DNA from: Multifurca ochricompacta | Lineage: Eukaryota; Basidiomycota; Agaricomycetes; Russulales; Russulaceae | Reading direction: 5' to 3' | DNA: 64,000 nucleotides | Assembly (NCBI GenBank): GCA_022496185.1 | Contig: WTXG01000002.1 | Location: forward strand, 1,364,001-1,428,000 | Part shown: in pieces, positions 1 to 64,000 of the stretch | How the letters are laid out: each line of letters starts with the position of its first letter | How positions within the stretch are numbered: position 1 is the stretch's first letter | Program-made: the position numbers and the translations under genes | Notes under the pieces: model-generated | Databases searched by the model: none | What the model was told of the DNA's origin: nothing | What the model saw: only the letters and a program-made list of their open reading frames with translations

Positions 1-164
1 GCAGATTATAAACGCCGCGAAAATATCATATGCAGCATGTGTATCATATCATATTTTCCCACGGTCCCCAACCATTTTGCATTTTGACAAACTCGCCTGA
101 GCCGAGCCGTACCATACCTCATTGTTGCCTCACTTGTCTTGTCTTCTCCCTTTTTTTCTACTTA

Positions 165-1649
165 ATGGTTCCAATGTCGATTCCACAGAACACTGCTTCT
201 CCCGACAGCACTCTTAAATCGCGTTCGCCTGTTCGGCCCATGAAATCAAAACCTTCACCTGTCAGCAACTCCACCATGTCAGGAAACAACCCAAGAAAGG
301 GGGCTCTCCCACCTAAACGCGCACCTCTGGGCGAGATTAGGCCACAGAATCCTCCCGTTCAGGAGCAGTCACAACCCAGAAAACTTGGGCGCCCCTCGAG
401 CAAGCCTATCCTTGACTGGTTTCAGCGAAAACTCGGCGGGACAGCCAGGACGCGCCGGGCATCCGATGTCTCACGCGGACGAGTCGCTAACGTTGACCAT
501 GGCCCATCTCCAAGGGACAAACGGCGGCCTGTACTTTCTGACGGTTTCAGAGAACTGACCCGGGTCCAGTCGACCCCTTCTCGCGGGCGGTCAAGTGCAG
601 ACCGTGAAATGAGGAGACTCAGTCAAGTTGTTCCTAGTACCCTGTCTTCCAGACCGACAGGTATATCAACAAGTACCAATGACGCAACGAGTATCCTTGA
701 TGACTCAGAAGGGCGGGGAGACGTGTCAACCTACCGCTCCTCTTATGCCCGGGACTCAATGTGGTCTCCCACCAGCAATCTGGAAGCTGACGAAGACGCA
801 TCCCTGCGGCCACTCCCTCCAAGTTCCCCTCCGTCACCTTCACCTTCTCGTTCGTCATCATCCTACCTCTCAAATTCCCGTACGTTTCAAAGTATGGCAG
901 CTAGCACCAAGCCCACAACTTTGTTGAGTGTGGACTTGGCTGGCGGGATGGCACATATAGCGCAGGCTCCCCCCACCCCTGGGACAGCTTCGAGGGTTCC
1001 TGCTCATCTATGGTCAAACCTAAGTGGCTCTGGTGGCGGCTCAATATCATTCTCCGCCCTTCCTCCCTCACCGTCTTCCTCTTATTCAACCTCCATTCGG
1101 CTCGACAGCACCCATCCCGTTCAAGCACCACAACATACCACACATCATCCACGCAATAACCCTCGCCCTTCTTCCCCCCCCTTGGATAATGCATCGGTCC
1201 TCACGCTCGCTTCTTCCGCATTCGGTATTCCTGGTGCGCGGATGGGTATCCTGGGGGGTACCAATGATGCCACCTCATTCACCCATTTTTCGCAATTCGG
1301 TGGGAGCCGCCTGGTTGCAGAAGATCGTTCCAGCCACTTCATCCTTGGGGATGACCTAGATGTGGAAGGTGATAGAGACGTCAATGCCAGCGTTCGAGCT
1401 CTCAGGCCTAGGAGTTCGAGAAGAGGTAGCTGGGAGAGCGAGGCAAGCGGTTGGAGTGCGCGCCTCGGAAATGGAGGAACCACTGGATTAAGCCCTGGGG
1501 TACCTGCCCCAGTTAGAGAGAAGAGCCTCCGGTCACTAAGCGTCAAAACTGGTCAAATGAGCGTAGGGGGCAACGAAAATGAGGATGATGACGAATCATT
1601 GGATCGATCAGAGTCACCGAAGGTGACCTCGGAGAAACTCCATGGGTGA
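165..1649 (+). CDS. Ser/Pro-rich hypothetical protein (host gene)
   Basis: This is the only ORF here that does not look like a transposon. The frame is open from 30, but a CT-rich tract ends near 160, as is common just upstream of fungal start sites. I therefore place the start at the ATG at 165; 174 is equally possible. The protein is low in complexity and rich in Ser, Pro and Arg, and is probably disordered. Recognisable stretches are a basic segment with RAPLGEI near residue 54, which resembles a destruction-box pattern RxxLxxI, and a DWFQRKLGGTARTRR block near residue 85. I see no signal peptide, membrane span or catalytic motif. A possible 3' intron (GTGAGC at 1646, AG at 1715) overlaps the stop and could extend the protein by about 37 residues. 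Function unknown. Confidence 0.6.
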   Translation: MVPMSIPQNTASPDSTLKSRSPVRPMKSKPSPVSNSTMSGNNPRKGALPPKRAPLGEIRPQNPPVQEQSQPRKLGRPSSKPILDWFQRKLGGTARTRRASDVSRGRVANVDHGPSPRDKRRPVLSDGFRELTRVQSTPSRGRSSADREMRRLSQVVPSTLSSRPTGISTSTNDATSILDDSEGRGDVSTYRSSYARDSMWSPTSNLEADEDASLRPLPPSSPPSPSPSRSSSSYLSNSRTFQSMAASTKPTTLLSVDLAGGMAHIAQAPPTPGTASRVPAHLWSNLSGSGGGSISFSALPPSPSSSYSTSIRLDSTHPVQAPQHTTHHPRNNPRPSSPPLDNASVLTLASSAFGIPGARMGILGGTNDATSFTHFSQFGGSRLVAEDRSSHFILGDDLDVEGDRDVNASVRALRPRSSRRGSWESEASGWSARLGNGGTTGLSPGVPAPVREKSLRSLSVKTGQMSVGGNENEDDDESLDRSESPKVTSEKLHG

Positions 1650-2293
1650 GCTCCGTAGTGAAGAGGCTGATGCTCAATCCGAGTTCCGTTTCTCTTCCAC
1701 GCTCTGCAATTGCAGTATCTGTTCTGTAAGCATTGCTAGGATCATCGTATTTTACCAGTATTTTTCATTCCATTCTGTACTGATGTCAGCTTCGGCCTCT
1801 CATGTTTTTATATTACTTTGATACCCACCATCAGCCAAAGCCCATCGCCTATCACTTGTTGTCCAAATCTTTCTGGGAAAATAAGATGTGTTGTACCCCA
1901 AAGTTGTCAGAATAGATGGATATGAAGGGCCTTATGTGCTCAGACACACAAGGGACTGCAAAGAAGGGAAATGAGACTTGAGTACAATGACCCTTCTCTG
2001 CAGTCTTTATATACATGCAGAGTGTGTATAATATAGATAAAGTATCCATAAGTAATTGTGGAATGAATAGATTGACACAGATTCAGTGATCTGTGGACAA
2101 ATGCCTCCATGATTGTGGAGGTAGTCAGGTGCCACACAGTGCATGTTATGATCTTGTATGATGTCATAGTTATTGCTCTTTCCTTTTTCCTTTTCTTTTA
2201 CAACAGTGTCTGCTCTCATTCAATGACATCCATAACTGACATCATCTTCTGTACTTGTATATAAGCTAAGTGTCAAACAATCATGCTTAGGGT
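1650..2293. other. intergenic, no gene recognised
   Basis: AT-rich sequence downstream of the host gene, with no convincing ORF or RNA gene. Bases 2271-2287 (tgtcaaacaatcatgct) match exactly the first 17 bases of the Copia-type LTR at 19931, so a tiny LTR-edge fragment may lie here. Confidence 0.5.
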
Positions 2294-2525
2294 TTGAAGG
2301 TCTGGTTCGGTCCGTTTTTGGCCATTTTTGGCCTTAACCGGAACTGGAACTGGTCTTAACATAGCTTCATGATGACTTAACTGTAACTGAATTTTACCAA
2401 ATAGCATTAACTGGTTAATATTGCTTAAATTCTGGTCTATGGACCAGTTAAAACTGGTCTCAATATTGACTGGTTTTAACCAGTCTCAGGCAGTTCTGGT
2501 CCCAGTCTAGACTGGTTTTTGCAGC
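2294..2525. repeat. degenerate ACTGGTT/AACCAGT repeat
   Basis: The motif ACTGGTY and its reverse complement AACCAGT recur many times in about 230 bp, in both orientations, for example actggttttaaccagt near 2489. The tract can fold back on itself. I do not recognise a named family. The 2526-2940 stretch that follows is AT-rich and shows nothing I can assign. Confidence 0.5.
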
Positions 2526-2943
2526 TGCACAGAATGTGGAGATTATGCATTTTTAAGACTTGAGGCAATTAGATACACTTAGCATTGCCTATACAAAAAG
2601 TATATTACTATTACTACTATCCTACAAAGTTTCAGGTTGGATCATGTGTCCAATCTAAAATGAGACAAGAATCAGTTATGAAATCTATACAAATGTGAGA
2701 AAACACAAAGTGATGCATTACTGGTTTTTGCACCAAAAAAGACTCCCATACACAGCACTGTAACATTATCATTATTTCTTGCTTTTACTTCACAAGGACT
2801 CCTAAATTTGTTGCATTGCACTCCTGTATGAACACTAGATGGGGCCTAACCCCCTTCCAGTGACATGGAGACTAGGACATCACTCCTGGTCTCTTGCATT
2901 TCAGAGTTGGTTGACCACTTCACCACATTCAGTTACATTCATA

Positions 2944-3507
2944 TAGTGATTGGCAGGGGTAACCCTGGGGTATCCTCATTGGTACCCATACCCATACCTG
3001 TACCTGTACCTGTACCTGTCACTATGGGTACAGGTAACCTGCAGGTTACCTGTGGGTCACCTGTGAAAACACATGCAAGTTCTTTACTTGCATCGCACAT
3101 TTTGGATGACTGGCCCAGGCCTTCCTGGACCAAGACAAGACACAACACATTCATTTGTGGCTGCTTAAGATCCCTCAATGACTCTTGTTTTATGTTTAGA
3201 ATATTAAGATAATTTATTATTCCATTTTTATCTTATTATTCTGCTTTCAATTTTATACAAGCACAACTAAAATCCACCCCAGTATACAGAGATGATTAGA
3301 TAGGATGTTATAGAACATTGATGAAAAGCCTGTCAGATAACTGCACAGAATGCAAAAAAATTTGATGAACACATAGAAATTGGCAGGGGTAACCCCTGGA
3401 TAATTGTTTTGATACCTGGGTTACCCATAAAATGAAATGCATGCAAGTTCTTTACTTGCATCATGCATTTCAGACATGTGGCCCAGAACATCCCAGTCTA
3501 GGAGATA
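2944..3507 (+). repeat. R2 repeat, two related units
   Basis: Two diverged units (about 2944-3135 and 3376-3507) share a GCAGGGGTAACC start, a TGCAAGTTCTTTACTTGCA palindrome and a GGCCCAG segment. The first contains a short tandem of tacctg/acccata hexamers around 2978-3060. The sequence 3135-3260 is found again, inverted, at about 33722-33870. The second unit is interrupted at a TA (3506-3507) by the Tc1-like element; its continuation is at 33872 on the minus strand. Confidence 0.55.
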
Positions 3508-4000
3508 CAGTAGCCCACAAAACTGTTCCAATGTTTGGCCACCCTGAAGAGATTGACCTACCACACAATGAGAATAATTTCCAAATTTAGTAGAAATTAG
3601 TAGATGATAGTGTAGCATCTAAGCTTCAATTAGAGCCTATAATAATGTCAATTGGATCAGTGGTTCATGATATATAAAATGTTTTGTGAGGCATTATCAT
3701 TGGAATGGTTTTGTGGCCAACATGTGAGATGACAAAACTGGTATCTGGTGGTCATGGGAATGCATTGACAGTCATGTGACAATGTTTAATAAGTTGAACA
3801 CACACCAAATAATCATCAAGAACACTTGCTTCTTACCATGCATGCCCTCTCTGCTGCCAAAAGGACTCACATCATCTCCCTCCTCACTTCAGGCAAATCT
3901 GCCCATAAAGTGTCAACTATGACTGGCCATGGCACTGTTATCATCTCCAGATGTGTCATAAATACTGCCCTTACCATCCCAAGTCAAATGGAGGGAGACC
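3508..4000 (+). mobile_element. Tc1/mariner-like element Tc1-1, end half with transposase HTH remnant
   Basis: The fragment starts after TA with CAGTAGCCCACAAAACTG, a Tc1-type terminal repeat. An inverted version of this sequence (ccattggaatggttttgtgg type) lies at about 3698-3718, giving a 210-bp fold-back subterminal unit. Bases 3838-4000 encode the first helix-turn-helix of a Tc1 transposase (AAKRTHIISLLTSGKSAHK). The fragment ends at the Copia-1 insertion, with target duplication agacc at 3996-4000; its continuation begins with the same agacc at 35584 on the minus strand. The catalytic domain is absent. Confidence 0.75.
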
Positions 4001-4258
4001 TGTTGACATGGTATGTGTCTTGAGGTGCTTCAGGCATCTAGGTTAGGGTCTAAGCTGTGCAAGATTAGATTAGATACTGATTTGGAGTTTCAGACTTTTT
4101 ACCATATCATTATTACTTTCTTTCTTGTGATGCGCAGCAGCTGACTGATGTACCTTAGTAATCCTGTATAGCATGTGATATCTCATCAGCCAATGGCCTT
4201 TGTCCCTCAGTAGTATATTCCAGTGCATTCCATTGCACACAGACCATCCCTTGAGTAG

Positions 4259-4292
4259 TATATAAGGGTGTCTGTTTCATCTCTTACACTTC
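4259..4292 (+). promoter_or_regulatory. Copia-1 core promoter: TATA box and predicted start
   Basis: TATATAA lies at 4259-4265. The start is predicted at 4292, 27-33 bases downstream, because the leader copy at 4404 begins with exactly the sequence that starts at 4292. A perfect 11-bp hairpin (acacttcagag / ctctgaagtgt) spans this start. Confidence 0.6.
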
Positions 4293-4315
4293 AGAGTTTT
4301 CTTCACCTCTGAAGT

Positions 4316-4371
4316 GTAAGTCCCTTCTACATTACTTTCTACTTATACCTTTGACTAACCACTCTCTGTAG
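4316..4371 (+). other. predicted intron 1 inside Copia-1 LTR
   Basis: 56 nt with donor GTAAGT (4316-4321), a gactaac branch site near 4353 and acceptor CTGTAG at 4371. Removing it joins 4292-4315 to 4372-4387, and that 40-nt product is present, identical, at 4404-4443. Confidence 0.75.
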
Positions 4372-4387
4372 ATAACTTGTCTTTTAG

Positions 4388-4443
4388 GTCAGTAGTATAG
4401 TAACAGAGTTTTCTTCACCTCTGAAGTATAACTTGTCTTTTAG
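4388..4443 (+). other. predicted intron 2 / spliced leader copy inside Copia-1 LTR
   Basis: 56 nt with donor GTCAGT (4388) and a strong acceptor cttgtcttttag (4443). The interval contains the 40-nt copy 4404-4443, which equals exon 1 (4292-4315) plus exon 2 (4372-4387). Removing both introns gives a leader whose sequence is identical to 4404-4500, so the LTR can regenerate itself. Confidence 0.65.
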
Positions 4444-4498
4444 CCTTACACGCTAAACATCCAACAGTCAGTATCACTGCGCACACATGCCTGTTTAT

Positions 4499-4512
4499 CA
4501 GGTTATGGGCCC
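4499..4512 (+). promoter_or_regulatory. Copia-1 primer binding site (initiator-tRNA anticodon type)
   Basis: CAGGTTATGGGCCC spans the LTR edge. From memory, the complement of the eukaryotic initiator tRNA-Met anticodon loop is GGTTATGAGCCC, which matches with one mismatch in 12. This is the half-tRNA priming known for Drosophila copia and yeast Ty5. Confidence 0.55.
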
Positions 4513-5435
4513 TGCCGCTCATTACTGATCTGGCACTCTTTTTGATCACAGTCCAACATCCAACATCTTTTCAAGCTCAACAAGCTTCAAAAAGTCTCTT
4601 CCCAATAACTTTTCCTTGTGAGCTTCTTTTCATCTACTTGCCCTTAACTGTCCACAAAGTGGTGCACTTTATGTGCCCACTTTGATCTGTTTGGCTAGCC
4701 CTTTCTCAAGGGTTCTTGCAAAAGGTGACGAGGGACCCTTAGTGGGTGAAACACCTTAAGCTCCTCATGTGTGCCCTAAGTAAATAGTGTTCATAGTTGT
4801 AGCTGGGTTTTCATCCCATAGATAATTTTAGTAGGCCACTTGCCCAGAAGGCTTGAGGCTTTAGGTCTGGTTAATGCTTGGCTCGATCCGTAAGCCAGGT
4901 TTAGCCACCCGCTGGTAGAGTTTAGGGTCTAGAACAAGGCATGGGTAGTCACTCCCATGATGCTTGGGCTCGATACAAGTAGACCACACTACTATAGTAT
5001 TTACATAGTAGCTAGAGGGTTTTGTCTCTGGGCAGGAGTATTCGCTGCCATATTGTGGGGGTTCGCCCCACCAGAGGAAACTCAATAGTCTACTACAGTC
5101 ATGGCCCCAATCATCTAGGGCTTAATCATGGACTCCACCACCAGCACTAGAGGAAGGGCTTTATACCCTTTGTCTCTAGTGGAACTTGTGGTTGGCTCCT
5201 CCATGACATGACTCCCCTTCTATTTACACAGTATCCGCCTGATGTGGCTTTGGGATCTGTTGTAGAATGGGGTTAGACAGCTTCACTATACTACTTAGAA
5301 GTCACACATCAGAGGCAGGACTTTCTTAAGTTCTGAAGCATAGTGCCACAGATTGGATGGGCCCTCTTAAATGAGACCTGGACAACTGGTTCTAATTGCT
5401 CCTTGGAACCAGGATCAAAACTTTAATCATCTCAA
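4513..5435 (+). other. long Copia-1 leader, no ORF
   Basis: About 0.92 kb between the primer site and the gag ATG, without a long ORF. It holds several short hairpins. I recognise no further element in it. Confidence 0.5.
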
Positions 5436-6198
5436 ATGGCTAACATCGTTTTCCCTTCCACCTTCAAATTCGACAAGCTCGATGGGTCCAACTGGCCACA
5501 GTGGTCGGTATCTTTTACCGTCCTGTTGAGGATAAATGGCATGAGAAGGCACATCACACATGATGGGCCTGAATATACCAATCCCCCGATCCAGAAGGAT
5601 GATGAGAAGGAGGCGGACTACCAGGCAAGATTTGCCGCCTGGACCGAACCCATAATCCAGGAGTGGAATAGGGTTGAAGAAGTATTGATGGGGTTACTAG
5701 TGCTGGTCGTTACCAGCGAAGTTTATTCTCAGGTTGCCTCTGACAGGAAGTATCCGTCAGTCTGCTCAAAATATGAGCAGCTGGAGTCCTTATATGGCAC
5801 TGTGGGTAGCATGGCCACCTACAATTTGTGGTGCTCAGTTTCGTCCTTCCGTTTGGAGGAAGGCAAACAATTTAGGCCCCAATTGCAGCGTGTGCTAGAT
5901 GCTAGGAATACCCTGAAGGAGAATGGGATGGAGGTCTCTGACCTCCAGATGAGCTTTATTTTGCTCCAATCCCTTCCCCCATCATACAGTGCCATTGCTG
6001 GCTCAATCCTGGCTTCAGGTCCCCCTGAATGCCTTTCCCCTCAGGACCTCATTCAGAGGTTCCTTAATGAGGAAAGCTGACTTGCCGGCCCCGCAGGAAG
6101 TGGTGTTGGGGCTGCCCTTAACAAGGCAGCCCATGTCAACAAAAATAAAAATAAAAAACAAGTACAATTTATCACGCCACAACCTGCAGGTGCATCAT
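5436..6198 (+). pseudogene. gag: Copia-1 Gag, 5' part (interrupted)
   Basis: It begins ATGGCTAAC and encodes a UBN2/retrotran-gag type Gag (FDKLDGSNWPQWSVSFTVLL near residue 14; LLQSLPPSYSAIAGSIL near residue 180). One in-frame TGA at 6078-6080, probably a former CGA, is followed by an open frame to 6198. There the reading frame continues precisely at 39863 on the minus strand: the codon split between the two sites gives Leu, leading into the CCHC zinc knuckle. The 5 bp atcat (6194-6198) is the target duplication of the Gypsy insertion; its partner is 39868-39864. So this half belongs with 36220-39868. Confidence 0.85.
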
Positions 6199-6791
6199 TG
6201 TTACAATCCCTGCCGTCTGCTCCCATTTTCTTCACTCTTCCCAATGATGACCCTTCTTTACCACCTACCTTACACTTCCTGATCACGTCTCCATCCTGGG
6301 ACCCATCCCGTGCCCTTCTTCTGTCCCCGTGACCCTGATTGTACTTGTTGACCTGTTGTTTGCCCATGATTTGACTCTCGTCTCCTTATCTCTTATCTCG
6401 CTATCTTTACGACCGGACACTTACTTAATACCCTATCAGAAGCCAGGCTTTACGCCCTCCGCTTCCGTATATTTGGGCCCACTTGACTCCGATATCTTAT
6501 CTTATAGACGCCCACTGGATTACATATATAAGTCTGCTGTAGCTACTCTGTAGACCTCAGACTCGACTTATTGAATACATCGGTGCTTGTCTTCTGGACA
6601 TCCCTTTGGACGCTTGACTCGACCCTCTCAAGTGCTTCTGGCACTTTCCGCTTAACATTGTCTTCAAGTACAGCCTTGTCGACTTTGACTCCTTCCATCT
6701 AAAACTCCAAGGGATCCCATTGGTCCCTTATCTGATCACAAACGAACGCTGACACACAAGTCGTGTGGAACGTCCCGCACCGGACGTAACA
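6199..6791 (+). repeat. Gypsy-A 5' LTR
   Basis: From TGTTACAATCCC to GGACGTAACA. TATATA lies at 6525-6530. AGACTCGACTT at 6559-6569, about 30 bases downstream, is the predicted RNA 5' end and is complementary to the primer site. Confidence 0.93.
6525..6569 (+). promoter_or_regulatory. Gypsy-A TATA box and predicted RNA 5' end
   Basis: TATATA at 6525-6530 precedes AGACTCGACTT (6559-6569) by about 30 bases. The start is inferred from that spacing and from the complementarity to the primer site; no transcript data are available. Confidence 0.6.
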
Positions 6792-6793
6792 TC

Positions 6794-6804
6794 AAGTCGA
6801 GTCT
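6794..6804 (+). promoter_or_regulatory. Gypsy-A self-priming binding site
   Basis: AAGTCGAGTCT, 2 nt after the LTR, is the exact reverse complement of AGACTCGACTT at 6559-6569. I see no tRNA 3'-end complement (no TGG start). This arrangement is that of yeast Tf1, where the first 11 nt of the RNA fold back as primer. Confidence 0.7.
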
Positions 6805-6810
6805 CCCATC

Positions 6811-8322
6811 GTGGCTTCCAGCCGCAGTCAGACCCTGTTTAAAGAAGAACTCATTGAACGCAGAGACGAGAATAATCTTTCACAGCAAGTACTTGGCTCT
6901 GCCGCCTGGAAAGATTTTGAATCCGAGTTTGGATACTACGTCTATCACGACGGAAGATACCAGCCGGTAGAATACGACGACGAGAAAAGAGTTTGGTATC
7001 GTATCCGATATTCGGATAGTCGAAACTCTTGGGTCACTACAGGACCCGCTCTGCCTGAATTTGGATTAGGGCCGTGGAGAGAGAATCCCCCAGCCATTGT
7101 TACGGACTCTGAACCAGAAGAGTACGTAGAAGAAAACAGCGAAGAAGCACTGGTATTAGCGTCGACTACAGCCCCAGTTGCACCCGGAGTTGTCACGATC
7201 AGAGCTCCTGCTTTGACAACCCCCCAGATCTCCATACAGTCCACAAACACTATCACCCCATTTTACCAAAACATGTCCACAATCGCCGCTCAACTTCCGG
7301 ACCCCGTTCCTCCACCTCCAGCTCCAGCCATGTTACCACCAAACATTCCCCCACCCTCTGGACGCCTATCAGGGGTGCTGCCACAGACATTCGCAGGGGA
7401 TCGTTCACAAAGCAAGAAATTCATGCTAGAGTTTACGACATTTAAAAACTTTAACCATGACGTCCCCCAAATAATCAATCCTTTCCAACACGCCAACCTC
7501 TTCCTCTCTCTGATCCGAGGGGAGGCCGTAGACGACTGGACCATGGAGCAGCTGGAGTGGCTGAATGAACAAATCGAGAGTGGGCGTCACACCACTAGCG
7601 AGGGGCTTTGGGAAACCATTGCTCAGCGGTTTAAAGACGCATATACGGATGGACAGGCCAAGCAGAAGGCCGCTCGAGAACTCAAGTCCCTGAAAATGGA
7701 AAAGGGAGAACTAGACGCCTATGTCGCCAAGTTCAGGAGCCTGGCCAACAGGGCAGGGTATGATACCGATGAAGAGGCGACATTAGACCTCTTTTCCCAA
7801 GGATTGCCCAACCCGCTGGTCAAGAATATCATCCAGTTCCACCACCCTCAGGACTGGGATGCATGGGTTGATGCTGCCCGACGACAGCAACAAGATTACT
7901 TGGACTTCCAAACACGCTTTGGAGTTGATACAAAGAAAGGGAAAACACGAGACCAGTGGAAGGCAGCTTTTGGGGTCAAGCCCGTACATGCTGCTCAGCG
8001 CGACCCAAATGCCATGGACACGTCAGCAGACAGGACCCGAGCCAGGGCCACGCTTACTGAGGATGAGCGACAAACATTGATGAAAGAAGGACGGTGCTTT
8101 CGTTGCAAAGCACAAGGACACATGTCACGGGAATGCCCGAAGAAGGGGGCGCGAGCAGCTGAAGCCACAACTGCTCCCATACGCAACAACCCACCAACCG
8201 TCGAAAAGAAAACGCCGACAAAAGAAGAAAAGGCACAGGAGATATGGGCCAACATGATGAAGGAGAGTGAAGAAGTGCGGGCCATTCTAGTGGAGAAGGC
8301 TTTCGCAAAAAAGGATTTTTGA
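6811..8322 (+). CDS. gag: Gypsy-A Gag
   Basis: 503-codon frame. Order: an N-terminal region; a Pro-rich linker near residue 160-185; a retrotransposon Gag core (FMLEFTTFKNFNHDVPQI; DDWTMEQLEWLNEQIESG) from about residue 205; and one CCHC zinc knuckle CX2CX4HX4C at residues 429-442. The frame has no stop, but its first codon is GTG, and an in-frame TAA lies at 6787. Gypsy-B has ATG at the homologous position, while C, D, H and I also have GTG. Initiation is therefore uncertain; the first internal ATG is about 150 codons in (MSTIAAQLPDP). The final codons overlap pol. Confidence 0.85.
   Translation: MASSRSQTLFKEELIERRDENNLSQQVLGSAAWKDFESEFGYYVYHDGRYQPVEYDDEKRVWYRIRYSDSRNSWVTTGPALPEFGLGPWRENPPAIVTDSEPEEYVEENSEEALVLASTTAPVAPGVVTIRAPALTTPQISIQSTNTITPFYQNMSTIAAQLPDPVPPPPAPAMLPPNIPPPSGRLSGVLPQTFAGDRSQSKKFMLEFTTFKNFNHDVPQIINPFQHANLFLSLIRGEAVDDWTMEQLEWLNEQIESGRHTTSEGLWETIAQRFKDAYTDGQAKQKAARELKSLKMEKGELDAYVAKFRSLANRAGYDTDEEATLDLFSQGLPNPLVKNIIQFHHPQDWDAWVDAARRQQQDYLDFQTRFGVDTKKGKTRDQWKAAFGVKPVHAAQRDPNAMDTSADRTRARATLTEDERQTLMKEGRCFRCKAQGHMSRECPKKGARAAEATTAPIRNNPPTVEKKTPTKEEKAQEIWANMMKESEEVRAILVEKAFAKKDF
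8299..8322 (+). promoter_or_regulatory. gag-pol -1 frameshift region
   Basis: In the gag frame the sequence reads GCA AAA AAG GAT TTT TGA. Pol is open in the -1 frame through this point. A slip on A-AAA-AAG or on T-TTT just before the stop would fuse Gag to Pol. The GAT TTT TG portion is conserved in B, C, D, H and I, whereas the A-run is not. Confidence 0.5.
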
Positions 8323-11300
8323 TTGGCTCAAACCCATCGGCCTGGGCACGAGCACTCCATGTAACCTCTGTGTATACTAGTCGCTTCAAATCTTTGAAAA
8401 TACCAGTACACTTTGAAACCACACAGAGAACGGCCGACCGTGACATCCTGATTGACTCAGGGGCCACAGATAACTTCATTAGTCCACGGATGGCAAGGAC
8501 CATGGGACTGGGGATGCTGGCACTCCCCCAGGAGAAGAACATCTGGAATATTGACGGAACTGCTAATCGAGCAGGAAAAATCACGCACTACACTGACCTC
8601 AATGTCCAAGTGGGGGAAAGAACGAAGGTCATCCGCTTTCTAGTCACCAATCTAGGCGAAGAAGATTTAGTTCTAGGATATCCCTGGCTCGCCGCATTTG
8701 AACCAAGAATCAACTGGGGAGATGCAACCATGGACAAAGACTTTTACCCTGTTCTCATCACGTCGATAGGGTACGATTATGCCATTCGACATTCGGCGAA
8801 CTGCAGGGCAGACAAAGAGGAAGAAGATCCGGGTTACTGCTTCACTACCAAGGCATCAGAACTCGCGCAGAAGGCAGTAGAGGGGCATACAGAAAGGACT
8901 TTTGAGGAGGTCGTGCCAGAAGGGTATCATCGACACTGGAAGGTATTCTCTGAGGAGGAATCTCAACGTTTTCCACCTGCACGACCCTGGGACCATGCCA
9001 TTGACTTCACACCCGACACCCCGTCCGCAATTGATTGTAAAATCTATCCATTGTCACAAGTAGAACAAACTGCGCTTACGACATTCCTTGAGGAACATCT
9101 GGCAAAAGGGTATATTCGTCCATTGAAATCACCATATGCATCGCCGTTCTTCTTTATCAAAAAGAAAGACGGCAAGCTTCGACCTGTTCAGGATTATCGA
9201 CGAATAAATGCCCACACTGTGAAGAACGCCTACCCCTTGCTGCTCATTTCGGAACTCATTGATACCATGCGGGATAAGTCCCTATTCTCTAAAATGGATG
9301 TCCGCTGGGGCTACAACAATATCCGGATCAAGGAAGGAGACCAATGCAAAGCAGCTTTTAAGACCAATCAGGGGCTCTTTGAACCGAATGTCATGTTCTT
9401 TGGCCTTACCAACTCACCCGCCACTTTCCAATCAATGATGAATCATATCTTCCGCGATCTTATCCTCACGGGCGAAGTAGTGGTGTACATGGACGACATA
9501 TTAGTGGCCACTACCAACGACCTAGCCCATCATCGAGAACGAGTACACCAGGTGCTAGACATCCTGCACGAACACGATCTGTACCTCAAACCAGCCAAAT
9601 GCTCGTTTGAACAATCGAGTGTGGAATACCTAGGAGTTATCCTGGAAGGAGGGCATGTGCGGATGGACCCAGTAAAAGTACAAGGAATCCGGGAGTGGCC
9701 CGTACCCACGTGCATCAAGGATGTGCGGTCCTTCATTGGATTCTGCAACTTTTATCGGCGCTTTGTCCGTGGATTCTCAGGCATCGCCCAACCATTGAAC
9801 GGATTATTAAAGAAGGACGTACCCTGGCATTGGGCAGATGAACAACAACAAGCCTTTGAGCAGATCCGAGACATTGTCGGTTCAGAACCAGTCCTCTTAC
9901 AGCCAGACCTAGAGAAACCCTTTGAGCTTGAAGTTGACGCTTCCCATTTCGCCAACGGTGCCGTACTCAACCAGCGGGATGCAACAGGACTACTTCACCC
10001 AGTTGCCTTCTACTCAGAAACATTCTCGCCAGCAGAACGAAATTACGATATTTGGGACAGAGAGCTACTAGCTATTGTAAAGGCACTACGACATTGGCGA
10101 CCATACCTAGCGGGAACCCCCCATAAAACCATCATCCATACTGATCACTCCAACCTGCTCTACTGGAAAGAACCCCATAAAATCAGCCGACGAGTCGCTC
10201 ATGAAGTTCTAGAGCTCGAAGAATATAACTTTGTGTTGAAACACATCGCGGGAAGCCGTAATGCACGAGCAGATGCCCTGTCTCGGCGACCAGATTTAAA
10301 CCATGGGGGGGAGGACAACAATGATATCACAGTACTCCCTGAAGAAGTCTTCACAAGAGTAGCCGTCGTCAGCCTCCACGACATGGACTTATGGGCCCAG
10401 GTGTCACAGAACATGAACCAGCAGTTATGCCAATCATGGGCAGAGGCGCATAATCTGAAGAAGATTGATGGACTGTGGTGGAAGGACGGGGATCGACTCG
10501 TTGTCACTGGTGGCGACAACATTAAGAGGGGGGTGATCCATTTTCACCACGATCTTCCCTCTGCAGGACATCCAGGCATTGCTAATACCTACGCACTTGC
10601 CAAACGAGACTACTGGTGGCCAAACATGAAAAAGGACGTGGAGGAATATGTAAAGGGATGTGCAGATTGCCAAGCCAACAAAGTGAATACGCACCCACAC
10701 CCACCAGCACTATTCCCCATTACACCAACAGCGTCACAACCATTCCAGACCATTGCCATGGATTTCATCGTCAAACTCCCCACTTCCAGAGGCTTCGACT
10801 CCATCCTGACCATCACTGATCAGACTGTTCGAAAGCGGCACTGTTCATACCATGCAATGAGTCCATCACAGCAGAAGGAGTAGCCAAACTCTACCTGGAT
10901 CACGTCTACAGACATTATGGCCTCCCGGAAAAAATCATTTCAGACCGTGACCCACGCTTTACGTCCACATTTGCCAGGGCCCTCTGTAAAACACTGAACA
11001 TAACCCAAAACATCTCGACGGCCTATCATCCACAGACAGATGGACAATCAGAAAGGACAAATCAGTGGCTCGAACAATATCTTCGGTTCTGGTGCAATGG
11101 ACGACAGGACGACTGGGCTGACTGGCTAGCGACGGCAGAATTCGCACACAACTCTTGGCCCAATGGCACCACAAAAAACTCTCCATTCTCACTTATCATG
11201 GGATGGACGCCTCGAGCCACGTGGACTGGAAAGCCAACGAACGTTCCCTCAGCCACACAGCGTATCAGCCAATGGGAAGAGATCAGGAAATCAGCCAATG

Positions 11301-11800
11301 AGAACCTGTTGAAGGCGCAAAGAACCCTAGCAGAGAAGCCCTCGAAGTTCACACCTTATCAGACCAATGACTTGGTGTGGCTGGAAGGAAAGAATGTTCA
11401 CACGTCACATCCAACAGCCAAGTTAGCGCCCCGACGTCACGGACCCTTCAAGATAACAAGGAAGCTGTCAGATGTGTCATATGAACTCGAACTTCCCCCC
11501 ACATGGCGAATCCACCCAGTCTTCCATGCCAGACTGTTGACACCGTACAGAGAGACATCTCTGCATGGGGAAAACTTCCCTAGACCTCCCCCTGAATTAA
11601 TCGATGGAGAAGTGGAATGGGAAGTGGAGCGGATTCTAGACTCCTCACGTAAAGGCCGAGGGCGCAAGCTACATTACCTCGTTAAGTGGAAAGGATTCCC
11701 AGACTCAGACAGCTCGTGGGAACCAGCCGGGGATATCTTTGCTCCGGTCCTTATCTCAGAATTCCACGCCCGACACCCGGAAGCGCCCAAGAACAGTTAA
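8319..11800 (+). pseudogene. pol: Gypsy-A Pol (protease-RT-RNase H-integrase-chromodomain), one frameshift
   Basis: Read in the -1 frame after gag. Domains: aspartic protease (DSGAT, Asp at residue 46); reverse transcriptase (YMDD at residue 390-393); RNase H (VDASHFANGAVL, HTDHSNLLYW); integrase with an HHCC finger (HHDLPSAGHPG ... CADCQANK); a DDE core with D in AMDFIV, D in SDRDPRF and E in GQSERTNQ; and a C-terminal chromodomain (WEVERILDS ... LVKWKGFPDSDSSWEP). A one-base deletion at about 10821, relative to Gypsy-B, shifts the frame inside integrase. The rest (10823-11800) is open. Without the indel the protein would be about 1160 codons. Confidence 0.9.
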
Positions 11801-11874
11801 AAGGGCGACGACCCCCAAAGCAAATTCCCCAGTACATGCTCCCACAGCAACGTCCTACCACCATCGAATCTATT

Positions 11875-13074
11875 ATGTCTTTCATCGCCGCCAACGCCGC
11901 CGTCGACGCATTCACTGCCACCACAGTAGTTGTTGAGAATTTCCCCTCCGCTCACCCTTCCACATGCCCCTCCTCACCCATCGACTACAAGGCTGCTGAG
12001 GACCGAATCAAGAATCAATCCCCCAACCCCAACGACGACTTCGAACATTGTGAAGAGCCGCATCCAAATGACCTGATAGGCATGGAGTCTGATGACGAAG
12101 TGCCGGAGTTCCCTTTCTTCGCCAACAACCCGAACTCCTCTATGTACTACCCACTCGAGATCACTATGGGTGATGGAACCACCGCTATCGCCAAGTATAT
12201 CTTCTACACCAATGGAGGGATGGATGTGGCTGGATGCATGAAAAAGGACGGTCCAGTTTATGGGGCTCCAGTCTATCTGGAAGAAAGGTATACCAGTCGT
12301 TTACATCACACCATGACCGACGAACAGCTGGGACATCTGGTGGCTGAAGATTCGCGAGCCTTCGCCATCGACGAAGTACTAAGTGACATGCGACTTCCGC
12401 GTCTCAAAGCCGAGGTAATGAGACTGCGGAAGAACCTGACCTTGCGCAACACACTTAACCGACAGTACAAAGAACATGCGAAGATGATGGCCCGGCTGAC
12501 GAATGGGATGTTCCAAATAGAGCAGGAATTGGTGGAGATCCGGAAAAGGTTGGAGAAAGGAGATGCTTACCAGACGATTGCTGAGAGGTACGCTGATACA
12601 TATGCCCGACCTCTGCCTCCATGATCATTGGGGGCTGCTCCGGTGCTGTTGCCGAACCGGTTCGAGATGCCGCGATTGCATGAAAACCCGTGTGGGGAGA
12701 CGTGCTGGCGTTGTGACAGTAAGTACCACATCAGCTGGAACTGTCCTCTCAACCACAAGTGGTGCCGGCATTGTCGAAGCAACCTGCACTGGAGTAGGTT
12801 TTGTATTTTCTGCCGCGTAGGGGTCGCTCCAACAATTTCCAATCCGTCTGGATGGTGCGGCAAATGCCTGCGTCACAACTCCGGACATCGTGAACTGGAT
12901 TGTCCGATTCATGATCTATGTCGCTTGTGTGGCCAGCGCGGGCCCTACGGCTTTCTCCGCACTCACCAATGCCCCCAAGACTCGGACAAAGAGAATTATA
13001 CCATGGATGAGCGTAATGTAGCCGATGATTATTTGGAATTGGTGCAAGACGATGACGGTACGAGTCGTTTCTAG
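11875..13074 (+). pseudogene. Gypsy-A ORF3: zinc-knuckle accessory protein, one nonsense codon
   Basis: 400 codons starting MSFIAANAAVDAF, 74 nt after the pol stop. Order: an acidic, Pro-rich N-terminus; a conserved block YPLEITMGDGTTAIAKYIF / GCMKKDGPVYGAPVYLEERY near residues 97-145; a helical, probably coiled-coil segment near residues 165-245; then a Cys/His cluster. Knuckles CX2CX4HX4C lie at residues 277-290 and 297-310, a CX2CX6HX4C at 328-343, and a final C/H group to about 367. TGA at 12622-12624 replaces a CGA that is intact in Gypsy-B. Gypsy-C and -F carry homologues. I do not recognise a named family. Its position after pol is where retroviruses keep env, but it has no membrane features. 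A role in packaging or nucleic-acid binding is inference. Confidence 0.75.
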
Positions 13075-13091
13075 CAGGGTCTGCTTGAACC

Positions 13092-13105
13092 AGAAGAGGG
13101 GGTGA
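13092..13105 (+). promoter_or_regulatory. Gypsy-A polypurine tract
   Basis: agaagagggggtga directly precedes the 3' LTR. The equivalent tract precedes the 3' LTR of Gypsy-B and, as aagaagggggtaa, that of Gypsy-2. Confidence 0.75.
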
Positions 13106-13698
13106 TGTTACAATCCCTGCCGTCTGCTCCCGTTTTCTTCACTCTTCCCAATGATGACCCTTCTTTACCGCCTACCTTACACTTCCTGATCACGTCTCCA
13201 TCCTGGGACCCATCCCGTGCCCTTCTTCCGTCCCCGTGACCCTGATTGTACTTGTTGACCTGTTGTTTGCCCATGATTCGACTCTCGTCTCCTTATCTCT
13301 TATCTCGCTATCTTTACGACCGGACACTTACTTAATACCCTATCAGAAGCCAGGCTTTACGCCCTCTGCTTCCGTATATTTGGGCCCACTTGACTCCGAT
13401 ATCTTATCTTATAGACGCCCACTGGATTACGTATATAAGTCTGCTGTAGCTACTCTGTAGACCTCAGACTCGACTTATTGAATACATTGGTGCTTGTCTT
13501 CTGGACATCCCTTTGGACGCTTGACTCGACCCTCTCAAGTGCTTCTGGCACTTTCCGCTTAACATTGTCTTCAAGTACAGCCTTGTCGACTTTGACTCCT
13601 TCCATCTAAAACTCCAAGGGATCCCATTGGTCCCTTATCTGATCACAAACGAACGCTGACACACAAGTCGTGTGGAACGTCCCGCACCGGACGTAACA
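13106..13698 (+). repeat. Gypsy-A 3' LTR
   Basis: 593 bp, same ends as the 5' LTR. It appears identical to the 3' LTR of Gypsy-B by my reading. The base after it (13699) belongs to another element. Confidence 0.93.
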
Positions 13699-13699
13699 G

Positions 13700-14209
13700 G
13701 CACGCACTCAAGCAGAAGAGGCGTTCCGATCACACGCGTCTCCACCACCCCAGCCCGCCTTTTCGGTTGGCTCGCAAGTTTGGCTAGAAGGTAAACACCT
13801 CAAGACACACTTTCCCTCGACTAAACTCGCCCCACGACGTTACGGCCCCTTCACGATCTTGACCCAGATCTCCCCCATCACTTATCGCCTATCGTTACCT
13901 TCACACATGAAGATACATAATGTCTTCCACATCAATCTCCTATCACCCTATTGCGAAACAGATGCCCATGGCCCCAACTTTTTGCGTCCCCCACCCGATC
14001 TGATTAATCAGGAGGAAGAATACGAAGTTGCCTCCATCCTGAACCACAGACTCGTAGGTCATAATAGGAAATTACAATACCTGGTCAGCTGGGTTGGCTA
14101 TCCGGCAAGCGAGAACTCCTGGGTCGATCAGGACGACTGTCACGCCCCGGACCTCCTCGCGCAGTATCATAGTTCTCTCCCACAGCGTCAGGGTCGACGC
14201 CGTCCTTAA
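13700..14209 (+). pseudogene. pol: Gypsy-2 integrase C-terminus and chromodomain (5' truncated)
   Basis: Open for 169 codons up to the stop at 14207-14209. It begins abruptly at the Gypsy-A LTR edge. It contains the integrase tail (SQVWLEGKHL, KLAPRRYGPF), a typical IHNVFHINLLSPY junction and a chromodomain (EYEVASILNHR ... YLVSWVGYPASENSWV). It is about 50 percent similar to Gypsy-3 and a different lineage from Gypsy-A. The remainder of pol and gag are not in the window. Confidence 0.82.
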
Positions 14210-14327
14210 ATGGGGGGTGAATTTTCTGTTTTTCCCCATCCCTATCCCACTCAAGACCTTCATTCTGGCCCGCAACAAGCACACAATCCGCCTTTCTGTT
14301 TCCAAACAAACGCGAAACACTCCAAGA

Positions 14328-15434
14328 ATGACTACATCCCGACACACTCCCATCCGTACCACAGAACCCGCCATCATTGGCCAGACTATCGCAGCAATAA
14401 ACGACGCAGCAACTAAGGCAGCCCTTAGACGACCTATGGATGCCCCGACACTTCCTGCCACCCCAACGAGTCCAACACCTCCGCCACACCCTTCCTTCCC
14501 CATGACAGATGATCCCTCACAGAATGTAGCTAACGCGATTACACTTACTGCACAGAATCAAGATCTAGAGCTTGAGGTTCGGACTAGGGTTCTTGCTATG
14601 CTTCAGGAAGCTAGGGCACGTCTGGAAGCTATCTATGCCCCTCCGGAAATCACAGATGAAGCTGCAGTCTATTGGCCAGTCACTCCAGAGCTAGGACAAC
14701 TCCCTGATGAAGCTGTAGTAGAACAAACAGTAACTGAAGTCCATGCAGCGGCACGCGTGACTACTGAGTACGAATCCCCTCCTCCACCCTTTCAATGCAA
14801 TCATGAATACACCCCCAATTACATCGACCACCGCATCTCCGACTATGAAGGCCGAGTCAACATTGCCCGATGGCGGGCTTTCGAGTACCATCGCGCCGAT
14901 CCGCGCATCACCCTCACGATGGGAGCGGGACAGCCAATCACTTACCTACCCCTCTATGCTCAACCTTATCCGCGTTTCACTCGAGGATCAAACCCAATTC
15001 TTACATGATTCCAACAACGTCTGTTCGAGGCAGAGCAGACATTCACCCCACTGGTTAGCGCGGCGCTGGACGATCTACAGGACCCAGGCGCTTGGGCCGA
15101 GGTCTCCCGTTATCGCTACGCTACTAGACGCTTGGATCAAGCTCACTCCGAATTAGCCCACTGGCGCCGTCAAGCTGATCGCGCAAATCAAGATATCCAA
15201 CTAGCGGTTCACGCCCTCTCAAGGGGGGACGTGTATTATCGATTATTCCCATTCCTCACATATGCTTATACTAACAATCGACACATGCGCCCAGAAGAAG
15301 CCACCCGATACGCCCCACACCCCGAGCTACGCGCCGTCCTCCAAGCGGGCGGTATCGGCAGCACCTATCTACCTCGTCGTCGTCGCCTGCGCCGTACCCC
15401 GCCCCGCGTTATCGATCTTACACGTAGTGACTAA
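14328..15434 (+). pseudogene. Gypsy-2 ORF3, unknown protein, one nonsense codon
   Basis: It starts MTTSRHTPIRTTEPAIIG, 118 nt after the pol stop, and stays in one frame to 15434 except for TGA at 15006-15008, which probably replaces CGA. It has a Pro/Thr-rich stretch (residues 40-60), a helical region (LELEVRTRVLAMLQEARARL), a second helical region (ELAHWRRQADRANQDIQLAV) and a very basic end (RRRRLRRTPPRV). There is no zinc knuckle and no resemblance to the Gypsy-A ORF3. Function unknown. Confidence 0.6.
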
Positions 15435-15474
15435 GGGGTGCTTGGGGGCAAGCACAACCATAAGAAGGGGGTAA

Positions 15475-16052
15475 TGTAACATGTACTTTCGACTTTCACG
15501 TTTCGGCGTTCGACCTCGCGTTTCGGCGTTTTGTCACTTATCACTCCAGGGTTATACATATTAAGCTTCTCTTTTATTTACATCTAGACTAGTATGACTT
15601 CTAACGACGTAGCCCCTCCTTATCCACCTACATCTCCCACTGGTTTGCCCAGACTGCTCACCCCTCCATGATGTAGCTGTGACATAGCTATGACCCAGCC
15701 CTATCAGTCGTCATAGGCCTAGATAGTTATGTTAGATTACTGTCAATATCCCTGTATTTAAAGACCTACCAGTTCACAGAGACAGACCAAGTCTGTTCTC
15801 CTGTGCCAATACAGGTGTTCCATATCAGACAGAAACCCGGATTCCACTTGAGCCCCTAAGCCGTGCCTTAGGAGTCTTCGTCCCCAGTATTTAGTGACAG
15901 GACTGCGCGTCTCTGTCCAATTTCGACTCGCGCGCGCGTCCGCTGCGACCTACAGAGCCTGAACGATTTGGTGATCGCCTTGAAACATTGACACTTGAAT
16001 TAACCTCCTTGACGCGAATTGACTTGCACACAGCTAGCACCTGGCTGTGACA
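15475..16052 (+). repeat. Gypsy-2 3' LTR
   Basis: From TGTAACATG to GGCTGTGACA, 578 bp, right after a polypurine tract (aagaagggggtaa). A TATTTAAA box lies near 15755. No partner LTR lies in the window. Confidence 0.75.
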
Positions 16053-16261
16053 TACTGTCAGTCAAATGATCGAAATATCTGTGAGAGAAAAGGGGCTATG
16101 TTTAGGGGATGTCACACTCATTCTGGGGGTTACTTTAGACAACTTCCTCAGTTGGAAGAGGCAGGTTGTGCATTTGATTTGAGTCATTATAAGAATTAAA
16201 GTTAGCAGGCTATGGTTCAGATCAACAAAATTCAGGTGAAATTGGTGAAATCACCCCCATC
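16053..16261 (-). other. Gypsy-3 3' flank, possible LTR stub
   Basis: Reading the minus strand from the Gypsy-3 stop, a purine run gatgggggtga is followed by tttcaccaatttcacc and about 200 nt that end at the Gypsy-2 LTR. It may be the first part of a Gypsy-3 3' LTR, but no partner is visible. Confidence 0.35.
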
Positions 16262-19200
16262 TTAAGGGTGGTGCTGACCCTGGCGCCTTGACAGTGAGTT
16301 GTAATAGGACTTGAGGAGATCCGGTGCATGGCAATCGGCCTTGTCGACCCACAAGTTGTCACTGGCTGGATAGCCTTTCCAGCTGACTAGATACTGCAAT
16401 TTCTTTGATTGGCCATAAATGCAGTGATTTAAAATAGTGTCAATTTCATATTCTTCCTCCTGGTTAATGAGATCAGGTGGGGGCCTCATGTAGTTGGGGC
16501 CATGGGCATTGGTCTCTTGATAGGGCGTTAAAAGATTGACGTGAAAAGCATCATGGATCTTCATGTGAGGCAGTAGGTCTAGTCAATAAGCAACTGGTGA
16601 AATACAGGTCAGGACTGTGAATGGTCTGTATTGGCGAGGGGCTAGTTTTGATGAGGGGAAATGTGTTTTGAGGTGCTTCCCTTCCAACCAGACTTGCGAT
16701 CCAATTGCTATTTGTGGGTGGGTCGGTTGGTCTGTTGTTCTTTTGAATGCGTCCTCTGCACACGAGCGCGCATTGTGTAGTTCGCTTAATCATTTGTCAA
16801 CCTGTGGTACCCCTGTGTCAGCACTTTCAGCTTTCCAGTCAAACTGTACACCATGGATTAGTGTGTGCGGGGAGAGCTTTGTCTTGTCATGTGGCCATGA
16901 ATTGTGTACATATTCAGCTAAGGGCAGGTACTCTGACCATTTATGTTGATCATCACTTATCCAAAGTTGGAGATATTGTTCTAGCCAAAGATTCATGCAC
17001 TCACTAGAACCATCCATTTGTGGATGGAATGCTGTAGACAAGTTTTGTTGGATCTGGAGGGTTTTTGCAAGTGCGTGTGAGAAGTGGGATGTGAAACATG
17101 GATTGCGATCTGAGATGATCTGCTGTGGAATTCCAAAGAATGGGAAGAGGTGTCGGTAGTAGAGGGTAGCTATACCCTCTCCAGTAATCTCTTTGGTGCA
17201 GGGTATAAACCAGGCGGCCTTTGAGCATCCTTGATCTACAATGGTCAATACTGCATCATATTTTCTGGATGGCAGGAGATCCGTAATTAGATCCATAGCA
17301 ATGTATTGAAATGGACCAACCATAGCCGGCATGTCAAATGGAAAAGTTGGCGCCTTCTTTGTAAGCTTTGGCTTATTCTCTTGACACTTGGCACATCCTT
17401 TGACATAATTGTGTATGAATTCCTTTAGATCGTTCCCTTTGTATTCGCATTGAACTCCTCACATGGTTTTGTTGATGCCCAGATGTCCTGCTAGGATGTG
17501 ATTGTGATAATGTTGGAGGATCTCACATCGCTCAGGGAGGGTAGTCGGAAAAGGTTGTTTCTCTGATTGCAATGTTTTGATAAATAATTCTGCTGGTAAC
17601 ACAGTAACTTCCTCATTATCTTCTGTGCCATGATCTGCATCTGGTTGACGTGAGAGCATATCTGCAACTGTATGAAGCTTCCCTGGAACGTGTTCGAGTG
17701 TGGAATCAAAATCAGCAAGCTCTTGCAGCCACCTAGCCTGTCGGTGGTTTAGTTTCTGTGGTTGCTTGAAGTACTGGAGGTTATTATGATCTGTGTGCAC
17801 TTGGACCTTATGCTTAGCACCCAGAAGATATTGGTGCCAAGATCTAAAGGTGATAATGATTGCAAACAGTTCGCGATCATAGATGTCCCAGTTTTGCTGT
17901 GTTGCGTCCAGAGTCTTCGATAGGTAGGCAATTGGGTGGAGTCGTCCTTCTGGATCTTTTTGACTGAGGGTGGCTCCAAGTGCGTATCCCAATGCGTCTG
18001 CATCTACAATGAACGGTTCTTTGAAGTCCAGTTGCATTAACACTGGTTGAGAGGTGACCCATTGTTTAAGGGTATCAAATGCTTTTTGCTCCATTGCGGT
18101 CCACTTCCACTGATGTTTTGCACTTGTGAGTGCATTTAACAGGGCTGTGATCTTACTAAATCCTTGAATGAACCAGCAATAGAATTGGCAAAACCCTAAG
18201 AATGATTGGATCTCTTTCACAGTCATAGGTACCTTCCAGGTAGCAACTCCTTCCACTTTGATTGGATCCATATGTACTTGGTTTGCTTCCAGAATGAGTC
18301 CGAGGTATTCTATGCGTGTCTGCTTGAAGGCGCATTTTTCCGGTTTAAGATATAGATCTAACTTATTGAGTTTATCGAGGATGCAGTGGACTTTAGATTG
18401 ATGATTTTGGAGATCATGATCGGTATGGATGAGAATATCATCCATATACACAGTGAACCAAGCGTTGCCAGTTTTGTCTTGTTCATTTAGTTCCTCTCTA
18501 AATTCTGTGTTCATCATAGTCTGGAAAGTTGCTGGGGAGTTTGTTAAGCCAAAGAACATAACATTAGGCTTGTATAGGCCACAGTTTGTCTTGAAGGCTG
18601 CCTTCCATCGGTCTTCTGGAACTATGTGGATATTGTTATACCCCCAGCAGACATCCATCTTTGTGAACAGGGTGCTGCCGTGGACTCGATCTATTAGCTC
18701 TGGGATTAGTGGTAGGGGATATGTATTTTGAACTGTCCACTCATTGAGCTTGCGATAGTCCTGGACTGGTCTCAGCTTCCCGTCCTTCTTCTTAATAAAA
18801 AAGAATGGGGATGCATATGGTGATTTAGACTTGCTGATGTACCCCTTCTGTAAGTGTTCTTCTAAGAACCTATTTAGTGTGTCTTGTTCCCCTGGCCCTA
18901 GTGGATAGATCTTACAGTCCAGTGTTGCAGGCACTCCTGTTTTTAATTTGATCTGATGATCCCAAGGTCTTGCCTTGGGGAATCGTTGAGCCTCTTGATC
19001 GCTGAACACCTTTTGATGTTGATGATATTCCTGGGGGATGATCTGATCCCAAGGGTGCTCCAGATTGTTTTTTGCCTTAATCACTAGTTCTTGAGCTATA
19101 TTTAATCACTTAATGTATTCCCTGGGTACACTGAGTCAGATCAACTGCATGAGGCACCCTTGTGCCCAATCTATAAGCAGATTGCTGGCGGTGAGCCATG

Positions 19201-19489
19201 GATAACCTAAGATCATTTGGTCAGTTCCAATTGATGCAATGTAAAACCGATGTCATTTGAGTTCATTGTTTGTAATTATGTCCAGATCAATGTATTGGTT
19301 AATGTTGCCAGTGGTGTTAGGTGTTCCATTGGTGTTGCATAGCTTCTTGGGGATTGTGAGTCGCTTTGTCAGAAGTTGATGTTTGATAACCATCTTGTAA
19401 TTAATGAAGTTTTTGGTTGCACCACTGTCGATGAGTGCTTCGATGTTGGCCATTTCTTTCACACCTTGTAGGGGAATAGATACTTTCAT
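16262..19489 (-). pseudogene. pol: Gypsy-3 Pol, decayed
   Basis: Minus-strand fragments in order: protease (LIDSGATKNFIN, 19489-19253); RT and RNase H (19084-17459; [49 protein letters not shown]); integrase finger (HYHNHILAGHLGINK ... CAKCQENK) and core (AMDLITDL, ISDRNPCF, GSSECMN; 17332-16790); then an integrase tail and chromodomain (16564-16262). All three integrase acidic residues can be found, but stops and shifts near 19085, 17458, 17335 and 16790 break it. It is related to Gypsy-2 rather than Gypsy-A. Confidence 0.85.
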
Positions 19490-19556
19490 TGCTCAAACTG
19501 GTGAAATGTATACATGGTGTGAAACTAGTGCTTGAATGAAGGCCACATCATTCAAG

Positions 19557-19930
19557 CAATATAAAAATCCTCGTCATCTTTAAAGTGGTTCTGTAACTTG
19601 AGGCATTGGTCATCAGTTATTGTTTTCAGGGATGCTGCAAGTTCCACGATGTTCACAGCTGGTTTCAAGGGCACTGATCCGGTGGGTACCTCCACAGTCG
19701 TCTGTGATACTTCTGTGATCGTGGTGGTCCGGATCAGGGTGCTTGTGCTTGGCTGAGGTCTTTTGTTGGGGCAATCTCAGACCAGATGTCCTTGGCGTCC
19801 GCACTTGAAGCAGTGCCCCTCCTTCTTATATTGTTCTTTCTCCTCCGTGGTGACCGCCTTTTTGATGACATCAACGTCCATCGTGTTTGGGTTGCATCTA
19901 TGAGGAAGCGTGAATTTGTTCCCTCAGTTG
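19557..19930 (-). pseudogene. gag: Gypsy-3 Gag C-terminus
   Basis: Minus-strand frame with MDVDVIKKAVTTEEKEQYKK, then a CCHC knuckle CFKCGRQGHLV-stop-DC (an internal stop inside the knuckle) and a Thr-rich tail. It is truncated upstream at the LTR at 19931. Confidence 0.65.
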
Positions 19931-20443
19931 TGTCAAACAATCATGCTGCTGGTTACACTGACTCTGGTTAGTAGCGTGTTAGGCTAAAAGACAAGTAGTG
20001 CTTCAGAGGTTAGAAGAACTCTATACAACTATACTACTGACCTAAAAGACAAGTAGTTTACAGAAGACGGTTAGTCAAAGGTAAAAAGAAAGTATAGTAA
20101 AAGGAACTTACGCTTCAGAGGTTAGAAGAACTCTGAAGTGTAAGAGATGAAACAGACACCCTTATATACCCATGGGGGCCAGGGGAAATGGTCTGTGCAC
20201 ACTGGGAATAAGTCCACAAGTGCCAGACAATAAACAGAGAGGGATAAAGGCCATTGGCCAGAGAGATATCACATGCTTACTGCGCATTACTAAGTCCATC
20301 ACTAATCAGCTGAGTAAGGTGAGAAAGAAATGTAATAAAGATAACATAAAAAGTATGATACTCCGAGATCTAATCTGATCTAATCTACAGCTGAAGCGAA
20401 CCTTAGATGCCTGAAGCATCTCCAGACACATCCTGTGTCAACA
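19931..20443 (-). repeat. lone Copia-type LTR with decayed leader intron
   Basis: 513 bp on the minus strand, related to the Copia-1 LTR. It repeats the same architecture: TATA near 20163; exon 1 at 20134-20112; intron 1 at 20111-20058 (GTAAGT ... now ending TAA instead of TAG); exon 2 at 20057-20042; intron 2 at 20041-19984 containing the spliced copy 20022-19984, identical over 39 nt to exon 1 plus exon 2. Flanks agttg and gcccg do not match, so it is not a simple solo LTR. Confidence 0.7.
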
Positions 20444-20719
20444 GCCCGGTTCGAGTCTTTGAGACTGCTGCTAGCATTGGCTGCGCTAGAGGATTGGGAG
20501 ATCCATCAAATGGATGTCAAGTTGGCGTTCCTGAACGGACTACTGGATGAGGAAATCTATATGGAGCAACCGGAGGGTTTCATCACATTGGGCCAGACGA
20601 ATAAGGTATGCCTACTCAAAAAGGCAATTTATGGACTCAAACAAGCCTCACATGCATGGAACTTGCAATTCCATGGAGTTCTATTGGAGCTTGGCTTCAC
20701 ACACACTTTCTCTGATGCC
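20444..20719 (+). pseudogene. pol: Copia-2 reverse transcriptase, N-terminal part
   Basis: It encodes ARFESLRLLLALAALEDW, DVKLAFLNGLLDEEIYMEQP and IYGLKQASHAWNLQF, which are classic Ty1/Copia RT blocks. It is interrupted after FTHTFSDA by LTR-E with target duplication atgcc (20715-20719 and 31328-31332). The frame resumes at 31328. Confidence 0.85.
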
Positions 20720-21384
20720 TGTAACAGGTGAAGCTCCGTGTACACTCAGGAAAGAAGGGCAAGAAATAAGTGACCTAAGTTGTTGGGCGTACCGTGGAGG
20801 CAAACGTCACACGTCAAGCAATGATGGGGAACCTTGCTGCCCACAGTGGTTTGTGCAACCATGACAGCGGTGTTCTGAAACCCAAAGAAGCTGCAGCCCC
20901 AAGAGGACAAGATCCAAAGGATTGAGTCACACAGGGAGGCAGCATGCCATTAGCACTATGTATCAAACTCGTGTAGACAGTTACTCACCTGCAGCCCCAA
21001 GAGGACAAGATGGGGGCTACAGGCTGTTACAGGGGGTCTTATATACATTTCTCAGTGTAACGAGGTAAGCAGTAAGTGTAAGCAAGAATCAGCAAGTATC
21101 AGTCAGCTGTATTGCTGACTGAGCCTTATCTTTGTGATTCGTAAGCTGCTTTACTCTGCTGACTGATCATGCTCCACAGTGTGATGTCATAATGATGTCA
21201 CTGTGGAGTAGATAACTGATATGTAGTCTAGCCCTTAGGTCTGGAACACGTCTATCTACTGATACATATGTAATTGTGCTATAATTGGCCATGGCCCAAC
21301 CTGGGCCCTTATCTAGAGCTCCACTTACCTAGAACCTTCTAGGCTGGACTCCTCTTATCTTGATAGCAGCTCCACTTGGTCTAG
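20720..21384 (+). repeat. LTR-E, left part (solo LTR split by Gypsy-C)
   Basis: It starts TGTAACAGGTG right after the atgcc target duplication. A cttatataca TATA-like motif lies near 21041. It is split at tctag (21380-21384) by Gypsy-C, and the right part is 31087-31327. No coding capacity. It resembles LTR-K at 47365. Confidence 0.75.
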
Positions 21385-21971
21385 TGTTACGTCCGGTGCA
21401 GGACGTTCCACATGACTTGTGTGACAGCGTTCGTTTGTGATCAGGTAAGAGACCAATAAGGCCCCTTTGAGTGGTGTATGAGAAGTCAAAGTCAAAGAGG
21501 CTGTTCTCTAAGACAATGTTAAGCGGAAAGTACCAGAAGTACTGAGATGATCGAGTCAAAGCTTTCAAAGGAGAGTCCAGAAGACAAACACCGATGTATT
21601 CAATAAGTCGAGTCTGAGGTCTACAATGTAGTTACAGTGGACTTATATACATAATTGAATGAGCGTCTAAAGATAAGATATCGGAGTCATGTGGGCCCAA
21701 ATATACGAAAGCGGAGGGCGTAGAGCCTAGCTTCTGATAGGGAATTAAGTAAGTGTCCGGTCTTAGAGATAAGGAGATAAGAGATAAAGGAGGGCATAAG
21801 CAAGTATAAACAACACATCAACATATACAGATGGTGGTCACGGGGAAGGAAGTAAGGCACGTGAGGGATCCCAGGATGGGGACGTGATCAGGAAGTGGAG
21901 GGTGGGTGGAAGGGAAGGGTCCGTGTTGGGGATGGTAAAGAAAAGTGGGGGGCTGGGCCCTGGTCGTAACA
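21385..21971 (-). repeat. Gypsy-C 3' LTR
   Basis: On the minus strand this is the downstream LTR, preceded by the polypurine tract ggagggtga. It keeps the 11-mer AGACTCGACTT as its reverse complement near 21606. Confidence 0.88.
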
Positions 21972-22002
21972 TCACCCTCCTTTCTGGCTCGAGCTGACCC
22001 AG

Positions 22003-23793
22003 CTAGAAACGCGCACCATCATCATCCTGTACCAGGTCCACATAATCATCTGCCAAGTTTCGATCTTCCGTGGTGTATGTCTCGTCGGCCGCACATTGAT
22101 GCGTGCGCAGGAAGCTGTATGGGCCACGTCATCCGCACTGGGGGCACATGTCATAGACTGGGCAGTCTAGTTCGCGATGGCCTGCATTGTGGCATAGGCA
22201 TTTACCACACCACCCCAAAGGGTTGACAATTGTCGGGGCAACCCCCATGCGGCGGAAGATACAGAATCAGCTCCAGTGTAAGTTGCTGCAGCAATGACGG
22301 CACCACTTGCGATTAAGGGGACAATTCCAGCTAATGTGATACTTGCTGTCACATCGCCAGCATGTCTCTCCTCGGGGGTTCTCATGCATCCACGGCATCT
22401 CAAACCGGTTTGGCAGTAATTGTGGTGCAGCTCCTAGTGATCATGGTGGGAGGGGCTGCGCATAAGTGTCTGCGCACCTTTCCGCGATAGTTTGGTACGC
22501 ATCCCCCTTCTCTAATCTTTTCCGGATCTCCATCACCTCCTGTTCCACTTGGAACATTCCTCTCGTGAGCCTCGTCATCTGTTTCACATATTCCTTGTAC
22601 TGGGTGTTCAACGTGGTGTGCAGTGTGAGGGTCTTCCACAGTCTCATTACCTCAGCTTTGAGATGCAGAAGGTGCATGTTGTTCAGTACTTCGTCAATCA
22701 CAAATGCTTGGGGGTCATCAGCCGCAAGATGTCCCAGCTGTTCGTCACTCATCATGTGGTGGAGATGCCCAGTGTACCGCTCCTCCAAATAGACGGGGGC
22801 CCCATAAACAGGCCCGTCTTTCTTCATACAGCCTGTGACGTCCATGTTACAATCCCTACCGAGCAACCCCATTTTCTTCCACCTCCCCAACAGTGACCTG
22901 TCCTTACCGCCCACCTTGCATTTCATGATCATGTCCCCGTCCTGGGACCCGTCACATGCCTTACTCCCCTCCCCGTGACTTGCTTTGGACTTGTTGACGT
23001 ACTATATGCCTATGTTTGACCTTTATCTCTTATCCTGTTATCTCGTTATCTTTATGTTCAGACACTTACTTAATACCCTATCAGAAGCCTGACTTTACAC
23101 CATCCGCTTCCGTATATTCGGGCCCACTTGACTCCGATCCCTTATCTCGTAGACACCCATTCGATTACGTATATAAGTCCACTGTAACTACATTGTAGAC
23201 CTCAGACTCGACTTATTGAATACATTGGTGTTTGTCTTCCGGACTTCCCCTTGAAACCTCTGACTCAATCATCTCAGTGCTTTTGGCACTTCCTACTCAA
23301 CATCGTCACTAAAGGACAGCCCTTTTGACGTTGACTCATTCATTCGAACTCCAAGAGGTCCTATTGACCTCTTATCTGAACAAACGTACAAAGCTGTCGC
23401 ACAAGTCGTGCGGAACGTCTCACACCGGATGTAACAGTCCATCCCTCCATTGGTGTAAAAGATGTACTTAGCTATCTCCTTTGTTCCATCAGCCATTGTG
23501 ATTTCAAGTGGGAAGTACATGGAGGAGTTCAGGTTGTTGGTGAAGAAAGGGAATTCGGGAACGTCATCATCCTGCTCCATGCCAACAAGGTTGTTTGGGT
23601 GTAGTTCTTCAGAGTGGTCGAAGTCGTCATTGGGGTTTGGTGACTGGTTCTTGACTCGTTCCTCCGCGGCTTCGTAGTCGATGGGGGAACAGGGACGTGT
23701 GGAAGGGTGAGCAGAGGGGAAAGCTTCCACCATGACATGAGTGGCGGCGAAGGCGTCGACGGCAGCAGAGGCAGCAATGAAGGAGGAGGACAT
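22003..23793 (-). pseudogene. Gypsy-C ORF3, split by a solo LTR
   Basis: It starts MSSSFIAASAAVDAF at 23793 and is homologous to the Gypsy-A ORF3 along its length. It is interrupted after YTNGGMD by the solo LTR 22845-23436. It resumes at 22844 with GCMKKDGPVYGAPVYLEERY and the helical region. TGA at 22440-22438 sits at exactly the codon that is also TGA in Gypsy-A (CGA in B and F). The zinc-knuckle cluster follows (CWRCDSKYHISWNC), with further stops, ending at 22003. Confidence 0.75.
22845..23436 (+). repeat. solo LTR of the Gypsy-A/C type
   Basis: 592 bp, from TGTTACAATCCC to GGATGTAACA, opposite in orientation to its host. Target duplication gtcca at 22840-22844 and 23437-23441. It formed by recombination between the LTRs of an insertion in Gypsy-C ORF3. 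Confidence 0.88.
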
Positions 23794-23872
23794 GTTTGAG
23801 TGGGTAGTAGAACATTGCTAGTGAAGTGTGGTTCTGGGGGGTTCATCTGGGGCTGAGAGTCATCTCTTTTAA

Positions 23873-26800
23873 CTATGTTCTGGGCACTTGGGGATGTCGT
23901 AAATGGAATTCCGTGATAAGGGCTGGAGCAAAGATATTCCTGGCAGGTTCCCACGAACTGTCAGAGTCTGGGAACCCTTTCCACTTGATCAGGTAATGTA
24001 ATTTGTGCCCTCGGCCTCTTCGGGATGAGTCCAGAATGTGATCCACTTCCCACTCTGCTTCTCCATCAACGAGATCAGGTGGTGGTCTTGGGAAGTTTCC
24101 ACCGTGCATGGAAGTTTCCTTGTACAGAGTCAGTAGTCATGCATGGAAGACTGGGTGGATCTTCCATTTCTCAGGGAGTTTGAGTTCGTATGAAACATCC
24201 GACAGTTTCCTTCTGATCTGGAAAGGTCCGTGACGTCGGGGCGCTAGCTTGGCAGAGGGATGTGACGTATGAATGTTCTTCCCTCGAGCCAGACCCAGTC
24301 ATTGGCTTGATATGGTGTGAACTTGTGAGGCAGTGCCGATAAGAGCTCTTGCGCCTTCAGTAGATTCTCATTGGCCGATTGTTGTAGTTCCTTCCATTGG
24401 TCGATACGCTGGGCTACTGATGGCACATTAGTGGGCTTACAGTGGGTCAAAAAACTGTCCCGATGTTTGCACCATTTCTAGTATTCACTCTATAGCACCT
24501 CAGCATTTAGGAATCTGGTTATGGTATGGCTGTATGTCTGAAAGCCCTGCTTCCTGGCTACCATGCCCAATTTAGATCAAAGACATTGGCCATGATATAA
24601 GCATTTTATGATCAAATCAAATCAATCAATCATCAGGATGGTTTTTTGACCCACATTTTAAATCCACTATCTGCCCAATTACTCCTTTTTTTCACCCCTT
24701 TTTGCCTTGGTAACTCCTTGAATCCTTTTAGTCATCCTTTCTATAACCTTTTGCCATCATTCTGGTGCATTTTTATTCCACTCCTCCACCACCCTCTCCC
24801 ACAACTCAGGTACCCCCTTGACTGGTTAAGATCCTTCTTCAGATCCACCCAGAGGTGTCCAATGGGGCTAATATTTCAAGGGATTGGGCTATCCATACCA
24901 GGCTTCAATATTCCTGTCTTAAAACTGCTGGTTTGCCTTCTTGGAATTGTGTTTTGGGTCATTGTCCTGCTGAAACATGGTTTCACCCTCCACCATTTCT
25001 TACTTTTCAAACCTTTCCACCACTCCGCCATCCAAAATATCACAGTACTGGCATGGATTCATGATCCCCTAAACCCCTGTAAGCATTCCTAGTCCATTCC
25101 ACCCCATACAAGACCAATACCATAAGTTCTTCCTCCTCCATGCTTGACTGTCAGGGTGGTGGTTCTGTCAGAGAGTGGTTACCATGAAAATTGGACAGTG
25201 GATGACTGGAAAAGGATCTTGTGGTCAGGTGAGACTATAATGAACAGAATTGGTTCAGACAGAAGGAGCTACACTTGGAAAAATAAGGGAGAACCACCCT
25301 CTGACAGAACCACCACCCTGACAGTCAAGCATGGAGGAGGAAGAACTTATGGTATTGGTCTTGTATGGGGTGGAATGGACTAGGAATGCTTACAGGGGTT
25401 TAGGGAATCATGAATCCATGCCAGTACTGTGATATTTTGGATGGCGGAGTGGTGGAAAGGTTTGAAAAGTTGGAAATGGTGGAGGGTGAAACCATGTTTC
25501 AGCAGGACAATGACCCAAAACACAATTCCAAGAAGGCAAACCAGCAGTTTTAAGACAGGAATATTGAAGCCTGGTATGGATAGCCCAATCCCTTGAAATA
25601 TTAGCCCCATTGGACACCTCTGGGTGGATCTGAAGAAGGATCTTAACCAGTCAAGGGGGTACCTGAGTTGTGGGAGAGGGTGGTGGAGGAGTGGAATAAA
25701 AATGCACCAGAATGATGGCAAAAGGTTATAGAAAGGATGACTAAAAGGATTCAAGGAGTTACCAAGGCAAAAAGGGGTGAAAAAAAGGAGTAATTGGGCA
25801 GATAGTGGATTTAAAATGTGGGTCAAAAAACCATCCCGATGATTGATTGATTTGATTTGATCATAAAATGCTTATATCATGGCCAATGTCTTTGATCTAA
25901 ATTGGGCATGGTAGCCAGGAAGCAGGGCTTTCAGACATACAGCCATACCATAACCAGATTCCTAAATGCTGAGGTGCTATAGAGTGAATACTAGAAATGG
26001 TGCAAACATCGGGACAGTTTTTTGACCCACTGTATCTACCCATGTGGTTCGCGGGGTCCAGCCCATGATAAGGGAGAATGGGGCAGTCTTTGTTGTCCCA
26101 TTGGGCCAGGAGTTGTGGGCAAACTCTGCTGTGGAGAGCCATTGGGCCCAATCATCTTGTCATCTATTACACCAGAACCGCAGATACTGTTCTAACCACT
26201 GGTTGGTACGTTCCAACTGTCTGTCAGTCTGTGGGTGGTATGCTGTGGATATGTTCTGTGTGATATTCAATGTTTTACACAGGGCTCATGTGAATGCCGA
26301 TGTAAACCAAGTGTCTCGATCGGAGATGACCTTCTGGGGGAGTCCGTAGTGGCGGTAAACATGATCAAGATATAGTTTTGCCACTCCTTCGGCTGTGATA
26401 GTTTCTTTGCAGGGTATGAAAAGGGCTGCCTTCGAACAGTCATGGTCAGTGATTGTAAGGATGGAGTCGAACCCTTGTGACTCAGGGAGTTTGACTATAA
26501 AATCCATAGCGATGGTCTGGAATGGGGTCAATGCAGTAGGCGTGATGGGGTATATTGGTGGGACTTTTGGATGTGTGTTGACCTTGTTTGCTTGACATGC
26601 AGTGCATCCTTTCACATAGTCTTCAACATCTCATTTCATGTTGGGCCACCAGTAATCTCGTTTAGTGAGGGTGTAGGTGTTGGCGATGCCGGGGTGGCCA
26701 GCAGAGAGGAGGTCATGGTGAAAATGGATCACCCCCTCTTAATGTTGTCGCCACCGGTGACAACAAGTCGATCTCCGTCTTTCCACCACAGGCCATTAAT

Positions 26801-28982
26801 TTCCTTTAAGTTATGTGCGTCGGCCCATGATTGGCAGAGTTCTTGGTTCATATTCTGCGAGACTTGTGCCCATAAATCCATGTCATAGAGGCTGACCACC
26901 GCAGTTCATGCGAACACTTCTTCTGGAAGGACCACAATGTTATTATTGTCGTCCTCTCCAGTATGCATGTCTGGTCTGCGTGACAATGCATCTGCTCGTG
27001 CGTTACAGCTTCCTGCAATGTGTTTCAGGGTAAAATTGTATTCTTCAAGCTCTAAAACCTCTCATGCAACTCGTCGACTGATTTTGTGAGGTTCCTTCCA
27101 ATACAGCAGGTTGGAATGGTCCGTGTGGATAACAGTTTTGTGAGAGGCGCCAGCCAGATAAGGTCGCCAGTGATGTAGGGCTTTGACAATGGCAAGCAAC
27201 TCTCTATCCCAGATGTCGTAATTTCGTTCAGCCAGAGAGAAGGTTTCAGAATAGTACGCTACTGGGTGCAGGATTTGTGCATTGTCGCGTTGATACAGCA
27301 CGGCTCCATTTGCAAAGTGGGAGGCGTCTACCTCTAGCTTGAAGGGTTGGTTTAGATCCGGTTGAATGAGTACCGGTTCTGCTCCTACGATGCCTCTAAT
27401 CCATTCAAATGCTTCCTGTTGGGGTGTATCCCAATGCCATGGCATGTCCTTTTTCAGGAGGTCGTTCAGTGGACGAGCGATTCCCGAGAATCCTTTGGCA
27501 AAGCGCCAATAGAAGTTACAGAACCCAATAAAAGATCTGACATCTTTAATGCTCGTGGGTGTCAGCCATTCCCTAATTCCCTGCACTTTGACTGGGTCCA
27601 TGTGTACGCGTCCTCCCTCGAGTATGACTCCTAGGTATTCGACGCTCTTCTGTTCAAAGGAGCACTTTGCCGGCTTTAAGTAAAGATCATGGTCGTGTAG
27701 AATATCCAAGACCTGATCGATGCGGGCTCAATGATGAGGGAGATCGTCTTTGGTAGCAACCAAGATATCATCCATGTAGACAACCACTTCTCCGGTCAGT
27801 ATGAGCTCTCGGAATATGTGGTTCATCATCACTTGGAATGTTGCCAGCGAGTTGGTCAACCCAAAGAACATGACATTAGGTTCAAAAAGCCCTTGGTTAG
27901 TCTTGAATGTGGCTTTCCCCTGATCTCCTTCACGAATACGTATATTGTTGTATCCCCAACGAATGTCCATTTTGGAGAATAACACCTTGTCTCTCATTGT
28001 ATCGATGAGTTCTGGTATGAGTGGAAGAGGATAGGTATTTCGGACTGTATAGGCATTGATTCTCCGGTAATCCTGCACTGGACGTAGTTTGCCATCTTTC
28101 TTCTTAATGAAGAAGAAGGGTGACGCATAGGGTGATTTTGACGGACGAATGTAACCTTTAGGCAAGATGTTCTTCCAGAAAGGTGGTCAATGCCTCCTGT
28201 TCTTTTTGTGACAGTGGATAAATTTTACAGTTGATAGCAGGAGGGGTATCTGGCATGAAATCGATGGCGTGGTCCCAAGGTCGTGAAGGTGGAAATCATT
28301 GAGATTCCTCTTCAGAGAATACCTTGTAGTGACGTTGGTACTCTTTGGGGACAGTGTTTTCAAAGGTCTTGGCCTCCTGCCCTTCCATTGCTTTTTGTGC
28401 AATTCAGAGGCCTTTGTCGTATAGCAATATACTTGATCACTAGACTCTAGATCATCCCATGTAGCTCGTTCTCCCATAACAATGGCTCGGATGGCGGGGT
28501 GTCGCACCGCATAGTCATATCCCAGGGATGTAATGATGACAGGGTAGAATTCTTTGCTCATGGTTGCATCCATCCAGTTTATCTTTGGCTCAAAGGCCGC
28601 AAGCCAGGGATATCCAGGATAAGGTCTTCGGTACCGAGATCAGTGATGAGGAAGCGAATTGTCTTTGTGTCTTCCCCGACCTGTATACTTAGGTCAGTGT
28701 ATGTGTGATTCTCCCGGCTTTGTTGGCTGTCCCATCGATGTTCCAAATGTTTTTTTCTTGAGGGAGCATAAGTGTCCCTAATCCCAGGACTTTTACGAGT
28801 CACTGGCTGATGAAGTTATCGGTGGCTCCAGAGTCCACCAGTACGTCTCGGTCGGCCGTCTTCTGTGTAGTTTCAAAATGTACTGGTATTTTCAATGATT
28901 TGAATCAACTAGTGTACACAGAAGTTACATGTAATGCTCTTGCCCAGGCCGATGGGGTCGAGCCAGTCAAAAATCCTTTTTG
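23873..28982 (-). pseudogene. pol: Gypsy-C Pol, decayed and split by a Tc1-like element
   Basis: Minus-strand fragments: protease region (28980-28187, many stops), RT (28165-27728; [12 protein letters not shown]), RT end and RNase H (27709-27062), integrase finger and core (26860-26033; CTACQANK, AMDFIVKLPESQ), integrase tail (24439-24112) and chromodomain (24109-23873, WEVDHILDSSRRGRG). TGA replaces an Arg codon after FHA in the tail, shared with Gypsy-F. The Tc1-like insertion 24440-26032 splits integrase at a TA. Confidence 0.85.
24440..26032 (+). mobile_element. palindromic Tc1/mariner-like element Tc1-2
   Basis: It starts CAGTGGGTCAAAAAACTG and ends with the reverse complement, flanked by the TA duplication (24438-24439, 26033-26034). 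The two 741-bp arms (24440-25180 and 25292-26032) are near-perfect inverted copies around a 111-bp spacer. The spacer and right arm encode the catalytic half of a transposase: WTVDDWKRILWSGETIMNRIG (25180-25245), VKHGGGRTYGIGLVWGG, and FQQDNDPKHNSKKANQQF followed by a stop. The first catalytic Asp (usually WSDE) is Gly. The N-terminal DNA-binding half is absent and has been replaced by the inverted copy. Confidence 0.85.
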
Positions 28983-30472
28983 GCAAATGCCTTTTCCACT
29001 AGAATGGCGCGCACTTCCTCGCTTTCCTTCATCATATTTGCCCATATATGTGGGCCTTTTCTTCCTTGGTGCTTTGTCAATGGTGGTCAGGTTATTGGAA
29101 GCAGGGGCCGGGGTAGTAGTGGCCTCGGCTACGCGTGCCCCTTCTTTGGGCAATCTCGGGACATGTGTCCTTGGGCTCTGCAGCAGAAACATCTCCCTTC
29201 CTTCATCAGGGTCTGCTGCTCGTCTTCTGTGAGTGTGGCACTACACGGGTTCTATCCGCCGAAGTGTCCATGGCGTTTGGATCCCGTGTCGGGGCGTGTC
29301 CTGGCAATTTTACTCCAAAAGCTGCTTTCCACTGGTCTCTCGTTTTCCCTTTCTTTGTGTCAACCCCAAACCTTGTCTGAAAGTCGAGGTAATCTTGTTG
29401 CTGCAACGTGCAGCATCTACCCAGTCGTCCCAAGTGTGTGGGTGGTGGAACTGGATTATGTTCTTTACCAGGGGGTTGGGGAGTCCCTGCGAGAAGAGAT
29501 CTAATGTGGCCTCTTCATCTGTATCATACCCGGCTCGGTTGGCCAGGCTGCGGAATTTGGCAACGTATGTGTCCAAATCCCCTCTTTCCATTTTTAGTGT
29601 TTTTAATTCCCTTGCAGCCTTCTGCTTAGCCTGTCCATCTGTAAAGGCGTCTTTGAATTGCTGGGCGACTGTTTCCCAAAGTCCAGGGCTTGTGGTTCAT
29701 CGTCCAGACACTACTTGCTCATTCAGCCACTCCAACTGCTCCATCGTCCAATCATCCACAGCCTCCCCTCTAATGAGTGACAAGAAGAGGTTGGCTCTTT
29801 GAAATGGGTTGACCATTTGTGGGACATCATGGTTGAAGTTCTGGAAGGTAGTAAATTCCAGAATGAACTTCTTGCTCTGGGAGCGATCTCCTGTGAACAT
29901 CTGGGGCATCACTCCTGAGAGTCGTCCCGATGGTGGTGGAATATTTGGGATAGTTGTGGTAGGAGGGGGTGGCGGGTTCGGGGTAGGGTCAGGGAGTTGT
30001 GCAGCAATTGTGGACATGGTGATGGGTGGATGGTGTCAGTGGATCGTGTAGATATCTGGGGAGTTGCTAATGCAGGGGCTCTGATCGTAGCAATCTCCGG
30101 TGCAACCTGGGTAGCGATAGCTAATACTGGTGCGTCGTCGTTCTGGTCTGGTTCTATATACTCTTCTTCAGAGTCGGTAGCAATGGCCAGGGGGTTCTCC
30201 CTCCACGGTCCTAATCCAAATTCCAATGGAGTGGGTCCTGTAGTGACCCAAGAGTGTCATCGGTCTGAGTATCGGATATGATACCAAACTCTTTTCTCAT
30301 CGTCGTATTCTACCGGTTGGTATCTTCCGTCGTGATAGACGTAGTATCCAAACTCGGATTCAAAGTCTTTCCAGATGGCAGAGCCAAGTGTCTGTTGTGA
30401 AAGATTATTCTCGTCTCTGTGTTCAATGAGCTCTTCTTTAAACAAGGTCTGACTTCGGCTGGAAGAAGCCAC
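28983..30472 (-). pseudogene. gag: Gypsy-C Gag, decayed
   Basis: Homologous to the Gypsy-A Gag, from GTG at 30472 (ASSSRSQTLFKEELIE) through the Pro-rich linker, Gag core (FILEFTTFQNFNHDVPQM, 30017-29697) and zinc-knuckle region to the pol overlap. At least two TGA codons (after SDR near 30257 and after VSGR near 29697) and several shifts break it. Confidence 0.8.
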
Positions 30473-30494
30473 GTTGGGAGGAGACTCGACTTGA

Positions 30495-31081
30495 TGTTAC
30501 GTCTGGTGCGGGACGTTCCACACGACTTGTGTGACAGCATTTGTTCGTGATCAGGTAAGAGACCAATAAGGCCCCTTTGAGTGGTGTATGAGAAGTCAAA
30601 GTCAAAGAGGCTGTTCTCTAAGACAATGTTAAGCGGAAAGTACCAGAAGTACTGAGATGATCGAGTCAAAGCTTTCAAAGGAGAGTCCAGAAGACAAACA
30701 CCGATGTATTCAATAAGTCGAGTCTGAGGTCTACAATGTAGTTACAGCGGACTTATATATGTAATCGAATGAGCATCTAAAGATAAGATATCGGAGTCAT
30801 GTGGGCCCAAATATACGAAAGCGGAGGGCGTGGAGCCTAGCTTCTGATAGGGAATTAAGTAAGTGTCCGGTCTTAGAGATAAGGAGATAAGAGATAAAGG
30901 AGGGCATAAGCAAGTATAAACAACATGTCAACATATACAGATGGTGGTCACGGGGAAGGAAGTAAGGCATGTGAGGGATCCCAGGATGGGGACGTGATCA
31001 GGAAGTGGAGGGTGGGTGGAAGGGAAGGATCCATGTTGGGGATGGTAAAGAAAAGTGGGGGGCTGGGCCCTGGTCATAACA
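30495..31081 (-). repeat. Gypsy-C 5' LTR with self-priming site alongside
   Basis: 587 bp. The primer site, reverse complement of agactcgactt at about 30482-30492, pairs with the 11-mer inside the LTR. Confidence 0.88.
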
Positions 31082-31086
31082 TCTAG

Positions 31087-31327
31087 AACCGTCTAGGCTG
31101 TGGGGCTTCTGCTTATTGTGGTAAACACAATAGAAAGTTGACTTGTATTTCTTGAGTGGCTCTTGTGCTGACTAAGCAGCATGTGACTATTACATGTGAC
31201 TCGGTCACATGATCCATGTCACGACTACATTCCCATGATCACGTGTTGAGGTTGCTGGGTAATCTTCCCACAGTCATGTGATCCAAAAAAGGGAAAAATT
31301 AAGGAAAAATAAAGTAGAGCCATGACA
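31087..31327 (+). repeat. LTR-E, right part
   Basis: Continuation of 20720-21384 after the Gypsy-C insertion. It ends AGAGCCATGACA and is followed by the atgcc target duplication, and it contains several catgtgac/gtcacatg motifs. The joined LTR is about 906 bp. Confidence 0.75.
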
Positions 31328-32343
31328 ATGCCAGGGTATATGTGCGTTGTCGTCAAGATGGGGAGGGTACAGCAATCATAATCCTCTATGTCAACGACAT
31401 CACTATCTTAGGCGATACTCTCAAAGAGGTTAACCAGATCAAGGGGATCTTATCTAAGTGCTATGAAATGACAGATCTAGGTGAGATCGACTCATATCTT
31501 GGAGTCCAGATCACATGCGACAGATCTATCAAGCATCTGGAAATTGATCAATCATGGTACATTGGAGAGATCATTGCATGCTTTGGGATGGCGGATGCGA
31601 ACCCCGCATGCACACCACTCCCTGCTGGGGCAGATGTCCACCTGGTAAAGCACACTGAACAGGCTACTCAAACAGAAATCACTTATTATCAACAAATTAT
31701 TGGGAGCCTTCTGTACATGCAAATTGGGACTCGCCCTGACATATCTTTTGCTGTAGCACGTCTTGCACAGTATGCAGCAAATCCTTTGCCGCAACACCTG
31801 CGACTTGCCAAATATGTGCTGGCTTATCTAAGGAGCACAGCCAACCTTAGGCTTCGCTACAATGGAGCGCACGGAGAGGGACTTGTCGGCTACTCGGACT
31901 CTAGTCTTGGGGACCACACCGACAATCACCATTCCACCTTGGGCTACATCTTTTTACTCGCTGACTCATCCATTTCTTGGACCTCACGTAAGCAGAAGAC
32001 CGTCGCCCAAAGCACCACTCATGCAGAGTACATGGCACTTGCCAAAGCGGCAAATCAAGCCACTTGGTACCGAAGTTTCCTCTCAGAACTCGGCTACGAT
32101 GTTACAGATCCAATTCCCTTACATGGTGATAACAAAGGGGCAGTTGACTTGGCTCTCAACCCCATGACCAGGCGAAGATCCAAACACATTGCTATCAAAT
32201 TCCACACCATTTGCGAATATGTTGAACAGGGACACATTGATCTAATCAGAACACCCACTGGAGAAATGCTGGCTGATGGATTCACAAAACCACACGTGCA
32301 TATGCAACTCCAAGACTTCGTCACTGGACTAGGGCTTATCTAA
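31328..32343 (+). pseudogene. pol: Copia-2 reverse transcriptase end and RNase H
   Basis: Open frame from the atgcc repeat to 32343. It encodes GVYVRCRQDG, LYVNDITILG (the YVDD box is YVND, so one catalytic Asp is Asn), the RT thumb, RNase H (YSDSSLGD, TTHAEYMALA with the catalytic Glu present, HGDNKGAVDLA) and a TPTGEMLADGFTK end. It joins 20444-20719. Upstream Copia-2 sequence (gag, protease, integrase) is missing. Confidence 0.85.
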
Positions 32344-32370
32344 TCCAGGATTGTCTCAATCACAGGGGGA

Positions 32371-32780
32371 TGTCAGAAATGGATCAATATGGCCAGGTCA
32401 GATCAATTGCTAAGTGTGTGGTACTAACAAGCGAGTTGTGTCTTGTGCAGTAGCACTAGGACTGTGTTTCATCTTCCTGTGAATACCTTGATACCTTACT
32501 TGATTAGACACAATCCTTTATTGTCTTGGTTACTGTAAGCACACTCTTTTACAGTATTTAAAGATGCTCTCACTGTATGGTTCACTTCAGTTCTGACCAT
32601 CATAACTGAAGTGAGTATTCTGTTATCTTATCTTTACCTATGTAGCTAACATGCACTAGTTATAACTACCATTCTAGGTAAAGACTAATCAATATATAGT
32701 TCTGACCATCATAACTGAATTATAACTACCATTCTAGGTAGTTTGGATTATCTAACCTCAGGCTGTGTTCTTTATTATGT
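32371..32780 (+). repeat. Copia-2 3' LTR (partial) with leader intron
   Basis: It starts TGTCAGAAATGG after the purine tract cacaggggga. TATTTAAA lies at 32555-32562. Exon 1 at 32589-32610, intron 1 at 32611-32659 (GTGAGT ... gctaac ... TAG), exon 2 at 32660-32677, intron 2 at 32678-32737 (GTAAAG ... TAG). The 40-nt copy at 32698-32737 equals exon 1 plus exon 2 exactly. The sequence differs from Copia-1 but has the same plan. The right end is lost at the Tc1-like fragment. Confidence 0.72.
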
Positions 32781-33583
32781 TCATTACAGTCTCACCTGAC
32801 CACAAGATCCTTTTCCAGTCATCCACTGTCCAATTTTCATGGTAACCACTCTCTGACAGAACCACCACCCTGACAGTCAAGCATGGAGGAGGAAGAACTT
32901 ATGGTATTGGTCTTGTATGGGGTGGAATGGACTAGGAATGCTTACAGGGGTTTAGGGGATCATGAATCCATGCCAGTACTGTGATATTTGGATGGCGGAG
33001 TGGTGGAAAGGTTTGAAAAGTAAGAAATGGTGGAGGGTGAAACCATGTTTCAGCAGGACAATGACCCAAAACACAATTCCAAGAAGGCAAACCAGCAGTT
33101 TTAAGACAGGAATATTGAAGCCTGGTATGGATAGCCCAATCCCTTGAAATATTAGCCCCATTGGACACCTCTGGGTGGATCTGAAGAAGGATCTTAACCA
33201 GTCAAGGGGGTACCTGAGTTGTGGGAGAGGGTGGTGGAGGAGTGGAATAAAAATGCACCAGAATGATGGCAAAAGGTTATAGAAAGGATGACTAAAAGGA
33301 TTCAAGGAGTTACCAAGGCAAAAAGGGGTGAAAAAAAGGAGTAATTGGGCAGATAGTGGATTTAAAATGTGGGTCAAAAAACCATCCTGATGATTGATTG
33401 ATTTGATTTGATCATAAAATGCTTATATCATGGCCAATGTCTTTGATCCAAATTGGGCATAGTAGCCAGGAAGCAGGGCTTTCAGACATACAGCCACACC
33501 ATAACCAGATTCCTAAATGCTGAGGTGCTATAGAGTGAATACTAGAAATGGTGCAAACATCAGGACAGTTTTTTGACCCACTG
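32781..33583 (-). mobile_element. Tc1-2 fragment (one arm)
   Basis: It matches the reverse complement of 24440-25245: one arm plus part of the spacer. It ends GACCCACTG, followed by TA at 33584-33585. The internal end near 32781 is truncated. It shows that the palindromic form is a family trait or that this copy was cut from one. Confidence 0.75.
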
Positions 33584-33585
33584 TA

Positions 33586-33872
33586 TGTTGGCCCAGCTTT
33601 TTCCAGCTCAGAAATGGCTGGCTTACGGCTTTGAGCCAAGCCGTGCACATCACTACCTGTACCCATACCTGTCAAAACCCACAGCACTTACCCACATGGG
33701 TATGAAAACCCTTGCTGATCCCTAGCAAAGAACAGTCACACTTGTATAAAATTGAAACCAGAATTATAAAATAAAAATGAGAAAAATAAATTATCTTAAT
33801 CTTATGAATATAAAACAGGAATCTTTGAGGGATCTTAAGTAGCCATAAATGAATGTGTTGTGTCCAAGTGCA
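33586..33872 (-). repeat. R2 repeat, continuation
   Basis: Reverse complement of R2-type sequence: acaacacattcattt, ttaagatccctcaa and an AT-rich stretch, then tacccatacctg hexamers near 33650-33675. Joined to 3507, it restores one R2 copy around the Tc1-1 insertion when compared with the uninterrupted unit at 3107-3180. Confidence 0.55.
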
Positions 33873-33874
33873 TA

Positions 33875-34567
33875 CAGTAGCCCACAAAACTGTTCCAATG
33901 TTTGGCCACCCTGAAGAGATTGACCTACCACACAATGAGAATAATTTCCAAATTTAGTAGAAATTAGTAGATGATAGTGTAGCATCTAAGCTTCAATTAG
34001 AGCCTATAATAATGTCAATTGGATCAGTGGTTCATGATATATAAAATGTTTTGTGAGGCATTATCATTGGAATGGTTTTGTGGCCAACATGTGAGATGAC
34101 AAAACTGGTATCTGGTGGTCATGGGAATGCATTGACAGTCATGTGACAATGTTTAATAAGTTGAACACACACCAAATAATCATCAAGAACACTTGCTTCT
34201 TACCATGCATGCCCTCTCTGCTGCCAAAAGGACTCACATCATCTCCCTCCTCACTTCAGGCAAATCTGCCCATAAAGTGTCAACTATGACTGGCCATGGC
34301 ACTATTATCATCTCAAGATGGGTCATAAATACTGCCCTTACCATCCCAAGTCAAATGGAGGGAGACCAAGGAAGCTGACAGAGAGAAATGCTCAGCATGC
34401 TGTTTGCCTTATCTCCTCTGGCAGGGCAGACACAGATGTGGAAGTGACTAGAGCACTTCAGAAGTTGTTAATGGGTTCCTCTATCAACATAATATGCCCA
34501 TCCATCCTCCCATCAAGTTTTCAAGCCATAACTGGCCCCTCCCATATCATACACCCCCATTCCATCA
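33875..34567 (+). mobile_element. Tc1-1, second arm with transposase DNA-binding remnant
   Basis: It starts CAGTAGCCCACAAAACTG after TA (33873-33874) and repeats 3508-4000 nearly base for base. It then continues past the Copia-1 insertion point (agaccaaggaagctgac at 34366). It encodes AAKRTHIISLLTSGKSAHK and then, in another frame, GGRPRKLTERNAQHAVCLIS, the two helix-turn-helix parts of a Tc1 transposase. There is no catalytic domain. Confidence 0.75.
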
Positions 34568-34569
34568 TA

Positions 34570-35377
34570 CAGTAACCCACAAAACCATTCCAATGTTTAA
34601 CCATCCTGAAGAGATTGACCAACCACACCATAGGAATAATTTCCAAAATTAGTAGAAATTGGTAGATGATATTGTATCATCTAAGTGTCACTTAGAGCCT
34701 ATACTGATGTCAATTGGGTCAGTGGTTCATGATATATAAAATGTTTTGTGTAGCAATGTCATTGGATTGGTTTTGTTGTTACGTCCAGTGCAGGACATTC
34801 CACATGACTTGTGTGACAGCATGGTTGCAGATTCAGGTAAGAAACCAATGGGGTTCCTTGGAGTTAAACGTGATGAGTCAAAGTCAAAGAGGCTGCGCTC
34901 TAAGACAATGTTGAATGGAAAAGTGCCAGAAGCACTGAGACAACTGAGTTTAAAGATCCAAAGGGGAGTCCAGAAGACAAGCACCGATGTATTCAATAAG
35001 TCGAGTCTGAGGTCTACAGGGTAGCTACAGTGGACTTATATACGTAACTCAGTGGGCGTCTAGGAGATAAGGGTACGGAGTCAGGTGGGCCCAAATATAC
35101 GGAAGCGGAGGGCATAAAGCCTGGCTTCTGATAGGGTATTAAGTAAGTGTCTGGTCATAAAGATAAGGGATAACAAGATAAGAGCCAAACATAAGCAAGC
35201 AGCGAGTCAACAAGTACAACGGGGGTCACAGGGATGGAAGAAGAGCACGGGATGGGTCCCAGGATGGAGATGTGATCAGGAAGTGTAGAGTAGGTGGTAA
35301 GGAGGGGTCGTCATTGGGGAGAGTAAAGAAAATGGGGTTGGACAGCAGGGGTTGTAACATTTGTGGCCTATTGCACT
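34570..35377 (+). mobile_element. MITE-like Tc1-1 derivative holding a solo LTR
   Basis: About 220 bp excluding the LTR, between TA dinucleotides (34568-34569, 35378-35379). It starts CAGTAACCCACAAAACC and ends in an inverted ccaatgac ... ggttttgtggcc form. It lies at the centre of the Tc1-1 palindrome, between the arms ending at 34567 and starting at 35380. Confidence 0.55.
34777..35359 (-). repeat. solo LTR of the Gypsy-A/C type
   Basis: 583 bp, minus orientation, with the 5-bp target duplication tttgt (34772-34776 and 35360-35364). Removing the LTR restores ggttttgtggcc, as in the related copy at 34070. It keeps the self-priming 11-mer. Confidence 0.88.
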
Positions 35378-35379
35378 TA

Positions 35380-35584
35380 TGATGGAATGGGGGTGTATGA
35401 TATGGGAGGGGCCAGTTATGGCTTGAAAACTTGATGGGAGGATGGATGGGCATATTATGTTGATAGAGGAACCCATTAACAACTTCTGAAGTGCTCTAGT
35501 CACTTCCACATCTGTGTCTGCCCTGCCAGAGGAGATAAGGCAAACAGCATGCTGAGCATTTCTCTTTGTCAGCCTCCTTGGTCT
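35380..35584 (-). mobile_element. Tc1-1, continuation of the copy at 3508-4000
   Basis: Reverse complement of 34366-34567. At 35584-35580 the minus strand reads agacc, the Copia-1 target duplication also present at 3996-4000. Joining 3508-4000 to this segment restores an uninterrupted arm of about 700 bp. Confidence 0.8.
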
Positions 35585-36074
35585 TGATAAACAGGCATGT
35601 GCACGCAGTGATACTGACTGTTGGATGTTTAGCGTGTAAGGCTAAAAGACAAGTTATACTTCAGAGGTGAAGAAAACTCTGTTACTATACTACTGACCTA
35701 AAAGACAAGTTATCTACAGAGAGTGGTTAGTCAAAGGTATAGTAGAAGTAATGTAGAAGGGACTTACACTTCAGAGGTGAAGAAACTCTGAAGTGTAAGA
35801 GACGAAAAGACACCCTTATATACTACAAGGATGGTCTGTGCGCAATGGAATGTGCTGGAATATACTACTGAGGGACAAAGGCCATTGGCTGATGAGATAT
35901 CACATGCTATACAGGATTACTAAGGTACATCAGTCAGCTGCTGCGCATCATGAGAAAGAAAGTAATAATGATATGGTAAAAAGTCCGAAACTCCAATCAT
36001 ATCTAATCTAATCTGCACAGCTTAGACCCTAACCTAGATGCCTGAAGCACCTCAAGACACATACCATGTCAACA
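35585..36074 (-). repeat. Copia-1 3' LTR
   Basis: 490 bp, partner of 4001-4500. The leader architecture is the same: exon 1 at 35790-35768, intron 1 at 35767-35714 (GTAAGT ... CTGTAG), exon 2 at 35713-35698, and the spliced copy at 35681-35642. Here exon 1 lacks one T relative to the copy. It is preceded by a purine tract (catggaggga). Confidence 0.88.
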
Positions 36075-36219
36075 TCCCTCCATGATTAAGGCATCAGGTC
36101 AAAATGAATTGAATGAGCACATGCCAATTAAGAGGCGTGAGAGTGAGTCGACGAGAGGAGAGGAGTGATCTGAAGTGTGTTATGCAAACTGAAACGCATT
36201 CAGTCACACACCTCTTGCA

Positions 36220-39200
36220 TCACTCTCGAGGTCGACAATATGGACACTTCTGTGCCACATTGAGGTCGACAATATACTCATATAAGACCAAGTTAGTAAC
36301 CATGTTTTCATGTGACGCTCTTGGTAGAGACTTTGTGAAGCCATCTGCCAGCATTTCACCAGTGGGAGTTCGCACTAAATCGATTAGATGCGATTCAACA
36401 TACTCCCTGATTGCATGGTACTTTATTGGTATGTGTTTTGACCGCCTTCCTGTGACAGGGTTCAATGCCAAGTCTATGCACCTTATTGTCACAATGGAGT
36501 TGAATGGGTGAAGTGACTTCATATCCCAATTCCTCCATAAACATCCTATACCATGCAGCCTGATTAGAAGCCTCAGCTAGGCTCATGTATTCAGCTTCTG
36601 TGGTGGACTGTGCTACAGTCTTTTGCTTTCTAGAGCACCAGGATATGGCTCCATTTGCTAGCATATAGATGTAGCCTGAAGTAGAGTGGCAGTCCTCTTG
36701 ATCTCCCCATGAGGAATCTGCAAAGCCATGAAGGCCACTCTCTTCATTCCCTCCAGAATATCGCACCCTGTAGTTCATAGTAGCATTAAGGTACTTTAGA
36801 ACATACTTTGCTAGGCGCAGATGATGTTGTGAAGGATTGGAAGCATATTGACTAAGGCGCACAACAGCAAAACTAATGTCAGGTCTGCTTCCAATCTGCA
36901 CCCATAGCAGTGACCCCATTAGCTGTTGGTACTTCTTTATTTCTGAAGTAGATGCCTGGCCTTCAAACTTGACCAGATGTGCATCCACGCTGGCTGGTAG
37001 GGGAGTGTATACTGGATTGGAATCCCTCATCCCAAACTTCTCAAGAATAGACGAAACATAAGCTGCCTGATCAATTTCCAGTGTCTTGTTAGGACAATCT
37101 CTGGTGATGTTAACACTGAGATATGACTGGATTTCTCCCAAGTCAGTCATCTCATATCGGCTAGATAGAGATTCCTTCAGCCATGTTATCTTATCTTTTG
37201 AAGATCCAAGTATAGTGATGTCATCAACATATAGAATGACGAAAAGTGAATCATCCCCCCATGGTGATGATACACATATACTCCTGCATCAGAGTACGTC
37301 CGAGTAAAGCCCAGTTCATTAAGAACTGCATGGAATTGTAGATTCCATGCTTGGGAAGCTTGTTTGAGGCCATATAATGCTTTTTGTAGCCTACAAACTT
37401 TGGACTCTTGTCCAGCAATGATGAAACCAACAGGTTGCTCCATATAAATCTCCTCATCCAAATCGCCATGAAGGAATGCCGATTTGACATCCATCTGGTG
37501 GATTTCCCAATCTTCTAGCGCAGCTAACGCTAGTAATAAACGAAGTGATTCAAATCTGGCAACTGGGGAGAATGTTTCATCAAAGTCCACTCCTTCTATT
37601 TGAGTGAAACCTTTTGCCACGAGCCTGGCACGAAACTGTCCATCTGGTTTCAGTTTAAAAACCCATTTAGACTTGACTGCCTTTCTTCCTTCTGGAAGAC
37701 TTTCAAGGCACCACACATTTAGCTTATCTAAAGCATCAATTTCATATTTGCATGCTTCAAGCCATTCAGCAGCATTATCAGACTGCATTGCCTCCTGAAA
37801 GGTCAGAGGGTCTCTATAAGAGACACCGGCGGCATTTAGCAGTTCCATGGTCCCAAGCCTGGATGAACCTTGCACAAACTCTGCATTATCCTCATTGTAA
37901 AAACGAGGATTCAGACGACGTGATTGTTTTGGCATAACAATATCAAGATCTAAATCTTCTTGTATAGCCATGGATCGTCGTTCAGAGCGTGGACTTTCCC
38001 TAGTAAAAACTGGTTGGGAAAGTTTGCCTCTAGCCTTTTTTGTTGACTTTCTAACAGCACGAGTTCTGGTGGGGAGTTGGGAGGGTTCCATTATTTGGGA
38101 CGGTGGTGTCTGATATATGGTGTCTGTGTGTGTGTCTATTTCATTGTCAGGTGTGGTAGGCTCAGGATTTATTTGAGGAGGCTCCACTACCTCCTGTTCC
38201 TCAACCTCGGTATCCTTATACTCAGGATCCTGAGGAACTGTGGCTATTGCTGGTGAGGGTTGGACAGACCCTCCTTCAACTGGAACAGCTTGTTCCTTTC
38301 TTTTATCTCTGTTGTCCGCTACAGAGTGGGATGGGAAGGACTCTTCATTAAACATCACATCTCTGGACGAAACAAAGGACCGGGTATGCCTATCCCATAG
38401 GAGGTAGCCTTTGCTATTTGGCTCATACCCAACAAAGACGGCTTTTTTGGCTTTAGGATCCAGTTTTTGCCACTTGTTTTCCGGAACATGATAATATGCT
38501 TCACAACCAAAGACTTTAAAATAAGAGACATCTGGTATGTCCCCAACCAGAAGCTCTAGCAGTGTCCTCCACTTATTAGAATGGATGGGAGTTCTGTTAT
38601 ATATGTGACATGCTGTAGAAACAGTGCACTCCCAAAAGCCAAGAGAAAGCCCAGCATGATGAAGCATACTGGTGGCTTTTTCCATTATTGTTCTATTGAA
38701 CCTTTCAGCTCTTCCATTCTGTTGTGGGGAATATGGCATCGTGAGTTTATGCTCTATGCCCGCCTCACTTAACAAGGACTTCAGTTCATTATTGACGTAT
38801 TCGCCACCACAGTCTGTGTGTAAGGTCTTTATTTTGTTATTTGTTTTGTTTTCTAAGAATGCCTTAACACTTGCAAAGACCAATTTGAAGTAATGTTTTG
38901 CTTTCATTGGAACAACTATAGCACTGCGGCTAAAGTCATCTATGAAAGTGGTGAAATATAAGTTCCCTTGTATTGAGGTACATTGGAGTGGACTGACTAG
39001 GTCACTATGAATGACCTCTAAGGATGCTGAAGCCCGCTTATGAGAGGGAGGGAAAGGAAGGCGATGGGACTTTCCCATTTCACAGCCATGACAAGGCTTT
39101 ACTTCCTCTTGGCTATTCTTCAAACTGAGACCCTTTACGGCCTCAGGAGCATATCTTTTTAGGGCTTGTTTAGACATGTGGCCCATTCTGAGATGCCAGG

Positions 39201-39868
39201 TATCAAGGCTGGTTGATGCAGTATTTAAGGCAGTGGTTGTTTTATCCACTATAGCCCCTTGGATCCAGTAGAGATCCCCAGCCTTGATTCCTTCCACTAT
39301 TCTTTGTCCTTTATACTCTATTGCGACATTGTATTGATCAAATAAGACCATACCACCTCTATTTGTGATATGACTTGTTGATAAGATGTGATTTCCTGCT
39401 GATGGCATGTAGAAAACATTATTAATTTCCAATATATAGTTTTTATTGGTCCTTATGTGAACGCTTCCTACTCCTTCTATTGGGACCATGGTTCCATCCG
39501 CCACTGTTACTGTATGTCCCGAATGAGGCAGATATTCATAGAAATCTGACTCAAAGGGTGTGAAGTGGGTGGTGGCACCACTATCCATCATCCAGGCAAA
39601 TCCATCATCTTGGAAGACTTCTTGAGTCGCATTCAAAGTATAAAGTTTAATGTGAGGTGTCTCATGCACCTCCTGTATTCTTCCACTACCATTAACTATT
39701 GTAGCTACTTGGTGGGAAGATGATGGTACACTGGCGCCTTGCGCCTTCCTCTGGTTGCCCTTTTTGCCAGCAGCAGCATTCTGCCGATCCTGTTTCCTCT
39801 GCTGACATTCATTTGCCTTGTGGCCCGGCTTCTGGCAGTAGAAGCAAGTGACATCATTGGACAATGAT
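36220..39868 (-). pseudogene. pol: Copia-1 Gag end and Pol (protease, integrase, RT, RNase H)
   Basis: Minus-strand continuation of 5436-6198. From 39864: CCHC knuckle CFYCQKPGHKANEC (residues 7-20); protease DSGAT (Asp 94); integrase finger H224, H229, C258, C261; integrase core D288 (HSDLVSP), D351 (HTDCGGEY), E387 (GRAERFN); RT from about residue 700 (FKLKPDGQFRARLVAKGFTQ, YGLKQASQAWNLQF). A one-base change in a run of six C at about 37255 shifts the frame just before YVDD. RNase H (ADSSWGD, TTEAEYMSLAE) is in 37150-36395. A second shift at about 36483 precedes the TPTGEMLADGFTK end. The first shift could be a sequencing error. Confidence 0.88.
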
Positions 39869-40461
39869 TGTTACGTCCGGTGCGGGACGTTCCACACGAC
39901 TTGTGTGTCAGCGTTCGTTTGTGATCAGATAAGGGACCAATGGGATCCCTTGGAGTTTTAGATGGAAGGAGTCAAAGTCGACAAGGCTGTACTTGAAGAC
40001 AATGTTAAGCGGAAAGTGCCAGAAGCACTTGAGAGGGTCGAGTCAAGCGTCCAAAGGGATGTCCAGAAGACAAGCACCAATGTATTCAATAAGTCGAGTC
40101 TGAGGTCTACAGAGTAGCTACAGCAGACTTATATACGTAATCCAGTGGGCGTCTATAAGATAAGATATCGGAGTCAAGTGGGCCCAAATATACGGAAGCA
40201 GAGGGCGTAAAGCCTGGCTTCTGATAGGGTATTAAGTAAGTGTCCGGTCGTAAAGATAGCGAGATAAGAGATAAGGAGACGAGAGTCGAATCATGGGCAA
40301 ACAACAGGTCAACAAGTACAATCAGGGTCACGGGGACGGAAGAAGGGCACGGGATGGGTCCCAGGATGGAGACGTGATCAGGAAGTGTAAGGTAGGCGGT
40401 AAAGAAGGGTCATCATTGGGAAGAGTGAAGAAAACGGGAGCAGACGGCAGGGATTGTAACA
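39869..40461 (-). repeat. Gypsy-B 3' LTR
   Basis: 593 bp. It appears identical, as reverse complement, to 13106-13698. Confidence 0.92.
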
Positions 40462-40492
40462 TCACCCCCTCTTCTGGTTCAAGCAGACCCTG

Positions 40493-41692
40493 CTAGAAAC
40501 GACTCGTACCGTCATCGTCTTGCACCAATTCCAAATAATCATCGGCTACATTACGCTCATCCATGGTATAATTCTCTTTGTCCGAGTCTTGGGGGCATTG
40601 GTGAGTGCGGAGAAAGCCGTAGGGCCCGCGCTGGCCACACAAGCGACATAGATCATGAATCGGACAATCCAGTTCACGATGTCCGGAGTTGTGACGCAGG
40701 CATTTGCCGCACCATCCAGACGGATTGGAAATTGTTGGAGCGACCCCTACGCGGCAGAAAATACAAAACCTACTCCAGTGCAGGTTGCTTCGACAATGCC
40801 GGCACCACTTGTGGTTGAGAGGACAGTTCCAGCTGATGTGGTACTTACTGTCACAACGCCAGCACGTCTCCCCACACGGGTTTTCATGCAATCGCGGCAT
40901 CTCGAACCGGTTCGGCAACAGCACCGGAGCAGCCCCCAATGATCGTGGAGGCAGAGGTCGGGCATATGTATCAGCGTACCTCTCGGCAATCGTCTGGTAA
41001 GCATCTCCTTTCTCCAACCTTTTCCGGATCTCCACCAATTCCTGCTCTATTTGGAACATCCCGTTCGTCAGCTGGGCCATCATCTTCGCATGTTCTTTGT
41101 ACTGTCGGTTAAGTGTGTTGCGCAAGGTCAGGTTCTTCCGCAGTCTCATTACCTCGGCTTTGAGACGCAGAAGTCACATGTCACTTAGTACTTCGTCGAT
41201 GGCGAAGGCTCGCGAATCTTCAGCCGCCAGATGTCCCAGCTGTTCGTCGGTCATGGTGTGATGTAAACGACCGGTATACCTTTCTTCCAGATAGACTGGA
41301 GCCCCATAAACTGGACCGTCCTTTTTCATGCATCCAGCCGCATCCATCCCTCCATTGGTGTAGAAGATATACTTGGCGATAGCGGTGGTTCCATCACCCA
41401 TAGTGATCTCGAGTGGGTAGTACATAGAGGAGTTCGGGTTGTTGGCGAAGAAAGGGAACTCCGGCACTTCGTCATCGGACTCCATGCCTATCAGGTCATT
41501 TGGATGCGGCTCTTCACAATGTTCGAAGTCATTGTTGGGGTTGGGGGATTGATTCTTGATTCAGTCCTCAGCAGCCTCATAGTCGATGGGTGAGGAGGGG
41601 CGTGTGGAAGGGTGAGCGGAGGGGAAATTCTCAACAACTACTGTGGTGGCAGTGAATGCGTCGACGGCGGCGTTGGCGGCGATGAAAGACAT
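40493..41692 (-). pseudogene. Gypsy-B ORF3, one nonsense codon
   Basis: It starts MSFIAANAAVDAF at 41692. TGA near 41171 replaces the CGA found in Gypsy-A (the SDMRLPRL segment), and another stop lies near 41562. The zinc-knuckle half (41149-40493) is intact and reads through the codon that is TGA in A and C. Domain order as in Gypsy-A. Between A and B, each copy supplies the codon lost in the other. Confidence 0.78.
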
Positions 41693-41766
41693 AATAGATT
41701 CGATGGTGGTAGGACATTGCTGTGGGAGCATGTACTGGGGAATTTGCTTCAGGGGTCGTCGCCCTT

Positions 41767-44700
41767 TTAACTGTTCTTGGGCGCTTCCGGGTGTCGGGCG
41801 TGGAATTCTGAGATAAGGACCGGAGCAAAGATATCCCCGGCTGGTTCCCACGAGCTGTCTGAGTCTGGGAATCCTTTCCACTTAACGAGGTAATGTAGCT
41901 TGCGCCCTCGGCCTTTACGTGAGGAGTCTAGAATCCGCTCCACTTCCCATTCCGCTTCTCCATCGATTAATTCAGGGGGAGGTCTAGGGAAGTTTTCCCC
42001 ATGCAGAGATGTCTCTCTGTACGGTGTCAACAGTCTGGCATGGAAGACTGGGTGGATTCGCCATGTGGGGGGAAGTTCGAGTTCATATGACACATCTGAC
42101 AGCTTCCTTGTTATCTTGAAGGGTCCGTGACGTCGGGGCGCTAACTTGGCTGTTGGATGTGACATGTGAACATTCTTTCCTTCCAGCCACACCAAGTCAT
42201 TGGTCTGATAAGGTGTGAACTTCGAGGGCTTCTCCGCTAGGGTTCTTTGCGCCTTCAACAGGTTCTCATTGGCTGATTTCCTGATCTCTTCCCATTGGCT
42301 GATACGCTGTGTGGCTGAGGGAACGTTCATTGGCTTTCCAGTCCACGTGGCTCGAGGCGTCCATCCCATGATAAGTGAGAATGGAGAGTTTTTTGTGGTG
42401 CCATTGGGCCAAGAGTTGTGTGCGAATTCTGCCGTCGCTAGCCAGTCAGCCCAGTCGTCCTGTCGTCCATTGCACCAGAACCGAAGATATTGTTCGAGCC
42501 ACTGATTTGTCCTTTCTGATTGTCCATCTGTCTGTGGATGATAGGCCGTCGAGATGTTTTGGGTTATGTTCAGCGTTTTACAGAGGGCCCTGGCAAATGT
42601 GGACGTAAAGCATGGGTCACGGTCTGAAATGATTTTTTCCGGGAGGCCATAATGTCTGTAGACGTGATCCAGGTAGAGTTTGGCTACTCCTTCTGCTGTG
42701 ATGGACTCATTGCATGGTATGAACAGTGCCGCTTTCGAACAGTCGTGATCAGTGATGGTCAGGATGGAGTCGAAGCCTCTGGAAGTGGGGAGTTTGACGA
42801 TGAAATCCATGGCAATGGTCTGGAATGGTTGTGATGCTGTTGGTGTAATGGGGAATAGTGCTGGTGGGTGTGGGTGCGTATTCACTTTGTTGGCTTGGCA
42901 ATCTGCACATCCCTTTACATATTCCTCCACGTCCTTTTTCATGTTTGGCCACCAGTAGTCTCGTTTGGCAAGTGCGTAGGTATTAGCAATGCCTGGATGT
43001 CCTGCAGAGGGAAGATCGTGGTGAAAATGGATCACCCCCCTCTTAATGTTGTCGCCACCGGTGACAACGAGTCGATCCCCGTCCTTCCACCACAGTCCAT
43101 CAATCTTCTTCAGATTATGCGCCTCTGCCCATGATTGGCATAACTGCTGGTTCATGTTCTGTGACACCTGGGCCCATAAGTCCATGTCGTGGAGGCTGAC
43201 GATGGCTACTCTTGTGAAGACTTCTTCAGGGAGTACTGTGATATCATTGTTGTCCTCCCCCCCATGGTTTAAATCTGGTGCCAGACAGGGCATCTGCTCG
43301 TGCATTACGGCTTCCCGCGATGTGTTTCAACACAAAGTTATATTCTTCGAGCTCTAGAACTTCACGAGCGACTCGTCGGCTGATTTTATGGGGTTCTTTC
43401 CAGTAGAGCAGGTTGGAGTGATCAGTATGGATGATGGTTTTATGGGGGGTTCCCGCTAGGTATGGTCGCCAATGTCGTAGTGCCTTTACAATAGCTAGTA
43501 GCTCTCTGTCCCAAATATCGTAATTTCGTTCTGCTGGCGAGAATGTTTCTGAGTAGAAGGCAACTGGGTGAAGTAGTCCTGTTGCATCCCGCTGGTTGAG
43601 TACGGCACCGTTGGCGAAATGGGAAGCGTCAACTTCAAGCTCAAAGGGTTTCTCTAGGTCTGGCTGTAAGAGGACTGGTTCTGAACCGACAATGTCTCGG
43701 ATCTGCTCAAAGGCTTGTTGTTGTTCATCTGCCCAATGCCAGGGTACGTCCTTCTTTAATAATCCGTTCAATGGTTGGGCGATGCCTGAGAATCCACGGA
43801 CAAAGCGCCGATAAAAGTTGCAGAATCCAATGAAGGACCGCACATCCTTGATGCACGTGGGTACGGGCCACTCCCGATTCCTTGTACTTTTACTGGGTCC
43901 ATCCGCACATGCCCTCCTTCCAGGATAACTCCTAGGTATTCCACACTCGATTGTTCAAACGAGCATTTGGCTGGTTTGAGGTACAGATCGTGTTCGTGCA
44001 GGATGTCTAGCACCTGGTGTACTCGTTCTCGATGATGGGCTAGGTCGTTGGTAGTGGCCACTAATATGTCGTCCATGTACACCACTACTTCGCCCGTGAG
44101 GATAAGATCGCGGAAGATATGATTCATCATTGATTGGAAAGTGGCGGGTGAGTTGGTAAGGCCAAAGAACATGACATTCGGTTCAAAGAGCCCCTGATTG
44201 GTCTTAAAAGCTGCTTTGCATTGGTCTCCTTCCTTGATCCGGATATTGTTGTAGCCCCAGCGGACATCCATTTTAGAGAATAGGGACTTATCCCGCATGG
44301 TATCAATGAGTTCCGAAATGAGCGGCAAGGGGTAGGCGTTCTTCACAGTGTGGGCATTTATTCGTCGATAATCCTGAACAGGTCGAAGCTTGCCGTCTTT
44401 CTTTTTGATAAAGAAGAACGGCGATGCGTATGGTGATTTCGATGGACGAATATACCCTTTTGCCAGATGTTCCTCAAGGAATGTCGTAAGCGCAGTTTGT
44501 TCTGCTTGTGACAATGGATAGATTTTACAATCAATTGCGGACGGGGTGTCGGGTGTGAAGTCAATGGCATGGTCCCAGGGTCGTGCAGGTGGAAAACGTT
44601 GAGATTCCTCCTCAGAGAATACCTTCCAGTGTCGATGATACTCTTCTGGCACGACCTCCTCAAAAGTCCTTTCTGTATGCCCCTCTACTGCCTTCTGCGC

Positions 44701-45246
44701 GAGTTCTGATGCCTTGGTAGTGAAGCAGTAACCCGGATCTTCTTCCTCTTTGTCTGCCCTGCAGTTCGCCGAATGTCGAATGGCATAATCGTACCCTATC
44801 GACGTGATGAGAACGGGGTAAAAGTCTTTGTCCATGGTTGCATCTCCCCAGTTGATTCTTGGTTCAAATGCGGCGAGCCAGGGATATCCTAGAACTAAAT
44901 CTTCTTCGCCTAGATTGGTGACTAGAAAGTGGATGACCTTCGTTCTTTCCCCCACTTGGACATTGAGGTCAGTGTAGTGCGTGATTTTTCCTGCTCGATT
45001 AGCAGTTCCGTCAATATTCCAGATGTTCTTCTCCTGGGGGAGTGCCAGCATCCCCAGTCCCATGGTCCTTGCCATCCGTGGACTAATGAAGTTATCTGTG
45101 GCCCCTGAGTCAATCAGGATGTCACGGTCGGCCGTTCTCTGTGTGGTTTCAAAGTGTACTGGTATTTTCAAAGATTTGAAGCGACTAGTATACACAGAGG
45201 TTACATGGAGTGCTCGTGCCCAGGCCGATGGGTTTGAGCCAATCAA
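41767..45246 (-). pseudogene. pol: Gypsy-B Pol, frameshifted
   Basis: Same domain order as the Gypsy-A Pol. The integrase, broken in A, is intact here (AMDFIVKL, SDRDPCF, GQSERTNQ), as is the chromodomain. Frameshifts lie at about 43878 (one base missing after the RT region) and about 43281 (two bases missing near the RNase H/integrase boundary). Protease and RT are intact ([16 protein letters not shown]). Confidence 0.9.
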
Positions 45247-46752
45247 AAATCCTTTTTTGCGAAAGCCTTCTCCACTAGAATGGCCCGCACTTCTTCACTC
45301 TCCTTCATCATGTTGGCCCATATCTCCTGTGCCTTTTCTTCTTTTGTCGGCGTTTTCTTTTCGACGGTTGGTGGGTTGTTGCGTATGGGAGCAGTTGTGG
45401 CTTCAGCTGCTCGCGCCCCCTTCTTCGGGCATTCCCGTGACATGTGTCCTTGTGCTTTGCAACGAAAGCACCGTCCTTCTTTCATCAATGTTTGTCGCTC
45501 ATCCTCAGTAAGCGTGGCCCTGGCTCGGGTCCTGTCTGCTGACGTGTCCATGGCATTTGGGTCGCGCTGAGCAGCATGTACGGGCTTGACCCCAAAAGCT
45601 GCCTTCCACTGGTCTCGTGTTTTCCCTTTCTTTGTATCAACTCCAAAGCGTGTTTGGAAGTCCAAGTAATCTTGTTGCTGTCGTCGGGCAGCATCAACCC
45701 ATGCATCCCAGTCCTGAGGGTGGTGGAACTGGATGATATTCTTGACCAGCGGGTTGGGCAATCCTTGGGAAAAGAGGTCTAATGTCGCCTCTTCATCGGT
45801 ATCATACCCTGCCCTGTTGGCCAGGCTCCTGAACTTGGCGACATAGGCGTCTAGTTCTCCCTTTTCCATTTTCAGGGACTTGAGTTCTCGAGCGGCCTTC
45901 TGCTTGGCCTGTCCATCCGTATATGCGTCTTTAAACCGCTGAGCAATGGTTTCCCAAAGCCCCTCGCTAGTGGTGTGACGCCCACTCTCGATTTGTTCAT
46001 TCAGCCACTCCAGCTGCTCCATGGTCCAGTCGTCTACGGCCTCCCCTCGGATCAGAGAGAGGAAGAGGTTGGCGCGTTGGAAAGGATTGATTATTTGGGG
46101 GACGTCATGGTTAAAGTTTTTAAATGTCGTAAACTCTAGCATGAATTTCTTGCTTTGTGAACGATCCCCTGCGAATGTCTGTGGCAGCACCCCTGATAGG
46201 CGTCCAGAGGGTGGGGGAATGTTTGGTGGTAACATGGCTGGAGCTGGAGGTGGAGGAACGGGGTCCGGAAGTTGAGCGGCGATTGTGGACATGTTTTGGT
46301 AAAATGGGGTGATAGTGTTGTGGACTGTATGGAGATCTGGGGGGTTGTCAAAGCAGGAGCTCTGATCGTGACAACTCCGGGTGCAACTGGGGCTGTAGTC
46401 GACGCTAATACCAGTGCTTCTTCGCTGTTTTCTTCTACGTACTCTTCTGGTTCAGAGTCCGTAACAATGGCTGGGGGATTCTCTCTCCACGGCCCTAATC
46501 CAAATTCAGGCGGAGCGGGTCCTGTAGTGACCCAAGAGTTTCGACTATCCGAATATCGGATACGATACCAAACTCTTTTCTCGTCGTCGTATTCTACCGC
46601 TGGTATCTTCCGTCGTGATAGACGTAGTATCCAAACTCGGATTCAAAATCTTTCCAGGCGGCAGAGCCAAGTACTTGCTGTGAAAGATTATTCTCGTCTC
46701 TGCGTTCGATGAGTTCTTCTTTAAACAGGGTCTGACTGCGGCTGGAAGCCAT
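45243..46752 (-). pseudogene. gag: Gypsy-B Gag, two one-base deletions
   Basis: The only copy in the window with ATG at the gag start (46752). One base is missing near 46600 and another near 46305 relative to Gypsy-A. From 46292 the frame is intact through the Gag core and the CCHC knuckle to the TGA at 45245. The pol frame takes over in -1 as in Gypsy-A. Confidence 0.87.
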
Positions 46753-46771
46753 GATGGGAGACTCGACTTGA

Positions 46772-47364
46772 TGTTACGTCCGGTGCGGGACGTTCCACAC
46801 GACTTGTGTGTCAGTGTTCGTCTGTGATCAGATAAGGGACCAATGGGATCCCTTGGAGTTTTAGATGGAAGGAGTCAAAGTCAACAAGGCTGTACTTGAA
46901 GACAATGTTAAGTGGAAAGTGCCAGAAGCACTTGAGAGGGTCGAGTCAAGCGTCCAAAGGGATGTCCAGAAGACAAGCACCGATGTATTCAATAAGTCGA
47001 GTCTGAGGTCTACAGAGTAGCTACAGCAGACTTATATACGTAATCCAGTGGGCGTCTATAAGATAAGATATCGGAGTCAAGTGGGCCCAAATATACGGAA
47101 GCGGAGGGCGTAAAGCCTGGCTTCTGATAGGGTATTAAGTAAGTATCCGGTCGTAAAGATAGCGAGATAAGAGATAAGGAGACGAGAGTCGAATCATGGG
47201 CAAACAACAGGTCAACAAGTACAATCAGGGTCACGGGGACGGAAGAAGGGCACGGGATGGGTCCCAGGATGGAGACGTGATCAGGAAGTGTAAGGTAGGC
47301 GGTAAAGAAGGGTCATCATTGGGAAGAGTGAAGAAAATGGGAGCAGACGGCAGGGATTGTAACA
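46772..47364 (-). repeat. Gypsy-B 5' LTR
   Basis: 593 bp. It differs from its 3' LTR at 8 positions by hand count, six of them CpG decay. The self-priming site (reverse complement of agactcgactt, 46759-46769) lies just inside the element. Confidence 0.92.
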
Positions 47365-48241
47365 TCTAGGCTGAAGGCACAAGAGGTCAAATCTAGGGTT
47401 GTACAAACTGTCTACAGGGTCTTATATACTGTATGGGGATCTGGTTTGTAGCTAATCAGGAACAGGGTCAGAGTCCTTATCATCCAATAGCAGATAAGAT
47501 GTCAAAGATAGTCCATGATAAGGATAAGCCTTATCAGAAGCATAATCATGTGGGACAGCCCCACAGGAGTCATATCAGTGTGGGAGGATTCCCACCAGGG
47601 TCAGGGGTAAATGGGGAGATAACAGGTCCCACAGGAGTCAGGGTGGATGTGGGAATACTCCCACAGGAATCAGAGAAGCGAATGATAAGCCAGATGGGCC
47701 ATGTGATCAGAAAGGGTAAGTGATCAGATGAAGATGCTGTGATCAGGGTCAGGGATCACATGGTCCAAAGTCACATGGTCAGGGATCACATGGTCAAGGA
47801 TCACATGGCCAAGGGTCACATGGCCAGGAGTCACATGACTGGCAGAGGGTCAAGTACAAGCCAAAGTCGTCTAGTTGTCTGGACTGGTCAGATTGGCAGG
47901 GACAATGTCAGGGGTTCCTATGGGTGTCAAGCACAGGGACAGGGTCAGGAGCAGTGGCCAAGGCATAAGCCAAGGCAGCAAGGGAGGGTGGTATACATCC
48001 AACAGTGTAGCAGCATAACTACCAGCAGGTTAGGTGTAAATGGTGGCATGGGAGGTCAGTCCTATGAACAATGTCACAGGAATCAGGGTAGGGTCCTGGG
48101 CACACAGGCCACAGGCATCAGGAAGGTCCCAAGGCAGCATACCAAGGGCATAAGGGAGTGGTCCAGAGAAGGGGAAAGTCAAGGATGGTGCAAAGAATAA
48201 GGCATGGTGTGCAGGGCCAGGAAAAAGAGTAGGGTCGTAAC
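47365..48241 (+). repeat. LTR-K, right part of an LTR-E relative
   Basis: It shares cttatata, a ccaagagg/acaagagg segment and a GTAACA/GACA-type end with LTR-E. It ends agggtcGTAACA at 48241, and the left part is missing at the Gypsy-B edge. No convincing coding sequence. Confidence 0.5.
47740..47845. repeat. tandem repeat of about 15 bp
   Basis: About six imperfect copies of agggatcacatggtca. Each has a near-palindromic tcacatg core; LTR-E has scattered catgtgac motifs in the same part. Confidence 0.7.
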
Positions 48242-50475
48242 ACCACCAGTGACAACGAGTCGATCCCCATCTTTCCACCAAAGACCGCTGATTTTCTTCA
48301 AATTGTGAGCATTGGCCCATGAAAGGCACAGGTCTTGGTTCATATTTTGGGAAACTTGTGCCCAAAGGTCCATGTCATGGAGACTGACGACGGCCACCTT
48401 GGCAAATACCTCCTCTGGGAGGACAGTGATGTCGTTATTGTTGTCCTCCCCTGTATGCATGTCTGGTCTGCGCGACAATGCATCTGCTCTAGCGTTCTGA
48501 CTCCCAGCAATGTGTTTCAGTGTGAAATTATATTCTTCCAACTCCAAGACCTCTCATGCCACATGTCGACTGATTTTATGGGGTTCTTTCCAGTATAAAA
48601 GGTTGGAATGATCAGTGTGGATGATGGTCTTGTGAGGGGTTCCTGCCAGGTAGGGTCACCAGTGTTGCAATGCCTTGACTATGGCTAAAAGCTCCCTGTC
48701 CCAGATGTCGTAATTCCTCTCGGCTGGGGAGAAGGTTTCAGAGTAGTATGCCACTGGGTGAAGCACTTGTGCGGCATCTCTCTGGTATAACACTGCCCTG
48801 TTTGCAAAGTGTGAGGCGTCCACTTCTACTTCAAAGGGGTGGCCTAGATCTGGTTGGATAAGTACTGGTTCTGAGCCGACAAGGTCCCTAATCTGTTCAA
48901 ACGCCTGCTGCTGTGCGGCATCCCAATGCCATGGTACATCCTTTTTCAGCAGGTCGTTCAATGGTCATGCTATGCCTGAAAATCCCTTGACAAATCGTTG
49001 GTAAAAGTTACAGAATCCGATGAATGATCGGACATCCTTGACGCAGGTCAGCACGGGCCACTCCCGGATTCCTTGTACTTTAACAGGATCCATGCGCACT
49101 TGTCCTCCTTCCAAAATAACTCCTAGGTATTCGATGCTCCATTGTTCAAAGGAGCATTTGGCAGGTTTGAGATAGAGATCATGTTTGTGCAATATGTCCA
49201 ACACCTGATGCACGCAACTTCGGTGATGGTCCAAGTTATCTGGTGTGGCTACTAAGATGTTGTCCATATAGACCACTACTTCTCCCGTGAGAATGAGATC
49301 ACGGAAGATGTGGTTCATCATAGACTGGAATGTTGCTGGCGAGTTCGTGAGACCAAAGAACATAACATTGGGTTCAAACAACCCTTGATTTGTTTTGAAT
49401 GCCACCTTGCACTGGTCACCTTCCTTGATTCTAACATTGTTGTAACCCCATCGCACATCCATCTTTGAGAAGAGGGACTTATCCCTCATAGTGTCAATGA
49501 GCTCAGAAATAAGCGGCAGGGGTAGGCATTTTTCATGGTGTATGCATTGATTCGCTGGTAATCCTGAACTGGTCGCAGCTTGCCATCCTTCTTTTTGATG
49601 AAGAAGAAGGGTGAGGCATACTGTGACTTGGATGGGCGAATGTACCCCTTTGCCAAATGTTCTTCAAGGAACTCCATCAGTGCCACCTGCTCGGACTGGG
49701 ACAGTGGATAGATTTTGCAATCTATTGCTGTTGGCGTATCAGGGAGTAGGTCTATGGTGTGGTCCCATGGTCTGGAGGGTGGAAAACGCTGGGATTCTTC
49801 TTCAGAAAACACCTTCCAATGCCGATGGTAGGTACTCAGCACTACATCACTGTACATTTTTTCTGTCTGCCTTGTATTGCTTTTTGGGCTAGTTCTGACA
49901 CTTTGGTGGCATAACAACGACCTGGGTCTTCTTCTCCTGTACTTGTGGCTTTTATTGTCAGATGTCTGACTGCATAATCATAGCCTATTGACGTAATGAT
50001 GGTGGGATATGATTCTCTATCCATTGTCGCATCAGTCCAGTTGATTTTGGGCTCAAACGCGGCGAGCCATGGGTACCCCAGAATAAGATCTTCGTCTCCT
50101 AGATCTGTAACTAGGAAATGAAGGTTTTTGTAGCCTCTCCAACCTGGACCTTCAGATCCATGTAGTGAGTGATCTTTCCAGTGCGATTGGCCGTCCCGTC
50201 AATATTCCAAATGTTTTTTCCCTGGGGAAGTGCCAGCCATCCCAAACCCATTGTTCTGATTAATCGTGGGTGAATAAATTGTCCGTGGCTCCGGAGTCCA
50301 CTAAAATGTCTCGATCGGCCGTCCTCTGTGTAGTTTCAAAATGGACTGGTATTTTCAATGATTTGAATCGACTAGCATACACAGAGGTAACATGGAGTGC
50401 TCGTGCCCAGGCTGATGGGTTTGAGCCTAACAAAAATCCTTCTTTGCAAATGCCTTTTCTACCAGTATGGCGCAC
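48242..50475 (-). pseudogene. pol: Gypsy-H Pol, truncated in integrase
   Basis: Protease (DSGATDN, 50475-50260; shifted by a one-base deletion just after), RT (49917-48965; the YMDD box reads YMDN), RNase H (48961-48656) and the start of integrase (48547-48242, ending DGDRLVVTGG). TGA codons after GIA (about 48963) and in the RHVA-EVLELE segment (about 48549) sit where A or B has Gln, His or Arg. It stops at LTR-K. Confidence 0.83.
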
Positions 50476-51940
50476 ACTTCCTCACTCTCCTTCATCATGT
50501 TAGCCCAGATATCCTGAGCTTTCTCTTCTTTTGACCGCTTATCCACGACGGGGGGGTTATTCTGAATGGGATGTTCTGGCACCACGGTGGCAACGGCAAC
50601 TCGTGCTCCCTTCTTGGGACAGTCCCGGGACATATGTCCCAGTGCTCTGCAACAGAAGCAGCGCCCTTCCTTCATTAGAGTCTGCCGCTTGTCTTCCGTA
50701 AGTGCTGCTCGAGCTCGGGCCCGATCCACAGAGGTATCCATAGTGTTTGGATCCCGCTGGCCATGCTGGGCGGGCTTTACTCTGAACGCTGCCTTCCACT
50801 GGTCTCGGGTTTTTCCTTTCTTGGTGTCGACTCCAAACCTTGTCTGGAAGTTGAGGTAGTCTTGTTGCTGCCTCCGAGCAGCATCGACCCAAGTGTCCCA
50901 GTCATGAGGATGGTGAAATTGGATAATGTTCTTGACTAGGGGGTTGGGTAAGCCTTGCGAAAAGAGGTCTAATGTTGCCTCTTCGTCGGTGTCATAGCTG
51001 GCCCTATTGGCTAAGCTTCTGAACTTGGCTACATAGGCATCAAGTTCTCCCTTTTCCATTCTGAGGGACTTGAGTTCCTGGGCTGCCTTTTGTTTGGCCT
51101 GTCCATCTGTAAAGGCATCTTTGAACCTCTCAGCTATGGTCTCCCAAAGACCTTCGCTTGTAGTTTGGCGCCCACTTTCAACCTGCTCGTTCAGCCACTC
51201 TAGTTGTTCCATTGTCCAGTCATCCACTGCATCCCCTCGGATTAGGGAAAGAAACAGATTGGCACGTTGAAAAGGGTTGACAATCTGTGGGACGTCATGA
51301 TTGAAGTTCTTGAACGTCGTGAACTCCAACATGAATTTCTTGCTTTGTGAACGGTCCCCAGTGAATGTTTGGGGCAACACTCCGGACAGATGTCCAGAAG
51401 GGGGGGGATGTTTGGTGGTGGTGCCACAGGGGCTGGTGGGGTGGGGTCTGGAAGTTGGGCAGCGATGGTAGACATGAGTGGATGAGATAGGGTGACGGTT
51501 TCTGTAGATTGTATTGATATCTGGGGAGTTGTCAAAGCAGGGGCTCTGAACGTGACAACTGCGGGTGCAACCGGAAACGTAGTCGCTGCTAATGCCGGTG
51601 CTTCTTCTTCACTAGGTTCTTCTACGTACTCCTCTGGTTCGGAGTCCGTGACAATGGCCGGGGGATTTTCTCTCCACGGGCCTAGTCCAAATTTGGGTGG
51701 GGCAGGTCCTGTAGTGACCCAAGAGTGTTGGCTGTCTGAGTATCAGATGCAATACCAAACTCTTTTTTCGTCATCGTATTCTACCGGTTGGTATCTTCCA
51801 TCGTGATAGACGTAGTATCCAAACTCAGATTCAAAGTCTTTCCAGGTGGCAGAGCCAAGTACTTGCTGTGAAAGATTATTCTCGTCTCTGCATTCGATGA
51901 GTTCTTCCCGGAAGAGGGTCTGACTGCGGCTGGAAGCCAC
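50427..51940 (-). pseudogene. gag: Gypsy-H Gag
   Basis: GTG start at 51940. TGA after VWYCI near 51743 replaces CGA. A shift lies in a run of seven G near 51403. From 51380 it is open through the Gag core and a CCHC knuckle (CFCCRALGHMSRDC) to the pol overlap, where the gag frame ends GAT TTT TGT TAG. Confidence 0.82.
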
Positions 51941-51959
51941 TGTGAGAGACTCGACTTGA

Positions 51960-52550
51960 TGTTATGTCCGGTGTGAGACGTTCCGCACGACTTGTGCAAC
52001 AGCTTTGTACGTTTGTTCAGATAAGAGGTCAATAGGACCTCTTGGAGTTCGAATGAATGAGTCAACATCAAAAGGGCTGTTCCTTAGTGATGATGTTGAG
52101 TAGGAAGTGCCAAAAGCACTGAGATGATCAAGTCAGAGGTTTCAAGGGGAAGTCCAGAAGACAAACACCAATGTATTCAATAAGTCGAGTCTGAGGTCTA
52201 CAATGTAGTTACAGTGGACTTATATACGTAATCGAATGGGCGTCTACGAGATAAGGGATCGGAGTCAAGTGGGCCTGAATATACGGAAGCGGATGGCGTA
52301 AAGTCGGGCTTCTGATAGGGTATTAAGTAAGTGTCCGAACATAAAGATAATGAGATAACAGGATAAGAGATAAAGGTCAAACATAGGCATATAGTACATC
52401 AACAAGTCCAAAGCAAGTCACGGGGAGGGGAGTAAGGCATGTGATGGGTCCCAGGACAGGGACGTGATCATGAAATGCAAGGTGGGCGGTAAGGACGGGT
52501 CACTGTTGGGGAGGTGGAAGAAATGGGGTTGCTCGGTAGGGATTGTAACA
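51960..52550 (-). repeat. Gypsy-H 5' LTR
   Basis: 591 bp, starting TGTTATGTCC. It abuts the chromodomain region of Gypsy-I at 52551 without a visible partner target site. Confidence 0.88.
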
Positions 52551-55500
52551 CGGAGTTTACAATCTGCTCCACTTCCCATTCCGCTTCTCCATCTACTAAC
52601 TCCGGTGGAGGTCTTGGGAAGTTCTCCCCATGAATGGACGTTTCTTTGTATGGTGTGAGGAGCTTGGCATGGAAGACCGGGTGAATCTTCCATGTGGGAG
52701 GAAGATTGAGCTCATATGACATGTCTGACAGTTTCCTTGTGATTTTGAAAGGTCTGTGACGTCAGGGTGCCAGTTTAGCTGTGGGGTGTGACATATGGAT
52801 GTGCTTCCCTTCCAGCCAAACCTGTTCATTGGCTTGATAAGGTGTGAATTTTGAGGGCTTATCTGATAGGGTCCGTTGTGCCTTCAGCAGGTTTTCATTG
52901 GCTGATTTCTGGATCTCGTCCCATTGGTTCAGTCGCTGTGAGGTTGTGGGGACGTTCATTGGCTTATCAGTCCATGTGGTGCGTGGTACCCAGCCCATGA
53001 TAAGGGAAAATGGGGGGGTCTTTGTTGTGCCATTAGGCCAGGAGTTATGCGCAAACTCTGCTGTTGCCAGCCAGTCTGCCCAGTCGTCCTGTCGTCCGTT
53101 GCACCAGAATCGGAGGTATTGCTCCAGCCATTGATTGGTACACTCTGACTGTCCGTCTGTTTGGGGGTGGTAGGCTGTCGAGATGTTCTGCTGTATGTCC
53201 AGAACCTTGCATAGTGCTCTGGCGAATGTCGAGGTAAAGCGTGGATCTCGGTCAGAGATGATCTTCTCTGGGAGACCGTAATGTCAGTAGATGTGGTCAA
53301 GATAGAGTTTGGCTACTCCTTCAGCTGTGATAGACTCCCTGCATGGTATGAAGAGCGCCGCTTTAGAGTAGTCATGGTCTGTGATGGTCAAAATGGAGTC
53401 AAGCCTCTGGAGTTGGGTAGTTTGACTATGAAATCCATGGTGATTGTCTGGAATGGCAGAGATGTAGTGGGAGTGATGGGAAACATCGCCGGAGGATGTG
53501 GGTGCGTATTTACTTTGTTAGCCTGGCAGTCTGCACATCCTTCACATAAGCTTCAACGTCCTTTTTCATGTTGGGCCACCAGTAGTCTCGTTTGGCAAGA
53601 GCGTAAGTGTTGGCAATGCCCGGGTGACCAGCAGAGGGGAGATTGTGGTGAAAATGGATCACCCCCCTCTTAATGTTGTCGCCACCGGTGACAACAAGAC
53701 AATCTCCGTTTTTCCACCAAAGACCATTGACCTTTTTCAGGTTATGTGCGTCAGCCCATGAGCGGCATAGTTCGGGGTTCATGTTTTGTGAGACTTGTGC
53801 CCACAGGTCCATATCATGAAGGCTGACTATGGCTGTCTTGGCGAACACCTCTTCTGGAGGACAGTTACGTGGTCATTGTCATCTTCCCCTGTGTGCATGT
53901 CTGGCCTTCGTGATAGTGCATCTGCTTGTGCATTCTGGCTTCCTGCAATATGCTTCAGGATAAAGTCGTATTCCTCAAGCTCTAAGACCTCTCGTGCTAC
54001 ATGTCAACTGATTTTATGGGGTTCCTTCCAGTACAACAGGTTAGAGTGATCCGTATAGATGACTGTTTTGTGGGGGTTCCCTGCAAGGTATGGCTGCCAA
54101 TGTCGTAGTGCTTTGACTATGGCTAGGAGTTCCCAGTCCCAAATGTCGTAATTTCGCTCAGCAGATGAGAAGGTTTCTGATAGTATGCCACCGGGTGATG
54201 TGCTTGCAAGCTGTCCCTTTGATATAATACAGCCCCATTTGCGAAATGGGAGGCGTCCACTTCTAACTCGAAGGGATGGCTCAGGTCAGGTTGGATAAGT
54301 ACTGGTTCTGAGCCAACTAGATCTCTAATCCGTTCAAATGCTTGTTGCTGTTCGGCACTCCAATGCCAGGGCACATCTTTTTTCAGGAGGTCGTTCAAGG
54401 GTCATGCTATGCCTGAGAATCCTTTGACAAAACGCCGGTAGAAGTTACAAAATCCAATAAAGGATCGGACATCCTTGACACAAGTCGGCGTCGGCCATTC
54501 CCGAATTCCCTGTACCTTGACAGGATCCATGCGCACTTGTCTCCCTCCAGAATTACTCCCAGGTACTCGACGCTGTGCTGTTCAAAGGAGCATTTTGCAG
54601 GTTTGAGGTACAAATCATGCTCATGCAATATATCCAGCACCTGATGCACTCGTTCTTGGTGGTGGTTTAAATCATTGGTGGTGGCACCAGGATGTCGTCC
54701 ATGTAGACTACCACTTCGCCAGTAGGATGAGATCTCGAAAAATATGGTTCATCATGGATTGGAATGTCGCTGGTGAGTTCGTAAGCCCAAAGAACATGAC
54801 ATTCGGTTTGAAAATCCTTGATTTGTTTTGAATGCCACCTTGCATTGGTCACCTTCCTTGATTCTAACATTGTTGTAACCCAGCGTATGTCCATTTTCGA
54901 AAAGAGGGATTTATCCCGCATGGTGTCAATGAGTTCGGAAATGAGGGGCAAGGGATAGGCGTTCTTCACAGTATACGTATTAATTTTCCAGTAGTCCTGG
55001 ACTGGTCGTAGCTTGCCATCCTTCTTTTGATAAAGAAGAAGGGTGAGGCATACTGTGACTTGGATGGGCGAATGTATCCTTGGCTAAGTGTTCTTGAGGA
55101 ATTCAGTGAGTGCCACTGCTCGTTTGGGACAGTGGGTAGACTTTGCAGTCTATAGTGGCTGGTGTCTGGGAGGAGGTCAATGGCATGATCCCATGGTCGT
55201 CTGGGGGAAACGATGTGATTCCTCTTCAGAGAATATTTTCCAGTGCCGCTGATAGGCATTGGCACTATGTCATGGTAGGTCTTCTCAGCTTGTCCCTGCA
55301 CGGCTTTTGGGCCAGTTCTGATGCTTTAGTAACATAACATTGACCAGGGTCATCCCCTTCTTCTGTCCATGTAGTCCTGGCTACTGGATGCCTGATGCAT
55401 AATCATAGCCCAGCGACATGATAATGGTTGGATATGAGTCCTATCCATGTCGTGTTGCCCAGTTAATCTTTGGTTCGAAAGCTGCAAGCCAGGGATATCC

Positions 55501-55906
55501 CAAGATAAGATCTTCATCTCCTAAATCCGTAATCAAGAAGCAAATGACTTCGTTGTCTCCCCAACCTGGACATTTAGGTCCACATAGTGTGTAATCTTTC
55601 CGGCACGATTGGCCGTCCCGTCGATATTCCAAATGTTCTTTTCCTGGGGAAGCGCCAGTCTTCCCAGACCCATGGTTCTGATTAATTGTGAATGAATAAA
55701 ATTGTCTGTGGCTCCAGAGTCCACTAAGATATCTCGGTCGGCCGTCCTCTGTGTAGTTTCAAAATGGACTGGTATTTTAACGACTTGAATCGACTAGCAT
55801 ACACAGAGGTGACATGGAGTGCTCTTGCCCAGGCTGATGGGTTTGAGCCTAACAAAAATCCTTTTTCGCAAATGCCTTTTCTACCAAATGGTGCATACTT
55901 CCTCAC
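52551..55906 (-). pseudogene. pol: Gypsy-I Pol, truncated in the chromodomain, heavily indel-ridden
   Basis: Chromodomain start (EAEWEVEQIVNS), integrase tail and core (52551-53673), integrase finger (53848-53510), RNase H (54398-54123), RT in fragments (54649-54407, 54969-54667, 55301-54966) and protease (55724-55533, DSGATDNFIHS). Many one-base deletions relative to Gypsy-H, concentrated at 54650-55400. Confidence 0.82.
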
Positions 55907-57349
55907 TCTCTTTCATCATATTAGCCCATATATCCTGGGCTTTCTCCTCTTTTGACCTTTTGTCCACGGTGGGCGGGTTGTTCTGAGCGGGCTTTCTGGC
56001 GTAACAGTTGCCGTGGCGACATGTACCCCCTTCTTGGGACAGTCCCGAGACATATGTCCCAACACTCTGCAGCGAAAGCATCGCCCTTCCTTCATTAACG
56101 TCTGCCGCTCATCCTCTGTGAGTGCTGCCCGAGCCCGGGCTTGATCCGCAGAGGTATCCATAGCGTTTGGATCCCGCTGGGTATGCTGGGCAGGTTTACT
56201 CCGAAGGCAGCCTTCCACTGATCTCGGGTCTTTCCTTTCTTGGTGTCAACTCCAAACCGCGTCTGGAAATCCAGATAGTCTTGTTGCTGCCATTGGGCAG
56301 CATCAACCCAAGTGTCCCAATCATGAGGTGATGGAACTGTATGATATTCTTGACTAGTGGATTGGGTAGTCCTTGCGAGAAGAGGTCCAGTGTGGCCTCC
56401 TCATCTGTGTCGTAGCCGGCTCTGTTGGCCAGGCTTCTGAACTTGGCTACATATGCGTCAAGTTCTCCCTTCTCCATTTGGAGGGACTTCAGCTCTCGTG
56501 CTGCCTTCTGTTTGGCCTGCCCGTCTGTGAAGGCGTCCTTGAATCTCTCAGCTATGGTCTCCCAAAGACCTTCGCTTGTGGTTCGTCGCCCACTCTCAAC
56601 CTGCTCATTCAGCCACTCTAATTGTTCCATGGTCCAGTCATCCACCGCATCCCTCGAATCAGGGAAAGAAACAGATTGGCGCGTTGGAATGGGTTGACAA
56701 TCTGTGGAACATCGTGATTGAAGTTTTTGAACGTCGTGAACTCCAACATGAACTTCTTGCTTTGTGAATGGTCCCCTGCGAATGTCTGGGCAACACCCCT
56801 GACAAGCGTCCCGAAGGGGGGGAATGTTTGGAGGTGGTGCCACAGGGGCTGGTGGGGCGGGGTCTGGAAGTTGGGCGGCAATGGTAGACATGGTGGACAG
56901 GATGGGGTGATGGTGTCTGTGGATTGTATCGATATCTGGGGAGTTGTCAAAGCAGGGGCTCTGATCGTGACAACTGCGGGTGCAACCGGAAACGTAGGCG
57001 CTGCTAATGCCGGTGCTTCTTCACTAAGTTCTTCTACGTACTCCTCTGGTTCGGAGTCCGTGACAATGGCTGGAGGATTTTCTCTCCACGGGCCCAGTCC
57101 AAATTGGGTGGGGCAGGTCCTGTAGTGACCCAAGAGTGTCGGCTGTCCGAGTATCGGATGCGATACCAAACTCTCTTTTCGTCGTCGTATTCTACTGGTT
57201 GGTATCTTCTGTCATAATAGACGTAGTATCCAAACTCGATTCAAAGTCTTCCAGGTGGCAGAGCCAAGTACTTGCTGTGAAAGATTATTCTCGTCTCTGC
57301 ATTCGATGAGTTCTTCCCGGAAGAGGGTCTGACTGCGGCTGGAAGCCAC
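55866..57349 (-). pseudogene. gag: Gypsy-I Gag, multiple one-base deletions
   Basis: GTG start at 57349. Fragments with the N-terminal region, a Pro-rich linker, the Gag core (56891-56618 in pieces) and a knuckle (CFRCRVLGHMSRDC, 56218-55916). Single-base losses near 57250, 57238, 57100, 56790, 56650 and 56330 break the frame. Confidence 0.8.
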
Positions 57350-57368
57350 TGTGAGAGACTCGACTTGA

Positions 57369-57952
57369 TGTTACGTCCGGTGTGAGACGTCCTGCACGAC
57401 TTGTGCGACAGCTTTGTACGTTCATTCAGATAAGAGTCAATAGGACCTCTTGGAGTTGAAATGGATGAGTCAAAGTCAAAAGGGGCTGCTCCCTAATGAC
57501 GATGTTGAGCGGAAAGTGCTGAAAGCACTGAGACATCGAGTCAAAGGTTTCAAGGGGAAGTCCAGAAGACAAACACCAATGTATTCAATAAGTCGAGTCT
57601 GAGGTCTACAAGGTAGCTACAGCAGACTTATATACATAATTCAGTGGGCGTCTATGAGATAAGAACATGGAGTCAAGTGGGCCCGAATATCCGAAAGCGG
57701 AGGGCATAAAGCCTGCTTCTGATAGGGAACTAAGTAAGTGTCCAATCGTAAGATAAGAAGATAACAAGATAAGAGGGATAAGCATAGGCAAATAATGTAT
57801 ATACAAGTCCAAACAACAGTCATGGGGATGGGAGCAGCACATGTGAGGGATCCCACGAAGGAGAGGTGATAAGGAAGTGTATGTCAGTGGGCAAGTGGGG
57901 TCTCTGTTGGGGAGGGTAAAGAAAATAGGGCTGCTGGGCCCTGGTTGTAACA
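57369..57952 (-). repeat. Gypsy-I 5' LTR
   Basis: 584 bp. The self-priming site lies just inside (agactcgactt, about 57356-57366). It abuts Gypsy-D RNase H at 57953. Confidence 0.88.
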
Positions 57953-59705
57953 CTAGTAATTCCCGGTCCCAGATGTCATAGTTTTGTTCAGCAGGGGAGA
58001 ATGTCTCTGAATAGAAGGCGACTGGGTGAAGGAGCCCTGTGGCATCCCTCTGATTCAATACTGCCCCGTTAGCAAAGTGGGACACATCAACTTCTAGTTC
58101 GAATGGCTTTCCTAGGTCTGGCTGCAGAAGGACGGGCTCTGAACCCATTATATCCCTGATCGTTTCAAAGGCCTTCTGTTGATCTTTTTCCCAATGCCAT
58201 GGGACATCCTTCTTGAGTAGGTCATTGAGGGGTCGGGCAACTCCTGAAAATCCTCATACAAAGTGTCGATAGAAGTTACAAAATCCTATGAAAGACTGGA
58301 CGTCCTTGACACTTGTGGGTACAGGCCATTCTTGGATCCCTTGTACTTTTATGGGGTCCATTTGTACTTGTCCTCCTTTCAAAATGACTCCCAGGTATTC
58401 GACACTGGACTGCTCAAAGGAACACTTGGCTGGTTTGAGATATAAATCATGCTGATGCAGGATGTCCAACACCTGGTGTACTCGTTCACGGTGGTGCATT
58501 AAATCATTGGTGGTTGCTACCAGTATGTCATCCATATATACTACTACTTCGCCTGTAAGGATGAGATCCCGGAAGATGTGATTCATCATCGATTGGAAGG
58601 TGGCAGGTGAATTTGTAAGGCCGAAGAACATAACATTTGGTTCGAACAATCCCTGGTTCGTTTTAAATGCCGCTTTGCACTGGTCCCCTTCTCTGATCCT
58701 GACGTTGTTGTATCCCCAGTGAACGTCCATCTTTGTAAATAAGGACTTGTCCCGCATAGTGTTGATAAGTTCTGAAATGAGGGGAAGAGGATAGGTGTTC
58801 TTTACAGTGTAGGTGTTTATGCGTCGGTAGTCCTGTACAGGTCGGAGTTTACTGTCCTTTTTCTTGATGAAGAAGAAGGGTGATGCGTATGGAGACTTGG
58901 ATGGGCGGATGTATCCCTTTGCCAGGTGTTCTTCAAGAAATGCTGTCAGCGCTGTTTGTTCTGTTTGGGACAGCGGGTAAATCTTGCAGTCAATCGCTGC
59001 TGGCGCTTCCAGTACAAAGTCAATAGCGTGATCCCATGGTCTCACTGGTGGGAAGCATTGCGACTCTTCTTCAGAGAATACCTTCCAGTGCCGGTGGTAT
59101 TCCTTTGGTACTATTTCTTCAAAGGTTTTTTCCATCTGTCCCTCCACTGCTTTCTGTGCCAGCTCCGAGGCTTTGGTGACATAGCCGTGGTCAGCTTCGT
59201 CCTCTTTGCTGTCTTCCACCTGTAGCACTGCGTGTCGGACAGCATAATCATATCCTAACGACGTGATGATCACGGGGTAAAACTCCTTGTCCATGGTCGC
59301 GTCGCTCCAATTAATGTGTGGTTCAAAAGCTGCCAACCACGGGTACCCTAGAATGAGGTCCTCATCTCCCAAATTGGTGACAAGGAATCGAATTGCCTTC
59401 GTCTTCTCCCCCACTTGGACATTGAGGTCAGTATAATGCGTGATTTTTCCAGCTCGGTTTGCTGTTCTGTCAATGTTCCAGATATTTTTTTCCTGGGGAA
59501 GTTCCAGCATCCCCAAACCCATGGTCCTTGCCATTCGTGGACTGATAAAGTTGTCGGTGGCTCCTGAGTCTATCAGGATGTCACGATCGGCCGTCTTCTG
59601 TGTAGTCTCGAAATGTACTGGTATTTTCAATGATTTGAAGTGACTAGTATACACAGAAGTTACATGTAATGCTCGAGCCCAGGCCGATGGGGTTGAGCCA
59701 ATCAA
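57953..59705 (-). pseudogene. pol: Gypsy-D Pol, truncated in RNase H, one nonsense codon
   Basis: A single frame from 59705: protease (DSGATDNFIS), RT ([12 protein letters not shown]), connection and RNase H start (VDVSHFANGAVL), ending YDIWDRELLV at the Gypsy-I LTR. Its only break is TGA at 58256-58254 (FCNFYRHFV-stop-GFSG), where Gypsy-A has Arg. Integrase, chromodomain and ORF3 are absent. Confidence 0.86.
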
Positions 59706-61212
59706 AAATCCTTCTTGGCAAATGCTTTTTCAACTAGGATGGTGCGTACTTCCTCGCTCTCTTTCATCATATTAGCCCATATATTGTGGACTTTTTCCTC
59801 TTTCGTTCACTTGTCTATGGTCGGCGGGTTGTTAGAGATTGGGGCAGGAGCGGTGGTAGCTTCGGCAACCCATGCTCCTTTCTTTGGACAATTGCATGAC
59901 ATGTGTCCTTGAGCTTTGCATTGGAAGCATCTTCCTTCCTTCATCAATGTCTGCTGCTCATCTTCCGTGAGTGTAGCTCTCACTCTGGTTCGATCGGCAG
60001 AGGTGTCCATGGTGTTCGGGTCCCGAGGGGAGGCAGGCTTTATTCCGAACACTGCCTTCCATTGGTCCCGCGTTTTTCCTTTCTTTGTTTCTATTCCGAA
60101 GCGGGTTTGGAAATCAAGGAAATCCTGCTGCTGTCGTCGTGCAGCGTTGATCCATTGGGTCCAGTTCTGCAGGTGGTGAAACTGGATAATATTTTGACAA
60201 GCGGGTTTGGAAGTCCTTGAGAGAAGAGGTCCAAGGTGGCTTCCTCGTCCACATCATACCCAGCCCTGTTGGCTGTGCTCCAGAACTTGGCAACATAGCC
60301 ATCCAGATCCCCTTTCTCCATTCACAGACCCTTGAGTTCTCGGGCCGCCTTCTGCTTTGCTTGCCCGTCAGTGTAAGCATCCTGGAATCTCTGGGCAACC
60401 ACATCCCAGAGTCCTTCATTCATCATGGGACTTCCTCCTGCTATCTGGTCGTTCAGCCACTCAAGCTGTTCCATGGTCCAGTCATCCACTGCCTCCCCTC
60501 TTATTAATGAGAGGAACAGGTTGGTGCGTTGGAAGGGGTTTATGATTTGGGGGACATCGTGGTTGAAGTTACGGAAGGTTGTAAATTCCAACATGAACTT
60601 CCTGCTCTGTGAGCGGTCTCCGGTGAATGTCTGTGGGAGTACCCCAGAGAGTCGTCCTGATGAAGGGGGGGTTCCCGGGGTGGCAGTGGTGGGGATAGCA
60701 GGGGGAGGAGGAGGAGGTGGTGCTGGTGCGGGGATCTGAGCTGCGATGGTTGACATTCTTTGTGGAGTAACGGTGGTTGTGGACTGGGAGGATATCGTAG
60801 GAGTTGTTAATGCAGGGGCTCTGATCGTAACAACTTCTGGTGCAACCAGGGTGGTAGCTGTTGCTAATACTGGTGCGTCTTCACTGGTTTCGTCTGTGTA
60901 TTCTTTGTTCTCAGAATCGGTAATGATGGCAGGTGGATTTTCTCTCCAGGGGCCTAGTCCGAATTCTGGTGGTGCAGGTTGGGTTGTTACCCACGAGTTT
61001 CAGCTATCCGAGTATCAGATACAATACCAAACCCTTCTTTTGTTGTCGTATTCTACTGGATGGTATCTTCCGTCGTGATAGATGTAGTATCCAAACTCAG
61101 TTTCAAAATCTTTCCAGGCGGCAGAGCCAAGTACTTGCTGTGAAAGATTATTCTCGTCTCTGCGTTCGATGAGTTCTTCTTTAAACAAGGTCTGACTGCA
61201 GCTGGAAGCCAC
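59706..61212 (-). pseudogene. gag: Gypsy-D Gag, decayed
   Basis: GTG start at 61212. Two TGA codons (near 61015 and 61000) replace the CGA codons of Gypsy-A in RIRYSDSRNSW. Another TGA lies near 60320 (KGL-stop-MEKG), a one-base loss near 60190, and a TGA after NNPPTIDK near 59807. A knuckle, CFQCKAQGHMSCNC, is present. Confidence 0.83.
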
Positions 61213-61231
61213 AGTGAGAGACTCAACTTGA

Positions 61232-61811
61232 TGTTACGTCTGGTGCGGGACGTTCCACACAACATGTGTGACAGCGTTTCATTTATATTCAGATAAGAAT
61301 CCAATAAGGACTCTTGGAGTAAGACGGGATGAGTCAAAGTCAGAGGGGCTGTCCCTAAGACAATGTTGAGCAGAAAGGTGTCAGAAACACCGAGACAGAC
61401 AAGTCAGAGAATCAAGGGAGATGTCCAGAAGACAAGCACCGAGATATTCAATAAGTTGAGTCTAAGGCTTACAATGTAGCTAAGATGGGCTTATATACGT
61501 AATCAGACAGGCATCTATAGATAAGGCATATCGGAGTCATGTGGGCCCAAAGATACGAAAGCGTAGGGTGTAAAGCTGAGCTTCTGATAGGGAATTAAGT
61601 AAGTGTCTGGTCGTAAAGATAAGGAGATAAGAAGAGTAAACATAAGCAAATAGTAAGTATATATGTCCAAACAACGGTCACGGGGATGGGAGTAATGCAT
61701 GTGAGGGATCCCAGGAAGGGGATGTAATAAGGAAATGCAGTGTCGGTGGGCGAGTGGGGTCCCTGTTGGGGAGGGTAAAGAAAATAGGGCTGCTGGGCCC
61801 TGGTCATAACA
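61232..61811 (-). repeat. Gypsy-D 5' LTR, self-priming variant
   Basis: 580 bp. The RNA 5'-end 11-mer is AGACTCAACTT (61463-61453) and the primer site is AAGTTGAGTCT (61229-61219). Both carry the same change relative to the other copies, so pairing is kept. The TATA motif lies at 61492-61497. Confidence 0.88.
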
Positions 61812-63115
61812 GACTCGTTGTCACCAGTGGCGACAACATTAAGAGGGGGGTGATCCATTTTCACCATGACCTCCCCTCTGCTGGCCACCCTGGCATTGCC
61901 AACACCTACACCCTCACTAAACGAGATTACTGGTGGCCCAACATGAAACGAGACGTCGAAGACTATGTGAAAGGATGTGCTGCATGTCAAGCAAACAAGG
62001 TCAACACACATCCAAAAGTCCCACCAATATACGCCATCATGCCTACTGCATTGACCCCATTCCAGACCATTGCTATGGATTTTATAGTCAAACTCCCTGA
62101 GTCACAAGGGTTTGACTCCATCCTTACAATCACCGACCATGACTGTTTGAAGGCAGCCCTTTTCATACCCTGCAAAGAAACTATCACAGCCGAAGGAGTG
62201 GCAAAACTATATCTTGATCATGTTTACTGCCACTATGGACTCCCCCAGAAGGTCATCTCCGATCAAGACACTCGGTTTACATCAGCATTCGCATGAGCCC
62301 TGTGTAAAACATTGAATATCACACAGAACATATCCACAGCATACCACCCACAGACTGATGGACAGTCGGAACGTACCAACCAGTGGTTAGAACAGTATCT
62401 GCAGTTCTGGTGTAATAGACGACAAGATGATTGGGCCCAATGGCTCTCCACAGCAGAGTTCGCCCACAACTCCTGGCCCAATGGGACAACAAAGACTGCC
62501 CCATTCTCCCTTATCATGGGCTGGACCCCGCGAACCACATGGGTAGATAAGCCCACTAATGTGCCATCAGTAGCCCAGCGTATCGACCAATGGAAGGAAC
62601 TACAACAATCGGCCAATGAGAATCTACTGAAGGTGCAAGAGCTCTTATCGGCACTGCCTCACAAGTTCACACTATATCAAGCCAATGACTGGGTCTGGCT
62701 CAAGGGGAAGAACATTCATACATCACATCCCTCTGCCAAGCTAGTGCCCCGATGTCACGGACCTTTCCAGATCAGAAGGAAACTGTTGGATGTTTCATAT
62801 GAACTCAAACTCCCTGAGAAATGGAAGATCCACCCGGTCTTCCATGCATGACTACTGACTCCGTACAAGGAAACTTCCATGCACGGTGGAAACTTCCCAA
62901 GACCACCACCTGATCTCGTTGATGGAGAAGCAGAGTGGGAAGTGGATCGCATTCTGGACTCATCCCAAAGAGGCCGAGGGCACAAATTACATTACCTGAT
63001 CAAGTGGAAAGGGTTCCCAGACTCTGACAGTTCGTGGGAACCTGCCGGGAATATCTTTGCTCCGGCCCTTATCACGGAATTCCATTTACAACATCCCCAA
63101 GCACCCAGAACATAG
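61812..63115 (+). pseudogene. pol: Gypsy-F integrase and chromodomain, two nonsense codons
   Basis: Starts inside Pol at DRLVVTSGDN at the Gypsy-D LTR edge and stays in one frame to 63115. Integrase finger (HHDLPSAGHPG ... CAACQANK), core (AMDFIVKLPESQ, SDQDTRF, GQSERTNQ), tail, and chromodomain (WEVDRILDSSQRGRG ... LIKWKGFPDSDSSWEP). TGA at 62294-62296 (FA-stop-ALCK) and 62849-62851 (FHA-stop-LLTPY) both stand where Gypsy-B has Arg. The closest relative in the window is Gypsy-C. Confidence 0.87.
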
Positions 63116-63194
63116 TTAAAAGAGATGACTCTCAGCCCCAGATGAACCCCCCAGAACCACACTTCACTAGCAACGTTCTACTACCCACTCAAAC

Positions 63195-64000
63195 ATGTCC
63201 TCCTCCTTCATTGCTGCCTCTGCTGCCGTCGACGCCTTTGCCGCCACTCATGTCGTGGTGGAAGCTTTCCCCTCCGCTCACCCTTCCACACGTCCCTGTT
63301 CCCCCATCGACTACGAAGCTGCGGAGGAACGAGTCAAGAACCAGTCACCAAACCCCAACGACAACTTCGACCACTCTGAAGAACCACACCCAAACACCTC
63401 GTCGGCATGGAGCAGGATGATGACGTTCCCAAATTCCCTTTCTTCACCAACAACCCGAACTCCTCCATGTACTTCCCACTTGAAATCACAATGGCTGATG
63501 GAACAAAGGAGATAGCTAAGTACATCTTTTACACCAATGGAGGGATGGACGTTGCAGGCTGTATGAAGAAAGACGGGCCTGTTTATGGGGCCCCCATCTA
63601 TTTGGAGGAGTGGTACACTGGGCGTCTCCACCACACGATGAGTGACGAACAGCTGGGACATCTTGCAGCTGACGACCCCCAAGCATTTGCAATTGACGAA
63701 GTACTGAATGACATGCGCCTTCTGCGTCTCAAAGCTGAGGTAATGAGACTGCAGAAGACCCTCACACTGCGCACCACGTTGAACACCCAGTACAAGGAAT
63801 ATGCGAAACAGATGACGAGGCTCACGAGAGGAATGTTCCAAGTGGAACAGGAGGTGACAGAGATCCGGAAAAGATTAGAGAAGGGGGATGCGTACCAAAC
63901 TATTGCGGAAAGGTGCGCAGACACTTATGCGCAGCCCCTCCCACCACGATCACTAGGAGCTGCACCACAATTACTGCCAAACCGGTTTGAGATGCCGTGG
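63195..64000 (+). pseudogene. Gypsy-F ORF3 (runs off the window)
   Basis: It starts MSSSFIAASAAVDAF, 80 nt after the pol stop. A one-base deletion near 63392, relative to Gypsy-C, shifts the frame. The rest is open to the window end: EFPFFTNN-like block, YPLEIT-type block, GCMKKDGPVYGAPIYLEEWY, the helical region and PPRSLGAAPQLLPNRFEMP. It retains the CGA codon that is TGA in A and C. The zinc-knuckle part lies beyond 64000. Confidence 0.72.

Follow-up and report, generated by a model that had tools for sequence, protein, structure and literature searches.

How does a long terminal repeat (LTR) come to hold, side by side, an intron-bearing leader and the exactly spliced form of that same leader, and what keeps the two alike? 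This question is raised by a Copia LTR in the window, the 64,000-nt stretch of contig WTXG01000002.1 of the fungus Multifurca ochricompacta analyzed here (forward strand, positions 1,364,001 to 1,428,000). A preliminary description of this DNA had noted that 4292-4315 joined to 4372-4387 equals 4404-4443, and we found this to hold for every letter, with the match ending on both sides. Equally borne out were the 56 nt that separate the exons, which start with GTAAGT, end with CTGTAG, and carry CTAAC at 4355-4359. The order of parts in the window LTR is U3, exon A, the 56-nt intron, exon B, a linker (J), the spliced copy of both exons (A'B'), and U5 (Table 1).

Layout of the LTR and the elements around it

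The copy had been described as beginning at 4292; its left edge does fall at about the predicted start of transcription, although most relatives begin at A4293, with 4292 and 4404 as the −1 positions. The equal 56-nt length of the two predicted introns is a coincidence of the window LTR; intron 1 ranges from 49 to 57 nt in 107 relatives. A 14-bp perfect inverted repeat (4283-4296/4307-4320) spans the presumed start and extends over the initial bases of the intron-1 donor, and parts of this repeat are kept in relatives. The motif that follows the LTR, GGTTATGGGCCC, we take to be a primer binding site (PBS) of the half initiator-tRNA type. As a search sequence, the PBS (CAGGTTATGGGCCCTG) has 651 matches in the genome, and in 366 of these the exact J core lies 85-115 nt 5′ of the site.

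Table 1. Positions of the LTR parts and associated features in the window.
Feature	Positions	Strand	Remarks
Copia 5′ LTR	4001-4500	+	500 bp, TG...CA; BLAST alignment with 36074-35585 ends at 4001 and 4500, 96.2%
TATA-like box TATATAA	4259-4265	+	34 nt 5′ of A4293
Exon A, first copy	4293-4315	+	23 nt; A4293 is the presumed transcription start, with C at −1 (4292)
Predicted intron 1	4316-4371	+	GTAAGT...CTCTGTAG; CTAAC at 4355-4359
Exon B, first copy	4372-4387	+	Can also be read as pyrimidine tract plus AG
Linker J	4388-4403	+	First bases are the donor-like GTCAGT of intron 2
Predicted intron 2 (J-A'-B')	4388-4443	+	Donor GTCAGT; B' ends in AG
A'B'	4405-4443	+	Equals exons A and B joined without intron 1; the variable −1 base is 4404
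U5	4444-4500	+	Follows B'; CA end adjoins the PBS
Putative PBS GGTTATGGGCCC	4501-4512	+	Directly 3′ of the LTR
Copia gag ORF	5436-6080	+	PF14223 Retrotran_gag_2, E 3.8e-12
Third LTR, more distant	19972-20444	−	77.9%; own leader; copy equals the spliced exons exactly; intron ends in TAA
Second LTR of the family	35585-36074	−	Adjoins Copia pol; 96.2% identical to 4001-4500 over 500 bp
Copia pol ORFs	36395-39864	−	Next to LTR 35585-36074

The LTR at 35585-36074 has the same structure, with an exon A that is one T shorter than in its own copy. In the minus-strand Copia copy next to it, the integrase precedes the reverse transcriptase (ORF 37186-39864; rve at residues 280-380, RVT_2 at residues 716-867). 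The best matches bearing organism names for pol residues 60-480 of this ORF were those from Trametes and Rhodofomes, in keeping with an agaricomycete origin. A search of viral contigs gave 0 matches. In the one element that was checked for a target-site duplication (C248), both LTRs are identical over 502 nt and flanked by TTAAC on each side.

The Copia element in the window is broken by a Ty3-type element at about 6120-11800, which has a Retrotrans_gag domain in 6811-8322 and an RVT_1 pol in 8319-10883. Between 4001-4500 and 36074-35585, all nine listed substitutions lie at CG, TG, or CA dinucleotides, a signature of CpG decay, and three times they form adjacent TG-versus-CA or CA-versus-TG pairs. 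The 100 bp 5′ of the LTR (3901-4000) are 97% identical to 34268-34367, 30 kb away, so the insertion target was itself repeated.

Agreement between the two segments across the genome

One genome (53.8 Mb, 605 contigs) was searched, and LTRs were gathered by similarity and by patterns. Parsing required CACTTC before the first copy together with the exact J core and demanded no likeness between the two segments; with identical sequences counted once, this gave a sample of 110 LTRs, the window's three among them. LTRs without both anchors (a truncated first copy or a changed J) fall outside the scored set, including three in which the first part is broken or replaced (L075, L088, and L099); the additional rows of a looser parse, which had 10-17 mismatches, were mostly chance occurrences of J-like sequence not located in these LTRs. 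The second segment equaled the first minus its intron exactly in 91 of the 110 LTRs, with one mismatch in 15, two mismatches in 1, and a one-base indel in 3. In one case scored as a single mismatch (L003, the same as L010), the actual difference is a one-base deletion that a shifted split had accommodated. Removing the three LTRs with a one-base indel between the copies (one of which, L034, has an additional mismatch) leaves the set of 107 referred to throughout. Genome-wide, a pattern composed of J, the junction, and the start of the copy had 1244 matches in the 53.8 Mb versus none for the reversed control, which, along with the co-variation of the two segments across LTRs, argues that the arrangement is not due to chance; by pattern, the family comprises over a thousand LTRs.

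The 91 exact LTRs hold 51 different leaders (A occurs in 17 forms and B in 39), so at least 54 joint changes must have occurred, assuming no recombination inside A or B. Variant cells in the leader agree between the two copies of one LTR in 680 instances and disagree in 17; of the latter, 10 concern the first copy alone and 3 the second alone, and in 4 both copies differ. The mean edit distance of a leader to its own copy is 0.16, versus 5.67 to the copies of other LTRs, with 0 of 2000 shuffles reaching the observed value; the own copy was joint nearest in 103 of the 107 LTRs, and the copy of another LTR was nearer in 4. The preliminary description had regarded independent divergence of the two segments as an outcome that would speak against it, and the opposite was seen: on a tree built from U3 and U5, 369 changes fall on the same branch in both copies, out of totals of 383 (first copy) and 377 (second copy), and 15 of the 22 unshared changes fall on tips. 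Because LTRs belonging to a single element do not count as independent and recombination between LTR types affects the tree, the event count is inflated here, while the agreement between copies is not. Two LTRs lying 8 kb apart (L063 and L067) have a mismatch in common, with B ending in TAT and the copy in TAG, which could, under the model set out below, be a mutation of that very cycle.

Among the LTRs are 32 pairs with identical introns (e.g., L004/L031 and L006/L039), in which the last 60 nt of U3 differ by a mean of 11%, the first 50 nt of U5 by 17%, and the exons by 3%; either the LTR parts reassort, therefore, or the intron is under constraint. In L117, the U5 tail is tandemly repeated at the LTR end, a feature absent in the near-identical L118.

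The left edge of the likeness lies at +1 in 89 of the 107 LTRs and at −1 in 18, and on the right the match reaches the GT donor of J, which the parser sets as the end of B, with the next base differing in 107/107. One LTR (L013) has a T inserted right after the intron-1 TAG, and its copy has that T as well; several LTRs end exon A with C in both copies. The base before the first copy is C, as the anchor requires, and is C in LTRs found by BLAST as well; before the second copy it is T in 81, C in 18, A in 5, and G in 3 (n = 107). These edges are those that a spliced RNA starting at A4293, 34 nt past TATATAA, would have. The preliminary description had placed the TATA box 27-33 nt before 4292; counted from A4293, the distance to TATATAA at 4259 is 34 nt.

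The splice signals were similarly regular for intron 1, which starts with GTAAGT and ends with TAG in 101 of the 107 LTRs (the other six have single changes or shifted splits), and which carries CTAAC 8-35 nt from its end in 102 of 107 versus 5.4 in shuffles. For the predicted intron 2, J starts with GT in 110/110 (GTCAGT in 72, GTGTGT in 33, and others in 5), a GTNNGT donor is likewise present in 110/110, its last GT belonging to the selection anchor, and B' normally ends in the AG that would serve as the acceptor. CTAAC occurs in 51 of 107 versus 2.3 in shuffles and is absent in the other 56, which counts against the model. Overall, a copy that tracks the exons of its own LTR through many changes, and does so with exon-exact edges, requires repeated copying from spliced RNA.

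Explanations for the spliced copy

Judging from the sequences of these LTRs, the R region of this Copia family is probably split by introns in the DNA and usable only after splicing, with the spliced copy rewritten as the element moves. The start site, the second splicing, the 3′ end, renewal in nearly every cycle, and annealing in preference to end-joining are what we infer beyond this. In the mechanism we propose, transcription would start at A4293, and the RNA 5′ end, as the copies suggest, would lose 4316-4371 and 4388-4443 to give A-B-U5-PBS, with the splicing of intron 2 taking linker J and A'B' out of the RNA 5′ end. This doubly spliced 5′ leader would be the true R. Minus-strand strong-stop DNA would copy U5-B-A and then transfer to the RNA 3′ end, where A'B' would be retained unspliced and would most likely serve as the annealing site, with about 39 nt of pairing; extension of the minus strand would next take in J, B, intron 1, A, and U3. 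In this way, the RNA 3′ end would give the new LTR back its intron, and the RNA 5′ end would supply a newly spliced copy. Since the intron survives, an unspliced RNA 3′ end must be the source of the remainder of the LTR; if that RNA reaches into A'B', pairing can extend over all 39 nt, resulting in the LTR that is observed. The preliminary description's view of the second copy agrees with these data, in that it behaves like cDNA of the LTR's own twice-spliced leader and the state is self-renewing. We consider it reasonably likely that the repeat for the first transfer is absent as such from the 5′ part of the DNA and from the primary transcript and is made by splicing that is obligatory at the 5′ end and avoided at the 3′ end, and that each transposition rewrites the leader cDNA and restores the intron, the exons acting as master and A'B' as slave, so that these LTRs record start choice and splicing.

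The preliminary description had differed on how the cDNA is attached: the RNA would end near 4403, and spliced-leader strong-stop DNA would be joined there without homology in each cycle. Such end-joining would account for the copy and its edges equally well, and the junction before the copy is indeed variable, with 25 forms among the 107 LTRs that differ in sequence and length between subfamilies and with a core that ends in A in 101 of 107, as remnants of RNA ends might. However, exon A at the RNA end would offer 23 nt of homology, which should win and give U3-A-B-U5, and LTRs of that form are a small minority; this scarcity leads us to disfavor homology-free joining near 4403. The junction cores are, moreover, inherited, being the same in 0.89 to 0.92 of pairs with introns 0 to 4 edits apart, though a fixed cleavage site could give that too. 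The −1 base is less stable: among 43 close pairs (not independent of one another), it differs in 9 and the whole core in 7, compared with 0.028 at other sites. Two insertions with different flanks (L012 and L016) have a sole difference over 801 nt, the −1 base (C versus T), so this base most simply changes at transposition. It is replaced and not added, as would happen if a primer end paired with a copy already in place, and a primer end from RNA starting at C(−1) would give this difference; a later mutation in L016 or L012 could also be its source. Spliced-leader cDNA as the source of the copy is supported; joining without homology near 4403 is less supported and, in our judgment, unlikely.

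Exchange at the DNA level, by gene conversion or unequal crossing, would keep the segments alike in a more conventional manner, given that they are close direct repeats, and some losses of an interval in single LTRs could be DNA deletions. It would nevertheless need tracts of about 23 and 16 nt that end at splice sites around an unmatched intron of about 55 nt, through at least 54 changes, and should have moved or erased the intron of the first copy, an outcome for which the A-B-J pattern gives 0 matches; we regard it as very improbable. Hardly credible at all is a single ancient event that made the copy, after which inheritance and selection on both segments (e.g., shared factor binding) would have kept them equal. 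The LTRs examined do have a common layout, which may itself have arisen once, but matching indels and substitutions occur in both copies across the 51 leaders, some without obvious function, and shared ancestry cannot alter both segments together. The data from relatives contradict this account, as variants recurring in both copies of the same LTR are incompatible with a single old duplication.

Annealing of about 39 nt of spliced-leader cDNA to A'B', our preferred reading, would account for both the rule and the U3-A-B-U5 exceptions. A single round of reverse transcription normally suffices to remove introns. An intron-less A-B followed by J had no genome matches (the pattern requires TTGT within B as well as an exact J core), as expected if the reverse transcriptase uses templates with both introns spliced at the 5′ end and intron 1 kept at the 3′ end. 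With this pattern at 0, tandem growth by singly spliced leaders and intron-1 splicing at the RNA 3′ end were both rejected. The U3-A-B-U5 pattern had 111 matches; a hand count of the 100 listed gave 45 with normal introns (GTAAGTT) and 55 without an intron, corresponding to at least 54 intron-less places (one row was duplicated). The intron-bearing first copy had 1571 matches, by a pattern that differs in strictness from the U3-A-B-U5 pattern. The 19 intron-less cases that were fetched all have the order U3-A-B-U5, and their exon forms vary. In three instances, two such LTRs bound a single element, judging by a spacing of about 5.9 kb and by the PBS that follows one of the two, and they are 98 to 99.3% alike, so that in these elements the intron was lost during reverse transcription; solo U3-A-B-U5 cases may be DNA deletions. 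J-A'-B' alone is missing in 4 LTRs.

Several further candidates were tried. Of cDNA fragments with a free 5′ end, none was present among 30 fetched loci (of 81 places): in 28, the copy follows J (25 with an exact and 3 with a changed core), in 1 it follows U3 (intron-less), and in the remaining locus the copy is cut by another insertion. Genome patterns for poly(A) remnants, as marks of the RNA 3′ end, gave 0 matches after the copy and 0 after J. Pairing with U3 that would hide the intron-1 donor in the 3′ LTR gained no support, in that folding did not tell real from shuffled U3: the donor had a mean unpaired value of 0.47, falling to 0.27 with U3 and to 0.32 with shuffled U3, and a drop of more than 0.3 was seen in 28/103 LTRs with real U3 versus 23/103 with shuffled U3.

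Relation to known systems

The intron in these LTRs occupies the most exposed spot of the element, the 5′ leader that is copied first, yet has more than 1500 pattern matches in one genome, and a division of roles between the two ends of one RNA is the best account of its persistence. In this family, nature provides an assay of a retrotransposon's first strand transfer, transcription start, and splicing that can be read from sequence; how the same sequence is spliced at one RNA end and kept at the other becomes a testable question. No account of an R that is spliced or split, or of introns in the R regions of Copia LTRs, was found in open-access full text, searched partly by narrow phrases and partly among the matches listed, with most subscription papers outside this coverage.

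In common with Ty1/Copia elements, the family has the coding genes gag (PF14223), rve, and RVT_2, with the integrase before the reverse transcriptase, as well as TG...CA LTRs, a 5-bp target duplication, and a PBS adjoining the LTR. It departs from them in an R that is interrupted by an intron in the DNA and in a spliced second copy of R inside the LTR. The single continuous R between U3 and U5 is not present here, which lowers only the designation as a typical Copia LTR. Penelope-like elements keep introns in their terminal repeats through retrotransposition; unlike these, the present family has an RVT_2 Copia pol, and the Penelope reverse transcriptase and route of integration differ.

Splicing of element RNA, predicted here, is also a property of the LTR elements Ogre and EVADE, whose introns, according to a review, serve subgenomic RNAs (PMC12786077). 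The present family differs in having both donor and acceptor in the LTR and in the spliced form being copied into the next LTR. Both of its predicted introns end inside the LTR, before gag, which does not fit a subgenomic or gag-pol role. A splice donor in R is shared with foamy viruses (PMC3185757). Unlike in the foamy virus arrangement, there are here two complete introns within the LTR and a spliced copy stored in the DNA, and the acceptors of the stored copy lie inside the LTR in the parse of relatives. Finally, an RNA lariat has been proposed for strand transfer in Ty1 (PMC1266399), similarly tying splicing-type chemistry to the first strand transfer; in contrast to that proposal, the LTRs described here have ordinary GT-AG introns with exact spliced products.
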